The notes under the pieces: model-generated | Database searches by the model: none | The model's input: only the letters and a program-made list of their open reading frames with translations | What the model was told of the DNA's origin: nothing | Translations under genes and position numbers: made by a program | Assembly: GCF_001552155.1 (NCBI RefSeq) | Contig: NZ_BCQQ01000011.1 | Location: 1-64,000 of the forward strand | Origin: Actinomadura formosensis NBRC 14204 | GTDB taxonomy: Bacteria; Actinomycetota; Actinomycetes; Streptosporangiales; Streptosporangiaceae | DNA length: 64,000 bases | Reading direction: 5' to 3' | Shown here: positions 1 to 64,000 of the stretch, in pieces | Layout: each line of letters begins with the position of its first letter | How positions within the stretch are numbered: position 1 is the first letter of the stretch

Positions 1-3
1 GCC

Positions 4-116
4 CGTTGAAGGAGGGCGCTCCAGCGCCCGACGCCAAGGGCGACGCAAACAACACAGCGATCGCCGCTTTGCTCGTTGAAGGAGGGCCCCCCAGGGCCCG
101 ACGCCGAGAGCGAAGC
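4..116. repeat. Two copies of a palindromic intergenic repeat
   Basis: Two units starting CGTTGAAGGAGGGC lie 70 bases apart (about 4 and 74). Both contain a hairpin followed by CGACGCC. Unit 1 pairs gggcgct with agcgccc (14-20/23-29); unit 2 pairs gggccc with gggccc (84-89/94-99). The stem bases differ between copies but still pair, which suggests selection on the structure rather than the sequence. No gene was seen at 1-177. Confidence 0.6.
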
Positions 117-129
117 AATGAATACAGAA

Positions 130-152
130 GGGACGCCAGGTGGCGGCGTCCC
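130..152 (-). terminator. Possible terminator of the coiled-coil gene
   Basis: An inverted repeat with 8-bp arms gggacgcc/ggcgtccc and a 7-nt loop lies 26 bases past the stop of the minus-strand gene at 178-375. The downstream strand is only moderately T-rich, so intrinsic termination is uncertain. Confidence 0.4.
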
Positions 153-177
153 TAGCTTTCCGGAAATGAGGCGCCGA

Positions 178-375
178 TCAGGTCAGCGCCGGTTCACGGT
201 CCTTCACCGCCAGCGACATCACATCGTCGTCCGTCGCCGTCGCAAGCGCGTCGTTCTCTGCCTGAAGCCGTACGAGCTCGGCCTCCAGATCACGTACGCG
301 CTGCTGCAGGCGCCGCATCTCCGCGACCATCCGGGGGTCGGGACCGCCGACGTGGCCGAGTAGAGCCTTCGCCAT
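178..375 (-). CDS. Small coiled-coil protein, conserved hypothetical
   Basis: This is a 65-residue protein. After a short N-terminus with a GGPDPRM motif, residues about 18-50 form a heptad-rich helix (EMRRLQQRVRDLEAELVRL), which predicts a coiled coil. The C-terminus is acidic and then short and polar. GGAGG lies about 8 nt before the ATG, so the start is well supported. I recall similar small coiled-coil proteins in other actinomycetes, but no function is established that I can state. It stands alone between the repeats at 1-152 and the acylphosphatase gene. There is no signal peptide or membrane segment, so it is probably a cytoplasmic oligomerising protein. Confidence 0.75.
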   Translation of the reverse strand: MAKALLGHVGGPDPRMVAEMRRLQQRVRDLEAELVRLQAENDALATATDDDVMSLAVKDREPALT

Positions 376-553
376 GACTAAGGGTCCTCCACGCTGAGTA
401 ACCAGCAGGGATCGCGCACGAGAAACAGCTGAAGTCGGTGCGCGTATCGTCTAGAGTCGCACCGGCCGGTGTCCTGGTCAAGACGCACATCACAGGCCGG
501 TAACAACCTTCCTCTACTAGTTTAGCAGGTGAAACCCGAAACCCCCCAACCCG

Positions 554-844
554 TCAGCGCTCCACGAAGCCGGGGGCCTCGCCGCGCGGGGCGCTCCAGC
601 GCTCCGCCACGCCCGTGACCTTGCCCGGACGGCTCGGCGTGTCACCGCCCAGCAGGTCGAGAAGCTGCCGGCACCTGCCTCGGGGGCCCTCCGCGACGAC
701 CTCCACGCGTCCGTCGCTCAGGTTCGACGCGCTGCCGGCCAGGCCGAGCTCCAGTGCCCGTGACCGCACCCACCAGCGGAACCCGACGCCCTGGACGCGT
801 CCGCGCACCCAGGCGGTGAGCCGCACGATCTCCTCGTCGTCCAT
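554..844 (-). CDS. acyP: Acylphosphatase
   Basis: This 96-residue protein hydrolyses carboxyl-phosphate bonds such as acetyl- or carbamoyl-phosphate. The acylphosphatase signature is clear near the N-terminus ([14 protein letters not shown]), with the phosphate-binding loop and catalytic Arg, followed by a [14 protein letters not shown] segment that contains the catalytic Asn. The chosen ATG overlaps the mutM stop as TGATG, which indicates translational coupling. An open frame extends further upstream inside mutM but is only a shadow. The length is normal for the family, and the position next to mutM and rnc matches the order I know from Streptomyces. Confidence 0.93.
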
Positions 845-1776
845 CACGTTCCGGAACCCTGGTGGCGGGCGCGCCTGGGGCGCGGCTGGCACACCGGGCA
901 ACTGTAGGACGAACGGTTCATGAACTCGTCGCGGCGGATCGGGGTGCCGCAGCGGCGGCACGGCTCGTCCCGCCGCCCGTAGGCGTCGAGGGAGCGTTCG
1001 AAGTAGCCGCTCTCGCCGTTCACGTTGACGTACAGGCTGTCGAAGGACGTGCCGCCGACCGCCAGGGCGGCCCCCATGACGTCCCGTGCGGCTTCCAGGA
1101 CGCGCGTGGCCTCCGCCCGCGTCATCGTGTCGGTCGGCCGCGCCCAGTGCAGCCTCGCCCGCCACAGCGCCTCGTCGGCGTAGATGTTGCCGACCCCGCT
1201 GATCAGTGACTGGTCGAGGAGCGCCCGTTTGATCCCGGTCCTGCGGCGGCGGAGCGCGCGGAAGAACGTCTCCGCGTCGAACGCGTCCTCCAGCGGGTCG
1301 GCGGCGATGTGCACGATCGGTTCCGGGACGAGCGCCTCCGCCGAGAAGGCGTCCGGGACGAGGTCGGTCACCATGAGATGGCCGAACGTCCGCTGGTCGA
1401 CGAAGCGGAGGTCGTGGCCGCCGTCGTCGAAGACGATCCGGACCCGCAGGTGCTTCTCGCGCTCCCGGTCCGGCTCGCCGACGAGCAGCTGCCCGCTCAT
1501 GCCCAGATGGGCCAGCATCGCCTCACCGGGGCCGCCGGAGCCGTTCCGCGGGGGCGGCCCCCCGGACTCCCCGTCCAGCGGGATCCACATGTACTTGCCG
1601 CGGCGGCGGGGGGTGAGCATGGTGCGGCCCTTGAGGCGGGCGGCGAAGTCGGCCGGGCCCGCCTCGTGGCGGCGCACCGAGCGGGGATGCAGCACCTCGG
1701 CGCAGGCGATCGTCCGGCCGGTCGTCCAGCGTTCCAGGCCGCGCCGGACGACCTCGACCTCGGGAAGCTCAGGCAC
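844..1776 (-). CDS. mutM: Formamidopyrimidine-DNA glycosylase (Fpg/MutM)
   Basis: A base-excision repair enzyme that removes 8-oxoguanine and formamidopyrimidines and nicks the abasic site. The 310-residue protein starts [14 protein letters not shown]; after Met removal the Pro is the Schiff-base nucleophile and the next Glu is catalytic. The H2TH helix-two-turn-helix region lies around residues 170-230 ([20 protein letters not shown]). A C-terminal zinc finger has four cysteines (CRRCG ... CPVC) at about residues 268-292. The length is slightly above average because of a Gly/Pro-rich insert near residue 75. It overlaps the rnc stop by 8 nt and is co-transcribed in an rnc-mutM-acyP block. Confidence 0.97.
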
Positions 1777-2548
1777 CGGCCTGGGCCGCCTGGCCCGCTT
1801 CCCGTGCGGCCTGCCCGCCCTGCGCCTCGGCCTCCCGCTGGACGACGATCGCGCGGATCTCGTTCCAGGCGGCCTCGGCGGCGTGCTGCTCGGCCTCCTT
1901 CTTGCTGCGGCCCTCGCCCGACCCGTAGGTCTTCCCGCCGACCCGCACCGAGGCGCGGAACGTCTTCTGGTGGTCGGGCCCGCTCTCGGCGACGTGGTAC
2001 TCGGGGACGCCGAGTTCCTCCACGGCGGTGAGCTCCTGCAGCGAGGTCTTCCAGTCGAGCCCCGCGCCGAGGCCGGCCGACCGGGCGATCAGCGCGTCGA
2101 AGAGCCGGTGCACGAGGGCGGACGCCTCCGCCAGCCCGCGGTCCAGGTACACGGCGCCGATCAGCGCCTCCAGGGTGTCGGCCAGGATGGACGCCTTGTC
2201 GCGGCCCCCGGTGCCCTCCTCGCCGCGGCCGAGCCGGATGTGGGCGCCGACGCCGAGGCCGCGGGCCACGCCCGCGAGGGCGCGCATGTTGACCACGGCG
2301 GCGCGCAGCTTCGCCAGCTGCCCCTCGGGCAGGTCGGGATGGCCCCGGAACAGGGTGTCGGTGACGACGAGGCCCAGCACCGAGTCGCCGAGGAACTCCA
2401 GGCGCTCGTTGGTGGGCAGGCCGCCGTTCTCGTAGGCGTACGAACGGTGCGTCAGTGCCCGTTCAAGCAGCTCGTCGTCCACTTGGACGCCGAGCGCCGC
2501 GGTCAGTTCCGCGCGCTCCGGCACGGGTTCGCTTCTCTTGGCGCTCAC
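1769..2548 (-). CDS. rnc: Ribonuclease III
   Basis: Double-strand-specific endoribonuclease that processes rRNA precursors and structured mRNAs. The signature [12 protein letters not shown] carries the metal-binding Glu/Asp, and a second acidic cluster ([13 protein letters not shown]) completes the RNase III domain (about residues 10-150). A double-stranded-RNA-binding domain follows (about 170-240, with the [13 protein letters not shown] helix). The frame is open for 29 more codons upstream, but the GTG at 2548 has GAGGAGG 6 nt before it and gives the usual length of 259 residues, so I place the start there. A low-complexity Gln/Ala tail ends the protein. In Streptomyces the orthologue (AbsB) influences antibiotic production; that is family knowledge only. 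Confidence 0.96.
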
Positions 2549-2830
2549 GGGCCCTCCTCGCAGGCCGTGCACCGCGCATCGCGCGGTCGCTGGTGCGGCG
2601 CGCCGGCCGGAACGGCCGGGACGGCGGGGACGCACGGCGGGAGGGGTCCGCGAAGACGAGGTGCGCGCCGGTCTGCCGACCCGGCGTGCACCACGGCTCC
2701 GGGCGCGTTCTCCGCGCCGTTCACCACGCCGACGTCACGCGCCGGGTGGTCGGGGTGCGATGTCCGTCCCGCACCGTGGGGGGCGGGCCGCGCCGTTCGC
2801 GCGGATCCGCCCCCCAGGATGCGAGAAGGC

Positions 2831-3010
2831 TCAGGCCGACGGGGTGATGACCTGCCGCCGGTCGTAGGTTCCGCACGTCGCGCACGCGGTGTGCGGCAGC
2901 TTCTTGTCGCGGCACGCCGGGCACTCGACCAGGGTCGGCGCCGCGGTCTTCCACTGCGCACGCCGGTGCCGCGTGTTGCTGCGCGACTTCTTCCGCTTCG
3001 GGACGGCCAC
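2831..3010 (-). CDS. rpmF: 50S ribosomal protein L32
   Basis: A 59-residue ribosomal protein starting VAVPKRKKSRSNTRHRR, which is diagnostic for L32. Four cysteines (CPAC and CATC) form the zinc ribbon, so this is the zinc-containing form. The GTG start has AGGAGG 7 nt upstream. It follows the DUF177 gene by 1 nt, the conserved yceD-rpmF pairing. About 280 bases between its stop and the rnc start (2549-2830) are very GC-rich and hold no convincing gene. Confidence 0.96.
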   Translation of the reverse strand: MAVPKRKKSRSNTRHRRAQWKTAAPTLVECPACRDKKLPHTACATCGTYDRRQVITPSA

Positions 3011-3011
3011 G

Positions 3012-3656
3012 TCAGCCCTCCTGCCTTCCTTCTCGTCGGTCGGATCCCTGGGAGCCGGAACTCCCGTTCCCCCGGTCGGGGGAGGCCGGCGCCATGTCGC
3101 CGGCGAGGTCTCGCAGCGCCGCCCACCGTGGGTCGGCGGCGTCGTGGTGGTGCCCCGGCTCGACGTCCGCCAGCCGTGCACCGCAGTCCGGGCACAGGCC
3201 CGGGCAGTCGTCCCGGCACAGCGGGGACAGCGGCAGCGCGAGCACCACCGCGTCCCGCAGGACCGGTTCGAGGTCGATGAAGTCGCCCTCGAGGCGGAGC
3301 TCGTCGTCGTCGGCGTTCCCGCCCGAGCGGGTGTCGTCGTAGACGAACAGCTCCTGGAAGTCCGCCTCGAAGGTCGAGGCGATCGGGTCGAGGCAGCGGG
3401 AGCACTCCCCCTCCAGGGGAACCGTCGCCGTGCCGGTGACGAGCACCCCCTCCAGCACCGCTTCAAGCCGGAGGTCCAGCTCGATCGCGGCGCCCGTGGG
3501 GACGCCCACCATCCGGGCGCCGAAATCCTCCGGTGCCGGCACGGTCAGGTGCGCCTCCCGCGACGACCCGGCCTGCCTGCCCAGGGCTCGGGTGTCGAGC
3601 ACGAGAGGGGCGCTGGGGTCGAGGCGAGTCAGCGGATTCCTGCTTTCGTGAGGCAT
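3012..3656 (-). CDS. DUF177 (YceD-like) protein, 23S rRNA accumulation family
   Basis: About 214 residues. YceD/DUF177 proteins are linked to 23S rRNA or large-subunit maturation and nearly always sit directly before rpmF, as here. Visible landmarks are the N-terminal PLVLDTRALGRQAGS, a CSRCLDPI zinc-ligand-like pair and, later, CRDDCPGLCPDCG, which is the typical DUF177 motif. The C-terminus (PASPDRGNGSSGSQG) is low complexity. The reading frame is open far upstream through coaD; the ATG at 3656 gives a family-like N-terminus but only a weak ribosome site, so the start is the least certain part. Confidence 0.88.
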   Translation of the reverse strand: MPHESRNPLTRLDPSAPLVLDTRALGRQAGSSREAHLTVPAPEDFGARMVGVPTGAAIELDLRLEAVLEGVLVTGTATVPLEGECSRCLDPIASTFEADFQELFVYDDTRSGGNADDDELRLEGDFIDLEPVLRDAVVLALPLSPLCRDDCPGLCPDCGARLADVEPGHHHDAADPRWAALRDLAGDMAPASPDRGNGSSGSQGSDRREGRQEG

Positions 3657-3748
3657 GGTGAACGGCGGCCGCCTGTGATGGCCGATGTCCCAGGGTACCG
3701 AACCAGGGGCGATGACCCAACTCGCGGCCCGTGCGCCGGGCCCCGGGG

Positions 3749-4231
3749 TCAGTTCCCCCGCTGGAGCCGCTCCACCAGCCGCTCGTGGACGCTGTCGGGG
3801 ACGAGCCCGGAGATGTCCCCCCCGAACTTCACGACCTCCTTCATCAGGCTCGACGACAGGAACGCGTACTCGGGGTTCGTCGCCATGAACAGGGTCTCGA
3901 CCCCGGCGATCCGGTGGTTCATCTGCGCCATCTGCAACTCGTACTCGTAGTCGCTGACGGCCCGCAGCCCCCGGACGATCACCGGGATGTCCTGCTCCCT
4001 GCAGTAGTCGACGGTGAGCCCGTAGAAGGTGTCCACCGTGACGTTGCCGTACTCCCGGGTGACCTCGGTGATCATGTCGGCCCGCTCGTCCACGGTGAAC
4101 AGGCTCTTCTTGTTCTTGTTGATCAGCACGGCGACGACCACCTCGTCGTAGAGGCGGGAGGCGCGGCTGATGATGTCGAGATGACCGTTGGTGACGGGGT
4201 CGAACGATCCCGGACAGACGACACGGCGCAC
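3749..4231 (-). CDS. coaD: Phosphopantetheine adenylyltransferase
   Basis: Catalyses the penultimate step of coenzyme A synthesis, transferring AMP from ATP to 4'-phosphopantetheine. The N-terminus VRRVVCPGSFDPVTNGHLD contains the nucleotidyltransferase motif (T/H)xGH, and the C-terminal ISSS-like segment appears as FLSSSLMKEV. I chose the GTG at 4231: it gives the family N-terminus exactly, has AAGGGG upstream, and yields 160 residues. Upstream in-frame codons encode unrelated sequence. It is separated from the downstream DUF177 gene by 92 nt. Confidence 0.96.
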   Translation of the reverse strand: MRRVVCPGSFDPVTNGHLDIISRASRLYDEVVVAVLINKNKKSLFTVDERADMITEVTREYGNVTVDTFYGLTVDYCREQDIPVIVRGLRAVSDYEYELQMAQMNHRIAGVETLFMATNPEYAFLSSSLMKEVVKFGGDISGLVPDSVHERLVERLQRGN

Positions 4232-4334
4232 GATGTGAACCCCTTCGGTCCCGGTTTCTGACCTGCGGCGTGAAAGTACCAAATCGCATTCGGCTCGCTT
4301 TCACCCGGGCTCATCGCGGGGCCGCGCCGCCCGC

Positions 4335-5786
4335 TCAGCCGCCCAGCGCGTCGATGATCTTCGCGGCGATCGGGCCTGACTCGATGCCGTAGCCGGGCGC
4401 CTCGGTCACCACCGCGACCGCGTACCCGGGGTTCTCGGGCGGGCCGAAGCCGATGAACCAGCGGTCGTTGTAGGCGGCGCCCTCGACGTCGGCGGTCCCG
4501 GTCTTGCCGCCGAGGACGGAGGTCCCCTTCAGCGACTTGCCCGTCCCCCGCTCGACGACGGCCTTCATCAGGTCCCGCATCTGCTTCGCCTGGCCGGACG
4601 TCAGCGCCCGCGACATCCGCCTGGGCGAGATCGTGTCCACGGTGGAGCCGTCCGAGGCGCGTACCTTGGCGACGAGGTGCGGCCGCATCACCACTCCGTC
4701 GTTGAGGACGCCGGCGGCGACCATGGCCATCTGCAGCGGCGAGGCGACCGTGCTGCCCTGCCCGATCGCGCCGAGCGCGCTGAGCGCGGGCTGGTCGGTC
4801 TCCGGGAACGAACTGGGGGCGCTCTTCAGGCCGTTCGCGTACTCGATCCGGTCGCCGAACCCGAACCCCGCCGCCTCCCGGTGGACGGCGTCGTTACCGG
4901 GCTCCTCCGCCCCCATGTACGCGAACGTGGTGTTGCACGACTGGGCGTACGCCTCGATCAGCGGGATCCGGTTCAGGTCGCAGGAGCCGCCGATGTCGCC
5001 CGCGTCGTTGTTGATCGCCTGGCCGGCGCCCGGCGGCCGGTAGCCGCGTCCGGCCCTGACCCGGGTGTCCGCGCTCGCGCCCGCCTCCAGCGCCGACGCG
5101 GCGACCACGGTCTTGAACGTGGAGCCGGGCGGGAACAGTTCCCCCGTCGCCTTGTTGAGCAGCGGCTTGAGCTTCTGGCCGCTCAGCCGGTTGAAGGCGT
5201 TCACGGCCTTCTCCCGGTCGAGCGTCGACACGTCGTTCGGGTCGTAGGACGGCGTGGACGCCATCACCCGGACCGCGCCGGTGCCCGCGTCCAGGACCAC
5301 CGCCGCCGCGCGCCGCGCGCCGCTCGACGCCAGCGCGTCGTAGGCGGCGCGCTGCGCCTTCACGTCCACGGTGGCCTCGACGGTCCCGCCGGGGACGTGC
5401 TCGCCGATGAGCTTGTCGACGAAGTTCGACGTGGCGAGACGGGCGTCGGAGCCGTCCAGGAAGTGGTTCTCGGCCTGCTCCAGCCCGGTCTGGGCGAACA
5501 CGGAGAAGTAGCCGGTGATCGGCGCGAAGACCGGACCGTCCTTGTAGCGGCGCTGGTAGCGGTGGTCGGCGCGCTCCTCCGACCAGGCGAGCCGTTCCCC
5601 GTCCGCCACGATGGGGCCGCGGTCGACCTTGAAGCGGTCCTCGAACTGGCGGGCGTTGAGCGAGTCGTCGCGCAGGTTCTGCGCATCGAAGCCCTGCACA
5701 TAGGTGATGTTCGCCATCAGCGCGATCACCATCACCAGGGTGACGACCCAGGTGCGGCCCACCGCGCGGTCGATCCCCGGCTTCAT
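4335..5786 (-). CDS. pbpA: Class B penicillin-binding protein (PbpA-like transpeptidase)
   Basis: A 483-residue peptidoglycan transpeptidase anchored by one N-terminal membrane helix (about residues 13-31, TWVVTLVMVIALMANITYV). The N-terminal non-catalytic domain covers about 35-150. The transpeptidase domain has STFK (222-225) with the catalytic Ser, SCN (283-285) and KTG (428-430). It is of the short actinobacterial PbpA type, which cross-links the cell wall during growth or septation outside the cytoplasmic membrane. It lies between coaD and rsmD, genes that I remember as adjacent in Streptomyces, so this looks like an insertion into a conserved block. Spacing to rsmD is 29 nt. Confidence 0.93.
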   Translation of the reverse strand: MKPGIDRAVGRTWVVTLVMVIALMANITYVQGFDAQNLRDDSLNARQFEDRFKVDRGPIVADGERLAWSEERADHRYQRRYKDGPVFAPITGYFSVFAQTGLEQAENHFLDGSDARLATSNFVDKLIGEHVPGGTVEATVDVKAQRAAYDALASSGARRAAAVVLDAGTGAVRVMASTPSYDPNDVSTLDREKAVNAFNRLSGQKLKPLLNKATGELFPPGSTFKTVVAASALEAGASADTRVRAGRGYRPPGAGQAINNDAGDIGGSCDLNRIPLIEAYAQSCNTTFAYMGAEEPGNDAVHREAAGFGFGDRIEYANGLKSAPSSFPETDQPALSALGAIGQGSTVASPLQMAMVAAGVLNDGVVMRPHLVAKVRASDGSTVDTISPRRMSRALTSGQAKQMRDLMKAVVERGTGKSLKGTSVLGGKTGTADVEGAAYNDRWFIGFGPPENPGYAVAVVTEAPGYGIESGPIAAKIIDALGG

Positions 5787-5815
5787 GGCATGCCTTTACC
5801 CGCGCTTCCCTCGCC

Positions 5816-6382
5816 TCAACGGCCTTCCGCGCGGCCGTACCAGAAAATCGCCTCGCCGTAACGCCGGTCGCGCTCCGCCTCGTAGCCGTCCGGCCACCGC
5901 AGCGCGGGCCCGCGCGCGGCGCGCTCCACGACGATCAGCGCGCCCGGGGCGGCCCAGCCGTGGTCGCGCAGGTTCTCCAGCAGGACGGTGACGGAACCGT
6001 CCGCCAGCGCGTACGGCGGGTCGGCGAAGATCAGGTCGTAGGGCTCGCCGGGCTCCCTCCGGACGAGCCGCTCCACCTTGTCCGGGCAGGGGACGGCACC
6101 GGGCAGCCCGAGCGCGTCGATGTTCTGCCGGATGACCCTCATCGCCCGCGGATGCGACTCGACGAGCAGCGCGTGCGCGGCGCCCCGGGAGAGCGCTTCG
6201 AGCCCGACCGCGCCCGACCCGGCGTACAGGTCCGCGACGCGCAGCCCGTCCAGGGGGCCGAGCAGGGCGAGGACGGTGGAGAACAGGCCCTCCCTGGCGC
6301 GGTCGCTCGTCGGCCTCGTGTCCCGTCCCGGCGGGACGGCGAGCCGCCGCCCGCCGGCGCGGCCCGCGATGACCCGCGTCAT
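5816..6382 (-). CDS. rsmD: 16S rRNA (guanine966-N2)-methyltransferase RsmD
   Basis: A SAM-dependent methyltransferase acting on 16S rRNA G966 during 30S assembly. The N-terminus MTRVIAGRAGGRRLAVPPG and RPTSDRAREGLFS are typical of the family. SAM-binding motif I is DLYAGSGAVGLEALSRGA, and the catalytic DPPY motif is present (FADPPYALA). The length of 188 residues is normal. The ATG overlaps the recG stop by 4 nt (ATGA), so it is translationally coupled to recG. Confidence 0.96.
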   Translation of the reverse strand: MTRVIAGRAGGRRLAVPPGRDTRPTSDRAREGLFSTVLALLGPLDGLRVADLYAGSGAVGLEALSRGAAHALLVESHPRAMRVIRQNIDALGLPGAVPCPDKVERLVRREPGEPYDLIFADPPYALADGSVTVLLENLRDHGWAAPGALIVVERAARGPALRWPDGYEAERDRRYGEAIFWYGRAEGR

Positions 6383-8568
6383 GCCTTCTCCAGGAAGTCG
6401 GCGCGTTCCTCGTCCAGGAGGGAGGCCAGCACGGTCGCCAGGCCGGGGTGACCGGACAGGTCGGGGTCGCTCTCCACGAGCGCCGTCGCCTCCTCGCGGG
6501 CGTCGCGGATCACGTCCTCGTCCCGCTGGAGGGTGAGCAGCCGCAGGCTGGAGGCGCGGCCGGCCTGCGCGGCGCCCAGCACGTCGCCCTCGCGGCGCTG
6601 CTCCAGGTCGAGCCTCGACAGCTTGAACCCGTCGGTGGTGGACGCGACGGCGGCGAGCCGCTCCCGCGCCTTGCCGCCGGGTTCGGCGTCGGTCACCAGG
6701 AGGCAGAGGCCGGGCAGCGAGCCGCGGCCGACCCGGCCGCGCAGCTGGTGGAGCTGGGAGACGCCGAACCGGTCGGCGTCCATGATGACCATGACGGTGG
6801 CGTTGGGGACGTCCACACCGACCTCGATGACCGTGGTGGCGAGCAGGACGTCCAGTTCCCGTCCGGTGAAGCGGCGCATCACCGCGTCCTTCTCGTCGGG
6901 ATGGAGCTTGCCGTGCAGGACGCCGATGCGCAGGCCGGCAAGGAGTTCTTCCAGTTTCGGCAGCATCTCCATGATGCCGAGCGGCGACCGGCGCTCTCCT
7001 TCCTCGGCGGCCACGGCGTCGCCTTCGTCACCCTCCTGTTCCCCGATGCGCGGGCAGACGATGTAGATCTGCCGTCCCTTCGCGGCCTCCTCCTTGATGC
7101 GCTCCCAGGTGCGGGCGAGAAACGCGGGTTTCTCCGGCGGCACCACGTGGGTCTGGATCTGCGAGCGTCCCGCTGGGAGCTGCCCGAGCACCGAGGTCTC
7201 CAGGTCGCCGAACACCGTCATCGCGACCGTGCGCGGGATCGGCGTCGCCGTCATGACCAGGACGTGTGGACGCCCGCCGCCGACCTTCTCGCGGAGCGCG
7301 TCCCGCTGCTCGACGCCGAAGCGGTGCTGCTCGTCCACGACGACGAGCCCGAGGTCGGCGAACTGGACGCTCTCCTGCAGCAGCGCGTGGGTGCCGACGA
7401 CGATCCCGGCCGCGCCGGACGCGGCGTCCAGCAGCGCCTCCTTGCGCGCCTTGGCGGCCAGCGACCCGGTCAGCAGCGCGACGCGGGTCGCGTGCTCCGC
7501 GCCGCCGAGCCGCCCCGCCTGCGCCAGGTCACCGAGCATCCCGGTGATGGACCGGTAGTGCTGCTGCGCGAGGACCTCGGTGGGCGCCAGCAGCGCCGCC
7601 TGCCCGCCGCCGTCCACGACCTGCAACATCGCCCGCAACGCGACCACCGTCTTGCCCGCGCCCACGTCGCCTTGGAGGAGGCGGTGCATGGGGTGTTCCC
7701 CGGCCAGGTCGGCGGCTATCTCGTCGCCGACCTCACGCTGGCCCTTGGTGAGTTCGAAAGGCAGGCGCGTGTCGAACTCCGCCTGGATGCCGCCGAAGAC
7801 GGGCGGGCGCGGCTTGGCGGGGAGGGCGGCGGCGGCGAGCCGGCGCTGGGCCAGGGCGATCTGGACGACGAACGCCTCGTCCCATTTGAGGCGCTTGCGG
7901 GCGCGGCTCAGTTCGTCCCAGCTCTTGGGGCGGTGGATGCCCTCGTACGCCTCCCGCAGGCCGGTCAGTCCGCGGCGCCCGAGCAGGGCCTCGGGCATCG
8001 GGTCGGCGTGCAGGTCCAGGTGCGCCAGGACGGTCTCGACGGACCTGCCGATCGTCTCGATGGGCAGCGTCTTCGTGGACGGGTAGATCGGGATGATCTC
8101 GTCCGCCCACTCCTGCGCCGCCTGCTCCGCGCTCCGCTCGTGGACGACCTTGTACTGCGGATGGGTGAGCTGCCGGACGGCGTTCCCGCCGCGCGGCCGG
8201 TAGGTGCTGATCTTCCCGGCGAACAGGCCGCGGGTGCCGGGCGACAGTTCCTTTTCGGCCGTGTAGGAGCCTTTACGGCCGAAGAAGCTCAGCCTGAGCT
8301 GACCGGTGCCGTCGGTGACGGTGATCTCCAGGACGTAGCCGGGGTTGCGGGTGAGGCTGCGCCCCTGGACCTTGACGACCTCCGCCATGACCGTGACGTG
8401 CTCGCCGTCCTCCAGGCCGCTCAGCGAGGTCAGCTCGCCGCGGTGGGCGTAACGGCGCGGGTAGTGGTGGAGCAGGTCGCCGACCGTGTGCAGGTCGAGT
8501 CCCTTCTCCAGCGCCTTGGCCGTCTTGTCGCCGAGGACCTTGCGCAACGGCTCGTCGAGATTCGCCAC
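6379..8568 (-). CDS. recG: ATP-dependent DNA helicase RecG
   Basis: A branch-migrating helicase that rescues stalled forks and processes Holliday junctions. The 729-residue protein has an N-terminal OB-fold wedge domain (about 1-170), Walker A within LLQGDVGAGKTVVAL, the DEQH box in VVVDEQHRFGVEQR and helicase motif VI (QLRGRVGRG). A small acidic insertion (EQEGDEGDAVAAEEGE) lies between the helicase lobes. The start is GTG with no strong Shine-Dalgarno. Gene order (DAK2-recG-rsmD) and 4-nt overlap suggest one transcript. Confidence 0.97.
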   Translation of the reverse strand: MANLDEPLRKVLGDKTAKALEKGLDLHTVGDLLHHYPRRYAHRGELTSLSGLEDGEHVTVMAEVVKVQGRSLTRNPGYVLEITVTDGTGQLRLSFFGRKGSYTAEKELSPGTRGLFAGKISTYRPRGGNAVRQLTHPQYKVVHERSAEQAAQEWADEIIPIYPSTKTLPIETIGRSVETVLAHLDLHADPMPEALLGRRGLTGLREAYEGIHRPKSWDELSRARKRLKWDEAFVVQIALAQRRLAAAALPAKPRPPVFGGIQAEFDTRLPFELTKGQREVGDEIAADLAGEHPMHRLLQGDVGAGKTVVALRAMLQVVDGGGQAALLAPTEVLAQQHYRSITGMLGDLAQAGRLGGAEHATRVALLTGSLAAKARKEALLDAASGAAGIVVGTHALLQESVQFADLGLVVVDEQHRFGVEQRDALREKVGGGRPHVLVMTATPIPRTVAMTVFGDLETSVLGQLPAGRSQIQTHVVPPEKPAFLARTWERIKEEAAKGRQIYIVCPRIGEQEGDEGDAVAAEEGERRSPLGIMEMLPKLEELLAGLRIGVLHGKLHPDEKDAVMRRFTGRELDVLLATTVIEVGVDVPNATVMVIMDADRFGVSQLHQLRGRVGRGSLPGLCLLVTDAEPGGKARERLAAVASTTDGFKLSRLDLEQRREGDVLGAAQAGRASSLRLLTLQRDEDVIRDAREEATALVESDPDLSGHPGLATVLASLLDEERADFLEKA

Positions 8569-8601
8569 GCAGTCTTTTCTAGCCCATGGGCACGACGGGA
8601 T

Positions 8602-10194
8602 TCACTCTACGCCGATGAGGAGCGGGTACCGTTCCTGCCCGCCGTCGTAAACGCCGGTCTCCACGTCGGGGTGGTCGAGGCGGAGATGTTCCCCAAGTTC
8701 GTCCGCCAGGCCGGGCGGGGCGTAGGTCCCGATGATCAGCGTGACGAGCTCTCCCCCGCCGGACAGCATGCGGTCGAGGACGTTCCGGGCGACCTCCACG
8801 ACATCTGCTCCGATCGTCACGACATCGCCTTCGATCAGGCCGAGGACGTCCCCGGGCTGACATAGGCCGACGCTCGTCATCGCCTCCTGCCCCGCGACTT
8901 CCAGGTGGCCGAACCGCGTGGCCCCTGCGGCGCGGGTCATCTCGATCACGTCCTCGTTGAAGCGGCGCAGCGGGTCGTGGACCGCCAGCGCCGCCATCCC
9001 CTGGACGGACGCCTTGGTCGGCACCACCGCGATCCGCGCGCCGCCGTCCCGCGCGCGCTCCGCGGCGGCCTCGGCGAGCCCCAGGACCTCGGGTTCGTTG
9101 GGCAGGACGGTCACCTCGTCGCCCGCCGCGAGGATCGCCTCCGCCAGCACCGCGAGCGGCGGCACCGTGCCCGGCCCACGGCGGACGACCCGCGCGCCGC
9201 ACTCCTCGAACAGCGCGGCCAGCCCGTCGGCGGCGGTCACGGCGATGACCGCGCGTCCGGTGTGCGGGGCGTGCGGCTCCTCCTCCGCGCCCACGCGCAG
9301 GTAGCCGACCCGGATCCGGTGCGGGCGCCCCGCCGCCATGCCCGCCTCGATCGCGGCGCCGGCGTCGTCCACGTGGACGTGGACGTGGACGTTCCACAGG
9401 CCGTCGCCGCCCACCACGACGAGGGAGTCCCCGAGGGCGTCGAGCCTCTCGCGCAGGGCGTGGACGGCGTCGTCCGGCGCGTCCAGCAGGTACATGACCT
9501 CGTAGCCGGGGCCCTTCGGTTCCGGGCGCGCCCCGGCGGGCGCCGGCGTCCCGGCGATGCGGGCGGGCACCTCGTACCGCTCGGGATACTCCTCGGTGAC
9601 CACGGCGGCGAGCGCGTCGAGCACCACGCACAGCCCCGCCGCCCCCGCGTCGACCACGCCGCTGCGCGCCAGGACCTCCAGCTGGCCCGTGGTACGGCGG
9701 AGCGCCCGGCGGGCCCCGGCGGCGGCGTCGCGGCACGCCTCGGCGAGGCCGGGCGACGCGCACGCCGTGGCGGCCGCGGCGAGGACGCTCAGGATCGTCC
9801 CCTCCACGGGATGCTCGACGGCGCCGCGGGCCAGCCCGGACGCGTGGCTCAGCGCCCTCGCGAGCGCCGTCCCGTCCGGCGGCGCCTCCAGCGGGCCGAG
9901 GACGTCCGCGAGCCCGCGGAACGCCTGGCTGAGGATCACCCCCGAGTTGCCCCGGGCGCCCAGCAGCGCCCCCTGCGCGAGCGCCCGCCACGTCTCGGTG
10001 AAGCCCGCCGCGCCGGGCAGCTCGTCCAGCGCGTCCGCCGCCGCGATCACGGTCAGGTGCAGGTTGGTGCCGGTGTCACCGTCCGGAACGGGGAAGACGT
10101 TGAGCGCGTCGATCTCGCCCCTGGTACGGCCGAGCGCGTCCGCCGCCAGCCTGCACCACCGCCGCACCGCCGCACCGTCGAGCACCTCGCCCAA
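8602..10194 (-). CDS. DAK2/DegV-type protein (YloV/FakA-like)
   Basis: About 530 residues. The N-terminal DAK2 (DhaL-like) domain carries NVFPVPDGDTGTNL, the metal/ADP-binding signature of dihydroxyacetone-kinase L subunits. A central domain and a C-terminal FakA-like region (LIIGTYAPPGLADELGEHL) follow. In Firmicutes the homologue FakA phosphorylates fatty acids held by FakB; whether this protein does so is an inference. It sits 33 nt upstream of recG, the common arrangement. The first start is TTG (10194), but the GTG at 10185 is equally possible. It diverges from rpmB. Confidence 0.88.
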   Translation of the reverse strand: MGEVLDGAAVRRWCRLAADALGRTRGEIDALNVFPVPDGDTGTNLHLTVIAAADALDELPGAAGFTETWRALAQGALLGARGNSGVILSQAFRGLADVLGPLEAPPDGTALARALSHASGLARGAVEHPVEGTILSVLAAAATACASPGLAEACRDAAAGARRALRRTTGQLEVLARSGVVDAGAAGLCVVLDALAAVVTEEYPERYEVPARIAGTPAPAGARPEPKGPGYEVMYLLDAPDDAVHALRERLDALGDSLVVVGGDGLWNVHVHVHVDDAGAAIEAGMAAGRPHRIRVGYLRVGAEEEPHAPHTGRAVIAVTAADGLAALFEECGARVVRRGPGTVPPLAVLAEAILAAGDEVTVLPNEPEVLGLAEAAAERARDGGARIAVVPTKASVQGMAALAVHDPLRRFNEDVIEMTRAAGATRFGHLEVAGQEAMTSVGLCQPGDVLGLIEGDVVTIGADVVEVARNVLDRMLSGGGELVTLIIGTYAPPGLADELGEHLRLDHPDVETGVYDGGQERYPLLIGVE

Positions 10195-10266
10195 GAGCCC
10201 GCTCCCCTTCTCGCTCCCGCTGCCGGCGATTCGCCTACCGGCGGGGTGTCGGCTAGTCTGATCCGT

Positions 10267-10284
10267 GCGCCTCGTCCGAGGCGC
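10267..10284 (+). promoter_or_regulatory. Hairpin in the rpmB leader region
   Basis: A perfect 8-bp inverted repeat GCGCCTCG/CGAGGCGC with a 2-nt gap lies about 90 nt before rpmB, just after a TAGTCT sequence that could be a -10 box (about 10253). It could be a 5'UTR hairpin or an operator; nothing more can be said. Confidence 0.3.
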
Positions 10285-10375
10285 TCGTCAGTGAGCACCC
10301 ATGATGCCCGGCCCGTCCGTCGGCGGCACCGGGGCGGCGCTCCGGTCAGAGCATCGATACCACTTGGAGTTTCCC

Positions 10376-10570
10376 GTGGCTTCCGTCTGCGACGTCTGCG
10401 GCAAGGGACCCGGTTTCGGCATGCGCGTCTCCCACTCGCACCGCCGCACCCCGCGCCGCTGGAACCCCAACATCCAGCGTGTGCGCGCCGTCGTGAACGG
10501 CAGCACCAAGCGGATCAACGCCTGCACGTCCTGCATCAAGGCCGGCAAGGTCGTCAAGCCCACGGTCTGA
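10376..10570 (+). CDS. rpmB: 50S ribosomal protein L28
   Basis: A 64-residue L28 starting VASVCDVCGKGPGFG. The two CxxC pairs (CDVC and CTSC) mark the zinc-containing form; many actinomycetes also carry zinc-free paralogues used under zinc starvation. The GTG is preceded by TTGGAG at a good distance. It is a single-gene unit, divergent from the DAK2 gene and closed by a strong terminator. Confidence 0.96.
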   Translation: MASVCDVCGKGPGFGMRVSHSHRRTPRRWNPNIQRVRAVVNGSTKRINACTSCIKAGKVVKPTV

Positions 10571-10591
10571 CCGCCGTCCCCGACGGCTTCG

Positions 10592-10630
10592 GGCCGGCTC
10601 ACCGGACATCGCCCGGCGAGCCGGCCTTTT
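10592..10630 (+). terminator. Intrinsic terminator of rpmB
   Basis: A 9-bp stem ggccggctc/gagccggcc with an inner CCGG pairing is followed by TTTT at 10627-10630. It lies 21 nt after the rpmB stop. Confidence 0.8.
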
Positions 10631-10658
10631 GCGTGCCTCGAATCTTTGCGTGCCTGGG

Positions 10659-11471
<813 letters not shown>

Positions 11472-11525
11472 GCCGTCCACTTTATGGTGCGCTGACCGGC
11501 GCGGCGATCGTGGCCGGCGGCGTCC

Positions 11526-12389
11526 TCACACGAGGCTGCAGGGCAGCTTGTTCAGGATGCAGGCGGACGGCCGGGAGGCGGTGCCGCGCGCGGTGAACAC
11601 GACCCGGACGGTGTCGCCGGGTACGATCCCGCCCTGGCCGCGCACGAACGCGACCCGGCCGGTCCGGACGACGGTGGCGCCGCTGACGGCGGTGACCGAG
11701 GCGTTCGGGATCTTGAAGGCGAGCGCCCACTTCGAGACGGGCTGGTGCCCCTTGTTGGCGATGGTGGCGGTGGCCTTGAAACCGCCGGGCGTCTTGGCGG
11801 CGACCCGGAAGGCGATGATGAGGCCGTCGGCGCGGCCGGTGCCGCGGCCGGCGCGCTCGCCCGGGCCGCGCTGGGAGACCTGGCTGTCGCGCGGGTTGCT
11901 CAGTGTTTCGCGCGGGGCGCCGCCCGCGAAGTTGAGCGATATCTGCTGCGTGCTCAGCGCGTAGGAGACGATCCCGACCGCGATGACGAGCGCGACGATC
12001 GGCAGCAGCGGGAGCGGCAGCACCGAGACGAGCCTCGTCCAGCCGCTCCCGCCGGACGATTCGGCGTGGGACTCGGTCTCCGGCCTGTCGCGCGGCCGTT
12101 CCGGCGGGTTCTCGGGGGCGGGGGCGGGGGCGCCGGGATAATCGCCCGGATAGTCCCCTGGGAGCGGGTCGAAGTGGGATGAGCCGGGCGGTCCGTGCTG
12201 GCGTTCCGCGGCCGGCGGCGGCCCCGGCCGAGGCCGCTCGTACGACGACACGAACACCCGGTCATCGGTGGGCCCGGAGAAGGCCTCGAAGGACGGGTCG
12301 GCGGGAGCCCCGTAGTACGACCCCTGGGACGCGGGAGCGCCCGGTAGGGGTTCGTCGTCCGGTTGCTCGTGCCTCGTGTGTCGTCCCAT
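11526..12389 (-). CDS. Membrane-anchored protein with C-terminal CBM2-like domain
   Basis: A 287-residue protein. Residues 1-115 are Pro/Gly/acidic and disordered, presumably cytoplasmic. A single membrane helix follows (about 125-147, VLPLPLLPIVALVIAVGIVSYAL), and then an exported domain of about 110 residues. That domain has the look of a family-2 carbohydrate-binding module: ATIANKGHQPVSKWALAF, a VPGDTVRVVF turn, and two C-terminal cysteines (CILNKLPC) that may pair. It lies between thiD and thiL without an evident link to thiamine. A paralogue with the same layout is at 40503-41807. Function unknown; cell-wall polysaccharide binding is a guess. Confidence 0.7.
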   Translation of the reverse strand: MGRHTRHEQPDDEPLPGAPASQGSYYGAPADPSFEAFSGPTDDRVFVSSYERPRPGPPPAAERQHGPPGSSHFDPLPGDYPGDYPGAPAPAPENPPERPRDRPETESHAESSGGSGWTRLVSVLPLPLLPIVALVIAVGIVSYALSTQQISLNFAGGAPRETLSNPRDSQVSQRGPGERAGRGTGRADGLIIAFRVAAKTPGGFKATATIANKGHQPVSKWALAFKIPNASVTAVSGATVVRTGRVAFVRGQGGIVPGDTVRVVFTARGTASRPSACILNKLPCSLV

Positions 12390-12505
12390 CCCATCCCTCT
12401 TCGATCACAGGATGTATACCAAACCCGTACCAAACCTGCCTACCGGATGCGGCAACGCGCACAGGTGTGCACGTTCCGTGCACCTCACCGTCCGGACGGC
12501 CCCGT

Positions 12506-13420
12506 TCAGCCGTCGAAGTGGTCCCAGGAGCCGGGCGGCGGTTCGCGTCCGTCCACGCGCACTCCCGCGCCTTCGGTGACGACACCGATCCGCGACCAGG
12601 ACGGCGGCACGGGGCCGGGAAAGGTTCCGGCGAACGCGTGGTCCTCGCCGCCGGTGAGCGCGTGCCGCAGCCCGTCCGGCCCGAGGATCCGCGGGACGGG
12701 GACGGCCGCGGAGTCGATCTCGATCCGCACCCCGCTCGCCGCCGCGATGTGCCCGAGGTCCTGGACGAGGCCGTCGCTCACGTCCATCAGCGCGGTGGCG
12801 CCCTGGGCCCGCGCCTCGCCCCCGGCGGCATAGGGCGGTTCTGGACGCCGGTGCGCCGCGATCAGTTCCGCGGGCCCGCCGCGCCCCGCGCCGAGCAGCG
12901 CCAGCCCCGCGGCGGCGAACCCGAGCCTGCCGCGGACCGCCACCGCATCGCCCGGCCGGGCCCCGGACCGGGTGAGCGGCGCCCCGCCGCCCAGGTCGCC
13001 GAGCGCGGTGACCGCCAGGGTGATCCGCGGGGCGGACACGACGTCGCCGCCCGCGACGGACGCCCCCGCCACCCGGCACTCGTCGGCGAATCCGTCATAG
13101 AGTTGCTCGGCCCAGCCCGCGCCGGTCTCGGCCGGTGCGGCGAACCCGATCAGCAGGGCCGTGGGCCGGGCGCCCATCGCCACGACGTCGGCGAGGTTCT
13201 GCGCGGCGGCCTTGCGCCCGATGTCGTAGGGGCCGGACCAGTCACGGCGGAAGTGGCGTCCCTCCACGAGGAGGTCGGTGGTGGCGACGACACGCCCGTC
13301 CGGGGCCGCGATCACCGCGGCGTCGTCGCCGGGCCCGAGCAGGACCGCCTCGCCCTGCGGCAGTCGCCGCGTCAACCGGCCGATCAGCCCGAACTCCCCC
13401 AACTCGCCGATCGTGCCCAT
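12506..13420 (-). CDS. thiL: Thiamine-monophosphate kinase
   Basis: Phosphorylates thiamine monophosphate to the active cofactor TPP. The 304-residue AIRS/PurM-fold protein shows the N-terminal LGPGDDAAVI metal/phosphate motif, TTDLLVEGRHFRRDW, the QNLADVVAMGARP helix, GGDVV and a late DVSDGLVQDLGHIA motif. All are hallmarks of ThiL. The ATG start gives the normal length. The gene diverges from the Lrp-type gene at 13555. Confidence 0.95.
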   Translation of the reverse strand: MGTIGELGEFGLIGRLTRRLPQGEAVLLGPGDDAAVIAAPDGRVVATTDLLVEGRHFRRDWSGPYDIGRKAAAQNLADVVAMGARPTALLIGFAAPAETGAGWAEQLYDGFADECRVAGASVAGGDVVSAPRITLAVTALGDLGGGAPLTRSGARPGDAVAVRGRLGFAAAGLALLGAGRGGPAELIAAHRRPEPPYAAGGEARAQGATALMDVSDGLVQDLGHIAAASGVRIEIDSAAVPVPRILGPDGLRHALTGGEDHAFAGTFPGPVPPSWSRIGVVTEGAGVRVDGREPPPGSWDHFDG

Positions 13421-13554
13421 CCGCGCCCGTTCTTCCGTGTTCCGCCTGTTCGGGACGCCTCACGGAAGCACACGGCACCCCGGCCCCCCGCGACGGCGCG
13501 TAACACGATACGGTGAACCGTCCGACGGTTGATTCTCCGCCCTGGGAGGACGTG

Positions 13555-13788
13555 ATGGTGCAGGCCTACATCCTCATCCAGACCGAAGTCGGTAAGGCCG
13601 CCGAGGTGGCGGGCCACATCTCCGGCGTGACGGGCGTCACCCTGGCGGAGGACGTCACGGGTCCCTACGACGTGATCGTCCGAGCGGAGGCGCGCAATGT
13701 GGACGAGCTGGGCAAGCTCGTCGTGGCGCAGATCCAGGCCGTCGAAGGCATCACCCGCACCCTCACCTGCCCGATTGTTCACATCTAG
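13555..13788 (+). CDS. Stand-alone Lrp/AsnC ligand-binding (RAM) domain protein
   Basis: A 77-residue protein made only of the alpha/beta sandwich that senses amino acids in Lrp/AsnC regulators (VQAYILIQTEVGKAAEVA, GPYDVIVRAEARNVDELG). It lacks a DNA-binding helix-turn-helix. GGGAGG precedes the ATG at 13555; a GTG follows immediately. Such solitary RAM proteins are common beside thiL in actinomycetes, and their ligand is unknown. Its stop overlaps the next gene's start, so the two are probably co-translated. Confidence 0.88.
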   Translation: MVQAYILIQTEVGKAAEVAGHISGVTGVTLAEDVTGPYDVIVRAEARNVDELGKLVVAQIQAVEGITRTLTCPIVHI

Positions 13789-14239
13789 GCTCCCGGCGGC
13801 GCTCCTGCTCACCGCGCTGATGGTCCTGGCCGCCGGGTGCGGCGAGGGGGCCGTGCAGGTGCCCGTACCGCATCCCGACGCGGCGACCGCGCGGCTGTGC
13901 CAGGGTCTGCGGCTGCCCGAGAAGGTGCATGAGCAGGAACGCCGCGACACCTCCCCGAGCTCGCCGCTGACCGCCGCGTGGGGCTCGCCCGCGATCGCGC
14001 TGCGCTGCGGTGTGCCGCGGCCCGCCGCGCTCCATCCCCGGTCCCAACTGGTGACGATCAACGGGATCGACTGGTTCGGCGTGCCCGCCGACCGGCCGGT
14101 CACCTTCACCGCCGTGGGACGGCAGGCGTACGTCGAGGTGACGGTGCCCCCGAAGTACAACCCGGCCGGGGACGTGCTGATCGAGCTGGGACCGTCGATC
14201 AAGGCGACGATCCCGGCCAAGCCCGAGGGCCAGATCTGA
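13775..14239 (+). CDS. DUF3515-type lipoprotein
   Basis: About 154 residues. With a TTG start at 13775 the N-terminus is (L/M)FTSRLPAALLLTALMVLAAGC: a short positive region, hydrophobic core and LAAGC lipobox, so Cys would be lipidated and the protein held on the outer face of the membrane. The mature part contains a WGSPAIALRCG segment and VEVTVPPKYNPAGDVL. I recall this as the DUF3515 family, which often follows thiL-linked genes in actinomycetes. The open frame extends upstream to 13697, but the signal peptide argues for the later start. Function unknown. Confidence 0.75.
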   Translation: MFTSRLPAALLLTALMVLAAGCGEGAVQVPVPHPDAATARLCQGLRLPEKVHEQERRDTSPSSPLTAAWGSPAIALRCGVPRPAALHPRSQLVTINGIDWFGVPADRPVTFTAVGRQAYVEVTVPPKYNPAGDVLIELGPSIKATIPAKPEGQI

Positions 14240-14318
14240 TCACGGCTTCGGGACGAGGCCCTCGCCGCGCGGGCGGCGGCGAGCCCCGGCCGCTGCCCGC
14301 TCCAGGCGCCGTTTCACC

Positions 14319-14897
14319 TCACCCGGGCAGGATGAGGTCCGCCGTCTCGGCGAGCCTGTCGGCCATGCCGGCATAGGACGTGTAGCCCATGCCCGCGTGC
14401 ACCAGCGCGCCGGTGCAGGCCAGCTCCAGCGCGCCGAGGATCTCGGGGGCGTCGTGGTCGCCGAGCGCGGCCCGCAGCCGCTCGCGGATCGCCACGCCGA
14501 TCCGCACCCGCAGCTCGCGGACGTCGGGATCGGTGCCGAGCAGCGCGGTGGTGCAGGCCGCGGCCAGCTCCGGCTCGTCCGATCCCAGCAGCGCGATCTC
14601 GCGCAGCGTCCCCGCCACGCGCTCGCGCGGCGTACCGTCCGCCGCGACGGGCGGCAGGGCGCTGAGCCGGCGCCAGAACACCTCGCTGATCAGGTGGTTC
14701 TTGGACGCGAAGTAGGTGTAGGCGGTGGCGGGCGCGACGCCGGCGCGCTTGGCCACGTTGCGGACGGTCAGGCCCTCGTAGCCGGTCTCGCCGACCTCCG
14801 CCACGGCGGCGTCGGTCAGCCGCCGCACGGTGCCGGCCTGCCGCTCGCTGAGGCGGCGGCGGGTGGGCTCGGTCGTCAGCCGCTCATTCCCGGACAC
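14319..14897 (-). CDS. TetR-family transcriptional regulator
   Basis: A 192-residue regulator. The N-terminal helix-turn-helix (about residues 20-70) is typical: LTVRNVAKRAGVAPATAYTYFASKN. The C-terminal ligand domain gives no hint of the effector. I place the start at the GTG at 14897; the frame is open further upstream through the tRNA genes and that part is not coding. No obvious partner gene is attached: it converges on the DUF3515 gene, and tRNA genes lie upstream on the same strand. It may repress itself through the inverted repeats at its start. Confidence 0.88.
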   Translation of the reverse strand: MSGNERLTTEPTRRRLSERQAGTVRRLTDAAVAEVGETGYEGLTVRNVAKRAGVAPATAYTYFASKNHLISEVFWRRLSALPPVAADGTPRERVAGTLREIALLGSDEPELAAACTTALLGTDPDVRELRVRIGVAIRERLRAALGDHDAPEILGALELACTGALVHAGMGYTSYAGMADRLAETADLILPG

Positions 14898-14921
14898 ATG
14901 TCCAGACGCTAGTTCCGGAAC
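14892..14921. promoter_or_regulatory. Candidate TetR autoregulatory operator
   Basis: Two short dyads lie at and just before the tetR start: GGACA-ca-TGTCC (14892-14903) and the perfect palindrome GTTCCGGAAC (14912-14921). Their position over the translation start region fits an autorepressor site, but no target was tested. Confidence 0.35.
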
Positions 14922-14973
14922 CGCCGGGGGGCAATCTCCCGCACGGGCCGGTGACGGACGAGGGGAATCAGGG

Positions 14974-15058
14974 TGGGGCGGGTGGGATTCGAACCCACTC
15001 AGTACAGAGACACCTGGGTTACAGCCAGGCCCGACTCTCCGGGCGTCGGCGCCGCCCC
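14974..15058 (-). tRNA. tRNA-Tyr (anticodon GTA), atypical
   Basis: An 85-nt cloverleaf with acceptor GGGGCGG/CCGCCCC and discriminator A. The anticodon arm is CCTGG-CTGTAAC-CCAGG and the T arm GTGGG-TTCGAAT-CCCAC. A variable region of about 14 nt makes it class II, as expected for bacterial Tyr. Odd points: position 8 reads C where U is nearly invariant, and the variable arm has only a weak stem. CCA is not encoded. It is the last of three tandem tRNA genes read leftwards. Confidence 0.75.
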
Positions 15059-15080
15059 GTGCGCGGGTGGACCCGCGTCG

Positions 15081-15153
15081 TACCTCCGGAGGGATTCGAA
15101 CCCCCATCGCACAGCACCTCATGCTGCCGTCTCTGCCGTTGGACTACGGAGGC
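15081..15153 (-). tRNA. tRNA with Leu anticodon GAG but short variable loop
   Basis: A 73-nt cloverleaf: acceptor GCCTCCG/CGGAGGT (G.U at the first pair), U8-A9, a D arm with GG at 18-19, anticodon arm GCAGC-ATGAGGT-GCTGT, a 5-nt variable loop, T arm GGGGG-TTCGAAT-CCCTC, discriminator A. The anticodon GAG would read CUC/CUU leucine codons. Bacterial tRNA-Leu normally has a long variable arm, which is absent here, so the amino acid it receives is uncertain. CCA is not encoded. Confidence 0.72.
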
Positions 15154-15158
15154 GTGCG

Positions 15159-15233
15159 TGCGGCTCCCGGGATTCGAACCCGGAACGTCCACTTCCTGAA
15201 AGTGGCCTCTCTTGCCGGTTGGAGTAGAGCCGC
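15159..15233 (-). tRNA. tRNA with Leu anticodon CAG but short variable loop
   Basis: A 75-nt cloverleaf: acceptor GCGGCTC/GAGCCGC, U8-A9, D arm with a 3-bp CTC/GAG stem and enlarged loop containing GG, anticodon arm CCACT-TTCAGGA-AGTGG, a 5-nt variable loop, T arm CCGGG-TTCGAAT-CCCGG, discriminator A. CAG reads CUG, a major leucine codon in this GC-rich DNA. Like its neighbour 5 nt away, it lacks the long variable arm of tRNA-Leu. CCA is not encoded. The 200 bases from 15234 to the kinase gene show no gene. Confidence 0.72.
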
Positions 15234-15434
15234 TGGGATCTCGCCAGGGTGGGCGCCGCTCGCGGCCTCCGGCCGGGGGTGTCAGGACACGGGATACCGG
15301 CCGGGGCGGGCGTGCGACGCCGAGGGCAGTCGAAGCCGATACTGCTCCAGAGCCATGGCCGGTCCTCCTCTCGATGTCTCGGACACCGTCCACGGTGCCA
15401 TCGGCGGCGAGACGGCCGCAACATGTTTTCCGGG

Positions 15435-16790
15435 TCAGGCGTTCTCGTTCGGCAGCAGCGAGCCGAAGGCGACCAGCGCCCAGAACGCGACCATGATCCA
15501 GCCGAGCGCGATGCCGGTCACCGCGAGGCCGAGCCCCCGCTCCCCCGAGCGCCGCAGCCGCACCCAGGCCATGTGCCCGGCGATGATCGCCGGGATGGAC
15601 GGCAGCCCGCATGTGATCAGCCCGACCGCCCCCATGGACACCGCATAGATCGCGAGGCTGTTGACCGGCGCCTTGGCGGGTGCGGCCGGATACTGAGAAA
15701 CGGTATGCGCCGGAGGCGCCGGGTACCCCGCGGGCTGCCGGTACGCGGCCGGGCGGGCGGCGATCGCGTCGGCGTACCGGTTCCACGACTCCGCCTCGGC
15801 CGTGCGCCCCTGCCCGTTCAGCAGCATCGCGAGGTTGCGCATGGCGGACGGGTCACCGGCCTGCGCGGCCTGCCGGTACTGGCTCTCGACCAGCGCCTCC
15901 GCCTCCCCCGCGGCGAGCCGCGGAGCCGGCGGAGGCACGGTCGAGGACGTGCTCGGCTCCGGCGTGCGGTGCGGGGCGGGCGCCTGCTCACGGACCCCGC
16001 TGGAGATGAGCCGGTCCAGCAGCGACTGCGCGGACGGCCGCTGCGCCGGGTCCTTCGCCAGGGCCGCCCGGACCGCACCGAGGAGCGCGCCGTCCAGTCC
16101 GCCGAGGTCCGGTTCGCCGCTGATGATCTGGTGGATGACCGAGGGGAGCGAGTTGCCGCCGAAGCAGGGGCCGCCGCGCGCCGCGAACGCCACGGTCGCG
16201 CCCCACGCGAACACGTCGGACGCCGGGGAGGCGCCTCGTCCGTCCAGCTGCTCGGGGGCCATGAACGCGGGCGTGCCGATGATGCCGCCGGTCGCGGTGA
16301 GGCGCGTCCCGCCCAGGGACCTGGCGATACCGAAGTCGATCACCCGGGGCCCGAACGTGGACAGCAGCACGTTGGCGGGCTTCAGGTCCCGGTGAACGAC
16401 GCCCGCGTCGTGGATGGCGGTCAGCGCGGTCGCGATGCCGACCGCGACGGCCTCCAGGTCGGCGCCGCGCAGCGGCCCGTCCTTGGCCACGGCGGCGTCG
16501 AGGCTGGGGCCGTTGACGAACTCGGTCACCAGGTAGGGCGGGTCGGCGCCGGGGTCGGCGTCCAGGACGGGCGCCGTGCAGAACGGCCGGACGCGCTGCG
16601 CCGCCGCGACCTCCGCCTCGAACCGCGCACGGTACTGCCGGTCGGCGGCGAACTCCCGCCTGATCACCTTGATGGCGACCGTGCGCCCGGACGTGTCCAG
16701 CCCCGAATACACCGTGCCCATCCCGCCCTCGCCGAGACGGTTCACGACCCGGTAGGGACCGATGCGCTCCGGCAGGCCAGGGTGTGACAC
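15435..16790 (-). CDS. Membrane Ser/Thr protein kinase with DUF4190-like tail
   Basis: A 451-residue Hanks-type kinase. The catalytic domain covers about residues 10-270: glycine loop GEGGMG (20-25), ATP-binding Lys41, HRDLKPAN (133-140) with catalytic Asp135, DFG (152-154) and APE (178-180). A Pro-rich linker and a short Sel1/TPR-like stretch (about 300-340) follow. Two membrane helices at the C-terminus (about 378-410 and 420-445) form a DUF4190-like domain with NSLAIYAVSMGAVGLI. The kinase faces the cytoplasm. Substrates are unknown; ddl and other wall genes lie next to it, which may be incidental. Confidence 0.9.
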   Translation of the reverse strand: MSHPGLPERIGPYRVVNRLGEGGMGTVYSGLDTSGRTVAIKVIRREFAADRQYRARFEAEVAAAQRVRPFCTAPVLDADPGADPPYLVTEFVNGPSLDAAVAKDGPLRGADLEAVAVGIATALTAIHDAGVVHRDLKPANVLLSTFGPRVIDFGIARSLGGTRLTATGGIIGTPAFMAPEQLDGRGASPASDVFAWGATVAFAARGGPCFGGNSLPSVIHQIISGEPDLGGLDGALLGAVRAALAKDPAQRPSAQSLLDRLISSGVREQAPAPHRTPEPSTSSTVPPPAPRLAAGEAEALVESQYRQAAQAGDPSAMRNLAMLLNGQGRTAEAESWNRYADAIAARPAAYRQPAGYPAPPAHTVSQYPAAPAKAPVNSLAIYAVSMGAVGLITCGLPSIPAIIAGHMAWVRLRRSGERGLGLAVTGIALGWIMVAFWALVAFGSLLPNENA

Positions 16791-16922
16791 GGGGCGTTCT
16801 CCTCCAGACGGGGACCAGCGTCACAAGCCTGTCATATCCGCCCGCCCGTTCAGGCCCGCTCCGCCGGCAACGTCCGGCTCACGACCACTCCCGGCTGTCA
16901 CCGAGATCATGACCGGGTACGG

Positions 16923-18044
16923 CTAGCGCAGGCCGGTCGAGCGCTTCAGCGCCGTCTGGATGAGCCGGTCGACCAGCGTCGGGTAGTCCAGCCCGGTCGC
17001 CGCCCACATCTGCGGGAACGCCGACGCCGGCGTGAAGCCCGGCATCGTGTTGATCTCGTTGAGGATCCAGCGGCCGTCGGGCGTGTGGAAGAAGTCGACC
17101 CGGGCGAGGCCCTCGCAGTCGAGCGCGTCGAACGCCTGCACGGCGATGCGGCGGACCTCCTCGATCGCGGCGGGCGGCAGGTCCGGCGGGATCGCCATCG
17201 CGGTGGAGCCGTCGAGGTACTTGGTCTCGAAGTCGTAGAAGTCGTGGCCGCCCGCCATCAGCACCTCGGCGGGCAGGCTGGCCTCGGCGGGGCCGTCGTC
17301 CTCGCCCTGCAGGACGCCGCACTCGATCTCGCGGCCCTCGACGGCGGCCTCCACGATCACCTTGGGGTCGTGCTCGCGGGCCTCCTCGACCGCCGCCTCC
17401 AGGTCGGCCTCGTCGGTGACGCGGCTGATGCCCATGCTCGACCCGGCGCGGGCCGGCTTGACGAACACCGGGGTGCCGTCCGCGAGGCCCAGCTCCTTGA
17501 CCTCGTCGATCTTGCGTTTGCGTTCGCGCCGCCACTCCCGGTCGCCGATGAGGGCGTACGGGCCGACGGGCAGTCCGCGCGCCTGCCAGACGAGCTTCAT
17601 GAACCCCTTGTCCATGCCGACGGCGCTGGCCAGCACCCCGGCACCGACATAGCGGACGCCCGCGAGGTCGAGCAGCCCCTGGATCGTGCCGTCCTCGCCG
17701 TACGGGCCGTGCAGCAGCGGCAGGACGACGTCGACCTCGGCCAGCGTCTCCGGAACCCGGCCCGGGCCGACGACCATCAGCCCGCGGCTGTCGGGATCGA
17801 ACGGCAGCGCGAGCACGTGGCCGGCGCCGGACACCTCGGGCAGCCGGCCGTCCTCGATGGCGAGCCGCAGGTCGCCGGGCGGCAGCACCCAGCGCCCGTC
17901 GCGGCCGATGCCGATCGGCACCACCTCGTACCGGTCCCGGTCGATGGCGGCCATGACGGCGCCCGCGGTGACGCACGAGATCGCGTGCTCGGAGCTGCGC
18001 CCGCCGAAGACCACGGCCACGCGGATCTTAGAAACCTGGGACAT
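16923..18044 (-). CDS. ddl: D-alanine--D-alanine ligase
   Basis: Joins two D-alanines with ATP to make the dipeptide end of the peptidoglycan precursor. The 373-residue ATP-grasp protein has the N-terminal VAVVFGGRSSEHAISC signature, a GEDGTIQGLLDLAGV loop, VKPARAGSSMGISRV and a C-terminal metal-binding RVDFFHTPDGRWILNEINTM. The YDFETKY loop is Phe/Tyr-type, typical of D-Ala-D-Ala ligases rather than vancomycin-type D-Ala-D-Lac ligases; this call is from motif memory. The next gene on the strand is gpsA, 63 nt upstream. Confidence 0.96.
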   Translation of the reverse strand: MSQVSKIRVAVVFGGRSSEHAISCVTAGAVMAAIDRDRYEVVPIGIGRDGRWVLPPGDLRLAIEDGRLPEVSGAGHVLALPFDPDSRGLMVVGPGRVPETLAEVDVVLPLLHGPYGEDGTIQGLLDLAGVRYVGAGVLASAVGMDKGFMKLVWQARGLPVGPYALIGDREWRRERKRKIDEVKELGLADGTPVFVKPARAGSSMGISRVTDEADLEAAVEEAREHDPKVIVEAAVEGREIECGVLQGEDDGPAEASLPAEVLMAGGHDFYDFETKYLDGSTAMAIPPDLPPAAIEEVRRIAVQAFDALDCEGLARVDFFHTPDGRWILNEINTMPGFTPASAFPQMWAATGLDYPTLVDRLIQTALKRSTGLR

Positions 18045-18107
18045 GATGTCCGACTCTATCGGTGATCAGTCCGGCTCGGCCACGGGCGAGCCGGGCGCGT
18101 CCCCCCA

Positions 18108-19118
18108 TCACACCCCGTACCGCTCGGGCTTCGGGGACCGCGAGATCAGCGACACCGCGGCCTCCTTGATCGGCATGCCGTGGTGCAGGACGGCGGTGAC
18201 CGCCTCGGTGATCGGCATCTCGACGTTGTGCTTGCGGGCCAGTTCCAGCACCGCCTCGGACGACTTGACGCCCTCGGCGGTCTGCTTGGTGACGGCGATG
18301 ACCTGCTCCAGCGTCATACCGCGGCCGAGGTTCTCGCCGAACGTGCGGTTTCGCGACAGCGGCGAGATGCACGTCCCGACGAGGTCGCCCATCCCGGCGA
18401 GGCCGGCGAAGGTGTGCTCGTCCGCGCCGAGCGCGGCGCCCAGCCGGGTGATCTCGGCCAGCCCGCGGGTGATCAGCAGCGCCTGCGTGCTGGCGCCGAA
18501 GCCGAGCCCGACCGCCATGCCGACGCACAGCGCGACGATGTTCTTCACCGCGCCGCCCAGTTCGCAGCCGACCACGTCCGTGGAGGTGTAGACGCGGAAG
18601 TACGGGGTCATCGTCGCGGCCTGGAGGCGCTGCGCGACGGCCTCGTCCACGCAGGCGGCGACCGCCGCGCCGGGCTCCCCGCCGGCGATCTCGCGGGCCA
18701 GGTTGGGGCCGCAGAACACGCCGACGCGCTCCTGCGGGATGTCGGCGACCTCGCAGATCACCTCCGACATCCGCCGGGTCGTGCCCATCTCGACGCCCTT
18801 CATCAGGCTGACGAGCACCGCCTCCGGCGGCAGCAGCGGCACCCACGCCGACAGGTTCTGCCGCAGGGTCTGCGCCGGGACGGCCAGCGCGACGAAGTCG
18901 GCGCCCTTCAGCGCCTCCGCCGGGTCGAGCGTCGCGCGGACGGCCTCGGGCAGAGTGACGCCGGGCAGGTAGTCGGGGTTCTCGTGGCGTTCGTTGACCG
19001 CCTCGACGACCTCGGGGCGGCGCCCCCACAGGACGACCTCGCCGCCCGCGTCGTGCAGCAGCTTGGTGAACGTCGTCCCCCAGGATCCGGCGCCCATCAC
19101 CGCGGTACGGAAGGTCAC
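18108..19118 (-). CDS. gpsA: Glycerol-3-phosphate dehydrogenase [NAD(P)+]
   Basis: Reduces dihydroxyacetone phosphate to sn-glycerol-3-phosphate for phospholipid synthesis. 336 residues. The Rossmann loop is VMGAGSWGTTFTKLL, followed by LVSLMKGVEMGT and the GCELGGAVKNIVALCVGMA catalytic region with the active Lys. GTG at 19118 overlaps the plsC stop by 4 nt. Being coupled to an acyltransferase, it makes the substrate for the first lipid acylation steps. Confidence 0.96.
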   Translation of the reverse strand: MTFRTAVMGAGSWGTTFTKLLHDAGGEVVLWGRRPEVVEAVNERHENPDYLPGVTLPEAVRATLDPAEALKGADFVALAVPAQTLRQNLSAWVPLLPPEAVLVSLMKGVEMGTTRRMSEVICEVADIPQERVGVFCGPNLAREIAGGEPGAAVAACVDEAVAQRLQAATMTPYFRVYTSTDVVGCELGGAVKNIVALCVGMAVGLGFGASTQALLITRGLAEITRLGAALGADEHTFAGLAGMGDLVGTCISPLSRNRTFGENLGRGMTLEQVIAVTKQTAEGVKSSEAVLELARKHNVEMPITEAVTAVLHHGMPIKEAAVSLISRSPKPERYGV

Positions 19119-19969
19119 GAGTCGCCCGTCCTCTGCTCCGCCGTGCGCTGCTCGGTGCTCCGCGGGCCGGACGGCTCCGCCTGCTCGGGGACGGCGGCCC
19201 GGGCCGTGCGGGTGGCGCGGCGCCGCTCCTCCAGCACCTTGTGGTGGTCGTAGCGTTCCATGGGCGGCTCCTGGCCGCGCAGCTCGCCGAGGAGGCCGGT
19301 GATCGCGGCCATGATGTCGTCGGTGGCGGCGTGCAGCGTCTCCCGGCTGAGCGGCAGCCCCTCGTACCGGGACAGGTCCACGGGCGGACCGGCGATCACC
19401 TTCATCGTCTTGCGGGGCAGCGGATGGAACCCCTTCTTCAGGCTTCCCGCCAGGCCCCTCTGCTCACCCTTCTTGTACGGCATCAACTCGTGCGCGCCCC
19501 AGCTCGCCACCGGGACGACCTTGGCCCCCGTCTTCAGCGCCATCCGCGCGACGCCCGTCTGGCCGGTCATGGGCCACAGTTCGGGGTCACGGGTGCAGCT
19601 TCCCTCCGGGTAGAACATCAGGCACTCGCCGTTCAGCAGGGCCTTCTCCGCGTCCTCAAGGACGAGCGCGGCGTCGGCGCGGTCGCGGTGGACGGGGATC
19701 TGCCCGGTGCCGCGCAGCACGGCGCCGATGAACCTCACGTCGAACAGCGTGGACTTCGCCAGGTAGACCGGGTAGCGGCCCGCCTCGTAGACGAAGTGGG
19801 CGAGCGCGAGAGGGTCGGACGCGGAGATGTGGTTGGCGGCGATGATGACGCCGCCCTTCCCGGGTATGTGGCCCCGGCCGCGCCAGTCCCGTTTCAGGAG
19901 CCCGAACAGCAACGGGCGCAGGATGACGATCGTGAGCTTCCGCCAGCCCGGCGAATATCCGTGGCTCAT
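19115..19969 (-). CDS. plsC: 1-acyl-sn-glycerol-3-phosphate acyltransferase (PlsC family)
   Basis: A membrane-associated acyltransferase that makes phosphatidic acid. The 284-residue protein has a hydrophobic N-terminal segment (VILRPLLFGLL), the catalytic NHISASDPLAL (the NHxxxxD box) and FYPEGSCTRDP, which matches the second acyltransferase motif. The long C-terminal tail is Glu/Arg-rich. ATG 19969 has GAGGAGGGG upstream; the frame is open for a further 250 codons but is antisense to cofC there. It overlaps gpsA by 4 nt, forming a lipid-synthesis pair. Confidence 0.92.
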   Translation of the reverse strand: MSHGYSPGWRKLTIVILRPLLFGLLKRDWRGRGHIPGKGGVIIAANHISASDPLALAHFVYEAGRYPVYLAKSTLFDVRFIGAVLRGTGQIPVHRDRADAALVLEDAEKALLNGECLMFYPEGSCTRDPELWPMTGQTGVARMALKTGAKVVPVASWGAHELMPYKKGEQRGLAGSLKKGFHPLPRKTMKVIAGPPVDLSRYEGLPLSRETLHAATDDIMAAITGLLGELRGQEPPMERYDHHKVLEERRRATRTARAAVPEQAEPSGPRSTEQRTAEQRTGDS

Positions 19970-20072
19970 GCCCCGTCCCCTCCTCATTCCGTCCCCCTCC
20001 TCGGTCCATCCCCCGGATGAACGTGGGGTGTCCTCAAGTGTCGCGGTTACGTGCGCATAGTGTCGAGTTGCC

Positions 20073-20750
20073 ATGTCTACAACAGCTCGGTCCACGGCGG
20101 CGCACGGCGCGCCTCGTCTCCACTGGTCGCTCGTCGTCCCCGTCAAGGTGCTCGCCAAGGCGAAGACCCGGATGTCCGCCGCGGCGGGCCCGCACCGGGA
20201 GGCCCTCGCGCTCGCGGTGGCGGCCGACACGGTCGCGGCGGCGCTGCGCTGTGACCGGGTCCGCGACGTGATCGTAGTCACCGACGATCCCCTTCCGGCG
20301 GCCGACCTCGCCGCCCTCGGCGCCCGCGTCGTGCCCGACGTGCCGGACGCCGGCCTGAACCCGGCGCTGGTCCACGGCGCCGGCCGGGGCCGCGAGCTGT
20401 CCCCGGACGCGGGCGTGGGCGCGCTGTCGGCGGACCTGCCCGCGCTGCGGCCGGACGAACTCGCCCGCGTCCTCGACGCGGCGGCGCGGGTGCCCGAGGC
20501 GTTCGTCCCGGACGCGGCCGGCGTCGGCACCACCCTGTACACGGCCCGTCCCGGCGTCCCGTTCTCCCCCGCGTTCGGTGGTGCCTCCCGTGCCGCCCAC
20601 CGCGCCCGCGGCGCCAGGGAGATCCTCCTCCCCGGCACCGACAGCGTACGCCGCGACGTCGACACACCCGGCGACCTCCGCGCCGCCCTCGCCCTGGGCA
20701 CCGGCCCCCGTACCGCGGCCATCGCGTCCCGCCTGGCCTCGTTGGCCTAG
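20073..20750 (+). CDS. fbiD: Phosphoenolpyruvate/2-phospholactate guanylyltransferase (CofC/FbiD)
   Basis: A 225-residue nucleotidyltransferase of coenzyme F420 synthesis that activates PEP (actinobacteria) or 2-phospholactate with GTP. Motifs are VVPVKVLAKAKTRM near residue 20 (nucleotide loop with Lys/Arg), VIVVTDDP, and the acidic LSADLPALRP that binds metal. The C-terminus has RRDVDTPGDL, common in the family. It diverges from plsC with about 100 bases between. Presence of this gene implies that the organism makes F420; the other fbi genes are not in the window. Confidence 0.92.
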   Translation: MSTTARSTAAHGAPRLHWSLVVPVKVLAKAKTRMSAAAGPHREALALAVAADTVAAALRCDRVRDVIVVTDDPLPAADLAALGARVVPDVPDAGLNPALVHGAGRGRELSPDAGVGALSADLPALRPDELARVLDAAARVPEAFVPDAAGVGTTLYTARPGVPFSPAFGGASRAAHRARGAREILLPGTDSVRRDVDTPGDLRAALALGTGPRTAAIASRLASLA

Positions 20751-20760
20751 AGTTCCGGTC

Positions 20761-20964
20761 ATGCAGGGGACGGTGAAGGCGTTCGACGCGGAGACGCGGT
20801 CGGGGAGCGTGCTGCTCGACGACGGGACGGAGCTGGCGTTCGACGCGGAGGCGTTCGCGGCGGGCGGGCTGCGGCTGCTGCGGTTCGGGCAGCGGGTGAA
20901 CCTGGCGCTGGAGGGCGGCCGGGTCTCGGTGGTGACGCTGTCGACGTTCCCGCTGCCGTCCTGA
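20761..20964 (+). CDS. Cold-shock-domain-like small protein
   Basis: A 67-residue protein beginning MQGTVKAFDAETRSGSVLLD, the start of a CSD-type OB fold (GxVKxFdxxTxxGsV). The aromatic RNP1 motif of true cold-shock proteins (KGFGFI) is replaced by SGSVLL, so nucleic-acid binding may be weak or different. It follows cofC by 10 nt and probably shares its transcript. Function unknown. Confidence 0.82.
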   Translation: MQGTVKAFDAETRSGSVLLDDGTELAFDAEAFAAGGLRLLRFGQRVNLALEGGRVSVVTLSTFPLPS

Positions 20965-20972
20965 GACGTGTC

Positions 20973-21003
20973 AGCGCCCGGGACCGTTTCGGTCCCGGGC
21001 GCT
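20973..21003. terminator. Bidirectional terminator between csd and hup
   Basis: A perfect 14-bp stem, agcgcccgggaccg against its complement, with a TTT loop lies between two converging genes. T-runs are missing, as often in actinomycetes, so its efficiency is inferred from stem strength alone. Confidence 0.7.
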
Positions 21004-21015
21004 GTCGCGGTGAGA

Positions 21016-21294
21016 CTACTTCTTCCCGGCCACGAGGTTCTTGAAGTCCGCACCGGCCTTGAACTTCGGCACGGACGTCGCGGGAACCTCAATGGTCTTG
21101 CCCGTTGCGGGGTTGCGGGCCGTGCGGGCAGGCCGGTCGGCCTTCTCGAACGAACCGAACCCGGTGATCGCGACCTTGTCGCCCTTGGCGACGGCGGTCT
21201 GGATCGCATCCAGGATCGCGTCGACCGCCTCGGCTGCGGCCTTCTTGCTGCCCAGCCGTTCAGAGATGGCGTCGACCAGCTCACGCTTGTTCAT
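21016..21294 (-). CDS. hup: DNA-binding protein HU
   Basis: A 92-residue histone-like protein starting MNKRELVDAISERLG. The GFGSFEKADRPARTARNPATG stretch contains the DNA-intercalating Pro and flanking basic arms. It lacks the long Lys/Ala C-terminal tail of the mycobacterial HupB or Streptomyces HupS type, so it is the short HU form. The gene is monocistronic between the terminator at 20973 and the gene at 21454. Confidence 0.96.
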   Translation of the reverse strand: MNKRELVDAISERLGSKKAAAEAVDAILDAIQTAVAKGDKVAITGFGSFEKADRPARTARNPATGKTIEVPATSVPKFKAGADFKNLVAGKK

Positions 21295-21453
21295 GGGTTA
21301 CTCCTCTAGTTCCCCCCTTGCCCGAACGAAACTAAGGGAGCCTCAGCATGGACACAATCACCTGCACCCAAGAGTTGGCGTGTCGCTGACGTTTTTGTCG
21401 GCCTTGCCCCTGTCTCGCCGGGTTACCGGACCGAATCCGGCTACTGCGCCACG

Positions 21454-21798
21454 CTAACCGACGTCGGGGCCGTCTTGGAAATCGGCGAGGAACGCGTCCA
21501 GCCTGCGGGCGGCCAGTCCGGCGTCCCGTTTCGCCAGATCGGTGATCGCCAGCAGGTGCCGGATGAGCCGCTGCCGGGTCTGCGGCGGCAGCGGCGCGAC
21601 GGCCCGATGGGCGTCGCGCAACTGCCGCGCGAGCAGCGTCAAGGCAGGATCGTCCCACTCCGGCCCACCCCACGGCACCGCGCTCAATTCACATCCCCAG
21701 ACGGTCGACGGCTCAGCGCACAAGAGAAATTGTCTCTGGTGCGCGTACCGCTCGATGCGTCCGGGGGTGTGTTGAGCGTTGCCCCTGGTACCCGGCAC
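21454..21798 (-). CDS. Hypothetical protein between hup and leuD
   Basis: An open frame of up to 114 residues. The second half (LTLLARQLRDAHRAVAPLPPQ, then RRLDAFLADFQD) looks like a helical bundle and has normal high-GC codon use; the first half is less convincing, so the true start may be internal. No signal peptide or motif is recognised. It follows leuD by 32 nt on the same strand and could be the last gene of the leuCD transcript. Confidence 0.55.
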   Translation of the reverse strand: MPGTRGNAQHTPGRIERYAHQRQFLLCAEPSTVWGCELSAVPWGGPEWDDPALTLLARQLRDAHRAVAPLPPQTRQRLIRHLLAITDLAKRDAGLAARRLDAFLADFQDGPDVG

Positions 21799-21830
21799 CG
21801 ACCGGCACGGGTTCCAGGGGCGCCCCCGGG

Positions 21831-22418
21831 TCAGACGGCCGTCGGGAGCCAGGCCGGGCGAGACTCCTCGTAGGTGGTGATGGCGTCGGCGTGGCGGAGG
21901 GTGAGGCCGATGTCGTCGAGGCCTTCCATGAGGCGCCAGCGCGTGTAGTCATCGATGTCGAAGGACGTGACGACATCGGCGTAGCGGACTTCGCGCTTGT
22001 CCAGGTCGACGGTGATCTCCAGGGCGGCGTCCTTCTCTACGCGGGTCTGGAGGTCTTCGACCCGGTCGGCGGGCAGGACGACGGGCAGCAGGCCCATCTT
22101 GGTGGAGTTGTTGCGGAAGATGTCGCCGAAGCGCGGGGCGATGACGACGCGGAAGCCGTACTGCTGGAGGGCCCAGACGGCGTGCTCGCGGGACGAGCCG
22201 GTGCCGAAGTCGGGGCCGGCGACCAGGATGCCCGCGCCCTCGTGGCGGGGCCGGTTCAAGACGAAGTCCGGGTCCTCGCGCCAGGCGGAGAACAGCCCCT
22301 TGTCGAATCCGGTGCGGCTGACCTGCTTGAGCCAGACGGCCGGGATGATCTGGTCGGTGTCGACGTTGCTGCGGCGCAGCGGGACCGCGCGCCCGGTGTA
22401 GGTGGTGAACGCTTCCAT
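21831..22418 (-). CDS. leuD: 3-isopropylmalate dehydratase small subunit
   Basis: The swivelling subunit that, with LeuC, isomerises 2-isopropylmalate to 3-isopropylmalate in leucine synthesis. The 195-residue protein starts [31 protein letters not shown] and has the [17 protein letters not shown] loop. ATG 22418 follows leuC by 9 nt. Normal length. Confidence 0.97.
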
Positions 22419-22427
22419 CGTGCTTCC

Positions 22428-23825
22428 TTACAGATCGGCGGGAGCGGCCAGACGGCCGGTGACGGCGGTGGCGGCGGCGACGGCGGGCGACACCAGGTGG
22501 GTGCGGCCGCCGGGTCCCTGCCGTCCCTCGAAGTTGCGGTTGGACGTGGAGGCGCTGCGTTCACCGGGCGTGAGCTTGTCGGGGTTCATCGCCAGGCACA
22601 TGGAGCAGCCTGCCTCGCGCCACTCGGCACCGGACGCGGCGACGACCTCGTGGAGGCCCTCCTCCTCGGCCTGCTTCTTGACCTCCATGGAGCCGGGGAC
22701 GACCAGCATCCGGACGCCGCCCGCGACCTTGCGGCCCTTCAGCACATCGGCGACGGCGCGGAGGTCCTCGATACGGCCGTTGGTGCAGGAGCCGACGAAG
22801 ACGGTGTCGACCTCGATGTCGCGCAGCGGCGTCCCGGCGGTGAGGCCCATGTACTCCAGGGCGCGCTCGGCGGCCTGCCGCTGGGCGGGGTCGGAGAAGG
22901 ACGCGGGGTCGGGCACGGACTCGGCGAGCGGCAGGCCCTGGCCCGGGTTGGTGCCCCAGGTGACGAACGGGGTCAACTCGGCCGCGTCGATCACGACCTC
23001 CTTGTCGAAGACCGCGTCGTCGTCGGTGCGCAGGGACGTCCAGTACTCGACGGCCTTGTCCCAGTCCGCCCCCTGGGGCGCGTGGGGGCGGCCCTTGAGG
23101 TAGGCGAACGTGGTCTCGTCCGGCGCGATCATCCCGGCGCGGGCGCCGGCCTCGATGGACATGTTGCAGACCGTCATGCGGCCTTCCATCGACAGCGACC
23201 GGATGGCCTCGCCCCGGTATTCGATGATGTGGCCCTGGCCGCCGCCGGTGCCGATCCTCGCGATGATCGCGAGGATGAGGTCCTTGGCGGTGACGCCCTC
23301 GGGCAGCGCGCCGTCGACGGTGACCGCCATCGTCTTCGGCTTGGTCTGCGGCAGCGTCTGGGTGGCGAGGACGTGTTCGACCTCGCTGGTGCCGATGCCG
23401 AAGGCGAGCGCGCCGAACGCGCCGTGCGTGGAGGTGTGCGAGTCGCCGCACACGACGGTCATGCCGGGCTGGGTCAGGCCGAGCTGCGGGCCGATGACGT
23501 GGACGATGCCCTGCCCGTCGTCGCCCATCGGGTGCAGCCGGACGCCGAAGTCGGAGCAGTTCTTGCGCAGCGTCTCGACCTGGGTCCGCGACACCGGGTC
23601 GGCGATGGGCTTGAGCAGGTCCGTGGTCGGGACGTTGTGGTCCTCGGTGGCGATGGTCAGGTCGGGGCGGCGGACCGCGCGGCCGGCCATCCGCAGCCCG
23701 TCGAACGCCTGCGGGCTGGTGACCTCGTGGACGAGGTGCAGGTCGATGTAGAGGAGGTCCGGCTCACCCTCGGCGTGCCGCACGACGTGCGCGTCGTAGA
23801 CCTTCTCGGCCAGTGTTCGGCCCAT
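22428..23825 (-). CDS. leuC: 3-isopropylmalate dehydratase large subunit
   Basis: The [4Fe-4S] subunit of isopropylmalate isomerase. 465 residues from ATG 23825 (an in-frame GTG three codons earlier is less likely). Cluster ligands are in VGSCTNGR and [10 protein letters not shown]. The aconitase-family N-terminus ([32 protein letters not shown]) is intact. It forms leuCD with the next gene and diverges from ndgR, the likely regulator, with a possible shared operator at 23895. Confidence 0.97.
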
Positions 23826-23894
23826 CACTCCCACCTCATCTGTAATGATCGTCGGCGCTCCGTCGCGCCGTGTTCTCCGTCACCCCGACTTGCA

Positions 23895-23909
23895 TCTCAT
23901 ATTACGAGA
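23895..23909. promoter_or_regulatory. Possible NdgR operator between leuC and ndgR
   Basis: The AT-rich dyad TCTCATATTACGAGA lies in the 99-base divergent region, 15 bases before the ndgR start. IclR regulators often bind such sites over divergent promoters. A 15-mer with the same TCTCA...GAGA arms occurs at 52884. Confidence 0.4.
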
Positions 23910-23924
23910 CGTCAATATCAAGAC

Positions 23925-24644
23925 ATGGACAACTCTAGCGGAGTCGGCGTACTTGACAAAGCCGTTCTCGTGCTGAACGCGCTGGAGGCCGGTCCGGCCT
24001 CGCTCGCCCAGCTCGTCCAGACGACCGGGCTGGCCCGCCCCACGGCCCACCGGCTCGCCGTCGCGCTGGAGCACCACCGCCTCGTGCACCGCGACACGCA
24101 GGGGCGTTTCATCCTCGGGCCGAGGCTCGCCGAGCTGGCGGTCGCGGCCGGCGAAGACCGTCTGCTCGCGATCGCCCAGCCCATCCTGGCCCAGTTGCGC
24201 GACCTGACCGGGGAGAGCGCCTCGCTGTTCCGCCGCCAGGGGGACGTCCGGGTCTGCGTCGCCGCCGCCGAGCGGACGAGCGGCCTGCGCGACACCATCC
24301 CGGTCGGCGCCGCGCTCCCGATGACGGCGGGTTCGGCCGCGCAGATCCTGCTCGCGTGGGAGGAGCCCGACCGGCTGCACCGGGGGCTGCGCAACGCGAA
24401 GTTCGAGGCGACGACGCTGGCGTCCGTCCGGCGGCGCGGCTGGGCGCAGAGCGTCGGCGAGCGCGAGCAGGGCGTCGGGTCGGTGTCCGCCCCGATCCGC
24501 GGTGCGGGCGGGCGGGTGATCGCCGCCGTCTCCGTCTCCGGCCCCCTGGAGCGCCTCACCCGCTCCCCCGGCAGGCTGCACGCCGCACCCGTCGTCGCCG
24601 CCGGGGAGAAGATCTCCGAGGGGATGCGCCGCACGGCGTCCTGA
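23925..24644 (+). CDS. ndgR: IclR-family regulator of leucine/amino-acid synthesis (NdgR/AreB type)
   Basis: A 239-residue IclR regulator. The N-terminal winged HTH is in VLDKAVLVLNALEAGPASLAQLVQTTGLARPTAHRLA; the C-terminal effector domain has the IPVGAALPMTAGSAAQILLAW pocket. In Streptomyces the divergent leuCD-ndgR pair is conserved and NdgR/AreB controls leuCD and other amino-acid genes; the same layout here supports the name. ATG 23925 is chosen; the frame is open over 2 kb upstream, antisense to leuCD, and is not coding there. Confidence 0.93.
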   Translation: MDNSSGVGVLDKAVLVLNALEAGPASLAQLVQTTGLARPTAHRLAVALEHHRLVHRDTQGRFILGPRLAELAVAAGEDRLLAIAQPILAQLRDLTGESASLFRRQGDVRVCVAAAERTSGLRDTIPVGAALPMTAGSAAQILLAWEEPDRLHRGLRNAKFEATTLASVRRRGWAQSVGEREQGVGSVSAPIRGAGGRVIAAVSVSGPLERLTRSPGRLHAAPVVAAGEKISEGMRRTAS

Positions 24645-24737
24645 CCGCCGGAACCCGGGGCCGGCGGCTGGACGGCTCCCCGGCCCCGCGCCCGGCTCGC
24701 GATGCCCGATCTCGAACCACCACAACCCGGACACACA

Positions 24738-24758
24738 TTGGATAGTGCCAGTATCCAA
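24738..24758. promoter_or_regulatory. MerR-type operator
   Basis: A perfect dyad TTGGATA-(7 nt)-TATCCAA lies 48 bases before the merR start. The TTGGAT half can double as a -35 box, the usual arrangement for a MerR regulator acting on its own promoter. Confidence 0.5.
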
Positions 24759-24805
24759 ACGTCCGGCCTCGATACCGTTGGCCCCCGGTAAAGGGGGGTT
24801 CGACG

Positions 24806-25435
24806 GTGCAGATCTCCGAGCTCAGCGATCGCAGCGGGCTCACGGTTCAGACGATCAAGTTCTACATCAGGGAGGGCCTGCTGCCGAAGGGCGCGGCGGT
24901 CAGCGCGACCCGCTCGGAGTACGACGGCCGGCACCTGGAGCGGCTGCGGCTGATCATCGCGCTGCGCGAGGTCGGCGACCTGCCGGTGGCGGCGATCCAG
25001 CGGGTCATCGCCGCCGTCGAGGACGACCGGGTCGGCCTGCACGAGCTGTTCACCACCACCCGGCACGCCATCGGCCCGCACGTCGCCGCGCCGCACGACC
25101 CGAACTGGCGCGCCGCCCGCGAGGACGTCGACGCCCTCGTCCGCGAACTCGGCTGGACCGTCGGCGAGGACGCCCCCGCCCGTGATCTGCTCGCGCACAC
25201 GTTCGTGGCGCTGCGCCGCCTCGGTTTCCCCATCACGCTGAAGGACCTGCGCCCCTATGTGCGGGCCGCGACCGAGGTCGCCGGCCACGAGATCCGGCGG
25301 GTCTGCGAGGGGGCGCCCCGCAGCCGGACGGCCCATTCGCTGCTCGTCTCCACCGTCCTCTACGAGCAGGTCCTGACGGCCCTGCACCGGCTGGCCCAGG
25401 AGGACGCCTCGGCCGGCCGCTTCGGCACGCAGTGA
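24806..25435 (+). CDS. MerR-family transcriptional regulator
   Basis: A 209-residue regulator starting at GTG. The N-terminal MerR HTH is typical: MQISELSDRSGLTVQTIKFYIREGLLP, then LRLIIALREVGDLPVAAIQRVI. The C-terminal about 120 residues have no metal-ligand cysteines, so it is a drug- or metabolite-sensing type rather than a metal sensor. No clear target gene is attached; the DUF202 pair follows 88 bases later. The dyad at 24738-24758 is a likely autoregulatory site. Confidence 0.9.
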   Translation: MQISELSDRSGLTVQTIKFYIREGLLPKGAAVSATRSEYDGRHLERLRLIIALREVGDLPVAAIQRVIAAVEDDRVGLHELFTTTRHAIGPHVAAPHDPNWRAAREDVDALVRELGWTVGEDAPARDLLAHTFVALRRLGFPITLKDLRPYVRAATEVAGHEIRRVCEGAPRSRTAHSLLVSTVLYEQVLTALHRLAQEDASAGRFGTQ

Positions 25436-25523
25436 CCCACGCCATTTCCCATAAACTCAATCGGAATTGGTATTCATGGCCGGGCGATAAGGCATTCACT
25501 TCGATCGCCTAACATGAACGGCG

Positions 25524-25913
25524 ATGACCCCCACGCAGCCCCCCGGCCCCTCCAGTGCCAGGTGGACCGACCGCCTGCTCGCCGAGGGCGACGATCCCGA
25601 CCCGCGTTTCTCCCTCGCCAACGAGCGCACGTTCCTGGCCTGGATCCGGACGGCGCTGGCGATGATCGCGGGCGGCATCGGCCTCGCGCTCGCCGGCGGC
25701 CTGGTCGAACCCGTGCTGCGGCACGGCCTCGCGGTCGCGTTCGCCGCGACCGGGGCACTGGTCGCCGCCCTCGCGTTCCACCGCTGGCTGCGGACCGAAC
25801 GCGCGCTGCGCCGCGCGGAGTCCCTGCCACCGCCGGCGATCGCGCCGATCATGGCGTACGGCACCGCGATCGCCGCGCTCATCCTGCTTGTGACGTTGCT
25901 GGTCACCCGGTGA
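25524..25913 (+). CDS. DUF202 (YidH-like) inner-membrane protein
   Basis: A 129-residue protein with the DUF202 hallmark DPDPRFSLANERTFLAWIRTALAM just before the first membrane helix. Three helices are predicted (about 42-62, 68-88, 107-127). E. coli YidH is a member of the family; function unknown. A GTGA overlap couples it to the next gene, which is a second, shorter family member. Confidence 0.88.
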   Translation: MTPTQPPGPSSARWTDRLLAEGDDPDPRFSLANERTFLAWIRTALAMIAGGIGLALAGGLVEPVLRHGLAVAFAATGALVAALAFHRWLRTERALRRAESLPPPAIAPIMAYGTAIAALILLVTLLVTR

Positions 25914-26218
25914 AACTCGGCGATCCCGGGGCGCAGCCGGAGCGGACGGCCCTGGCCTGGTCCCGGACCGCCCTCGCGCTGATCATCGTCGGGCTGCTGT
26001 GCGTGCGGCTCGCGCCGTCGCCCGCCGCCGTGGTCATCGCCGCCGTGGTGGTCTACGGCGGAGCCATGCTGCTGCTCCGCCGGGCCCGCACCGGCCTTGC
26101 GCGGCAGCGCAGAAGGCTGGCGTCCGGCGGCGGCACCGCCGACCCGCTCTCCGCGCTGATCATGTCGGGCCTGGTGATGCTGCTGGCCGTGGTCGCGATC
26201 CTCTTCGCCCTCCACTGA
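25910..26218 (+). CDS. Second DUF202 (YidG-like) membrane protein
   Basis: A 102-residue protein from GTG 25910, overlapping the previous stop by 4 nt. The N-terminal GDPGAQPERTALAWSRTALALII repeats the family motif, and three helices follow (about 17-35, 40-58, 84-102). Paired DUF202 genes of unequal size recall the yidH-yidG pair of E. coli. The gene ends inside a 15-bp tandem repeat that contains its stop codon. Confidence 0.85.
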   Translation: MKLGDPGAQPERTALAWSRTALALIIVGLLCVRLAPSPAAVVIAAVVVYGGAMLLLRRARTGLARQRRRLASGGGTADPLSALIMSGLVMLLAVVAILFALH

Positions 26219-26248
26219 TTCGCCCTCCACTGATTCGCCCTCAGCTGA
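26205..26248. repeat. 15-bp tandem repeat at a stop codon
   Basis: TCGCCCTCCACTGAT occurs twice in exact tandem (26205-26219, 26220-26234), with a third degenerate copy to about 26248. Each copy brings its own TGA in the gene's frame, so expansion or loss does not change the protein. It looks like replication slippage. Confidence 0.75.
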
Positions 26249-26403
26249 GCCATGCGGCGGACGCATGGCCGCCGTGCAAGACCTTCGCTGGTGTCATGCC
26301 ACGCCGCCGCCTAACGTCGGTCCCGCCATGACACGAAGCGCAGTTCGGGCTCACCGGTCATGACCTCACCGCACTCGCCGACCTCACTAGGAGAACCGCA
26401 CAG

Positions 26404-26799
26404 ATGCGCGTCACGCTCGGCAATCCCGCGACCGTCCCCGCGCCGCCGAACCCCGCCTACTCCCACACCGCCTACGTCACCCAGGGCCCGATGCTGTACG
26501 TGTCGGGGCAGATCGCCCTGGACGAGAACGGCAAGGTGGACGCGCCCGGCGACATGACCCGCCAGTCGGAGGTCATCCTCTCGCTGCTGGAACGCATCCT
26601 CGCCGCGCACGGCGCGGGGTTCGCCGACGTCGTCAACATCCGGACGTTCCTCACCGACATGGACCTCCGCCAGGAGTACGGGGCCGTCCGCCGCCGCTAC
26701 TTCACCGGCGCCCCGCCGACGAGCACCACCGTCGAGGTGTCCCGCCTGTTCCATCCGGACGCGCTGATCGAAGTCGAGGTCGTCGCCGCGATCCCGTGA
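26404..26799 (+). CDS. Rid-family protein (YjgF/YER057c)
   Basis: A 131-residue trimeric Rid-fold protein: LYVSGQIALDENGKV, VVNIRTFLTDM and VEVSRLFHPDALIEVEVVA. Canonical RidA deaminates 2-aminoacrylate-type imines with an Arg in the (A)RSxVEV motif. Here that position reads TSTTVEV, without the Arg, so it more likely belongs to a non-deaminase Rid subgroup. GGAGAA-type ribosome site before ATG. It converges directly on the LysR gene. Confidence 0.88.
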   Translation: MRVTLGNPATVPAPPNPAYSHTAYVTQGPMLYVSGQIALDENGKVDAPGDMTRQSEVILSLLERILAAHGAGFADVVNIRTFLTDMDLRQEYGAVRRRYFTGAPPTSTTVEVSRLFHPDALIEVEVVAAIP

Positions 26800-27711
26800 T
26801 CAGGGCCGCAGGTTCCCCGCCACGTCCCGCAGCTCCGCCAGGAACGCGGTCACGGCGGGAGACCTGCGCGCGTGCCGCCCCACCGCCGCGTAGACGCGGC
26901 GGCGCGGCCGGCCGGATGCCACGGCGCGCAGCACGACACCGTCCCGCGCCAGGGCGGAGGCCGCCAGGGCCGGGACGAGCGTGACGCCGAACCCCTCCGC
27001 GACCAGGCCCAGCTTGGAGATCCATTCGGCGACCCGCAGCGGCGTCTCCGGCGCGAACCCGGCGGCCTCGCACCGGGTCCGCAGCGCGGCGATCGCGGCC
27101 GGGTCGTCGGCGACGATCCACGCCTCATCGGCCAGCTCGTCCAGCGGAACGCGGTCGAGCCCGGCGAGACGGTGACCGGCCGGCAGCGCGACGAGCAGCG
27201 CCTCCTCCAGCAGCGTCACCAGGTGCTCGGCGTCGACCGACGGATGCTTGTACGTGCTGACCAGGGCGATGTCGAGGTCGCCCGCGTCCAGCATCGGCAG
27301 TAGCCGCTCGGTCGTCCCCTCGCGCAGCAGCGGCCGCACCCCCGGATGGCGGGCCCGGAACCGGGCGAGGGCACGCGGCACGAGCGCCGCGTTCGCGGTG
27401 GGGAAGGCGCCGAGCCGCAGCGTCCCGGTGTCGAGCCGGCGCAGCCCGTCCAGCGCGCGGACGGTGTCGGCGAGCCGGTCGAGGAGGGCGCGCGCGTGCG
27501 GCAGCAGGAACTCCCCGGCGGGGGTCGGCCGGACGCCGCGGGCACCGCGCACGAACAGCTCCACGCCGCAGACGTCCTCCAGCGACGCGATCTGCCGCGA
27601 TACGGCCGACTGCGTGTAGCCCTCCGCGGTGGCGGCGGCGGTGAAGGAGCCGAGGTCGGCGACGGCGACGAACGTCCGCAGCAGAACGGGATCGAGGGCT
27701 TCGGCGCGCAC
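26800..27711 (-). CDS. LysR-family transcriptional regulator
   Basis: A 303-residue regulator with the N-terminal LysR HTH (LLRTFVAVADLGSFTAAATAEGYTQ, then AVSRQIASLE) and a periplasmic-binding-like effector domain (TLRLGAFPTANAALVP, VAEGFGVTLVPALAAS). The effector is unknown. It diverges from the SAM hydrolase gene (117 bases between), a usual place for a target promoter, and ends directly against the Rid-family gene. Confidence 0.92.
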   Translation of the reverse strand: MRAEALDPVLLRTFVAVADLGSFTAAATAEGYTQSAVSRQIASLEDVCGVELFVRGARGVRPTPAGEFLLPHARALLDRLADTVRALDGLRRLDTGTLRLGAFPTANAALVPRALARFRARHPGVRPLLREGTTERLLPMLDAGDLDIALVSTYKHPSVDAEHLVTLLEEALLVALPAGHRLAGLDRVPLDELADEAWIVADDPAAIAALRTRCEAAGFAPETPLRVAEWISKLGLVAEGFGVTLVPALAASALARDGVVLRAVASGRPRRRVYAAVGRHARRSPAVTAFLAELRDVAGNLRP

Positions 27712-27828
27712 AGGACGCAGGATACGGGCCGGTTGGAATTCGGGACGATCACCCCGCTTGGTACCCTTCTCGCCTCACACTCCGTCATTCCCGCAGGTCC
27801 CCGCCAGCGTTCCACGCCGAGGTCGTCC

Positions 27829-28656
27829 ATGCCCGAGAGCCGCCCGTTCGTCAGTCTGGCGACCGATTTCGGCGCCGCGTACACCGCCATCTGCGCGGGC
27901 GTCGTGTACTCCATCGCGCCGCAGGCGAACGTCCTGGTGCTGAGCGACGAGATCACCCCGTTCGACATCCGCGAGGGCGCGATGCTGCTGCGGCAGGCGC
28001 TGCCGTATCTGCCGGTCGGCGTCCACGTGGGCATCGTCGATCCCGGTGTCGGCACGCCGCGGCTGCCGGTCGCGATCGAGACCGGGCGCGGGGACGTGCT
28101 GGTCGGCCCGGACAACGGGCTGCTCGTCCCGGCCGCGCAGAAGCTGGGCGGCGTCGTGCGGGCGCACGCGCTGGAGAACCCGGCCTACCGGCTGCCGGAG
28201 GTGTCGGCCTCGTTCCACGGCCGCGACATCTTCTCCCCCGCCGCCGCGCACCTCGCCGCCGGCGTCGCCGTCACCGACCTCGGTTCGCCGGTGGAGCCGC
28301 TGCCGCTGGACGTCCCGCCGCCGTCGGCGGGCGGCGGGGAGTTGACGGTCCCGGTGCTCTACACCGACCGCTTCGGCAGCCTCGTCCTCGGCGCCGAGCG
28401 GGCGGACCTGACCGCCGCGTTCGGCGACCTGCCGCCCGGAACCCCGCTGGACGTCACTTGGACCGTTCCCACCCCGGGCACCGCGCGTGTCACGTTCGAG
28501 GAGACCTTCGGCGGCGTCGCGACCGGCGAGCCGCTGCTGTGGATCGACTCGTCCGGCTGGCTGGGGCTCGCCGTCAACCAGGGCTCCGCCGCCGAGACGT
28601 TCGGGCTCGCGGGTGCGCGAACCCTCACGTTGCGCCCCGCCACCCCCCACTCCTGA
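27829..28656 (+). CDS. S-adenosyl-L-methionine hydrolase (adenosine-forming), DUF62
   Basis: A 275-residue member of the SAM hydroxide adenosyltransferase/halogenase family. FVSLATDFGAAYTAICAGVVY contains the TDFG motif with the adenosine-binding Asp, and VHVGIVDPGVGT, GPDNGLL and FHGRDIFSP follow. Family members cleave SAM with water to adenosine and methionine; chlorinases and fluorinases differ by a loop that is absent here, so hydrolase is the better call. ATG 27829 is preferred because the upstream frame is antisense to lysR. Confidence 0.92.
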   Translation: MPESRPFVSLATDFGAAYTAICAGVVYSIAPQANVLVLSDEITPFDIREGAMLLRQALPYLPVGVHVGIVDPGVGTPRLPVAIETGRGDVLVGPDNGLLVPAAQKLGGVVRAHALENPAYRLPEVSASFHGRDIFSPAAAHLAAGVAVTDLGSPVEPLPLDVPPPSAGGGELTVPVLYTDRFGSLVLGAERADLTAAFGDLPPGTPLDVTWTVPTPGTARVTFEETFGGVATGEPLLWIDSSGWLGLAVNQGSAAETFGLAGARTLTLRPATPHS

Positions 28657-28678
28657 TCACGAAAGCTGGAGGCACCTC

Positions 28679-28729
28679 TTGTCCCGCCGTCCCCTAACGA
28701 CAGGTCGGCTGCGGCATCCGGGGAGTTGA
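28679..28729 (+). pseudogene. 5' remnant of a disrupted gene (probably ABC binding protein)
   Basis: GGAGG at 28668 is followed 6 nt later by TTG and a short frame MSRRPLTTGRLRHPGS, which stops where lower-GC DNA begins. The initiation site is good but the gene is missing. Given the permease tail and ATPase on the other side of the insertion, this is plausibly the start of the substrate-binding protein of that transporter; identity is inferred from position only. Confidence 0.4.
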
Positions 28730-28840
28730 AAACCACAGCAATGGGGTCATTACCGCAGATATCGGCAATTGCGAGTCCACTTTGAGCCGTAATCTTCGGG
28801 CCAAGATCCCGGAGGGTTGACCGAAGCCGGCAGCGCGGTC

Positions 28841-29068
28841 TTAGGAGAGCATTTCAACGACGGATGCACTCCAATCTGCCGCAGGCTTGAAGACTGACGG
28901 TTCGGCAAGCAGCGCCAGTTCACGTCTTGACCGCGGCAGTAGCCCAAGAGATTCTCTGGCGAAGGCGGCACTCCGGCGCCGAAGACCGGGGATCAGATCG
29001 GTAAGCAGTGGAAACTTGCGCAGCCTCACCGCAACCAGCGTCAACATACACCTCACAACATCCGACAA
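28841..29068 (-). CDS. Doubtful small ORF inside the IS element
   Basis: A 75-codon frame with an Arg-rich middle (GLRRRSAAFARES), read opposite to tnpB from 18 bases before it. I recognise no family. Codon use is mixed and lower in GC than flanking chromosomal genes. It might be a remnant of a cargo or partner gene, or chance. Confidence 0.25.
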   Translation of the reverse strand: MSDVVRCMLTLVAVRLRKFPLLTDLIPGLRRRSAAFARESLGLLPRSRRELALLAEPSVFKPAADWSASVVEMLS

Positions 29069-29085
29069 TGATATGGTAACTCATT

Positions 29086-30267
29086 GTGAAAATGGTGGTG
29101 CAGGTGAAGTTGCTGCCAACGCCTGATCAGGCTGCGGCGCTAACCGAAACTCTGCATGCCTGCAATGTCGTCGCCGATTGGGTGTCCCAGGTGGCGTTCG
29201 ATCGAAGAGTGTTCTCGCGGGCTGGGCTTCAAAAGCTCCTGTACCTGGAGGTAAAGGCGCGGGGGTTGTCCGCGCAGCCAGCGTTGCATGTGATCCGTAA
29301 GACCGCTGACGCCTACACCACTCGACGAGCGCAGATCACGAGTGGGCTGCTGGGCAAGCCCGGATCCGCACGTCGAGCCAAGGCCGAGGGCAAACCGATC
29401 ACCTTCCGTCCGGACGCCGCGCATCCGTTCGACGATCGCTGCCTATCGTGGCAGACAGACGTCCTAACGGTGTCGATCTGGACCACCCGGGGCCGGATAA
29501 AGAACCTCCGTTTCACTGGCGAGCCGTCCCAGCTCAAGACCTTGGCTGAGCATCGCAAGGGCGAAAGTGACCTGGTGTACCGGACCGGCAAGTGGTTCCT
29601 GGTCGCCACCTGCGAAATCCCCGAGCCTCCGCTGAACACTCGCCCACGTGACTGGATCGGGGTGGACCGAGGCATCGTCAATCTGGCCACCACATCCGAC
29701 GGTGTCAACCACCAGGGCCGCAGCCTGCAACACTATCGGCGTCGCATGGCCCGGGTCCGTGCCAAGCTGCAGGTCACGGGCACCAAGTCCGCCAAACGCA
29801 AACTCAAGCGACGCGCACGGCGCGAGCAGCGGCACACCGCGCACGTGAATCATAAGATTGCCAAGACGGTAGTGGCCGATGCCCAACGCACCGGACGCGG
29901 CATCGCCCTAGAAGACCTCCAGGGCATTCGCGACCGGGTATGGCTCAAGCGGCACCAGCGGGCCACCTTGTCATCCTGGTCATTCCACCAGCTCGGCGAG
30001 TTCATCGCCTACAAAGCTCGTCGCGCCGGTGTACCGGTACTAGAGGTGGATGCCGCCTACACCTCGCAAATCTGCCCGCGGTGCAGGCACGTCTGCCGCA
30101 AGAACCGCCCAACTCGGGAAGAGTTCCGTTGTGTGCTCTGCGGGCTCGCTGGCCCTGCCGACCACATCGCTGCCGTGAACGTCCGCGCTCGGGCGCGCAC
30201 GGTGTGGGCGTTTGTCAACACGCCCCATGCAGCCATGTCACCGTCTCCCGGTTTGAGGCAGTCATGA
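29086..30267 (+). CDS. tnpB: TnpB, RNA-guided nuclease of IS605-type element
   Basis: A 393-residue protein of the OrfB_IS605/TnpB family, the ancestor of Cas12. RuvC residues are intact: Asp194 (GVDRGI), Glu276 (ALEDL) and Asp359 (ADHIAAVN). The zinc ribbon is C330-x2-C333 and C349-x2-C352. The basic helix around 215-250 (RRRMARVRAKL, KRKLKRRARRE) is typical. Family members use an omega-RNA from the 3' end of the gene to cut DNA and maintain the element. GTG 29086 is the start. No TnpA is nearby, so transposition would need help in trans. Confidence 0.93.
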   Translation: MKMVVQVKLLPTPDQAAALTETLHACNVVADWVSQVAFDRRVFSRAGLQKLLYLEVKARGLSAQPALHVIRKTADAYTTRRAQITSGLLGKPGSARRAKAEGKPITFRPDAAHPFDDRCLSWQTDVLTVSIWTTRGRIKNLRFTGEPSQLKTLAEHRKGESDLVYRTGKWFLVATCEIPEPPLNTRPRDWIGVDRGIVNLATTSDGVNHQGRSLQHYRRRMARVRAKLQVTGTKSAKRKLKRRARREQRHTAHVNHKIAKTVVADAQRTGRGIALEDLQGIRDRVWLKRHQRATLSSWSFHQLGEFIAYKARRAGVPVLEVDAAYTSQICPRCRHVCRKNRPTREEFRCVLCGLAGPADHIAAVNVRARARTVWAFVNTPHAAMSPSPGLRQS

Positions 30268-30274
30268 GCCGCAA

Positions 30275-30294
30275 GTCTGTTCCAAGGAACGGAC
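30275..30294 (+). other. Right-end hairpin / omega-RNA 3' structure of the TnpB element
   Basis: A 9-bp stem gtctgttcc/ggaacggac (one G.U pair, AA loop) lies 8 nt after the tnpB stop. IS200/IS605 right ends carry such hairpins, and the same region forms the end of the omega-RNA scaffold in characterised elements. The guide would then begin at about 30302. Confidence 0.5.
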
Positions 30295-30301
30295 AGTTGA
30301 C

Positions 30302-30422
30302 CTACACGCCCTACCTGGCGTCGGCGGTGCTGTTCGTGGCGTTGACGGTGCCGATGGCCCGGTTCACCGACCATCTCGCGGCCCGCGCCGAGCGGCGCCG
30401 CGCCCCCGGAGGCGGCACATGA
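30302..30422 (+). pseudogene. C-terminal remnant of an amino-acid ABC transporter permease
   Basis: About 40 codons, TPYLASAVLFVALTVPMARF followed by TDHLAARAERRR, match the last membrane helix and tail of HisM/GlnP-type permeases. The stop overlaps the ATPase start as ATGA. The rest of the permease is absent, replaced by the TnpB element. Confidence 0.75.
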
Positions 30423-31167
30423 GCGAACCGCGGCTGCGCGTCGAAGGCGTGTGGAAGGCCTACCGCTCCCGGCCGGTGCTGCGCGGCGTCGATCTGGACG
30501 TCGCGCCGCACGAGGTCGTCTGCCTGATCGGCGCGTCCGGGTCGGGCAAGTCGACGCTGCTGCGCTGCGTGAACGTGCTGGAGACGGTGGACGACGGCGC
30601 CATCTTCCTGGACGGCGCGGACATCACCGACCCGGACGCCGACCCCGACGACGTCCGCAAGCGCATCGGGATGGTGTTCCAGTCCTACAACCTGTTCCCG
30701 CACATGTCGGTGCTGGACAACATCACGCTCGCGCCGGTCCGCGTGCACCGGCGTTCGCGCGCGGAGGCCGAACGGCACGCCCGCGAGCTGCTGGAACGGT
30801 TCGGGCTCGCCGACCGGGCCGGCGAGTACCCCGACCGGCTGTCGGGCGGGCAGCAGCAGCGCGTCGCGATCATCCGGGCGATGGCGGGCCGGCCGAGCCT
30901 GCTCCTGCTGGACGAGGTGACGTCCGCGCTCGACCCGGAGCCGGTCACCGAGGTGATGGAGATCATCCGGGAGCTGAAGGACGCCGGCATGACGATGATC
31001 CTCGCGACGCACGAGATGGGTTCGCCCGCGACATCGCCGACACGGTCTGCTTCCTGCACGACGGCGTCCTGCTCGAACGCGGCCCGGCCGAGCAGATCTT
31101 CGAGGACCCGGCCGAGCCCCGGACCCGCGAGTTCCTGCGCCGCGTCATCGAGTCCCGCCGCCTGTAG
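30419..31167 (+). pseudogene. Amino-acid ABC transporter ATPase, frameshifted
   Basis: A GlnQ/HisP-type ATPase: Walker A GASGSGKST, Q-loop FQSYNLFPH, signature LSGGQQQR, Walker B LLLLDEVTSALD and the H-loop THEMG. Right after THEMG one base is missing near 31019: the expected GFARDIADTVCFLHDGVL continues only in the next frame and ends at 31167 with SRRL. The original frame instead runs on into the Nudix gene. As it stands the protein loses its C-terminal about 50 residues. A sequencing error is possible, but the upstream permease is also destroyed, so decay of a useless operon is the simpler reading. Confidence 0.8.
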
Positions 31168-31180
31168 GAGACTGGTCGGC

Positions 31181-31579
31181 GTGCCGGTTCTGGACGTGGT
31201 CGCGTGGGTGCAGGTGTCAGGCGGCCGGATGCTCGCCGTCCGGTCCCGGGGCCGTGACGTGCTGTACCTTCCGGGCGGCAAGCGGGAGCCCGGCGAGGAC
31301 GACTGGTCGGCGCTGTCCCGCGAGGTGCGCGAGGAACTGGACCTGGAACTCGACCGGGCCTCGTTCCGGGAACTCGGCGTCGTCCGCGCGCCCGCTCACG
31401 ACCAGCCGGACTTCGACCGCGTCCGCATGGCCTGCTTCACCGCCGCCTACCGGGGCACCATGACCGCGGCCGGCGAGGTGGACGAGTACGTCTACGTGGG
31501 ACGCGGCGACCGGCACCTGCTGGCCCCCGCCTCGCGGGCCGCCTTCGACCTGGCCGCCGGCCACGGCCTGCTCGCCTGA
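31181..31579 (+). CDS. Nudix hydrolase
   Basis: A 132-residue Nudix protein from GTG 31181. The Nudix box is present: GGKREPGEDDWSALSREVREEL, with the REVREEL metal-binding helix. AGEVDEYVYVG is the typical distal strand region. Substrate cannot be told; small Nudix enzymes of this type clean up nucleotides or NAD-like compounds. TAGGAG at 31165-31170 supplies the ribosome site. The upstream ATPase frameshift puts that reading frame in phase with this gene, so a read-through fusion is formally possible. Confidence 0.88.
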   Translation: MPVLDVVAWVQVSGGRMLAVRSRGRDVLYLPGGKREPGEDDWSALSREVREELDLELDRASFRELGVVRAPAHDQPDFDRVRMACFTAAYRGTMTAAGEVDEYVYVGRGDRHLLAPASRAAFDLAAGHGLLA

Positions 31580-31702
31580 TCGACCTTCGGCTTCCCGGCC
31601 GGCGACTTAGGTCGCCGCGCGCACCGCCCGGTGGCCGACGCCGCGCCGGTGGCGTCCCGGAAACACTTGCGGCAGGGCGGCTCGACCAGCGAGGAGCAGA
31701 CC

Positions 31703-32776
31703 ATGCCACAGGTGCCGATCAAGCGCCGTATCGTGCTCGCCGGGGCGGCCGCGGCCGTCGCGTCCGGCCCGGTCCGGATCGCGCGGGCCGCGCCGGGACG
31801 GCGGCTGCCGCAGCGCGGCGTCAACTACGACACCGAGCGCGCGGTGTGGAAGCCGGAGTTCGTGCGGCGGGAGATCCGTGCGATCCGGCGGGATCTGCAC
31901 TGCAACGCGCTCATCGTCCTCGGCTCCGACCTGGGGCGGCTGATGCGGTCCGCCCGCCACGCGGCGAACGAGGGCATGTTCGTGTGGCTGGAGCCGCGCC
32001 GGTTCGACCAGGACGCCCGGACGACGCTGCGGTTCGTCGCGTCGGTCGCCCGCGCCGCCGAACGGCTCCGCCGCGCGGGGGCCGGGATCGGCGTCTCGCT
32101 CGGCTGCGAGCTGACGATCTTCATGTCCGGCCTCGTCCCCGGTGCCGACTGGAGGGAGCGGGCGGAGAACCTCGGGGGCCCGGCGGGCGAGGGGTACAAC
32201 GAGCGGCTGAACGCGTTCCTCGGACGGGCGTTGACGACGGTCAGGCCGCTGTTCGGCGGGCGGCTCACCTACACGTCCGGCGTGTGGGAGGAGGTCGACT
32301 GGCGCGGGTTCGACGCGGTCGGCGTCGACCTGTACCGGGACGCATCGAACGAAGCGACCTACGTCCAGGATGTGCGGGCCCTGCACAGGTTCGGCAAGCC
32401 GGTCGTCATCACCGAGTTCGGCTGCTGCACGTACCGGGGCGCGGACAGGCTCGGCGGGGCGGGGTTCGACATCGTCGACTGGACGCAGGACCCGCCCCTC
32501 GTCCAGCCGGGATACGTCCGGGACGAGCGGGTCCAGGCCCGCTACATCTCCGAGTTGCTGGACGTCTACGAGGCGGAGGGCATGCACGGCGCGTTCGTCT
32601 ACAACTTCATCGACGCCGACGCCCCGTACTCACCCGATCCCCGCCACGACCTCGACATGGCCGGGTTCTCGCTGGTCAAGGTGGCGCCGCCGGAGTCGCA
32701 GCTCGGCTATGCGCGCACGGGGCACTGGGAACCGAAGCTCGCGTTCCGCACCCTCGCGCGCCGGTACGCGGCCTAG
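31703..32776 (+). CDS. Secreted TIM-barrel glycoside-hydrolase-like protein
   Basis: A 357-residue protein with an N-terminal export signal: KRR followed by IVLAGAAAAVASG and an AxA site near residue 30. The twin Arg would allow Tat export. The mature part looks like a glycosidase (beta/alpha)8 barrel: GVNYDTERAVWKPEFV at the first strand, LGCELTIFM and VVITEFGCCTYRG with candidate acid/base and nucleophile Glu, then GAFVYNFIDADAPY near the end. The exact family and substrate are not recognised. ATG 31703 follows a GAGGAG site; an earlier in-frame ATG lacks the signal. Confidence 0.75.
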   Translation: MPQVPIKRRIVLAGAAAAVASGPVRIARAAPGRRLPQRGVNYDTERAVWKPEFVRREIRAIRRDLHCNALIVLGSDLGRLMRSARHAANEGMFVWLEPRRFDQDARTTLRFVASVARAAERLRRAGAGIGVSLGCELTIFMSGLVPGADWRERAENLGGPAGEGYNERLNAFLGRALTTVRPLFGGRLTYTSGVWEEVDWRGFDAVGVDLYRDASNEATYVQDVRALHRFGKPVVITEFGCCTYRGADRLGGAGFDIVDWTQDPPLVQPGYVRDERVQARYISELLDVYEAEGMHGAFVYNFIDADAPYSPDPRHDLDMAGFSLVKVAPPESQLGYARTGHWEPKLAFRTLARRYAA

Positions 32777-32867
32777 AGGTCCGCCACACCGCTGGAGTGG
32801 GGCACCTCCGGCTCGGAGCAGCAGAACCAGGTGGTGGCCGGCCGGCCCCCGGGTCCCGGAACGTCGT

Positions 32868-33176
32868 TCACCCCGAGATGTCCACGCCCTCCGGGCGCGG
32901 GGCGCCACGGCGGCGCCGCAGCCGCGCGCCGAGTGTGACGAGGCCGAGGCCGGCCGCGTAGATGGCGAGGTTGACGGCCGCGTAGCTCCACGCGACGGCG
33001 TCAGGGTCCTTGCTGAAGGCCCGGGTGTCGCCGCCGACCCACGCCCTGGTCAGCGTCATCGTCTGGAACGTGAACACGAAGGAGTGGACGGCGATGTACG
33101 TCAGATAGGCGGCGATCCGCTCGCGGACCAGGTATCCGATCGGGAGGGACACCAGCAGCATGAGGATGAGTTCCAT
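32868..33176 (-). CDS. Small membrane protein, hypothetical
   Basis: A 102-residue protein from ATG 33176 with two or three membrane helices (about 2-16, 22-44 and 62-84) and a basic tail (ARLRRRRGAPRPEG). No family is recognised. It diverges from the histidine kinase gene with a 110-base gap, so it could be a target of that two-component system. The open frame continues upstream over the kinase gene as an antisense shadow. Confidence 0.65.
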   Translation of the reverse strand: MELILMLLVSLPIGYLVRERIAAYLTYIAVHSFVFTFQTMTLTRAWVGGDTRAFSKDPDAVAWSYAAVNLAIYAAGLGLVTLGARLRRRRGAPRPEGVDISG

Positions 33177-33286
33177 GCCGCTCAGCGTGGCCCGGCCGGC
33201 GGCCGTCCCGCATCCGGGCCACCGCCGGACGAATCCCGCGTGCTGGCACGGATGCGCGCGGCACCGCCCGGCCGCATGATGAGGGG

Positions 33287-35239
33287 ATGGGCATGACGGG
33301 ACCGCCGCGCCCGCGCGTGCTGCTGCCGGCGGGCGTGTTCGCGGCGGGCGCGGGCCTGCAGGTCGCGCTGTGGGCGCGGCCGGAACGGGGCGAGCCCGCA
33401 CCGGTCCTGGCGGCGACGCTCGCGGTCCTCTCGATCCCGGTGCTGTTCGGCTGCCTGGTCGGATGGCGGGTGCCGGACGGCCAGGTGGGCGCGGCCCTCG
33501 CCTGGGTGGGAGCGGCACCGGCCGCGGTGTTCGCGGTCGAGATGTGGGGCGAGACCGACCTGACGCCCCGGCCGTGGCCGGGCGCACACATCCTCTATGG
33601 GGTGAAACTCGGCGCGTGGGTGTGGAACCTCGCCGGGTTCGCCGCGCTCTGCCTGGTGTTCCCGTCCGGTCTGCCGCCGGGACGGCGGTGGCGCGCGGTC
33701 GCGTGGACGGCGGCGCTGACCGGGGTCGCGGTCCACGCCGTGGTGTCCTGGACGATCCTCGCCCGGCAGGGCGGACGGCCGAACCCGTTCGAGGCCCCGC
33801 TCACGCTCGCCGCGTTCGGCGGGTTGCTCGCCGCGCTGGGCGCGGTGGTCCTCGGCCCGGTGCTGCGCTACCGGCGGGGTGACGAGGTGACCCGGCTGCG
33901 GCTGCGGTGGCTGATGCTCGGCGCGGGAGCGGTGCCGGTACTGCTGGCCTGCGGCTGGGCGGCGCAGACCTGGTGGGACGCGACACCGGAGGTCGCCTAC
34001 ACGGGTTTCCTGCTGGCCATGCTGGTCGCGGTGCCCGCAGCCGTCGCCGTCGCGGTGCTGCGGCACGACCTGTTCGACGTCGACCGGCTGCTCGGCTCAT
34101 CCGTCGCGTGGCTGCTCACCTCGGTCATCTCCGCGGCGATCTTCGCGTGCGTCGGATACGCGGTCGGCGGGCCGGTCGGCGCCGGCGGCAGGCTCGGCAT
34201 GAGCGGGGCGTCCTTCGTCACCGCGCTCGTCCTGCTGCCGCTGCACCGGCAGGTCAACGGCTGGGTGGGCCGGGTCGTGGACCGGGAACGCCACGTGGTG
34301 GACGCCCGTCTCCACCGCTTCGTCCACGCCGTCAGGGACGGCACCGCGCAGCCGGAGACGGTCGAGGCGGTGCTGCGCGACGTCCTCGCCGATCCCGGCC
34401 TGCGGCTGCTGGTGCGGCTGCCGCACGGCGCGCCCGGCGAGTACGCCGACCCGTCCGGCGCCCCGGCCGTCCTCCCGCCGGACCGCGTGAGCGTTCCGCT
34501 GCGCACCGGCGAGGTCGAGATGGGCGCGATCGTGCTCGGCACGGTGTCGGCCCGTCGGCTGCGCCTGGCCGGGCACGCCGCCGTGCAGGCACGGCTGCCG
34601 ATCGAGGTGACCCGGCTGCGGCTGGAGTTGCGGGCCGGCCGCGCCCGGATGCTGGCGGCATCCGCCGAGGAACGCCGCCAGCTCGAACGCGACCTGCACG
34701 ACGGCGCGCAGCAGCAGATCGTGGCGGCCGGGATGCGGCTGCGCTCGCTGCAACGCCGCTTTCCCGGCGGGTCCCCCGAACACCGCGACCTGGACGCCGT
34801 GGTGGAGGCGCTGGAGGCGACCATCGCCGAGTTGCGGCGGCTCGCCCACGGCATCCGCCCGGCCCGGCTCGACGACGGGTTGGCCGCCGCGCTGCACGCC
34901 CTGGTGGCCGCCGGTCCCGTGCCCGTCCGGCTGTCCGTCCCACCCGACGTGCGGGTCGGCGAGGTCGTGGCGACCACGGCGTACTTCGTGGTGTCGGAGG
35001 TGTACGCGAACGCCCTCAAGCACGCGTCCGCCGGCACGGTGACGATCGACGTGGCCGACACCGCCGGCGTGCTGCGCATCGTCGTCTCCGACGACGGCGT
35101 CGGCGGCGCGCGCGGCGGGCTCACCTCCGTCCGCGACCGGGTGACGTCGGTCGGCGGCGAGATGTCGGTGTCCAGCCCGCCCGGCGGCGGCACACTCGTG
35201 GAAGTGAGGATCCCCCATGCGCATCGTCGTGGCCGATGA
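33287..35239 (+). CDS. Two-component sensor histidine kinase (NarL-type, HisKA_3)
   Basis: A 650-residue membrane kinase. The N-terminal half has about eight membrane helices (residues 10-330) with little extracellular loop, suggesting membrane or lipid-phase sensing. A GAF-like region spans about 340-440. The dimerisation/phosphoacceptor segment is ERRQLERDLHDGAQQQ with His471, and the ATPase domain (about 570-645) has VVSEVYANALKHA (N box) and VSDDGVGGA. It overlaps the response-regulator gene by 23 nt, so the two are coupled. Signal unknown. Confidence 0.92.
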   Translation: MGMTGPPRPRVLLPAGVFAAGAGLQVALWARPERGEPAPVLAATLAVLSIPVLFGCLVGWRVPDGQVGAALAWVGAAPAAVFAVEMWGETDLTPRPWPGAHILYGVKLGAWVWNLAGFAALCLVFPSGLPPGRRWRAVAWTAALTGVAVHAVVSWTILARQGGRPNPFEAPLTLAAFGGLLAALGAVVLGPVLRYRRGDEVTRLRLRWLMLGAGAVPVLLACGWAAQTWWDATPEVAYTGFLLAMLVAVPAAVAVAVLRHDLFDVDRLLGSSVAWLLTSVISAAIFACVGYAVGGPVGAGGRLGMSGASFVTALVLLPLHRQVNGWVGRVVDRERHVVDARLHRFVHAVRDGTAQPETVEAVLRDVLADPGLRLLVRLPHGAPGEYADPSGAPAVLPPDRVSVPLRTGEVEMGAIVLGTVSARRLRLAGHAAVQARLPIEVTRLRLELRAGRARMLAASAEERRQLERDLHDGAQQQIVAAGMRLRSLQRRFPGGSPEHRDLDAVVEALEATIAELRRLAHGIRPARLDDGLAAALHALVAAGPVPVRLSVPPDVRVGEVVATTAYFVVSEVYANALKHASAGTVTIDVADTAGVLRIVVSDDGVGGARGGLTSVRDRVTSVGGEMSVSSPPGGGTLVEVRIPHAHRRGR

Positions 35240-35846
35240 CTCAGTCCTGTTCCGGGAGGGCCTCGTCAGGCTGCTCACCGAGGCCGGCCATGACGTCGTC
35301 GCCGCGGTTGGGGACAGCGACGCCCTGGAGGCGGCCGTCGGCGAGCACCGTCCCGACCTGGCCGTCATCGACATCCGGATGCCGCCCACGATGACCGACG
35401 ACGGGGCCCGCGCGGCACGCCGCCTCCGGCCGGCCGTACCCGTGGTACTGCTGTCCCAGCACATCGAGACCCGCCACTCGGTGTCGCTGGTGACGTCCGG
35501 CGGTTTCGGCTATCTCCTCAAGGACCGGGTGCTCCGCGTCGACGACTTCCTGGACGCCCTGCACCGCGTCGCCGACGGCGGCTCCGCGCTCGACCCGCAG
35601 GTCGTCGGCGCCCTCCTCGCCCCCGCCCAGCGGCGGGACGCGCTGTCGGCCCTCACCGAACGGGAACACGACGTGCTCGCCCTCGTCGCGGAGGGCCACT
35701 CCAACGCGGGCGTGGCCGCCCGGCTGCACCTCGCCGAGCGGACCGTCGAGACCCACATGCGCGGTATCTTCCAGAAGCTCGGCATCACCGACACCGGTGA
35801 CCGGCACCGCCGCGTCCTGGCCGTCCTCGCCTATGTCTCCCGCTAG
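35217..35846 (+). CDS. NarL/LuxR-type response regulator
   Basis: A 209-residue partner of the upstream kinase. The receiver domain has the acidic pocket DDS (7-9), phosphoacceptor Asp52 (VIDIRMPP) and the conserved Lys in LLKDRVL. The LuxR-type HTH is at about 143-190 (LTEREHDVLALVAEGHSNAG, then RTVETHMRGIFQKLG). The gene starts within the kinase C-terminal codons. Its stop shares the CTAG palindrome with the stop of the converging XRE gene, so the two genes overlap by 4 nt. Confidence 0.94.
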   Translation: MRIVVADDSVLFREGLVRLLTEAGHDVVAAVGDSDALEAAVGEHRPDLAVIDIRMPPTMTDDGARAARRLRPAVPVVLLSQHIETRHSVSLVTSGGFGYLLKDRVLRVDDFLDALHRVADGGSALDPQVVGALLAPAQRRDALSALTEREHDVLALVAEGHSNAGVAARLHLAERTVETHMRGIFQKLGITDTGDRHRRVLAVLAYVSR

Positions 35847-36289
35847 GCGCGGCGGGTGCGGTCGGCCGCCGCGGCGGCGAGGATCATCTCGTCGACGACC
35901 CGGCGGGTCTGCGGGGACAGGTCGACGAGGGCGCGCAGCACCTCCGGGCGGATGACGCCCTGCTCGACGTCGCGGCGCAGCGCCTTGATCGTGAGGTCGT
36001 CGCCGATGGGGTCGGACTCGCCGGCGAAGCCGAAGTAGCCGATCGGCACGCCGAAGAACGTGGCGAGCGCGGTCAGCGTCTTCAACTGCGGGTTCTCCTG
36101 CCGTCCGGTGCGCAGTTTCCAGACGGTGGTGGACGAGATGTCCTCACCGGTGGCACGCGCGATGGTGGCGGCCGTCTCCACGTTGTTGCGCGGCGGCCCG
36201 GCGTCCGCCGGCCACAGGTTCTGGATCAGCCACTCGACCTTCTCGGCCAGGGACGCCCCCGGCGACACTCCGTCGGCCTGCTCCCGCAT
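35843..36289 (-). CDS. XRE-family DNA-binding protein (EspR-like)
   Basis: A 148-residue protein. The HTH is at about 35-95 (NNVETAATIARATGEDISST, then TVWKLRTGRQENPQLKTLTALATFFGVPIGYF), followed by a helical C-terminal dimerisation segment. The arrangement resembles the EspR-type regulators of actinobacteria. ATG 36289 has GGAGGGG 5-6 nt upstream; an ATG five codons earlier is possible. The frame is open for 1.8 kb beyond the start, antisense to the dehydrogenase genes, and not coding. Targets unknown. Confidence 0.88.
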   Translation of the reverse strand: MREQADGVSPGASLAEKVEWLIQNLWPADAGPPRNNVETAATIARATGEDISSTTVWKLRTGRQENPQLKTLTALATFFGVPIGYFGFAGESDPIGDDLTIKALRRDVEQGVIRPEVLRALVDLSPQTRRVVDEMILAAAAADRTRRA

Positions 36290-36375
36290 GATGCCCCTCC
36301 CCATGGCCAGTGATTTTAGTTGACCATATCCGCGCTCGTCAGCCAAGGGCACGCTCTGGCGTAGCGCGATCCCGG

Positions 36376-37014
36376 CTACTGCGGGACGTCCCGGGTGAAG
36401 GGGCGCAGCCGGATCACGATGTCGAGGAGGATGAGGCCCAGCGCGAGGCTGAACAGGACGTCGGTCAGCCAGTGGTAATCGGTCAGCGTGAGGCCCGCCC
36501 CGGCGATGAATCCCGTCACCACCGCGAGGTTGCGCCGGCGGAGCGGCGTGAAGGGACCGCGAAGGGCCGGGAGCGCCACGACCAGCAGCTCGAAGATCAT
36601 CCACTCCAGCACGAACCCGTTGAGCGTGTGCCCGGACGGATAGGCGGTCCCCCCGTGGAACAGCACATCGGTGTTGCTGATCGGGAACGTCCGGGGGATG
36701 ACCGCCTTGAGCCCGAGCTGCAGCCCCGACAGGACGATGACGATCGCCGCCGCCATGAGCGGGTAGCGCAGCGAGCGGGCCCGGAGCGCGGCGAGGCCGG
36801 CCAGCGGGCCGATGATGTACAGCAGGTCCCCGCGTTGGCCGAACTTGGCGCACACGTACACGAGGTCGAACCATCCGCCTTGCACATACGCGTCGTTGAA
36901 GCGGTGCACGACGCCGTCGAGATGCCTGAGCGGACCGTTCAGCAGCACGTCCACCGTGACCAGCACCATGATCGCCATCAGCAGCGCGTACCAGCTCTTC
37001 GATCCCCACCGCAC
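36376..37014 (-). CDS. PAP2-family membrane phosphatase
   Basis: A 212-residue protein with about five membrane helices. The phosphatase motifs are partly divergent: KAVIPRTFP for KxxxxxxRP, PSGHT intact, and TDYHWLTDV for SRxxxxxHxxxD (His and Asp kept, SR lost). Family members remove phosphate from lipids such as phosphatidic acid or undecaprenyl pyrophosphate on the outer face. Normal length. The alcohol dehydrogenase gene lies 39 nt upstream. Confidence 0.85.
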   Translation of the reverse strand: MRWGSKSWYALLMAIMVLVTVDVLLNGPLRHLDGVVHRFNDAYVQGGWFDLVYVCAKFGQRGDLLYIIGPLAGLAALRARSLRYPLMAAAIVIVLSGLQLGLKAVIPRTFPISNTDVLFHGGTAYPSGHTLNGFVLEWMIFELLVVALPALRGPFTPLRRRNLAVVTGFIAGAGLTLTDYHWLTDVLFSLALGLILLDIVIRLRPFTRDVPQ

Positions 37015-37053
37015 GGGCGTGGCATTCCCCGCCGCCGCCGTTTCCCACCTGTC

Positions 37054-38085
37054 TCAGGGCGTGAGGATGGCGCGCCCCCGGATCCGTCCGGCGTCCAGGT
37101 CGTCGATCGCGGACTGGAAGTCGTCCAGTGCGTATTTCCGCGTGTGCAGGGTGACCGCGCCGCGGGCCGCGAGCGCCATCAGATCGCACAGGTCGTTGTA
37201 GGACCCGACGAGGTTCCCGATGATGTTGATCTCCGCGGAGATGATGTCGATCGTGGGAACGTCGATGTTCTCGCCGTATCCGACCACGTGGTAGTCGCCC
37301 GCCTCGCGCAGCATCCGCACGCCTTCCGCGGTCGTGCCGCCCTCGCCGACGAAGTCGACGACCACCTCGGCGCCACCGCCCGTAAGGTCGAGGACTTCCG
37401 CGACATGGTCCCCATCCGCGACCACACCCCGGTCGGCGCCGATCCCGGACGCCAGTTTCACCGCGTCCGGATTCCGGTCGACCACGATCAACTCGGCCGG
37501 GCTGATCGCCTTGAGCACCTGGACGCCGATGTGCCCGAGGCCGCCGGCCCCGATGACCACGCACCGGTCCCGCGGCGTCAGCCGCCGCGCCGCCTTCGCC
37601 GCCGCGTGGTACGCGGTGAGCCCCGCATCGGCGAATGCGGCCACGTCCGCCGGCTCCAGCCGCCCGTCCAGTTTCACCACGCTGCGCGCGGACGTCTTCA
37701 GATACTCCGCGTATCCCCCGTCGGTGTCGATTCCGGGGAACTTGCCGTGCTCGCAGTGCACGTCGTCTCCCGACCGGCACGCCCGGCACAGCCCGCATGT
37801 GATCAGCGGGTGGACGATCACCTTGTCCCCCTCGGCGACGTTCGTGACCGCCGCCCCGACGGCGTGCACCCACCCGGCGTTCTCGTGCCCGATCGTGTAC
37901 GGCAGTTCGACCCCGGACTTCTCGGCCCACTGCCCTTCCAGGATGTGCAGATCCGTCCGGCACACCCCCGCGCCGCCGATCTTCACCACGACATCGAACG
38001 GCCCGTCCACCTCCGGGACGGGAACCTCGCTCATCCGCAGGTCCTCGCCGTACCCGACGACCTGCACAGCCCGCATGCCGCTCAT
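37054..38085 (-). CDS. Zinc-dependent alcohol dehydrogenase
   Basis: A 343-residue medium-chain dehydrogenase. The catalytic zinc ligands are in GAGVCRTDLH and GHENAGWV; structural zinc cysteines CGLCRACRSGDDVHC are complete. The NAD-binding loop is GAGGLGHIGVQVLKA with an acidic VVDRN end, which favours NAD over NADP. ATG 38085 has GAGGAGG. The TIGHENAGWVHAVG stretch is close to bacterial NAD alcohol dehydrogenases; the substrate cannot be fixed from sequence. Confidence 0.92.
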   Translation of the reverse strand: MSGMRAVQVVGYGEDLRMSEVPVPEVDGPFDVVVKIGGAGVCRTDLHILEGQWAEKSGVELPYTIGHENAGWVHAVGAAVTNVAEGDKVIVHPLITCGLCRACRSGDDVHCEHGKFPGIDTDGGYAEYLKTSARSVVKLDGRLEPADVAAFADAGLTAYHAAAKAARRLTPRDRCVVIGAGGLGHIGVQVLKAISPAELIVVDRNPDAVKLASGIGADRGVVADGDHVAEVLDLTGGGAEVVVDFVGEGGTTAEGVRMLREAGDYHVVGYGENIDVPTIDIISAEINIIGNLVGSYNDLCDLMALAARGAVTLHTRKYALDDFQSAIDDLDAGRIRGRAILTP

Positions 38086-38191
38086 GGAAGACCCTCCTCG
38101 TGGACGTGGGATCGTCCACGAGCCCATACCCGGCCATCCACGGACCGACCCGAGCATCATTCGGCGCCGCGGCCCGCGAACCCTGAAACAG

Positions 38192-38219
38192 AAAAACCGC
38201 AGATCGATGATCTGCGGTT
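38192..38219 (-). terminator. Intrinsic terminator of the first tRNA-Glu gene
   Basis: A perfect 11-bp stem aaccgcagatc/gatctgcggtt with a 3-nt loop is followed in the minus direction by a T-run. It lies 8 nt after the tRNA 3' end and would close a tRNA-Gln/Glu/Glu transcript. Confidence 0.8.
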
Positions 38220-38226
38220 CCAGGTG

Positions 38227-38299
38227 TACCCCCGAGCGGATTCGAACCGCCGTTACCGCCTTGAGAGGGCGGCGTCCTAGGCCACTAGACGACGGGGGC
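38227..38299 (-). tRNA. tRNA-Glu (CTC), copy 1
   Basis: A 73-nt cloverleaf with acceptor GCCCCCG/CGGGGGT and anticodon arm CCGCC-CTCTCAA-GGCGG, giving anticodon CTC. Sequence identical to the copy at 38811-38883. No CCA encoded. A terminator follows at once. Confidence 0.95.
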
Positions 38300-38701
38300 C
38301 GGACGTTGCGCCCGCGCGTTCTCCGCCCGGGCCTCGCCCAGCTTACCGGACGCCGCCCCCACCTCGAACCAGTTTCGCCCCGTACGCCCCGCAAGTCCCC
38401 CACGACCGGACACCTTGTCCCCCCGTGGCACGACTGCGGCCCTGATATGCCTTCCCACCGGGAGGAGACCATGCGACTGAAGCCGTTCACGCACACGGCC
38501 CCCACAGTTGCACACCCTCCCGCTTGATTACGCACACGGAGACGCTGCGGCGGTTCCCCTACTGGCAAGCCAAAGCCGAGCCTGAGGTGAATACCGAAAA
38601 CGGGCGGAGATGAACGCTCCCGCGCGTCCCGAGATCAAAGAACGAAGATCGCGAAACTGGGACGTCGCAGATTAAAGGCCCCCGTGCGGACCCCAGCCCA
38701 C

Positions 38702-38790
38702 GTTCGGGCGAAGCCCGAACACCGGGGGTTCCAGGGGGTCGCCCCCCTGGAAGAAATCGCGGGCCTCGGCGAAATCGAGCGAAGCTCGAT
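38702..38790. repeat. Three consecutive palindromes between the tRNA-Glu copies
   Basis: GTTCGGGC-GAA-GCCCGAAC (38702-38720), TTCCAGGGGG-(4 nt)-CCCCCTGGAA (38729-38752) and ATCGAGC-GAA-GCTCGAT (38774-38790) are perfect hairpins. The middle one shares the core GGGGGTCGCCCCCC with the repeat at 61712. The remaining 38300-38810 interval holds no gene that I can support. Confidence 0.7.
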
Positions 38791-38810
38791 GAGCACAAGG
38801 CCCCGCCACG

Positions 38811-38883
38811 TACCCCCGAGCGGATTCGAACCGCCGTTACCGCCTTGAGAGGGCGGCGTCCTAGGCCACTAGACGACGGGGGC
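38811..38883 (-). tRNA. tRNA-Glu (CTC), copy 2
   Basis: Identical to the copy at 38227-38299: acceptor GCCCCCG/CGGGGGT, anticodon CTC. It lies 24 nt downstream of tRNA-Gln. The duplication extends just a little beyond the gene (a TACCCCCGAGCGG end is shared), so it looks like a gene-sized duplication. Confidence 0.95.
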
Positions 38884-38907
38884 GTGGTCCGCCTTGGGCG
38901 GACGCAG

Positions 38908-38979
38908 CTGGGGTACCAGGACTCGAACCTAGACTAAGTGAACCAGAATCACTCGTGCTGCCGATTACACCATACCCCA
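38908..38979 (-). tRNA. tRNA-Gln (CTG)
   Basis: A 72-nt cloverleaf: acceptor TGGGGTA/TACCCCA, discriminator G, anticodon arm AGTGA-TTCTGGT-TCACT, so anticodon CTG. The Gln-Glu order is the usual actinomycete pairing. Confidence 0.95.
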
Positions 38980-39070
38980 GTGAGGTACGGGCTCCCGAGC
39001 CGTTTCCGGCTGGTCGCTCGCGCCTCGATGAGAATACAGGACCTTGGGACAACGGCCAAAACGATTCCGG

Positions 39071-39709
39071 TCAGCGGCCGAAGTCGACGGGGCCGATGTG
39101 GCGGTGGCCCCACTCGACCAGGGGACGCAGGCGACGCCAGGACGCGCGGATGCGCGCGAGCACCTCGTCCGGGTCCCTCATCCACGGGTCGGCGGGCCAG
39201 CCTTCGTGGGCGTAGAGGGAGCGGTGCCGCAGGAGGTCCAGGCGCGGGTGGTCGGGGGGTGTGCCACGGGGCCGGGTCTTGAGCCGGTCTCCGGCGATCT
39301 CCAGACCGGCGGAGCGGAGGTCGTCCACGATGGTCTGGAGTTCGCGGCCATACGTGTCGGAGCCGACCGCGTCGCGGTAGCGGCGGAGCTGCCCGGGAGT
39401 CGGCGCGTACATGCCGCCGGCGACCATCAGCCCGTCCGCGTCTATCTGGAGGTAGAAGCCCTCGGGGGTGTGTCCGCCCTGGTGTGTTTTGTAGGGCGAC
39501 TTGTCCTTGCTGAATCGGACGTCCCGGTACGGGCGGAAGAGTTTGACCGCGCCGAACTCCTCTTCGAGTTCGGCGCACAGCTCGGTCAAAGGCTCGCGCA
39601 CGTGGTGTTCGTACGTCTCCTTGTGGGACGTCCAGTAGGGCTTGCTGTTGTCGGCCTGCAAGCCCTCGTAGAACGAGAACGCCTCGCCGGTGAAGCCGCC
39701 GAACGCCAT
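39071..39709 (-). CDS. DUF2461 family protein
   Basis: A 212-residue protein of the DUF2461/TIGR02453 family. Typical segments are FTGEAFSFYEGLQADNSKPYW, RPYRDVRFSKDKSPYKTH and GFYLQIDADGLMVAGGMY. Function unknown. It lacks a signal peptide and is cytosolic. It follows the FAH-family gene by 3 nt on the same strand and is probably co-expressed. Confidence 0.9.
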   Translation of the reverse strand: MAFGGFTGEAFSFYEGLQADNSKPYWTSHKETYEHHVREPLTELCAELEEEFGAVKLFRPYRDVRFSKDKSPYKTHQGGHTPEGFYLQIDADGLMVAGGMYAPTPGQLRRYRDAVGSDTYGRELQTIVDDLRSAGLEIAGDRLKTRPRGTPPDHPRLDLLRHRSLYAHEGWPADPWMRDPDEVLARIRASWRRLRPLVEWGHRHIGPVDFGR

Positions 39710-39712
39710 GGT

Positions 39713-40480
39713 TCAGTCCCGGGCGACGACGCGGTTGGTGAGGCTGCCGATGCCCTCGATGGTGACGGTCACCTCGTCCCCGATCTGCAGGGGGCCGACG
39801 CCGGCGGGGGTGCCGGTGAGGATGACGTCGCCGGGCAGCAGCGTCATGACCTGGCTGACGTACTCGACGAGGGCCGGGACGTCGCGCAGCAGCAGGGACG
39901 TGCGGGAGTCCTGGCGGACCTCCCCGTTGACGGCCGTGGAGATCGCCAGGTCGGCGGGGTCGATCTCGGTCTCGATCCACGGGCCGATGGGGCAGAACGT
40001 GTCGAAGCCCTTGGCCCGCGTCCACTGCCCGTCTTTCTGCTGCAGGTCGCGGGCGGTGACGTCGTTGGCGCAGGTGTAGCCGAGGATGACCTCGGCGGCG
40101 CGGGACGCGGGCACCTCGCGGCACATCCGGCCGATGACGACGGCCAGTTCGCCCTCGTGGTCGACGCGCTCGGAGAGCTTCTGCGGGTAGGCGATCGCCT
40201 CGCCGGGGCCGATCACGGCGGTGGACGGCTTGGAGAAGATCACCGGCTCGGCGGGCGGCTCGTCCCCGCCCATCTCGCGGACGTGGTCGGCATAGTTCTT
40301 CCCGATCGCGATGATCTTGCTGGGCAGGATCGGCGCGAGCAGCCGGACGTCGGTGAGCGGGAGGCGCTGCCCGGTGAACGTCAGTTCACCGAACGGGTGG
40401 GCCGCGATGACGGCGACGGTGTTCTCCTCCACCACGCCGAAGGACATGCCGTCGTCGGTGGAGAACCTGGCGATACGCAT
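39713..40480 (-). CDS. Fumarylacetoacetate hydrolase-family protein
   Basis: A 255-residue enzyme of the FAH superfamily, which includes hydrolases, isomerases and decarboxylases acting on 2-oxo acids. The catalytic core shows IIAIGKNYADHVREMG, the metal-binding HEGELAVVIG and YTCANDVTARDLQ, plus GTPAGVGPLQIGDEV. Substrate not known; oxaloacetate decarboxylase or tautomerase activity is possible from family knowledge. An orthologue next to the tRNA-Gln/Glu cluster is familiar from Streptomyces. Confidence 0.9.
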   Translation of the reverse strand: MRIARFSTDDGMSFGVVEENTVAVIAAHPFGELTFTGQRLPLTDVRLLAPILPSKIIAIGKNYADHVREMGGDEPPAEPVIFSKPSTAVIGPGEAIAYPQKLSERVDHEGELAVVIGRMCREVPASRAAEVILGYTCANDVTARDLQQKDGQWTRAKGFDTFCPIGPWIETEIDPADLAISTAVNGEVRQDSRTSLLLRDVPALVEYVSQVMTLLPGDVILTGTPAGVGPLQIGDEVTVTIEGIGSLTNRVVARD

Positions 40481-40502
40481 GTTCGAGAGCCTAGTACGCC
40501 GT

Positions 40503-41807
40503 TCAGAGGCCGCACGCCTTGCCGTTCAGCTCGCAGCCCTTGGGGGTGGACGCGTGCCCGGCCGCGCCGAACTGGACCTCCCAGGTGCCGCCGGGCGGGA
40601 TCGCGGGGGCGCCGTCCAGGTTCTTGATCTCCACCTTCTCGCCGCCGTGGACGAGCCGCGCGCCCCAGATGTTCTTCACGTCCGCCCCGGGGGCACGGAA
40701 CGTCAGCTTCCACGTCTTCATCGGGCGGTCGGTGCGGTTGGTGATGACCATCTTGCCCTCGAAGTACCCATCGTCCTGCTGGACGAGCTGGTACGTGATC
40801 CCCTTGCCCTGCACCAGCGGGCCGATCGGCGCGGTGGTCGCCGGGGGCGGCGTGCCGGGCTGGACGGGCGGTTGCCCCGCCGCAGGAGCCGTGGCCGGAG
40901 GCGTCGCGGGCGCTCCGCCGGGCGAGGGCGTGCCGGACGCCGTCGGGGCCGGCCCGTCCGTCGCACCTCCGGCCGCCGGGGCGGACGCGGCCGGAGACGC
41001 GGGCTTCCCGGCCTTTTCCTCGCCGTCGGAGCCGCGGCCGGCGTACAGCAGTGCCGCGAGCACGGCGGCGGCGAGGAGCACCACCGCGACGATCACCGCG
41101 ATGAGGATCATCGGACGCCGGGACCGCGACACCGGCGCTCCCCCGGACGGCATCGCCGGGGCGGTCGCATCGGGCGCCGGGACGGGGGCGGGCATGGGGG
41201 CGGGAGCCGGCATCGGGGAGGCGAACGGGGCACCGGCCGGAGAGGCGGTCTCGCCTTCGGCACCGAACTGCGCCGTCCACGGCGCCTCCGCGGGCTGCTC
41301 CGGCGCGGGCTGCTCCGGCACGGGCGGCCGCCCGTCCGGCTGCGGGGGAACGGCGCCCTGCTCGAATGCCGCCGCCTGAGGTGCGGCGGACGCGGCGGGC
41401 TTCTTGATCCGGATGTCGCTGACGGTCACGGACGCCTTGTCCGCGTCGTCCCCGGGCCCGTCCCGGAAGGTCACGCCGGGATCGTCCCCGGCCCCGTCGA
41501 GGGAGGTCGCTGCCGGATCACCACCGGGAAGGTCCTGGAAGGTCGCCCCCGGCTCGTCCTCCGGCTCGCCCTCGGGGTCGTCGGCCGGAAGGTCGCGAGA
41601 GGTCGCTTCCGGGTCGTCCTCGGGATCGTCGGCGGGGAAGTCCTGGAACGTCACGTCCGCGAGGTCGTCCACGGGTTCGTCGACGATGGTCGAATCCGCC
41701 GCCGTGCCCGCGTCCGCCGTGGCGGCCTTGCCCGGGACGCGGAACTCGGCGGTCGTCTTGTGGTCCGGGGGCACGTACCCGGGCTCCTCGCCGCTCAACT
41801 CGTCCAC
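40503..41807 (-). CDS. Membrane-anchored protein with C-terminal CBM2-like domain (second paralogue)
   Basis: A 434-residue protein. Residues 1-210 are low-complexity acidic/Pro/Ala-rich (repeated DDPEATSRDLP-like units) and probably cytoplasmic. One helix follows (about 232-252, MILIAVIVAVVLLAAAVLAAL), then a Pro/Ala spacer and an exported domain of about 105 residues. This has the CBM2 pattern: FEGKMVITNRTDRPMKTWKL, VKNIWGARL, a late IPPGGTWEVQFG and C-terminal cysteines CELNGKAC. The same layout occurs at 11526-12389. The start is uncertain: at GTG 41807 GGAGG is too close. Function unknown. Confidence 0.7.
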   Translation of the reverse strand: MDELSGEEPGYVPPDHKTTAEFRVPGKAATADAGTAADSTIVDEPVDDLADVTFQDFPADDPEDDPEATSRDLPADDPEGEPEDEPGATFQDLPGGDPAATSLDGAGDDPGVTFRDGPGDDADKASVTVSDIRIKKPAASAAPQAAAFEQGAVPPQPDGRPPVPEQPAPEQPAEAPWTAQFGAEGETASPAGAPFASPMPAPAPMPAPVPAPDATAPAMPSGGAPVSRSRRPMILIAVIVAVVLLAAAVLAALLYAGRGSDGEEKAGKPASPAASAPAAGGATDGPAPTASGTPSPGGAPATPPATAPAAGQPPVQPGTPPPATTAPIGPLVQGKGITYQLVQQDDGYFEGKMVITNRTDRPMKTWKLTFRAPGADVKNIWGARLVHGGEKVEIKNLDGAPAIPPGGTWEVQFGAAGHASTPKGCELNGKACGL

Positions 41808-41886
41808 CCTCCGCTGTCGTCGGTCTCATGGACTCCGACGACGGGCGAGACGGTTCGGTTCGGAGTTCGTACCGGACCGGAAGGGG

Positions 41887-42258
41887 TCAGCCGGCCGAGG
41901 CGGGCTCCAGGCCGCGGCGCGCGGCCTGCCGCAGCTGCCGGTTGAGCATGTCGGTGATGAGCTCGATGGCGTCGGGGGTGGTGGCGTCCTGGGCGCCGCT
42001 GAGCCAGCGGGTGGCCTCGGCCAGCAGATCCTCGGCCGCGTCGCCCGCCGGTCCGGCGTCGGCCATCCGCCCGAGCACGGCGCCGAGGCGCAGCGCGGCG
42101 TCGGCGCATCCGGACTCCGCGGCCCGCCGGTACCAGTCGGCGGCCTGCTGCAGGTCGCCCGCGCGCTCGTACATCTCCCCCAGGCCGAAGGCGACGTCCA
42201 CCCAGGTCCCGTCCGTAGGACGCCCAAGGTCCTCGGGGGTCCACGGTCGGACGGACAT
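41887..42258 (-). CDS. Sel1/TPR-like small protein
   Basis: A 123-residue soluble protein. The first half has a Sel1-like repeat (AFGLGEMYERAGDLQQAADW, then YRRAAESGCADAALRLG), while the second half is helical (IELITDMLNRQLRQAARRG). Such proteins act as scaffolds. It lies 79 nt upstream of the CBM2-like gene on the same strand; co-expression is possible. Confidence 0.75.
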   Translation of the reverse strand: MSVRPWTPEDLGRPTDGTWVDVAFGLGEMYERAGDLQQAADWYRRAAESGCADAALRLGAVLGRMADAGPAGDAAEDLLAEATRWLSGAQDATTPDAIELITDMLNRQLRQAARRGLEPASAG

Positions 42259-42443
42259 ACGATCACTCCGGTGATTCGGGGTCGGGGGGAGACGGCACGC
42301 GGAACACCACGCGTGCCGTGCAGGTCCCCTATAGTGGACGCTTCAACCGAAATCCGCCACTGATTCCGTCGGTTTCAGCGAATTTTCTTCGTGACCATAC
42401 CGATACCAACGGAAACACCCGCGTTCTCGCGAACGATCCGGTG

Positions 42444-42848
42444 TCAGGGCATCCGATGGCGAGCCAGCGCGTCCTCGAAACCGTCGTGTCCCGCGGTGTA
42501 GGACCGCAGCGTGACCGGCGCACCCTTCGCACCGTGCTCCAGCAGGTCCGGGACGGAGCGGGGATCGGGCAGGACGTCGTCGCCGAGCTGGGCGGAGTCG
42601 CACAGGATCGTCCGGACCCCGGGCTCCCCGGAGACGAACTCGCCGAGCAGGAAGCCCTCGGACTCGTTCCAGACGAGGGCCTGGAGCCCGAGGACGAAGG
42701 TCGCGTCCCGCGGGTCGGACGGGTCGAGCCAGACGTTCGAGAGCGGTACCCCGCGCGCCTGCAGCGCGTCGCCGACACGGGTGATGTAGCCGCGGGTGAC
42801 ATCGACGAAGGGGTCCGAGTGAGGCAGGGGCCGGAGACGGTCGATCAC
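42444..42848 (-). CDS. DUF6292 family protein
   Basis: A 134-residue acidic protein: GYITRVGDALQARGVPLSNV, LDPSDPRDATFVLG and WNESEGFLLGEFVSGEPG. I recall this as DUF6292, found in many copies in Thermomonosporaceae and relatives, usually near GntR/XRE regulators and small proteins. No catalytic motif is evident. A perfect inverted repeat just before the start suggests specific repression. Confidence 0.7.
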   Translation of the reverse strand: MIDRLRPLPHSDPFVDVTRGYITRVGDALQARGVPLSNVWLDPSDPRDATFVLGLQALVWNESEGFLLGEFVSGEPGVRTILCDSAQLGDDVLPDPRSVPDLLEHGAKGAPVTLRSYTAGHDGFEDALARHRMP

Positions 42849-42868
42849 TGTTCATCCCTCTCTTCGGT

Positions 42869-42885
42869 CTCATACGAAGTATGAG
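42869..42885. promoter_or_regulatory. Candidate operator upstream of the DUF6292 gene
   Basis: CTCATAC-gaa-GTATGAG is a perfect 7-bp dyad 21 bases before the start codon. A TTGACC at about 42891 could be a promoter element. The regulator is unknown. Confidence 0.45.
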
Positions 42886-43001
42886 GGAAGTTGACCTTGT
42901 ATGTCCTGTTTCTGGCGAAAAAATTTGCTGAAGGCAGGCCAAACAGCCCCTTTCGCCACATTCCTCCCTTCAATCCCCCTTTTCTCGCTTGTCGCCGGGG
43001 C

Positions 43002-43400
43002 TTACGGCGAAGCGAGCCTGGGCGTGAACTGCGTGACGAGTTGCGGGACGAGCCAGGGCGCGACGACCGCGGCCCCCGCTCCCGCCGAGCAGAGCACCGT
43101 CAGCCGTCCGGGCACCGCGGCCCGCCGGCCCAGCTCGGCCGTGATCAGCATGACCGCGGCCCCGGAGACGGCCACGCGTGCGGCTCCGGCCCAGGGGTAC
43201 CGCGCCACGCCCGGTTCGGGAACCGGCGTGAGCTGCACGACCGGCACGGCCCCCGCGCCCGGCTCGTCCGACATGACCGACTCCACCGCCGGCCGCGCGA
43301 AGACGGCCGAGGGGCCCGCCACCGCCGGTCGCTCGACCATGACCGGCCGCTCCGGGGCGCCCGGCATCCCCGCCTCCGCGCCCATCCGCCTGTCTTCCAC
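43002..43400 (-). CDS. Small membrane protein, hypothetical
   Basis: A 132-residue protein: residues 1-65 are Pro/Ala/Glu-rich and soluble; two membrane helices follow (about 70-86, ARVAVSGAAVMLITAEL, and 98-118). No family is recognised. The stretch resembles SpdB-type small membrane proteins of integrative plasmids in size and layout only. It lies 45 nt downstream of the 63-residue gene. Confidence 0.55.
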   Translation of the reverse strand: MEDRRMGAEAGMPGAPERPVMVERPAVAGPSAVFARPAVESVMSDEPGAGAVPVVQLTPVPEPGVARYPWAGAARVAVSGAAVMLITAELGRRAAVPGRLTVLCSAGAGAAVVAPWLVPQLVTQFTPRLASP

Positions 43401-43445
43401 CTCGAACTCCTTACGGTCAGCGGCCCGCTCCGCGGCGACCGAAGA

Positions 43446-43637
43446 TCATGGACGCGGCTCGCCCGTCCGCATGACGTTGACCAGCGGCGCCGGACGGCGG
43501 CCCGGGGGCGCCGTGACCGGAAGCCGGCCGCGGAGGTCCAGCTTCCTCGTGTGGACGCCGATGAGCGCGACATAGAGCGACAGTGCCAGGAAGAGCACCG
43601 CGGGACCGAGGACCCACAGAGCCACCATCGCGGTCAT
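43446..43637 (-). CDS. 63-residue single-pass membrane peptide
   Basis: MTAMVALWVLGPAVLFLALS leads into one membrane helix (about 5-27), followed by a basic, Pro-rich tail. GGAGGG lies before the ATG. It starts about 250 bases from the divergent gntR gene and may share a regulatory region with it. Function unknown. Confidence 0.6.
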   Translation of the reverse strand: MTAMVALWVLGPAVLFLALSLYVALIGVHTRKLDLRGRLPVTAPPGRRPAPLVNVMRTGEPRP

Positions 43638-43723
43638 GTTGAACCCTCCTTCGGGTGGTTTGCGATATCCCTTACATCCCAGAGATCCTGCTGCTAGCCT
43701 TGTGAAGGTTTCTCTGATGGTTG

Positions 43724-43739
43724 ACTTGTACCGACAAGT
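43724..43739. promoter_or_regulatory. Candidate GntR operator
   Basis: ACTTGT-accg-ACAAGT is a perfect 6-bp dyad in the AT-richer gap between the membrane-peptide gene and gntR. It overlaps a TTGACT that could serve as a -35 box for gntR. Confidence 0.5.
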
Positions 43740-43886
43740 TCATCACTCACCATGTACCCTTTTTTAGGATTGCAAACACGTAGGGCGGGAAGTAGTTGTT
43801 CAGAAGACCGGTTCTGTCCAACATCCGTCCCGCTCCGGGCGGTCGGTACGACCTGGAGCGGACATGGCCGGAAGGGAGCGGATCAG

Positions 43887-44774
43887 ATGGCTCGCACAAC
43901 GCCTCTCCGCTGGCGTGACATCGCCCACGACCTGCGCCGGCGCATCGAGTCGGGCGACCTCACCCCCGAGGACGGCGCGTCCGGACGGCGGCCGCTGCCT
44001 CCCGAGAAGGAGCTGGAAGCCCATTACCGCGCGTCCCGCAACACCGTCCGGGACGCGCTCTCCTGGCTCCGGCAGCAGGGGTACGTCGTCTCGGAGCAGG
44101 GCAAGGGGACGTTCGTCGTGCCCCGGCCCAACATCGTGCACATCACGCTCCGCGCGGTCGAACTGGGTCTCGCGCCCGGCCCCAAGTCGGAGGAGTGGTA
44201 CAACCGCGACGCCGCCATCCCCGCGAACCGGAACGTGTCGGTGTCGCCGGTGAAGGTTGAGGTCCAGGAGGGCACCAAGGTCATCGCCCGCTACCTGCAG
44301 ACGAACCCCGGCTCGGAGTTCATCTCCCGCCACCAGGAGATCTTCCTCGACGACAAGCCGTGGGCCCTCCAGACGTCCTTCTACCCGCTCGACTTCGCCA
44401 CCGGCGGCGCGTCCCGCCTGCTCTACCCGCGCGACATCCCCGAGGGCGCCGTGGCGTACCTGGGCGAGGCTCTCGGCTACCACGAGGTCGGCTTCCACGA
44501 CGAGATCAAGGCCCGCATCCCGGACGAGAACGAGAAGCGGTTCTTCAGCCTCGGCGAGTCCGCGGCCGGCGTCGTCTTCGAAACCGTCCGGACGGCCTAC
44601 TCCCCGGACGGCAAGGCCTTCCGGCTCACCGTGACGGTCTGGCCCGCCGACCGTGTGCGGCTGCACTACAACGACGGGCAGGTCCCCGACGACGTACTCC
44701 GGACGCCGGGTCTGGCGGCCAGCCGGGACATTCCGCCCGAATCCCCGCCGGCCGAGGACGCCGGAAGCGGATAG
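43887..44774 (+). CDS. GntR-family regulator with UTRA domain (KorSA-like)
   Basis: A 295-residue regulator from ATG 43887. The winged HTH covers about 5-75 (RWRDIAHDLRRRIESGDL, YRASRNTVRDALSWLRQQGY, SEQGKGTFV); the UTRA effector domain follows (about 100-265). HutC-type GntR regulators of this kind repress sugar genes or, as KorSA, control transfer of actinomycete integrative elements. The surrounding small membrane proteins would fit the second role, but no integrase or Tra gene is seen here. Confidence 0.88.
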   Translation: MARTTPLRWRDIAHDLRRRIESGDLTPEDGASGRRPLPPEKELEAHYRASRNTVRDALSWLRQQGYVVSEQGKGTFVVPRPNIVHITLRAVELGLAPGPKSEEWYNRDAAIPANRNVSVSPVKVEVQEGTKVIARYLQTNPGSEFISRHQEIFLDDKPWALQTSFYPLDFATGGASRLLYPRDIPEGAVAYLGEALGYHEVGFHDEIKARIPDENEKRFFSLGESAAGVVFETVRTAYSPDGKAFRLTVTVWPADRVRLHYNDGQVPDDVLRTPGLAASRDIPPESPPAEDAGSG

Positions 44775-44834
44775 GCCGCCGCCGCCCGACCACGGCGGCG
44801 GTCACACACATCCATCCATAGGCCCCCCCTTCCC

Positions 44835-44899
44835 GACCGAAAGGGAGCCACCGCGCTCCCACATCCGGCCAGGAGGCGGGGGCTCGGTCTTTCTTTTTT
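44835..44899 (+). terminator. Terminator between gntR and the GNAT gene
   Basis: GACCGA at 44835 pairs with TCGGTC at 44884, with an inner GGGAGC/GCTCCC hairpin, and a T-rich run follows at 44890-44899. It ends only 16 nt before the GNAT start, so it can stop gntR readthrough or regulate GNAT expression. Confidence 0.6.
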
Positions 44900-44914
44900 C
44901 GGAGTCAGGAGCAC

Positions 44915-45553
44915 GTGGACACCGACACAAGGGGCCGCCGGCGCAGCCGGGCCGCCCATGCCAGCTACCGCATCCGCCGCGCCCGGCCGGACGAGCTCGA
45001 CGTCGTCCTCGGACTGATCGACCACGCGGCCGACTGGCTGCGGTCCCAGAAGAACACCTCGCAGTGGGCCCGGCCCTGGCCCAGCCCGGACGGGCGCCGC
45101 AAGCGCGTCTACGAAGCCCTGCTGGACGGGCAGACATGGCTCCTGTTCGACGGCGAACATCCGATCGGCACCGTGTCCATCAAGCTGATCGGCCACGAGG
45201 AACTCTGGACGCCGGAGGAACGCCGGACCGAGGCCGTCTACCTGCACCGCCTGGTCGTCGACCGCGCCTACGCCGGCGGCGGTCTGGGCGCCGAACTGAT
45301 CGACTGGGCCGGACGCAAGGGCGCGTCCCTGCAGCGCAACGCGGAGCTGATCCGAATCGACGTGTGGACCGACAACACCGACCTTCACGCCTACTACCGC
45401 CGCCAGGGCTTCGAGGACGTCGCCATCCGCACCACCAGCGACAAGACCCCTTCAGGCGCCCTGTTCCAGAAACCCCTGCCTCCGTCCCCGCCCGCCCGTC
45501 CGAGCCGGATCATCGAGGAAGCGCCCCTGGAGGCGCATTACGCCCCCGTGTGA
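44915..45553 (+). CDS. GNAT-family N-acetyltransferase
   Basis: A 212-residue protein from GTG 44915 with AGGAG upstream. GNAT motif A is LHRLVVDRAYAGGGLGAELI, the acetyl-CoA pyrophosphate loop; motif B is DNTDLHAYYRRQGFE. Substrate unknown. The N-terminus is basic and the C-terminus Pro-rich. A terminator-like structure ends right before its ribosome site. Confidence 0.88.
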   Translation: MDTDTRGRRRSRAAHASYRIRRARPDELDVVLGLIDHAADWLRSQKNTSQWARPWPSPDGRRKRVYEALLDGQTWLLFDGEHPIGTVSIKLIGHEELWTPEERRTEAVYLHRLVVDRAYAGGGLGAELIDWAGRKGASLQRNAELIRIDVWTDNTDLHAYYRRQGFEDVAIRTTSDKTPSGALFQKPLPPSPPARPSRIIEEAPLEAHYAPV

Positions 45554-45655
45554 CATCGCCGCAATCGGCACGGGCGTCCTCCATCCGGTGCGAACGGCGC
45601 GCTTCTCTCACCGCCATGGCCCGCACGTCCCGCGCCGGGGGACGTGGATGCCGCG

Positions 45656-45946
45656 TCAGACGAAGCGGACGAGCATGAGGTCGCTGTCGGGGGTTTCGCG
45701 CCAGTAGAAGGCGCCGGGGTCGCGGGACATGCCCTCGATCTCACCGGCGATGATCAGTGCGCGGTTGATGCAGTCGGTCTTGTTGTAGCCGGTCTGTTCC
45801 TGGAGGCGCTGGAGGGCCTGGACGGCCTTGCCGGTGAGGTTGACCGTCACGCGCTCGCTCTGCGGGGCGGCGTCGGCGCGACGGCCGGGATCGTCCGCGT
45901 CCATGGCCCCACCCGATGTTCCGGCGGCTGCCCGAGAGTTCGTCAT
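45656..45946 (-). CDS. Ribbon-helix-helix-like small protein
   Basis: A 96-residue protein. After a disordered N-terminus comes an RHH pattern, ERVTVNLTGKAVQALQRLQE, then TGYNKTDCINRALIIAGEIE, as in CopG/Arc-type repressors of actinomycete mobile and small-protein islands. An internal ATG at codon 15 is an alternative start. It diverges from the cNMP-binding gene, and a dyad at 46161 lies in the shared region. Confidence 0.75.
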   Translation of the reverse strand: MTNSRAAAGTSGGAMDADDPGRRADAAPQSERVTVNLTGKAVQALQRLQEQTGYNKTDCINRALIIAGEIEGMSRDPGAFYWRETPDSDLMLVRFV

Positions 45947-46160
45947 GAGAGCTCACTCCAATCCCGGGGCGCGGAGCCCGGTCCGCCCTGCGTCCGATGC
46001 GGGTGTCGGGCACCCTCGCCGGTCAGGCGATCATACATCCCTTCGCCAGCAGAACCATGCCCCACGTACAGCATGCATGTGAGAGGTTCCCCCGATGATC
46101 GACGCGGAAACATCCGAGACTTGCGGCTTTCCATCAGGTCACACATTCATTACTGTCTTT

Positions 46161-46177
46161 CATACAGTCATTGTATG
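46161..46177. promoter_or_regulatory. Candidate RHH operator in the divergent region
   Basis: CATACA-gtcat-TGTATG is a perfect dyad in the AT-richer 337-base gap between the RHH gene and the cNMP-binding gene. The rest of the gap (45947-46283) holds no gene that I can support. Confidence 0.45.
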
Positions 46178-46283
46178 GTCTTCATATGCGTGTTGTCCTA
46201 TTCTTTAAGGGGGACGTGGGGACGGACCAACACCGAGGAGCCGGCGGACACCACGCCGGTCCCTCCGGGGGAAGGAAGACTCC

Positions 46284-47585
46284 GTGAGACTGAACCGCTG
46301 GACGGCGCGGCTGCGCAGGCGGACCGCCTCGCACGCCGGCGGCCTGCTGAACACGCAGATCATGACCTCCGTGACGCTCGGGGCCGTGGTGCTGGGCTAC
46401 CTGATGGACGGTTCGCACATCGCCGCGATCAGCGGCGTGCTGGCGTTCCTGTCGTTCCCCGCGGTGAGCATGACGAACGCGGTCGTCCGGCTCATGCGGG
46501 CGGAGACGCTGCAGGAGACGTCCGGGCCGCCGGCGTTGCCGACGGTGACGATCGCACCGGCCGCGGACGTGGCCACGCCGGGTCCGGACAGGACATTCTG
46601 GGACGCGCTGACGCCGGCGGAGAAGCATGAACTCCTCGCGCGGGCGCGCAGGCACCTCTACCGCAAGGAGGACGTCCTGTGCCGGGAGGGCGGGCCCGCC
46701 GCCGAGGTCGTGGTGATCCAGTCCGGCTGGACGCGGGTATGGGTCCGGGAGGGCGCCGAGCAGCGGATCATCGCGTTCCGCGGCACCGGGGAACTGGTCG
46801 GCGAGCGGGCCGCGCTGATGGTCCGGGACCGGTCCGCCACCGTGACGGCGGAGAGCGACGTCCAGGCGCTACGGATCGGCGCCCGGGAGTTCGGTGCCTT
46901 CCTGGACGGGAATCCGCGGGTGCGGGCCGTCCTGGAGCAGCAGGTCTACCGGCGGCAGGTCGAACGGCGCGACCCGCACGACCGGTCCGACGAACCGCGG
47001 GGCAACTGCTCGATCCTCATCACCGACATCACGGGGTTCAGTTCGCCGGGGCGCACCGACGCCGACCGCGAGTACGTCCTGAACGCCATGTACGACCTGA
47101 TGGGCGAGGCGTTCACCGCGTCCGGGCTCGCCCTCTCCCGCCTCTACCACGAGGACCGCGGGGACGGCGCGCTCGTCATCGTCCCGCCGGCCACACCGAC
47201 CGACCGGGTCGTCGACCCGATGCTCGCGCACCTCGCCGCGGAGCTGCGGCGGCACAACCGGCGCGCCTCCGAGGCGACCCGGCTGCAGCTGCGGGCCGCG
47301 CTGCACGTCGGTCCCGTGCGGCGCGGCCCGAAGGGCGTGGCCGGCGTCTCCATCATCACGACGCGGCGCATGGTGGACGCGCCCGCGGTGAAACGGCGCG
47401 TCGCGCAGACGGGCGCCGACCTGGCGTTCGTCACGTCCGACTTCGTGTTCGACACCGTGATCACGCCCGCCCCCGGCCTGGTCGACCCGAGCCGCTTCTC
47501 GCGCGTCCGGGTCCGGGTGAAGGAGACGTCGCTGTCGGCGTGGCTCATGCTGGAGGGCGGCACGCCCGAGCTGCGGGCCTGCTAG
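46284..47585 (+). CDS. Membrane protein with cNMP-binding and degenerate cyclase-like domains
   Basis: A 433-residue protein. A hydrophobic segment (about 28-63) anchors it. The cyclic-nucleotide-binding domain spans about 105-235: GTGELVGERAALMVRDRSAT matches the phosphate-binding cassette with its GE and RSA. The C-terminal part (about 240-420) resembles a class III nucleotide cyclase: Asp248 in LITDITGFS and Asp294 in HEDRGDGALVIV keep the two metal positions, but the VNxAxR segment with the transition-state Asn reads IITTRRM, so catalysis is doubtful. Such fusions recur in actinomycetes and may sense a cyclic nucleotide. GGGGGAAGG before the start. Confidence 0.8.
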   Translation: MRLNRWTARLRRRTASHAGGLLNTQIMTSVTLGAVVLGYLMDGSHIAAISGVLAFLSFPAVSMTNAVVRLMRAETLQETSGPPALPTVTIAPAADVATPGPDRTFWDALTPAEKHELLARARRHLYRKEDVLCREGGPAAEVVVIQSGWTRVWVREGAEQRIIAFRGTGELVGERAALMVRDRSATVTAESDVQALRIGAREFGAFLDGNPRVRAVLEQQVYRRQVERRDPHDRSDEPRGNCSILITDITGFSSPGRTDADREYVLNAMYDLMGEAFTASGLALSRLYHEDRGDGALVIVPPATPTDRVVDPMLAHLAAELRRHNRRASEATRLQLRAALHVGPVRRGPKGVAGVSIITTRRMVDAPAVKRRVAQTGADLAFVTSDFVFDTVITPAPGLVDPSRFSRVRVRVKETSLSAWLMLEGGTPELRAC

Positions 47586-47620
47586 TGGGCGAGGTCCGCG
47601 CGGCCGGGGCGCCCCGCCGG

Positions 47621-49198
47621 TCAGCCCGCCTCGTAGCCCGCGCGCAGCAGGCAGTACGTGACGGCCTCTTCGAGGGCCTGCCAGGACGCGGCGATGACGT
47701 TGTCCTCGACGCCGACCGTCCCCCACTCGCGTTCGCCGTCACCGGACTCGATGAGAACCCGCGTCCGCGCGTCGGTTCCGTGCGCCCCTTCGAGGATGCG
47801 GACCTTGTAGTCGACCAGCTCCAGCCGCGCCAGCTCGGGGTAGAGGCGGCCGAGCGCGAGGCGCAGCGCGTTGTCGAGAGCGTTGACGGGGCCGTTGCCC
47901 TCCCCGGTCGCGATGATCCGCTCGCCCTTGGCGTGCAGCTTCACGGTGGCCTCGCTGACCATGGACCCGTCCGGGCGGCGCTCCACGATCGACCGCCAGG
48001 ACTCGACCTCGAAGTGCCGCTGCCGGACGCCGGTCAGTTCCTCGCGCAGCAGCAGCTCGAACGAGGCGTCCGCCGCCTCGAAGGTGTAGCCGGTCGCCTC
48101 CAGCTCCTTCACCCTGCCGACGACGGCCTTGGACTTCTCGCCGGACAGGTCGTAGCCCAGCTCGCGGCCCTTCAGCTCGACGGACGCGCGGCCCGCCATG
48201 CTCGACACCAGCATCCGCATGTCGTTGCCGACGGCGGCCGGGTCGATGTGCTGGTACAGGTCCGGGTCGATCTTCACGGCGGACGCGTGCAGCCCCGCCT
48301 TGTGCGCGAACGCCGACACGCCCACGTACGGCTGCTGGGAGGCGGCCGCGACGTTGGTGACCTCGGACACCGCGTGCGCGATCCGGGTCATCTCGGCGAG
48401 CTGCGTGTCCGACACGAGGCTCATACCCCGCTTGAGCTGCAGATTTCCGAGGACGGTGAACAGGTTGGCGTTGCCGCTGCGCTCCCCGTACCCGTTCGCG
48501 CAGCCCTGCACGTGGGTGGCACCGGCCTTGACCGCGGCAAGCGTGTTCGCGACCGCGCAGCCGGAGTCGTCGTGGCAGTGGATACCGGCCCGAACCCCGT
48601 ACCCCACGACCTCGTGGACGATCTCGGCCAGTTCGTCCGGCAGCATGCCGCCGTTGGTGTCGCAGAGCGCGACGACGTCCGCGCCGGCCTCGGCGGCGGT
48701 GCGGACCGCCTCCAGCGCGTAGGCACGGTTGGCCTTGTAGCCGTCGAAGAAGTGCTCGGCGTCCAGGAAGACCCGTTGGCCCTCCGCACGCAGGTGGGAG
48801 ACCGTGTCGCGGATCATCGCGAGGTTCTCCTCCAGGGTGGTGCGGAGGGCCAGCTCGACGTGCCTGTCGTGACTCTTGGCGACCAGGGTCACGACGGGCG
48901 CGCCGGATTCGCGCAGGGCGGCGACCTGGGGGTCGTCGGCCGCCTTCACCCCGGCCCGGCGGGTCGCGCCGAACGCGGTGAGCCGCGCGTGCTTCAGGTC
49001 GAGCTCTGTTCTAGCCCGCCTGAAGAACTCGGTGTCCTTGGGGTTGGCGCCCGGCCAGCCGCCCTCGATGAAGCCGACGCCCAGGTCGTCGAGGTGCCGC
49101 GCGATGGCGAGCTTATCGGGCACGGAGAGGTTGAGCCCCTCCTGCTGCGCCCCGTCGCGCAGGGTGGTGTCGTAGACGTGGAACGCGTCGCCTTGCAT
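47621..49198 (-). CDS. cimA: (R)-citramalate synthase
   Basis: Condenses acetyl-CoA and pyruvate to citramalate, a threonine-independent route to 2-oxobutyrate and isoleucine. The 525-residue protein belongs to the LeuA/CimA family: YDTTLRDGAQQEG (catalytic Arg/Asp), GIHCHDDSGCAVANTL (metal His) and GCANGYGERSGNANL. The C-terminal LeuA-type allosteric domain (about 390-515) is present, so feedback inhibition, typically by isoleucine, is likely. I prefer CimA to LeuA from the order near ilvE and leuB and the sequence GGWPGANPKD. The ATG follows an attenuator-type leader. Confidence 0.92.
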   Translation of the reverse strand: MQGDAFHVYDTTLRDGAQQEGLNLSVPDKLAIARHLDDLGVGFIEGGWPGANPKDTEFFRRARTELDLKHARLTAFGATRRAGVKAADDPQVAALRESGAPVVTLVAKSHDRHVELALRTTLEENLAMIRDTVSHLRAEGQRVFLDAEHFFDGYKANRAYALEAVRTAAEAGADVVALCDTNGGMLPDELAEIVHEVVGYGVRAGIHCHDDSGCAVANTLAAVKAGATHVQGCANGYGERSGNANLFTVLGNLQLKRGMSLVSDTQLAEMTRIAHAVSEVTNVAAASQQPYVGVSAFAHKAGLHASAVKIDPDLYQHIDPAAVGNDMRMLVSSMAGRASVELKGRELGYDLSGEKSKAVVGRVKELEATGYTFEAADASFELLLREELTGVRQRHFEVESWRSIVERRPDGSMVSEATVKLHAKGERIIATGEGNGPVNALDNALRLALGRLYPELARLELVDYKVRILEGAHGTDARTRVLIESGDGEREWGTVGVEDNVIAASWQALEEAVTYCLLRAGYEAG

Positions 49199-49235
49199 AG
49201 ATGAGAACCCCCAGAGGGATCAAGCGCCAGGGCAC

Positions 49236-49266
49236 AAAAAAGACCCCCCACGGACGTGAGAGGTCT
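49236..49266 (-). terminator. Attenuator terminator upstream of cimA
   Basis: In the minus direction a 12-bp stem (agacctctcacg with cgtggggggtct, two G.U pairs) is followed by TTTTT at 49240-49236. It lies between the leader peptide and the cimA start. A second, mutually close hairpin (GCGCGCCGGC/GCCGGCGCGC) spans the leader's last codons. Confidence 0.82.
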
Positions 49267-49285
49267 GCGCGCCGGCGGTGTCCCG

Positions 49286-49330
49286 TTAGCTGCCGGCGCG
49301 CCAGCCGATAATGACGAGGCTGTGGCGCAT
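49286..49330 (-). CDS. cimA leader peptide, branched-chain attenuator
   Basis: Fourteen codons, MRHSLVIIGWRAGS, with Leu-Val-Ile-Ile in a row. GGGGACC precedes the ATG. A terminator lies 20 nt downstream, before cimA. By analogy with leu and ilv leaders, ribosome stalling at the run of branched-chain codons when those tRNAs are uncharged would prevent terminator folding and switch cimA on. Analogous leaders are known before leuA and ilvB in actinobacteria. Confidence 0.75.
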   Translation of the reverse strand: MRHSLVIIGWRAGS

Positions 49331-49457
49331 GATGGTCCCCAGTGTGCCATACGCCGGACGATGCTGAGACCACCGGTCCATCATGTGAGATGCCCGGCCG
49401 ATCGCGACCCGATCCGGCCCGGCTCCGTCCGCTGCGGGGAGCCGGGCCGGTACACGA

Positions 49458-50561
49458 TCAGGCGATCTTGTGAATCCAGCCGTAGGGGTCGGGACGGGTG
49501 CCGTACTGGATGCCGACCAGTTCCTGGCGCAGCCGCATCGAGATCTCGCCGGGCTCGCCGTCGCCGATCAGCCACTCCCGGTCCCGGCCCTTGACCCGGC
49601 CGACCGGGCTGATGATCGCGGCGGTGCCGCAGCCGAACACCTCGGTGATCTCGCCGGACCGGCAGCCCGCCTCCCACTCGTCGATGCTGATCTTGCCCTC
49701 CTCGGCGGGGACGCCGAGGTCGGGGGCCAGCTTGAGCATCGAGTCACGGGTGACGCCGGCGAGGAGCGTGCCGGTGAGCGCGGGGGTGAGGAGCCGGGCC
49801 CGCGTACCGGAGCCGTAGACGAACATGAGGTTCATCGAGCCGACCTCCTCGACCCAGCGGTGCTCCACCGCGTCGAGCCAGACGACCTGGTCGCAGCCCT
49901 GCGCGACGGCCTCGGCCTGCCCGGCGAAGGACGCCGCGTAGTTGCCGCCGAACTTGGCCTCGCCGGTGCCGCCGGGCGCGGCGCGGGTGTAGTCCTGCGA
50001 CAGCCACACCGAGACGGGCCTGATACCGCGCGGGTAGTACAGCCCGGACGGGGACGCGATGACCATGAACAGGAACTCGCTCGCCGGGCTGTTGACGCCG
50101 AGCGCGCGGGTCGTGGCGAACATGAACGGCCGGAGGTAGAGGCTGTGGCCCTCGGCGTCCGGGACCCAGTCCCGGTCGGTGCGGACGAGCAGTTCGACGG
50201 CGTCCACGAACAGCTGCTCGGGGATCTCCGGCATCGCCATCCGCCTGGCGGAGCGGTTCATCCGGGCCGCGTTCATGTAGGGGCGGAACGCGACGACCGA
50301 CCCGTCCGGCTGCTTGTAGGCCTTGAGTCCCTCGAAGAGCTCCTGGGCGTAGTGGAACACCTGGCAGGCCGGGTCCATCGGGATCGGCCCGTACGGTTCG
50401 AGCTTCGCGTCGTGCCAGCCCCGCTCCGCCGAGTACCTGATCGTGATCATGTGGTCGGTGAAGTGCCGGCCGAAGCCGGGGTCGGCCAGGACCGCCGCGC
50501 GCTCCTCGGCGGTCGCGGGCCGCTCGGTGCGCGTGATCTCGAAGTCCAGGGTGTCGCTCAT
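49458..50561 (-). CDS. ilvE: Branched-chain amino acid aminotransferase
   Basis: A PLP enzyme (fold type IV) that interconverts valine, leucine and isoleucine with their 2-oxo acids. 367 residues from ATG 50561 with GAGAGGAC upstream. The PLP Lys is in GEAKFGGNYAAS; MNLMFVYGSG and GEITEVFGCGTAAIISPVG bind the cofactor phosphate. It shares the strand with leuB, 165 nt away, and with cimA. Confidence 0.96.
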   Translation of the reverse strand: MSDTLDFEITRTERPATAEERAAVLADPGFGRHFTDHMITIRYSAERGWHDAKLEPYGPIPMDPACQVFHYAQELFEGLKAYKQPDGSVVAFRPYMNAARMNRSARRMAMPEIPEQLFVDAVELLVRTDRDWVPDAEGHSLYLRPFMFATTRALGVNSPASEFLFMVIASPSGLYYPRGIRPVSVWLSQDYTRAAPGGTGEAKFGGNYAASFAGQAEAVAQGCDQVVWLDAVEHRWVEEVGSMNLMFVYGSGTRARLLTPALTGTLLAGVTRDSMLKLAPDLGVPAEEGKISIDEWEAGCRSGEITEVFGCGTAAIISPVGRVKGRDREWLIGDGEPGEISMRLRQELVGIQYGTRPDPYGWIHKIA

Positions 50562-50707
50562 CGCGGTTCGTCCTCTCGCGGATCGCCGGGCGGCCCCGTC
50601 GCCGCCTGTGGCGTCTCTAGTCCCTATTGTCGTACTTCGTCTAGACCTGCTCCTCCGCGCGGCGCATACGGAAATCCGGGCGCGCCGCGAGGGCACGCCC
50701 GGTCCGG

Positions 50708-50734
50708 CCGGATAGGCGGCGTGCCCCTATCCGG
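50708..50734 (-). terminator. Hairpin over the leuB stop codon
   Basis: A perfect 9-bp stem ccggatagg/cctatccgg with a 9-nt loop includes the leuB stop codon. A T-run is lacking. It could end or stabilise the leuB transcript. Confidence 0.5.
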
Positions 50735-51794
50735 ATACTCGCTTGGCGATCGCGTCGCCGATCTGGGACGTGGACCGCGCGCCGAGGGCGGCGCGCTCGG
50801 CCAGGTCGTCCGAGACGGCCTGCTCGACGCGGCGGGCGGCGTCGGACTCGCCCATGTGGTCGAGCAGCATGGCGACGGACAGGATCGTGGCGGTCGGGTC
50901 GGCCTTGCCCTGCCCGGCGATGTCGGGCGCGCTGCCGTGCACCGGCTCGAACATCGACGGGGCGGTGCGGTCGGGGTTGACGTTGCCGGACGCGGCGAGC
51001 CCGATCCCGCCGGCGATCGCGGCGCCGATGTCGGTGATGATGTCGCCGAACAGGTTGTCGGTGACGACGACGTCGAACCGCTGCGGCTGGGACACGAAGA
51101 ACATCGTGGCCGCGTCAACATGGACGTAGTCCGTGGAGACCTGCGGATACTCCTCGGCAACTCGCCGGAGCGTCCGCTGGTAGAGATCGCCCGCGAAGGT
51201 AAGGACGTTGTCCTTGTGGACGAGCGTCAGCTTGGGACCAACCCCGCCTGCGCGGGGGGCGCGGGACGCGGCGACCTCGAACGCGTACCGGATGACCCGC
51301 TCGACGCCGAAGGCGGTGTTGACGCTCTCCTGCGTGGCGACCTCGTGCGGCGTGCCCTTCCGAAGGACGCCGCCGACGCCGGTGTACGGGCCCTCGGTGC
51401 CCTCCCGGACGACGACCATGTCGATGTCGCCGGGCGTCACGCCGGCCAGCGGGGTCGTGACGCCGGGGAACAGCTTGACCGGGCGCAGGTTGACGTAGTG
51501 GTCGAGTTCGAACCGGGTCCGCAGCAGCAGGCCGCGCTCCAGCGTCCCGCTGGGCACGCTCGGGTCGCCGACGGCGCCGAGCAGGATGACGTCCTGCTCA
51601 CGCAGTTCGGCCAGGACCGAGTCGGGCAGCGTCTCCCCCGTCCGGTGCCAGCGGGCGGCGCCCAGGTCGTAGGTGGTCTGCTCGAACGTGAGGTCGCCGG
51701 GCACCGCATCGAGGACCTTCAGTCCCTCGGCGACCACCTCGGGGCCGATCCCGTCCCCCGGGATGACGGCCAGACGAATGCTGCGCGAAGCCAT
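50727..51794 (-). CDS. leuB: 3-isopropylmalate dehydrogenase
   Basis: Oxidises and decarboxylates 3-isopropylmalate to 4-methyl-2-oxopentanoate in leucine synthesis. 355 residues: [15 protein letters not shown] at the N-terminus, [13 protein letters not shown] with the substrate Arg, KDNVLTF, and [18 protein letters not shown] with metal-binding Asp residues. It is separated from leuCD by about 27 kb, as is usual in actinomycetes. Confidence 0.96.
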
Positions 51795-51852
51795 GCGCGC
51801 ACTCTACTGCAAACGTCTCAGTGCGTGGGCTTCCATCTCGCATAACGGACAT

Positions 51853-52533
51853 TCATCGGGCGAGCCCGCAATCCCCGCACATCCCGCCGCCCGGCACGCG
51901 GTAGTACAGGCAGCAGTTGTTCCGGACGAACCCGCCCGACCCGAACTCCCCCGCTCCGGCCAGCGGTTCCCGCCCGAGCAGTTCCCGCACGAGCGCGACC
52001 CGCGCGGGACCGGCGGGCCCGACATTGAGCCCCCCGGCAAGCGCGGACGCGGCATTCCCCCACACCAGCCCGTCCGCGAGCTTGACAAAGGTCAGCACCA
52101 TGTCGCGGAACGGCCGCAGGCAACCGTCCACGATCATGGGGTGAATGAGAGCGGCGGCCTGCGCGGTGCTCTCGACCCGCCAGCCACGCGGCTCCGCGAG
52201 CCCCAGGGCGATCGGCTCGCCCGGCGCCCACCGCCAGCGCAGCCCGGCCAGATCCGGCACGATCCCGAGTGCCGCCGCCGCGACCACCGGCGACCACAGC
52301 CGGGACGCAAGCCCCTGGAAGACCAGCGAGGCGGCCACCCGCCGCTCGTCCGTCCCGAGCCGCTCGGCGTAATCCCCGGTCAGCGCCCGCAGCCGCGCGG
52401 CATCACCGGGAAAAGGCCGCCACGCGCGGTCCGCCGCCCCGGCGGGCGCCGTGACGATCTCGAAGTAGGGCCCGAGCCGGGCGACGTCGCGCAGCACTCC
52501 CGCGACCTCGGCGGGCACGACCTCGACCGGCAT
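51853..52533 (-). CDS. FhuF-like (2Fe-2S) ferric-siderophore reductase-type protein
   Basis: A 226-residue cytosolic protein with the FhuF C-terminal cysteine motif CC-x10-C-x2-C (NNCCLYY ... CGDC), which holds an unusual [2Fe-2S] cluster in E. coli FhuF. The central FRDMVLTFVKLADGLVWGNAAS is helical. It probably reduces ferric iron in siderophores, though no siderophore genes are near. The 30-codon ORF just upstream may be co-transcribed. Confidence 0.82.
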   Translation of the reverse strand: MPVEVVPAEVAGVLRDVARLGPYFEIVTAPAGAADRAWRPFPGDAARLRALTGDYAERLGTDERRVAASLVFQGLASRLWSPVVAAAALGIVPDLAGLRWRWAPGEPIALGLAEPRGWRVESTAQAAALIHPMIVDGCLRPFRDMVLTFVKLADGLVWGNAASALAGGLNVGPAGPARVALVRELLGREPLAGAGEFGSGGFVRNNCCLYYRVPGGGMCGDCGLAR

Positions 52534-52558
52534 GAGCCCAGTCTCGCATCGCGACCGC

Positions 52559-52651
52559 TCAGTCCGCCCGGCGGTCCAGGGCGGTCTGCAGGGCGCGGGC
52601 GGCCTCTTCTTCGGCGTCGTCGGCGGGCGCGTTGGTCCAGGTGTCGTTCAT
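52559..52651 (-). CDS. Possible 30-residue peptide upstream of the FhuF-like gene
   Basis: The frame encodes MNDTWTNAPADDAEEEAARA and then LQTALDRRAD, an acidic amphipathic helix. GGAG lies about 9 nt before the ATG, and the stop is 25 nt from the FhuF-like start. It is short enough to be chance, but the codon bias and spacing look real. No family is known to me. Confidence 0.4.
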   Translation of the reverse strand: MNDTWTNAPADDAEEEAARALQTALDRRAD

Positions 52652-52883
52652 GATGGAATGCTCCAGATTCGCTGAGCTGTGGCGAGAGGGCCGCCGGGAG
52701 GCCGTGGTTCGCACGGTCCGGCGCGAAAATCGGGCTCACGGCCAGGCAGAACCTCCGCAGCGGGTGCCGGCCTGCCGATGATCAGGCCCCGCTGCGGCAG
52801 CGAAGGATTACCACGAAGCGCCGCATGACTTCTTGCGAGATTACCTCCGCTCCAGCGGGGTTGTCCCGACCCGTGGCAGAGAA

Positions 52884-52898
52884 TCTCAATATCTGAGA
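52884..52898. promoter_or_regulatory. Inverted repeat upstream of the small ORF
   Basis: TCTCA-atatc-TGAGA lies in the roughly 330-base gap between serA and the 30-codon ORF (52652-52978). The arms match those of the dyad before ndgR at 23895. I see no other gene in this interval. Confidence 0.35.
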
Positions 52899-52921
52899 CA
52901 AGGGAAGGGTGAGAAGCGCCA

Positions 52922-52959
52922 CGGGCGGGCGCCCGGCGCAAGGCCGGACCGCCCGCCCG
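52922..52959 (-). terminator. Probable serA terminator hairpin
   Basis: A 9-bp stem cgggcgggc/gcccgcccg with an inner CCGG pairing lies about 20 nt after the serA stop. There is no T-run, as common in high-GC genomes. Confidence 0.55.
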
Positions 52960-52978
52960 CGGGGACGAAAACCCCGGC

Positions 52979-54568
52979 TCAGCCGGTGAGCTCCACGCGG
53001 CGGCCCATGTCGGCGCCCACCTCGCGGGTGATGGCGTCGACGAGCTGCGGGGAGATGGCCGAGTCGACGGTCAGCGCGATCAGCGCCTTGCCGCCCTTGA
53101 CGTCGCGGCCGACCTGCATCCCGGCGATGTTGACCTGCTCGTCGCCGAGCAGCTTGCCGACCGCGCCGACGATGCCGGGGCGGTCGACATAGGAGAAGAA
53201 CGCCATGTGCTCGGTGGGCACGAGCTCCATGTTGTAGCCGTTGATCTCGATGATCCGCTCGGCGTGCTTCGGGCCGGTGAGCGTGCCGGACACCGACACG
53301 ACGGCGCCGTCGGACATGGTGCCGCGCACCTGCACGACGTTGCGCCAGTCGGGGCTGTCCTCGGACGTGGTGAGGGTGACCTCGACGCCGCGGTCACGGG
53401 CGAGGAGCGGCGCGTTGACGAACGTCACGGCCTCCTCGACGACGTCCACGAACACGCCCTTGAGCGCGGCCAGCTCCAGCACCTTGACGTCGTGTTCGGC
53501 GATCTCGCCGCGGACCACCACGTCCAGCCGGACGGGGACGCCGCCGGCGAGCGCGGTGAAGATGCGGCCGAGCTTCTCGGCGAGCGGCAGCCCGGGCTTG
53601 ACGTCCTCGGCGACCGCGCCGCCCTGCACGTTCACGGCGTCCGGCACGAACTCGCCGGACAGCGCGAGCTTCACCGAGCGGGCGACCTGCGTGCCCGCCT
53701 TCTCCTGCGCCTCGTGGGTGCTGGCGCCGAGGTGCGGGGTGACGATCACGTTGTCGTGGTGGAACAGCGGGCTCTCGGTGCACGGCTCGGTGCTGAACAC
53801 GTCGATGCCGGCGGCGGCGACCCGGCCGTCCTTGATCGCGAGGTCGAGGGCCTCCTCGTCCACGATCCCGCCGCGGGCCGCGTTGACGATCCGGACGGAC
53901 GGCTTGACCTGCCGCAGCTCTCGGTCTCCGAGGAGGCCGAGGGTCTCGGGCGTCTTCGGCAGGTGGACGGTGATGAAGTCGCTCTCGCGGAGCAGCTCCT
54001 CCAGCGTGACGAGCTTCACGCCGAGCTGCGCGGCGCGGGCGGCCTGCACGTAGGGGTCGAACGCGACCACGTTCATGTCGAAGGCGGCGAGGCGCTGCGC
54101 GACGAGGACGCCGATGCGGCCGAGGCCGAGGACGCCGACGGTCTTGCCCTGCAGTTCGACGCCGGTGTACCTGGAGCGCTTCCACTCGCCCTGTTTGAGC
54201 GCGGCGTGCCCCTGCGGGACGTTGCGCGCGGTGGCGAGGAGCAGCGCGATCGCGTGCTCGGCGGCGGTGACGATGTTGGACGTGGGCGCGTTGACGACCA
54301 TGACGCCGGCCTTGGTGGCGGCCTCCACGTCGACGTTGTCGAGGCCGACGCCGGCGCGGGCGACGACCCGCAGCTTCCTGGCGTGCTGGAACACCTCGGC
54401 GGTGACCTTGGTGGCGCTGCGGACGATCAGCGCGTCGACGTCGGCGACGGCGGCCAGCAGCTGCTCCTTGTCACTGCCGTCGACGTGCCGGACGTCGAAG
54501 TCGGCTTCCAGCACGGCGATGCCGGCCGGGGAGAGTTCTTCTGCGACGAGGACGACGGGCTTGCTCAA
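52979..54568 (-). CDS. serA: D-3-phosphoglycerate dehydrogenase
   Basis: First enzyme of serine synthesis: oxidises 3-phosphoglycerate with NAD. The 529-residue long form has the substrate/NAD domains (VGVLGLGRIGVLVAQRLAAF, NAARGGIVDEEAL, HLGASTHEAQEKAG with catalytic His), the intervening domain (about 320-450) and a C-terminal ACT domain (MAFFSYVDRPGIVGAVGKLL) that binds serine for feedback control. The start is a TTG with AAGGA upstream. A TATAGACT at about 54657 may be its -10 box. Its place beside ilv genes is conserved in actinomycetes. Confidence 0.96.
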   Translation of the reverse strand: MSKPVVLVAEELSPAGIAVLEADFDVRHVDGSDKEQLLAAVADVDALIVRSATKVTAEVFQHARKLRVVARAGVGLDNVDVEAATKAGVMVVNAPTSNIVTAAEHAIALLLATARNVPQGHAALKQGEWKRSRYTGVELQGKTVGVLGLGRIGVLVAQRLAAFDMNVVAFDPYVQAARAAQLGVKLVTLEELLRESDFITVHLPKTPETLGLLGDRELRQVKPSVRIVNAARGGIVDEEALDLAIKDGRVAAAGIDVFSTEPCTESPLFHHDNVIVTPHLGASTHEAQEKAGTQVARSVKLALSGEFVPDAVNVQGGAVAEDVKPGLPLAEKLGRIFTALAGGVPVRLDVVVRGEIAEHDVKVLELAALKGVFVDVVEEAVTFVNAPLLARDRGVEVTLTTSEDSPDWRNVVQVRGTMSDGAVVSVSGTLTGPKHAERIIEINGYNMELVPTEHMAFFSYVDRPGIVGAVGKLLGDEQVNIAGMQVGRDVKGGKALIALTVDSAISPQLVDAITREVGADMGRRVELTG

Positions 54569-54750
54569 GAGGAAACAGTCCTTCGGAAAGTGGATGTTCG
54601 TGTGCTGTGCAGGTGAAGTCGCGAGTCACCTCGTCGTGCCCTCGCCCCTGCCAGCGAGTCTATAACCCGTGGGCCGCCGCAGTCGGCGGCGGGGAAACAC
54701 CCACCCTTAACTGCCGGTACGGGCAGTCCGGCCGGGTTCGCCCCGGTTCG

Positions 54751-55389
54751 TCAGGCCGCGTTCGGTTCCGGCACCGCGGCGAGCACGCACGCCACTCCCT
54801 CGGCGTCGGCGACGTGGATGTGCGGGACGTCCACGAACACCCGCAGCGGACCGGCCGGCAGCCCCAGTTCCTCGGCCACCTGCAACTGCACCTCGCGCAG
54901 CGGGATGTACATCAGGTAGCCGCGGTGGACGTTCTGCGACCGGAACATCGCCGTCATGATCAGCCGGTAGCCGCGGATGCGGAACGACAGCGCGGTCAGG
55001 GCGGGCAGCCCGTCCGCCGGCTCACCCGGGATCGTCAGCGAGATCCACGCGCTCGTCGTCCACGGCCTGGCCCGCAGCAGGTCCACCACCCACCGGATCT
55101 GGTCGTGCCCGTCCAGGTCGTGCAGCCTCGGCCAGTACCGCCCGCGGACGACACGGCGGGTGCGCTCCTGCGCCCGCCGGACCAGCCGCACCCGGTCGCC
55201 GTGCTCGTGCAGGATCGGGTCCTCCCAGCTCAGCGAGTTGATCTCGAACACCAGCGGGGGCCCCTCGATGATGGGACCGCCGTCCTCCAGCCCGGCCTCC
55301 CCGGCCGCCCAGACGTGCCGGAGCACGCCGATCCACGCCTGCCCGCACGTCTCCCAGCGCCGGACGTCCCTGTCCCCTCGCGCCGGCAT
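54751..55389 (-). CDS. Thymidylate-synthase-fold protein without the usual catalytic Cys
   Basis: About 212 residues. The C-terminal half recalls ThyA and dCMP-hydroxymethylase proteins: TAMFRSQNVHRGYLMYIPLR parallels the RSxDxxLGxPxN motif, and LGLPAGPLRVFVDVPHIHVAD parallels the GxxHIYxNH region. At the position of the PCH nucleophile the sequence reads PALTALSF, without Cys, so pyrimidine methylation by the usual route is unlikely. ATG 55389 is preferred; a GTG at 55404 is an alternative. It may be a non-enzymatic homologue or act on another substrate. A 40-codon ORF overlaps its start. Confidence 0.65.
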   Translation of the reverse strand: MPARGDRDVRRWETCGQAWIGVLRHVWAAGEAGLEDGGPIIEGPPLVFEINSLSWEDPILHEHGDRVRLVRRAQERTRRVVRGRYWPRLHDLDGHDQIRWVVDLLRARPWTTSAWISLTIPGEPADGLPALTALSFRIRGYRLIMTAMFRSQNVHRGYLMYIPLREVQLQVAEELGLPAGPLRVFVDVPHIHVADAEGVACVLAAVPEPNAA

Positions 55390-55390
55390 G

Positions 55391-55513
55391 TCATGACTCC
55401 GCACCGTTATTCGGAGATTTACCTGCCCGCGGGATTGCCGCGCCGGCAGGGAATTGCGCGTCGCCTCCGGCCGATGACCTTCCGTTGCCCTCGATCAGCC
55501 TCACACCGCTCAT
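55391..55513 (-). CDS. Possible 40-residue peptide upstream of the ThyA-like gene
   Basis: The frame begins MSGVRLIEGNGRSSAGGDAQ; GGCGGAG lies 5 nt before the ATG, and the stop abuts the next gene (TGACATG). It is Gly/Ala-rich and unlike known families. It may be a leader or a small protein, or chance. The rest of the gap up to 55728 shows the dyad GGGATATTTATCCC at about 55636 but no supported gene. Confidence 0.35.
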   Translation of the reverse strand: MSGVRLIEGNGRSSAGGDAQFPAGAAIPRAGKSPNNGAES

Positions 55514-55728
55514 GCACTCCGCCTCAACGCCCGCCGCGGCGGCGGTCACGTAAGTGTTCGCGCAGGTACTCCCAGTACCGGCCGCACCCGTCACCGCTTT
55601 CTTCAAGTATCAGGCAAAGTACCCAGAAAGGGTAGGGATATTTATCCCGGCGACACCTTCACCGGCTTTCTGACCGTGATCTTCCCCGTGGGTCACTGGA
55701 CAATCCGTCCAAACGATCGTGAAATGCT

Positions 55729-57309
55729 TCACCAGGGATCGGGGGCGTCCCGGTGCAGCACGATGTAGCCCTCCCGCTGGAAGATCACCCGGTAGCCGGC
55801 GGCCTCCTGCCGGGCGACCCGCCGCCGCTGCTCGGCGACCGACGGGAAGGGGAACTCCAGCTGTCCGACGTACGCGACCACCCAGGGCGCGCCGCGCGGG
55901 TGCTCGTCCCACAGGAGCACGCGGGCGCGGGAGGTCAGCGCCGGTCCGACACCGTTCGCGGCCTCGACGAGCGCGCCGTCGGGGATCGTCGCGACCGCCG
56001 CCGATGCCGCGCGGGCGCGTTCGTTCGGCTGCCACAGCGCCGGATCGGCCAGGTACCGGTAGGCGAAGAACGGCACGCAGACGAGCGTGGCGGCCAGCGC
56101 CCCGGCCATCGGCGGGACGGGCGGGACCCGCCGCGCCGCCCCGAGCCGTCCGCGCAGCCGCGCCGCCCCGTCCACCGCCGCGAGGACGAGCACGGCGACG
56201 ATGAACGCGTTGTAGTGATAGTGCGGCTCCCACCAGTTGCCGAAGCGGCTGGCGAGCATCCGCTCGGCCAGCAGCGGCAGCGCGGTCAGCGTCAGCGGGG
56301 AGGCGAGCGGCAGCAGGAGCAGCGGCAGGACGACCAGCGCCATCGTCACGACCTTCTGCGGCGGGTCGGCGAGCACGGTCAGGACGTCCCACGGATGGGT
56401 GAGCGCGTGCGCGGCGGCGTGCGGCACGTCCGGGCCGAGCGCTCCGTACGCCCAGTAGTAGCCGTTGTCACCGCCGAACGCCGCGATGAGGACGCGGGAG
56501 CAGACCCAGGTGGCGGCCAGCCCGACCACGACGTAGGTGAGGCCGGCGCGCCGGTCGCCTCGCGGCAGCAGGTCGCCGAACCCGCGGCGCTCGCCTTCCT
56601 GCTCGTCCGGACGGGTGAGCAGGTAGATGCCGAAGCCCGCGAGGAGGAGCCCCATGTCCTCCTTGGTGAGCAGCAGGAGGAACGCGGCCCCTGCCGCCTG
56701 GACCCGCCGTCCCGCGTCGTACCGCTCGACGAGCAGCGCCGACAGCAGCGGCACGAACGCGACCTCGTGGAAGTCGAACGCGAGCGCCTCGGCGATCGGC
56801 CAGGACAGCGCGTACGCGACGGCCGCGCAGTACGCGGCGCCGCGGCCGAGCCTGCGTTCGGTGTACCGCCAGATCGGCCAGATCGCGAGCGCGAACAGCA
56901 CGGCCTGCGCGACCAGCAGCGTCTCCGGGCCGCCGTGGATCCAGTAGAGCGGCGCGAGCAGCGCCAGGATCGGCGAGAAGTGGTCGCCGAGGACGGAGAA
57001 GTGGGGGCCGAAGTCGTTGTGGACGCCCTTGACCATCGCGACGGGAAGATCGAACCGGCTGTAGGAGCGAACCGCCTGATCGAAGATCACCAGGTCGTAA
57101 CTGCCGGTCCGGAAGGCGCGCAGCCGCATCAGCGAGTACGCCGCGTACAGCAGCGCGCTCGCCGCGATCAGCGCGGCGGGCGGCAGGCGGCGCCGGGTGC
57201 CTCCCCCGGCGCCGGCGGGGATCTCGCCGGCGGGTCCCCGCGCCACGACGATCTCCGCCACGCGCCGGACGCTACCATCGGTCCGGCGCGCGGCTGAGTT
57301 TCGGGCCAC
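55729..57309 (-). CDS. DUF2079 multi-pass membrane protein
   Basis: A 526-residue protein with about ten membrane helices between residues 45 and 420. Early segments YDLVIFDQAVRSYSRFDLP and the HFSPILALLAPLYWI region are typical of DUF2079, a GT-C-like family whose Asp pair near the first loop suggests lipid-linked sugar transfer; activity is unproven. The C-terminal about 110 residues form a globular outer domain. The start is GTG 57309, or possibly the GTG 16 codons later. Confidence 0.85.
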   Translation of the reverse strand: MARNSAARRTDGSVRRVAEIVVARGPAGEIPAGAGGGTRRRLPPAALIAASALLYAAYSLMRLRAFRTGSYDLVIFDQAVRSYSRFDLPVAMVKGVHNDFGPHFSVLGDHFSPILALLAPLYWIHGGPETLLVAQAVLFALAIWPIWRYTERRLGRGAAYCAAVAYALSWPIAEALAFDFHEVAFVPLLSALLVERYDAGRRVQAAGAAFLLLLTKEDMGLLLAGFGIYLLTRPDEQEGERRGFGDLLPRGDRRAGLTYVVVGLAATWVCSRVLIAAFGGDNGYYWAYGALGPDVPHAAAHALTHPWDVLTVLADPPQKVVTMALVVLPLLLLPLASPLTLTALPLLAERMLASRFGNWWEPHYHYNAFIVAVLVLAAVDGAARLRGRLGAARRVPPVPPMAGALAATLVCVPFFAYRYLADPALWQPNERARAASAAVATIPDGALVEAANGVGPALTSRARVLLWDEHPRGAPWVVAYVGQLEFPFPSVAEQRRRVARQEAAGYRVIFQREGYIVLHRDAPDPW

Positions 57310-57316
57310 GCGTTTC

Positions 57317-59272
57317 CTAAGTCGGATTGCGACGCGTCATGGGCAGGTTCGACCGGGTGAACGCCCCGGCGACGAGCGCGGCGAGGAGCGGGAGGCCGAC
57401 GGCGATGGCCGCCAGCAGCGCCCACGGGATGTCGATGATCGTGCCGTGCTGCGGCGCGCCGAACTCCTCGACCTGCGCCGTGAGCGGACGCGTCACCGCG
57501 ATGCCGGGGACGAGGCCGCCCGCGATGCCGAGCCAGCAGCCCAGCACGGCGATGAACCCGGCCCGGCCCATGGTCAGCAGCCGGCGGGCGCGCGGTCCCG
57601 CGCCGACCGCGCCGAGCGTCGCGAGGTCGGGGCGGGCGTCGGCGGACGCCAGGCCCGTCGCGATCAGCGCGCCGCCGAACACCAGGATCGCCGCGGCCGC
57701 CCCGAGCGCCAGGGTGATCTCGTCGAACGACTTGGTGAAGCCCCGCTCGACGTAGACGGCGCCCTCGTCCTTGGAGAAGGAGTCCAGGACCCTGTCCAGC
57801 CGTGCCTGCTCGGCCTCGGTGACGCGGTGGTCCGCGCGGTCGATGCCGAACGCCTCCGTCCGGACGGGCAGCCCGATCCGCTCGGCGACCGCCGGGGGAA
57901 CGATGGTCCGCACGGGCGAGTCGCCGGAGGCGGCGACGGCCGGCAGGTCCTTGATCGTCCGGATGGTGCGCTGTTCCTCGTTCGCCCAGTAGAACACCGT
58001 GGCGGTCACCTTGCCCTCGGCCGGCGGCCGCACCCCGAACAGCACGACCTTGCCCGCGTTCAGCGCGGAGGTGACGGCTGGGTCCTCGGCGCCGAGCAGC
58101 ATCGCGGCCTCGCGGGGGCCGCCGACCACGTTGTCCATGACGACGGAGCCGTCGTACAGCTCGGAGCCCCCGGCGAACTCGACGCCGGGGCACTGCGCCG
58201 TGTCGCCGGGCGGGCAGGCGGTCCCCGGTCCGGGCAGGGCCTTCAGCGTGCGGACGGGCACACCGGGCAGGGCGCGCCAGACGGCTTGGCCGACCGCGTC
58301 CGCCCGGTCCAGCGGCGGCCGGACCAGCGCCGACCCCATGGGCAGTTTCGGCTGGTACTCGATCTGCCGCTGCCGGAAGTCACTGGCGCCCCCGATGGCC
58401 AGCGCGGTGATCCCGGCGACGGCGGCCATGATCGCGGCGACCGCGGGTGCGGTGCGGGACCGGTTGCGCGCGGCGTCCCGGACGGCGAAGCGCAGCGGCA
58501 TCGGCAGCAGGGGGGCGAGCCGCCCGGTGGTGCCGACGAGCCACGGGCAGGCGAGCACGAGCCCGATGATGACCAGCGCCGCGCCGGCCGCCGCGCCGAG
58601 TTCCCGCCACTGCCGGGTGCCCCACACCGACAGCGTGAGGCCCGCGAGGACGAGCATGCCGCCGGCGATCGGCCAGCCGCGGCGGGCCGGGCCGGGCGGT
58701 TCGCGGCGGCCGGCGAGGGCGGCGACGACGTCCATCCGGGCGGCCTGCGCGGCGGGCACGAGCGCGGCCAGCAGCCCGCTGCCCGCGCCGAACAGCATCG
58801 TCAGGGCGACGGCGAGCCACGGCACCGCCAGGGACGGCGCGTCGCCGCCGGTGGCGCGGTTGACGATGGACGCCGAGGCGATGCCGAGCGCGGCCCCGCC
58901 GACCGCGGCGGCCCCGCCGAGCAGCAGCCCGCTCGCAAGGACCGTGGCACGCAGGTGCCGGCCGCTGCCGCCGGCCGCCGCGACGAGCGCGAGGTCGCGG
59001 CGGCGCCTGCGGACGTCCACCGCGAACGCCGGGCCCGCCAGCAGGACGATCTCCAGCACGACCATCGCGAAGATCATCGCGAGCACGGCGCCCTCGCCGG
59101 AACTCGACTGGGCCGGTTCCGGCTCTGCCGCCCCGGCCGTGCGCCAGAGCACGGCCAGGGCGACGACGGCGGCGACCGGCAGCCCGATCATGCCCAGGAT
59201 CAGCGCCGTGCGCCCCTTGGCGCGCTGCGCGTCCTGCCGGGCGAGGCGCAGCGCGAATCGGTAGCGATTCAC
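57317..59272 (-). CDS. ABC transporter permease, FtsX/MacB type
   Basis: A 651-residue permease with the FtsX architecture: a helix at the N-terminus (about 25-45), a cluster of helices around 75-330 and a C-terminal group (about 520-640), with an outer domain of about 180 residues between. Such permeases export peptides, lipids or antibiotics, or signal rather than transport. ATG 59272 overlaps the ATPase stop by 4 nt. Co-transcribed with the ATPase and PadR genes, so substrate-induced efflux is likely. Confidence 0.88.
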   Translation of the reverse strand: MNRYRFALRLARQDAQRAKGRTALILGMIGLPVAAVVALAVLWRTAGAAEPEPAQSSSGEGAVLAMIFAMVVLEIVLLAGPAFAVDVRRRRRDLALVAAAGGSGRHLRATVLASGLLLGGAAAVGGAALGIASASIVNRATGGDAPSLAVPWLAVALTMLFGAGSGLLAALVPAAQAARMDVVAALAGRREPPGPARRGWPIAGGMLVLAGLTLSVWGTRQWRELGAAAGAALVIIGLVLACPWLVGTTGRLAPLLPMPLRFAVRDAARNRSRTAPAVAAIMAAVAGITALAIGGASDFRQRQIEYQPKLPMGSALVRPPLDRADAVGQAVWRALPGVPVRTLKALPGPGTACPPGDTAQCPGVEFAGGSELYDGSVVMDNVVGGPREAAMLLGAEDPAVTSALNAGKVVLFGVRPPAEGKVTATVFYWANEEQRTIRTIKDLPAVAASGDSPVRTIVPPAVAERIGLPVRTEAFGIDRADHRVTEAEQARLDRVLDSFSKDEGAVYVERGFTKSFDEITLALGAAAAILVFGGALIATGLASADARPDLATLGAVGAGPRARRLLTMGRAGFIAVLGCWLGIAGGLVPGIAVTRPLTAQVEEFGAPQHGTIIDIPWALLAAIAVGLPLLAALVAGAFTRSNLPMTRRNPT

Positions 59273-59985
59273 TTCGCCTCCTGGAGCAGGGTCTCGGGCC
59301 CGGAGCGGTCTGGGGTGGCATCGACGATCCGGCCGTCGCGCAGGAACACGACCCGGTCGGCCCAGGCGGCGTGCCGGGACTCGTGCGTGACCATCAGGCA
59401 GGACGCGCCCGCGTCGCAGCGGCCCCGCAGCACCCGCATGACGTCCTCGCCGGTGTGGCTGTCGAGCGCGCCGGTCGGCTCGTCGGCGAGGACGAGCCGG
59501 CGGTCGCCGACGAGCGCGCGGGCGATCGCGACGCGCTGCTGCTGGCCGCCGGACATCTCGTCCGGGAACCGGTCGGCGAGTTCGGCGACGCCGACCTCGC
59601 TCAGCGCGTGCCGCGCCTCCACGCGGGCCTGGCGGGTGCGGACGCCGTCCAGTTCGCGCGGCAGCATGACGTTCTCGGCGGCGGTCAGGCTGGGGATGAG
59701 GTTGAGGTCCTGGAAGACGTAGCCGACGGCGCGGCGGCGCAGCGCCGAGCGTTCGGCCCGGCTGAGCGCGCCGAGGTCGGCGCCGTCCACGACGACCTGC
59801 CCGGACGTGGGCGCGTCGAGGCCGCCGGCGAGCGTCAGCAGGGTCGACTTGCCGGAGCCGGAGGGGCCCATCACCGCGACGAACTCGCCCGGTGCGACGT
59901 CCAGCGTCACCTCGGCGAGGGCGTGTACGAGACCTGGCCCCGTCCCGTGGTCGCGGGAGACGCCCCGCATGGACAGGACGCTCAT
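59269..59985 (-). CDS. ABC transporter ATPase (LolD/MacB type)
   Basis: A 238-residue ATPase: Walker A MGPSGSGKST, Q-loop VFQDLNLIPSLT, signature MSGGQQQR, Walker B RLVLADEPTGALD and H-loop VTHESRHA. The LNLIPSLTAAENVMLP stretch is typical of FtsX-partner ATPases. It overlaps both the PadR stop and the permease start by 4 nt. Confidence 0.94.
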   Translation of the reverse strand: MSVLSMRGVSRDHGTGPGLVHALAEVTLDVAPGEFVAVMGPSGSGKSTLLTLAGGLDAPTSGQVVVDGADLGALSRAERSALRRRAVGYVFQDLNLIPSLTAAENVMLPRELDGVRTRQARVEARHALSEVGVAELADRFPDEMSGGQQQRVAIARALVGDRRLVLADEPTGALDSHTGEDVMRVLRGRCDAGASCLMVTHESRHAAWADRVVFLRDGRIVDATPDRSGPETLLQEAK

Positions 59986-60569
59986 CGCCGCGCCTCCTCG
60001 TCGGCCCGTGCGGGCGCCTCGGCGGGAGCCGCGGGTGCGGGCGGCTCGGCGCGGACGATGTAGGACTCGCAGTGGTCCAGCCAGCGCACCTCGGCCTCCG
60101 CCTGGAAGATCATGGATTCCAGGACGAGCCGCCACGCGCGGTCGCCCTGGTCGGCGGGGACGGCGGGCGCGTCGGCCTTCAGCCGGGTGAGGTCCTGGAG
60201 AGAGCGCAGCGTGGCGGTGCGCTGGACCTGGACGACGCGGGCGGCGTCCACGCCGGGGGTGGTGACGGCCATCGCCAGCTTGATCGCCAGTTCGTCGCGC
60301 GGCCGGTCGGACCGGACGAGCGGGGTGGCGAACCACCGCCGGACGTCCTCCTCACCCGCCGGGGTGATCCGGTAGACGAAGCGGCCCTCACCGTCGGCGC
60401 CGACGCGGGTGACGAAGTCGTCGCGTTCGAGGCGGGAGAGCGTGGAGTAGACCTGGCCGATGTTGAGCGGCCAGGTGGCGCCGGTCGAGGACTCGAACTC
60501 GGCGCGCAGCTGGTAGCCGTAGCGGGGCCCCTGGGACAGCAGTGCCAGCAGGCCATGACGGATCGACAT
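59982..60569 (-). CDS. PadR-family transcriptional regulator
   Basis: A 195-residue repressor. The N-terminal winged HTH reads MSIRHGLLALLSQGPRYGYQ, then VYSTLSRLERDDFVTRVG; a C-terminal dimerisation helix with LESMIFQAEAEVRWLDHCE follows, as in subfamily-1/VanJ-like PadR. ATG 60569 is the start; an in-frame ATG 17 codons upstream is inside the operator. It is the first gene of the padR-ATPase-permease operon and probably represses it until a drug binds. Confidence 0.92.
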   Translation of the reverse strand: MSIRHGLLALLSQGPRYGYQLRAEFESSTGATWPLNIGQVYSTLSRLERDDFVTRVGADGEGRFVYRITPAGEEDVRRWFATPLVRSDRPRDELAIKLAMAVTTPGVDAARVVQVQRTATLRSLQDLTRLKADAPAVPADQGDRAWRLVLESMIFQAEAEVRWLDHCESYIVRAEPPAPAAPAEAPARADEEARR

Positions 60570-60578
60570 GCCTACCAA

Positions 60579-60620
60579 GTATGCATACGGAGTATGGCTC
60601 TCGCAATACCGAGTATGCAT
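60579..60620. promoter_or_regulatory. PadR operator region
   Basis: GTATGCATAC is a perfect palindrome at 60579-60588, and ATGCATAC at 60581 is matched by its complement GTATGCAT at 60613-60620. GAGTAT also repeats between. This 42-base dyad sits directly before padR, where an autorepressor would act. Confidence 0.6.
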
Positions 60621-60630
60621 CCAATGCGCG

Positions 60631-60662
60631 AAGGCGCGGGGGCCAGGTGGCCCCCGCGCCTT
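60631..60662 (-). terminator. ilvC terminator
   Basis: A perfect 14-bp stem aaggcgcgggggcc/ggcccccgcgcctt with a 4-nt loop lies 16 nt past the ilvC stop. There is no T-run. Confidence 0.7.
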
Positions 60663-60678
60663 CGGTGCGAAGCGCGGA

Positions 60679-62293
<1,615 letters not shown>

Positions 62294-62298
62294 CGGGG

Positions 62299-64000
62299 TC
62301 AGTCTCCGTTCTCCCACTCGGGCGCCATGTCCCGCGCGATCTTGATGTCGTCGTTGGTGGTTCCTGCCGCGACCATCGGCCAGACCATGGCGTCCTCGTG
62401 CACCACGAAGTCGATCACGACCGGCGCGTCGTTGATCTCCATGGCCTTGGCGATGACCTCATCGACGTCCTCGGCCCTCTCGCAGCGCAGGCCGACACAA
62501 CCGTACGCCTCGGCCAGCTTGACGAAGTCCGGGATGCGCTTCACGGCGTGCTCGGCCTGGGGCTTGAGGCCGGTGTGGGAGTAGCGCTCGTTGTAGAAGA
62601 GCGTCTGCCACTGCCGGACCATGCCGAGGTTGCCGTTGTTGATCACGGCGACCTTGACCGGGATACCCTCGATCGCGCAGGTCGCGAGCTCCTGGTTGGT
62701 CATCTGGAAGCAGCCGTCGCCGTCGATCGCCCAGACCGTCGTATCGGGCGCGCCCACCTTGGCGCCCATCGCCGCCGGGACGGCGTAGCCCATCGTCCCC
62801 GCCCCGCCGGAGTTCAGGAACGCGCCGGGGCGCTCGTACTTGATGAACTGCGCGGCCCACATCTGGTGCTGGCCGACACCCGCGACGTAGTAGGCGTCCG
62901 GTCCGGCGATCCGCCCGATCCGCTCCATGACGTACTGCGGGGACAGCGAGCCGTCGTCCGGTGTGTCGTAGCCCAGCGGATATGTCTCGCGCCAGGCGTT
63001 GAGCTGCCGCCACCAGTCGGTGTAGTCGCCCTTGCGGCCCGCCTCGTGCTCGTTCTGCACGGCGACGATCAGGTCGGCGATGACCTCACGGGCGTCCCCG
63101 ACGATCGGGACGTCGGCGTGCCGGTTCTTGGAGATCTCCGCCGGGTCGATGTCGGCGTGCACGACCTTGGCGTGCGGCGCGAACCCGTCCAGCTTGCCGG
63201 TGACCCGGTCGTCGAACCGGGCGCCGAGCGCGACCAGCAGGTCGGCACGCTGCAGCGCGCCGACCGCGCCGACCGCGCCGTGCATGCCGGGCATGCCCAT
63301 GTGCAGCGGGTGGCTGTCGGGCAGCGCGCCCTTGGCCATCAGCGTGGTGACGACGGGCACGCCGGTCAGCTCGGCGAGCACCTTCAGCTCGGCGGACGCG
63401 CCGGCCTTCAGCACACCGCCGCCGACGTACAGCACCGGGCGCTCGGACTGGACGATCAGCCGTGCCGCCTCGCGGACCTGCTTGGAGTGCGGCCGGGTGA
63501 CGGGCCGGTACCCGGGGAGCTGGAGCGTGACAGGCCAGTCGAAGCCAACGGTGGCCTGCAGGGCGTCCTTGGCGATGTCGACGAGGACCGGGCCGGGCCG
63601 GCCGGTGCTCGCGATGTGGAACGCCTCGGCGATCGTCCGGGCGATGTCGGCGGCGTCGGTGACCAGGAAGTTGTGCTTGGTGATCGGCATCGTGATGCCG
63701 GCGATGTCGGCCTCCTGGAAGCCGTCCGTCCCGATGAGGGAGGACGCGACCTGGCCGGTGATCGCGACGATGGGCACCGAGTCCATGTAGGCGTCGGAGA
63801 TCGCCGTGACGAGGTTGGTCGCGCCCGGCCCGCTGGTGGCCATGCACACGCCCACCTTGCCGGTCACCATCGCGTAGCCCTGGGCGGCGTGCCCCGCGCC
63901 CTGCTCGTGCCGGACGAGGATGTGGCGCAGCTTCTTGGAGTCGAACAGCGGATCGTACGCCGGGAGGATCGCGCCACCCGGAATGCCGAACACGGTGTCG
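62299..64000 (-). CDS. ilvB: Acetolactate synthase large subunit (5' end outside the window)
   Basis: The ThDP/FAD enzyme that condenses pyruvate to acetolactate or, with 2-oxobutyrate, to acetohydroxybutyrate, the first common step of valine and isoleucine synthesis. The visible 567 codons include [29 protein letters not shown] with the catalytic Glu, and [19 protein letters not shown], the ThDP/Mg motif. A typical IlvB has about 30 or more residues before FGIPGG, so the start lies beyond position 64000. The GTG at 63993 is not the real start. Confidence 0.95.

Follow-up and report, generated by a model that had tools for sequence, protein, structure and literature searches.

Across the genus Actinomadura, small operons of accessory tRNA genes are preceded by short leader open reading frames (ORFs) whose codons match the tRNAs encoded downstream, and we consider ribosome-mediated attenuation of these reserve tRNA operons, induced on depletion of the cognate tRNAs, to be the best explanation for this arrangement (with a probability of about 0.72, judged from sequence comparison). 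The observation rests on a trio of leucine and tyrosine tRNA genes, on their counterparts throughout the genus, and on further operon types that appear to be organized in the same way.

A conserved trio of accessory leucine and tyrosine tRNA genes

The window, that is, the whole stretch of 64,000 nucleotides from Actinomadura formosensis NBRC 14204 that was analysed, belongs to a draft genome of 7.08 Mb in 339 contigs (G000). It contains three tandem tRNA genes:

15158-15233, minus strand: tRNA-Leu(CAG)', class I, accessory (ARAGORN and Rfam RF00005; identity elements in 43/43 genus copies)
15080-15153, minus strand: tRNA-Leu(GAG)', class I, accessory (ARAGORN and Rfam RF00005; identity elements in 43/43 genus copies)
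14972-15058, minus strand: tRNA-Tyr(GTA)', class II with C8 (ARAGORN; C8 in 41/41 genus copies)

An earlier note on this DNA had described three tRNA genes, two of them class I Leu(CAG) and Leu(GAG) genes with variable loops of 5 nt, and both ARAGORN and the sequence itself bear this out, the loops being GCGAT and ACGTT. The two Leu genes scored 46.6 and 48.3 bits against Rfam RF00005; the Tyr' gene was not found in the window by this model at its threshold, and is called by ARAGORN. Both Leu genes carry U8-A9. Tyr' has the C at position 8 that the note had pointed out, a base kept in every Tyr' gene of the sampled genus loci, and, as the note also stated, CCA is not encoded. The long arm of Tyr' is ordinary, since bacterial tRNA-Tyr is normally class II (excerpts of PMC9976931). 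Besides the trio, the window genome encodes class II Leu genes with the anticodons CAG, GAG, CAA and TAG, and an ordinary Tyr gene, so that the check proposed earlier, for ordinary class II Leu(GAG) and Leu(CAG) and a second Tyr, found all of them present, and the window tRNAs are therefore extra. The bodies of these reserve tRNAs differ from those of the canonical tRNAs. Elsewhere in the window (38226-38979) lie two identical tRNA-Glu(CTC) genes and one tRNA-Gln(CTG) gene, all ordinary.

With the 262-base cluster as query, matches were obtained in 35/35 sampled congeners and, in a larger draw, in 55 of the 56 genus genomes including the window's own (E <= 1e-8), some of them partial in either sample; in that larger draw the match in G032 covers 54 query bases and G445 gave no match. 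A few other genera of this family also have matches of nearly full length. In the window, the trio has TetR, thiL, kinase and ddl genes as neighbours. Of 18 genus loci carrying the tRNAs, 14 have one or more of thiD, thiL, DUF3515, TetR, kinase, ddl and gpsA, two of these 14 probably representing the same genome. None of the tested neighbour genes was present at L320 (in G008), L326, L328 or L329 among the 18 loci examined. In G008, nine tRNA genes form an array that begins with the Leu pair, and Tyr' lies some 13 kb away. At L331 (in G032) the neighbour genes are present and the tRNA is not called by ARAGORN, and the Actinomadura records L123, L128, L133 and L159 have the tRNAs together with at least one tested neighbour gene. 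The idea that the trio is part of a present-day mobile element thus finds no sign in its favour, and the comparison of neighbour genes leads us to reject it for the loci with informative flanks. Indeed, with only three tRNAs and chromosomal neighbours shared in the genus, the window trio is not of the mobile tRNA-array kind. A gene for a TetR-type regulator (window 14319-14882) follows closely after Tyr' on the same strand, likewise in G005 and G020, and it is possible that it is co-transcribed with the tRNAs.

The judgement that the genes are functional rather than decayed is upheld by conservation, as U8, A14, A15-U48 and A73 are present, and all seven acceptor pairs formed, in 43/43 copies of each Leu gene. 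Decay of the trio is rejected on these kept identity elements and acceptor stems together with the near-universal occurrence in the genus. The trio has the look of a reserve set of tRNAs for leucine and tyrosine, intact and passed on by descent.

Class I leucine tRNAs and their probable charging

Class I tRNAs with leucine anticodons are found well beyond this trio. A class I Leu(CUN) pattern matched at least 117 stretches in genome contigs and at least 120 in viral contigs, where an earlier, narrower viral pattern had given no match. Such genes are present in actinophages and in a plasmid array of Nonomuraea, and kin in phages and tRNA arrays lend support to the earlier suggestion of accessory tRNAs that recall those of phages. 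Of 394 genomes sampled from the class, 256 matched a class I Leu(UUR) pattern, as did 95 of 137 genera, and the reversed-pattern control gave no match among the matches listed. In the complete congeners G005 and G020, ARAGORN reported nine class II-length hits each, namely five Ser, one Tyr, Leu(TAG), Leu(GAG) and Leu(CAG). Leu(UUR) is absent from all 18 of these hits, and both genomes carry class I Leu(TAA) and Leu(CAA); the class I genes therefore seem to read UUA and UUG. Consistent with a housekeeping gene, TATGAT is conserved upstream of class I Leu(TAA)' in three aligned loci, and the class I Leu(UUR) genes of Actinomycetes look like housekeeping tRNAs. This picture fits the statement, in an excerpt of PMC11541572, that in M. 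tuberculosis a long variable loop is found "especially" for tRNA-Leu-2, 3 and 5. A short-loop tRNA-Leu(TAG) is likewise described in a mycobacterial tRNA cluster (excerpt of PMC6582537). Because class I Leu(UUR) is widespread and this mycobacterial Leu(TAG) also has a short loop, a short loop on a leucine tRNA is not strange in itself in this phylum. The anomaly that the earlier note saw in the window pair thus stands as regards the 5-nt loop and is lessened as regards its rarity. The class I Leu(UUR) tRNAs resemble the window pair in short variable loop and D-arm type. They differ in that they are housekeeping-like, whereas the window pair recognizes CUN codons, supplements the ordinary set and lies behind a leader.

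Charging of the window pair with leucine is likely on sequence grounds. The determinants of E. coli LeuRS are A73, A15-U48, G18G19 and A20a, the long arm being dispensable (PMC9976931, as excerpted). Neither Leu' gene has the long class II arm, and A14, A15-U48, the D-loop GG and A73 are present in 43/43 genus copies of each. After A73 most genus copies run on CAGA or TAGA. Acceptor stems are fully paired in all genus copies of both genes (43/43 each). For Leu(GAG)' the T stem is fully paired in 41/43 and the D and anticodon stems in 39/43, shortfalls that arise in part because pairing was scored by a fixed-position parser and some Leu(GAG)' copies are longer than its positions allow. In other loci, A15-U48 occurs in 250 of 259 class I Leu genes versus 343 of 1027 other class I tRNAs, where the search pattern forced A15, though neither U48 nor A73, on many of these Leu genes. 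In the window genome a single LeuRS match exceeded the cut-off, and a dedicated second LeuRS is therefore rejected for it. G026, G029 and G034 (3/35 sampled congeners) have a second, diverged LeuRS in addition to the usual one. Given the conserved identity elements (PMC9976931, as excerpted) and the presence of class I Leu(UUR) in 256/394 genomes, the class I Leu' tRNAs are likely leucylated by the ordinary LeuRS, which agrees with the earlier suggestion of LeuRS-charged accessory tRNAs and makes it the most likely of those offered there, in view also of the single LeuRS match.

A leader ORF spelled in cognate codons

The most unusual part of the locus, which had gone unremarked in the earlier note, is a leader ORF upstream of the trio. 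It lies among several conserved or candidate control elements:

15418..15431, minus strand: putative promoter-like element GGAAAACATGTTGC, resembling elements ahead of other accessory tRNA operons
15392..15399, minus strand: putative -10-like element GGCACCGT
15364..15368, minus strand: Shine-Dalgarno sequence GGAGG of the leader ORF (from sequence; 43 aligned loci)
15282-15356, minus strand: leader ORF MALEQYRLRLPSASHARPGRYPVS (from sequence; also conserved ahead of the cluster in other genus loci)
15314..15321, minus strand: 5' arm GGCGTCGC of a conserved stem, beginning within the leader ORF (RNAalifold, 35 leaders)
15252..15263, minus strand: 3' arm GCGAGCGGCGCC of the conserved stem, ending 18 nt before tRNA-Leu(CAG)'

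The leader contains the Leu codons CTG, CTT and CTG and the Tyr codons TAT and TAT, all of which are readable by the three downstream tRNAs. In an alignment of the sequence ahead of Leu(CAG)' from 43 genus loci, a Shine-Dalgarno sequence (four bases at least 90% and one at least 70% conserved), a start codon and a short ORF are conserved. The 40 Leu/Tyr leaders together have 215 Leu and Tyr codons, of which 202 belong to kinds that the three tRNAs read. Codon use in leaders departs from that of ten reference genes of the window, with TAT:TAC at 69:5 vs 9:53, AGY:TCN at 82:21 vs 43:130 and CAT:CAC at 31:33 vs 7:90. Supply of tRNAs for rare codons was rejected as an explanation of the trio, CTG and CTC being the commonest Leu codons in the ten window genes. 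All 22 gap runs in the ORF alignment are multiples of 3, a result that carries no weight because the ORF length is divisible by 3 and the outcome is largely built in.

Further operon types with leaders of their own

At least three further operon types in the genus appear, from their sequences, to be built with leaders rich in their own amino acids. For example, the Ser(GCT)'-Met(CAT)'-Arg(GCG)'-His(GTG)' cluster has leaders such as MRRHRMRSSHSGLGSRRRT, and in G005 the Cys-Arg cluster is preceded by MTRCRGTRTAPRPRTTGRACR and the Ala-Gly-Gln cluster by MVTTIGRQARQPLGFGAGQGVALAGNASG. Where homologous clusters differ in their tRNAs, the leaders differ too, being MMRRRRRRDRDRDRARVTGPAAP for Asp-Arg, MSCLSCHRGDRPRTRTRATRRAAR for Asp-Cys-Arg and MIGTGIAKQAQQPQGRAFAARPRQGLAVPQGAPG for a nine-tRNA array; Infernal agrees on the tRNA numbers in the Cys/Arg/Asp loci cited here. 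When leaders were chosen by Shine-Dalgarno sequence, length and position, with composition not used, one was present in 40/43 Leu/Tyr, 26/30 Ser/Met/Arg/His, 12/17 Cys/Arg/Asp and 14/19 Ala/Gly/Gln-type loci. Under a looser Shine-Dalgarno rule a leader-type ORF is visible by eye in all 30 fetched Ser/Met/Arg/His loci. Such an ORF occurs in 3/39 canonical tRNA clusters under a slightly looser rule, these three being too few for a test of composition. The upstream ORF search gave no matching leader for Trp'-led clusters, no match for two single Asn', two Leu(CAA)' and two Gln(TTG) genes, and no leader candidate for the Ala'/Gly' pair of the window genome (L044). The Ser' cluster of the window genome (L036) contains at 13430-13502 a Met(CAT)-like tRNA with G8 and, by eye, an anticodon-stem mismatch, which ARAGORN misses.

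The content of the leaders follows that of the clusters. Comparing loci in which a given tRNA is present with those in which it is absent, the residue occurs in the leader in 8/8 vs 6/84 for Cys, 39/39 vs 2/53 for Tyr, 7/7 vs 4/85 for Lys, 4/4 vs 11/88 for Asp, 19/20 vs 15/72 for Met, 24/24 vs 37/68 for His, 7/7 vs 38/85 for Gln and 3/4 vs 11/88 for Phe, where the loci are related by descent, so that these and the other leader/tRNA counts are not independent events. Arg (39/39 vs 53/53) and Gly (15/16 vs 75/76) occur in nearly every leader and do not discriminate. Within the Cys/Arg/Asp type, Cys is found in the leader of 8/8 clusters with Cys' vs 0/4 without (Fisher 0.002). The within-family contrast for Lys is 6/6 vs 1/8 (0.005), that for Gln is suggestive (0.07), and those for Asp, Phe, Ala, Val and Met are not significant; Asp occurs in 4/8 Cys/Arg/Asp leaders that lack Asp'. 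For Met the contrast is less sharp, as some Met' genes are overlooked or wrongly labelled by ARAGORN. Five of the Ser-type loci have Met in the leader and no Met' call from ARAGORN, and at one of the loci whose leader has Met (L412) Met' is found neither by ARAGORN nor by Infernal. At L409 Met' is present and the leader has no internal Met, and L437 has neither, since Infernal finds only Ser, Arg and His genes there and the leader is without an internal Met codon.

Among 28 Leu-led clusters that have a leader, Tyr is in the leader of 23/23 with Tyr' within 160 nt vs 0/5 without, so that all 28 loci agree, 15 of them lying outside the set used for the residue-presence comparison (mostly new genomes) and 13 coming from genomes already in it. 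In the five clusters without a nearby Tyr', that gene is about 0.3 to 38 kb away. A permutation over 25 distinct combinations of family and tRNA set gave an observed match of 0.492 vs 0.316, which 0 of 5000 shuffles reached. In other genera, 14 of 81 multi-tRNA clusters have a leader (several being close relatives, e.g. from Lentzea), and again the observed match was reached in 0 of 5000 permutations. Among viral tRNA clusters, 12/187 have an ORF and the observed match was reached in 2811 of 5000 permutations, that is, there is no leader signal. Clusters with tRNA-matched leaders were also seen at L115, L117, L131, L135, L137 and L139 (Dactylosporangium, Lentzea, Actinophytocola), and a T-run precedes the tRNAs in 4/6 of these loci, as listed with a z cut-off.

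Promoter-like elements and terminators

A promoter-like expression (GTTGC or CTTGC, 15-20 nt, GGCA), devised after viewing these loci and matching 379 of 20000 random stretches as background, was found at 36/40 Leu/Tyr, 17/26 Ser, 7/12 Cys and 0/14 Ala/Gly/Gln loci. An intrinsic terminator lies before the first tRNA in 24/26 Ser-type and 13/14 Ala/Gly/Gln-type loci, and in 4/12 Cys-type and 2/40 Leu/Tyr-type loci. The outer pairs of the Leu/Tyr leader stem are formed in nearly all 35 leaders, with few pairs varying (RNAalifold). The window's own operon lacks a terminator with a U-run, and the conserved stem must therefore act otherwise or be Rho-dependent. In a fold simulation with a stalled ribosome, the terminator arm paired more with upstream sequence, barely above the level of shuffled leaders.

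Discussion

A leader built from codons that the trio reads suggests that these tRNAs are made only when the ordinary ones run short. In the mechanism that we propose, the operon would be driven by its own promoter-like element, followed by the leader peptide. As long as the ordinary tRNAs for Leu and Tyr are abundant and charged, a ribosome would clear the leader and transcription would stop before the tRNA genes. Once they are lost, for example through cleavage by a toxin, the ribosome would stall at the cognate leader codons, the leader RNA would refold and replacement tRNAs would be made. Judging by anticodons and identity elements, the class I Leu' tRNAs, leucylated by the ordinary LeuRS, would read CUG and CUC/CUU, and Tyr' would read UAU/UAC. 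Agents that deplete tRNAs are known in bacteria (excerpts of PMC6459853 and PMC10264068), and the divergent bodies of the reserve tRNAs may be suited to resisting them. In this scheme we predict that the leader is translated, that ribosomes stall on it, that antitermination follows and that tRNA loss is what sets it off. These predictions are made from the leader ORFs, their codon match, their joint change with tRNA content and the terminators of two operon types, all of which are evident in the genomes compared.

The same attenuators might instead be set off by ordinary amino acid shortage, with uncharged tRNA as the signal and a raised tRNA supply as the outcome, in which case no link to damage or defence would be needed. 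Classical attenuators do sense charging (excerpts of PMC1183508, and of PMC8632094 on cysS), and the present leaders would report any shortage of charged cognate tRNA. However, extra tRNA is useless if the amino acid itself is missing, and divergent bodies would fit the replacement of attacked tRNAs better than a change of dosage, so that we regard this reading as unlikely.

The relatives in phages, in a plasmid and in arrays, together with the G008 pair inside its nine-tRNA array, would also be expected if the genes were functionless leftovers of a mobile tRNA array, retained through drift. This is hardly credible for a cluster that is matched, at least in part, in 55/56 genus genomes, that keeps acceptor stems and identity elements in every copy of both Leu genes (43/43), and whose leaders change together with the tRNAs. 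Odd bodies, an enlarged tRNA set and the second, diverged LeuRS of three congeners could in turn be taken to indicate tRNAs dedicated to mistranslation, to recoding or to a pathway outside the ribosome, uses which the earlier note had also entertained. No feature pointing there was seen, and the one LeuRS match in the window genome, the retention of A73, A14 and A15-U48 in 43/43 copies and the agreement of the leaders with standard codon meaning make such a role very improbable. Attenuation that responds to depletion of cognate tRNAs therefore remains our preferred reading. A broader proposal, which we put forward tentatively and at slightly less than even odds, is that many actinobacteria carry an inducible second tRNA set, in which operon-specific leaders spelled in codons switch on resistant replacements upon tRNA loss, caused for example by toxins or a neighbour's ribonuclease.

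It has long been asked why extra tRNA sets are carried by phages, plasmids and bacteria. If our reading is true, the leaders monitor the codons read by the same tRNAs that they control. They would then reveal the purpose of those tRNAs, the replacement of lost ones, in a directly testable way, and would tell which tRNAs each bacterium expects to lose. The tRNA array units of mycobacteria, phages and plasmids (excerpts of PMC5966550 and PMC12803027) likewise consist of extra, structurally diverged tRNA sets, whereas here we find small operons with cognate leaders throughout one genus; the words "leader" and "promoter" have zero occurrences in the main text of those two papers. Phage tRNAs that evade anticodon nucleases (PMC10264068, as excerpted) are also diverged copies of essential tRNAs and possible replacements, but the present genes are bacterial and have leader peptides, and the viral clusters sampled are without a leader match.

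The operons trp, his and leu are ribosome-mediated transcription attenuators. With these and with uORFC-8-2 of cysS (excerpt of PMC8632094) the Actinomadura operons share a short leader ORF rich in regulatory codons, followed in most loci of two of the operon types by a terminator, and here too the leader codons appear matched to the downstream genes. The known attenuators control biosynthetic or synthetase genes, whereas in Actinomadura the controlled genes would be the tRNAs that read the leader codons, and the leaders, unlike those of trp, his, leu and cysS, often cover more than one amino acid. A literature search, mainly of openly available papers, showed among the matches listed none on the control of tRNA genes by leader peptides; as far as this limited search shows, these operons, if the reading holds, would be the first attenuators that act on tRNA genes.
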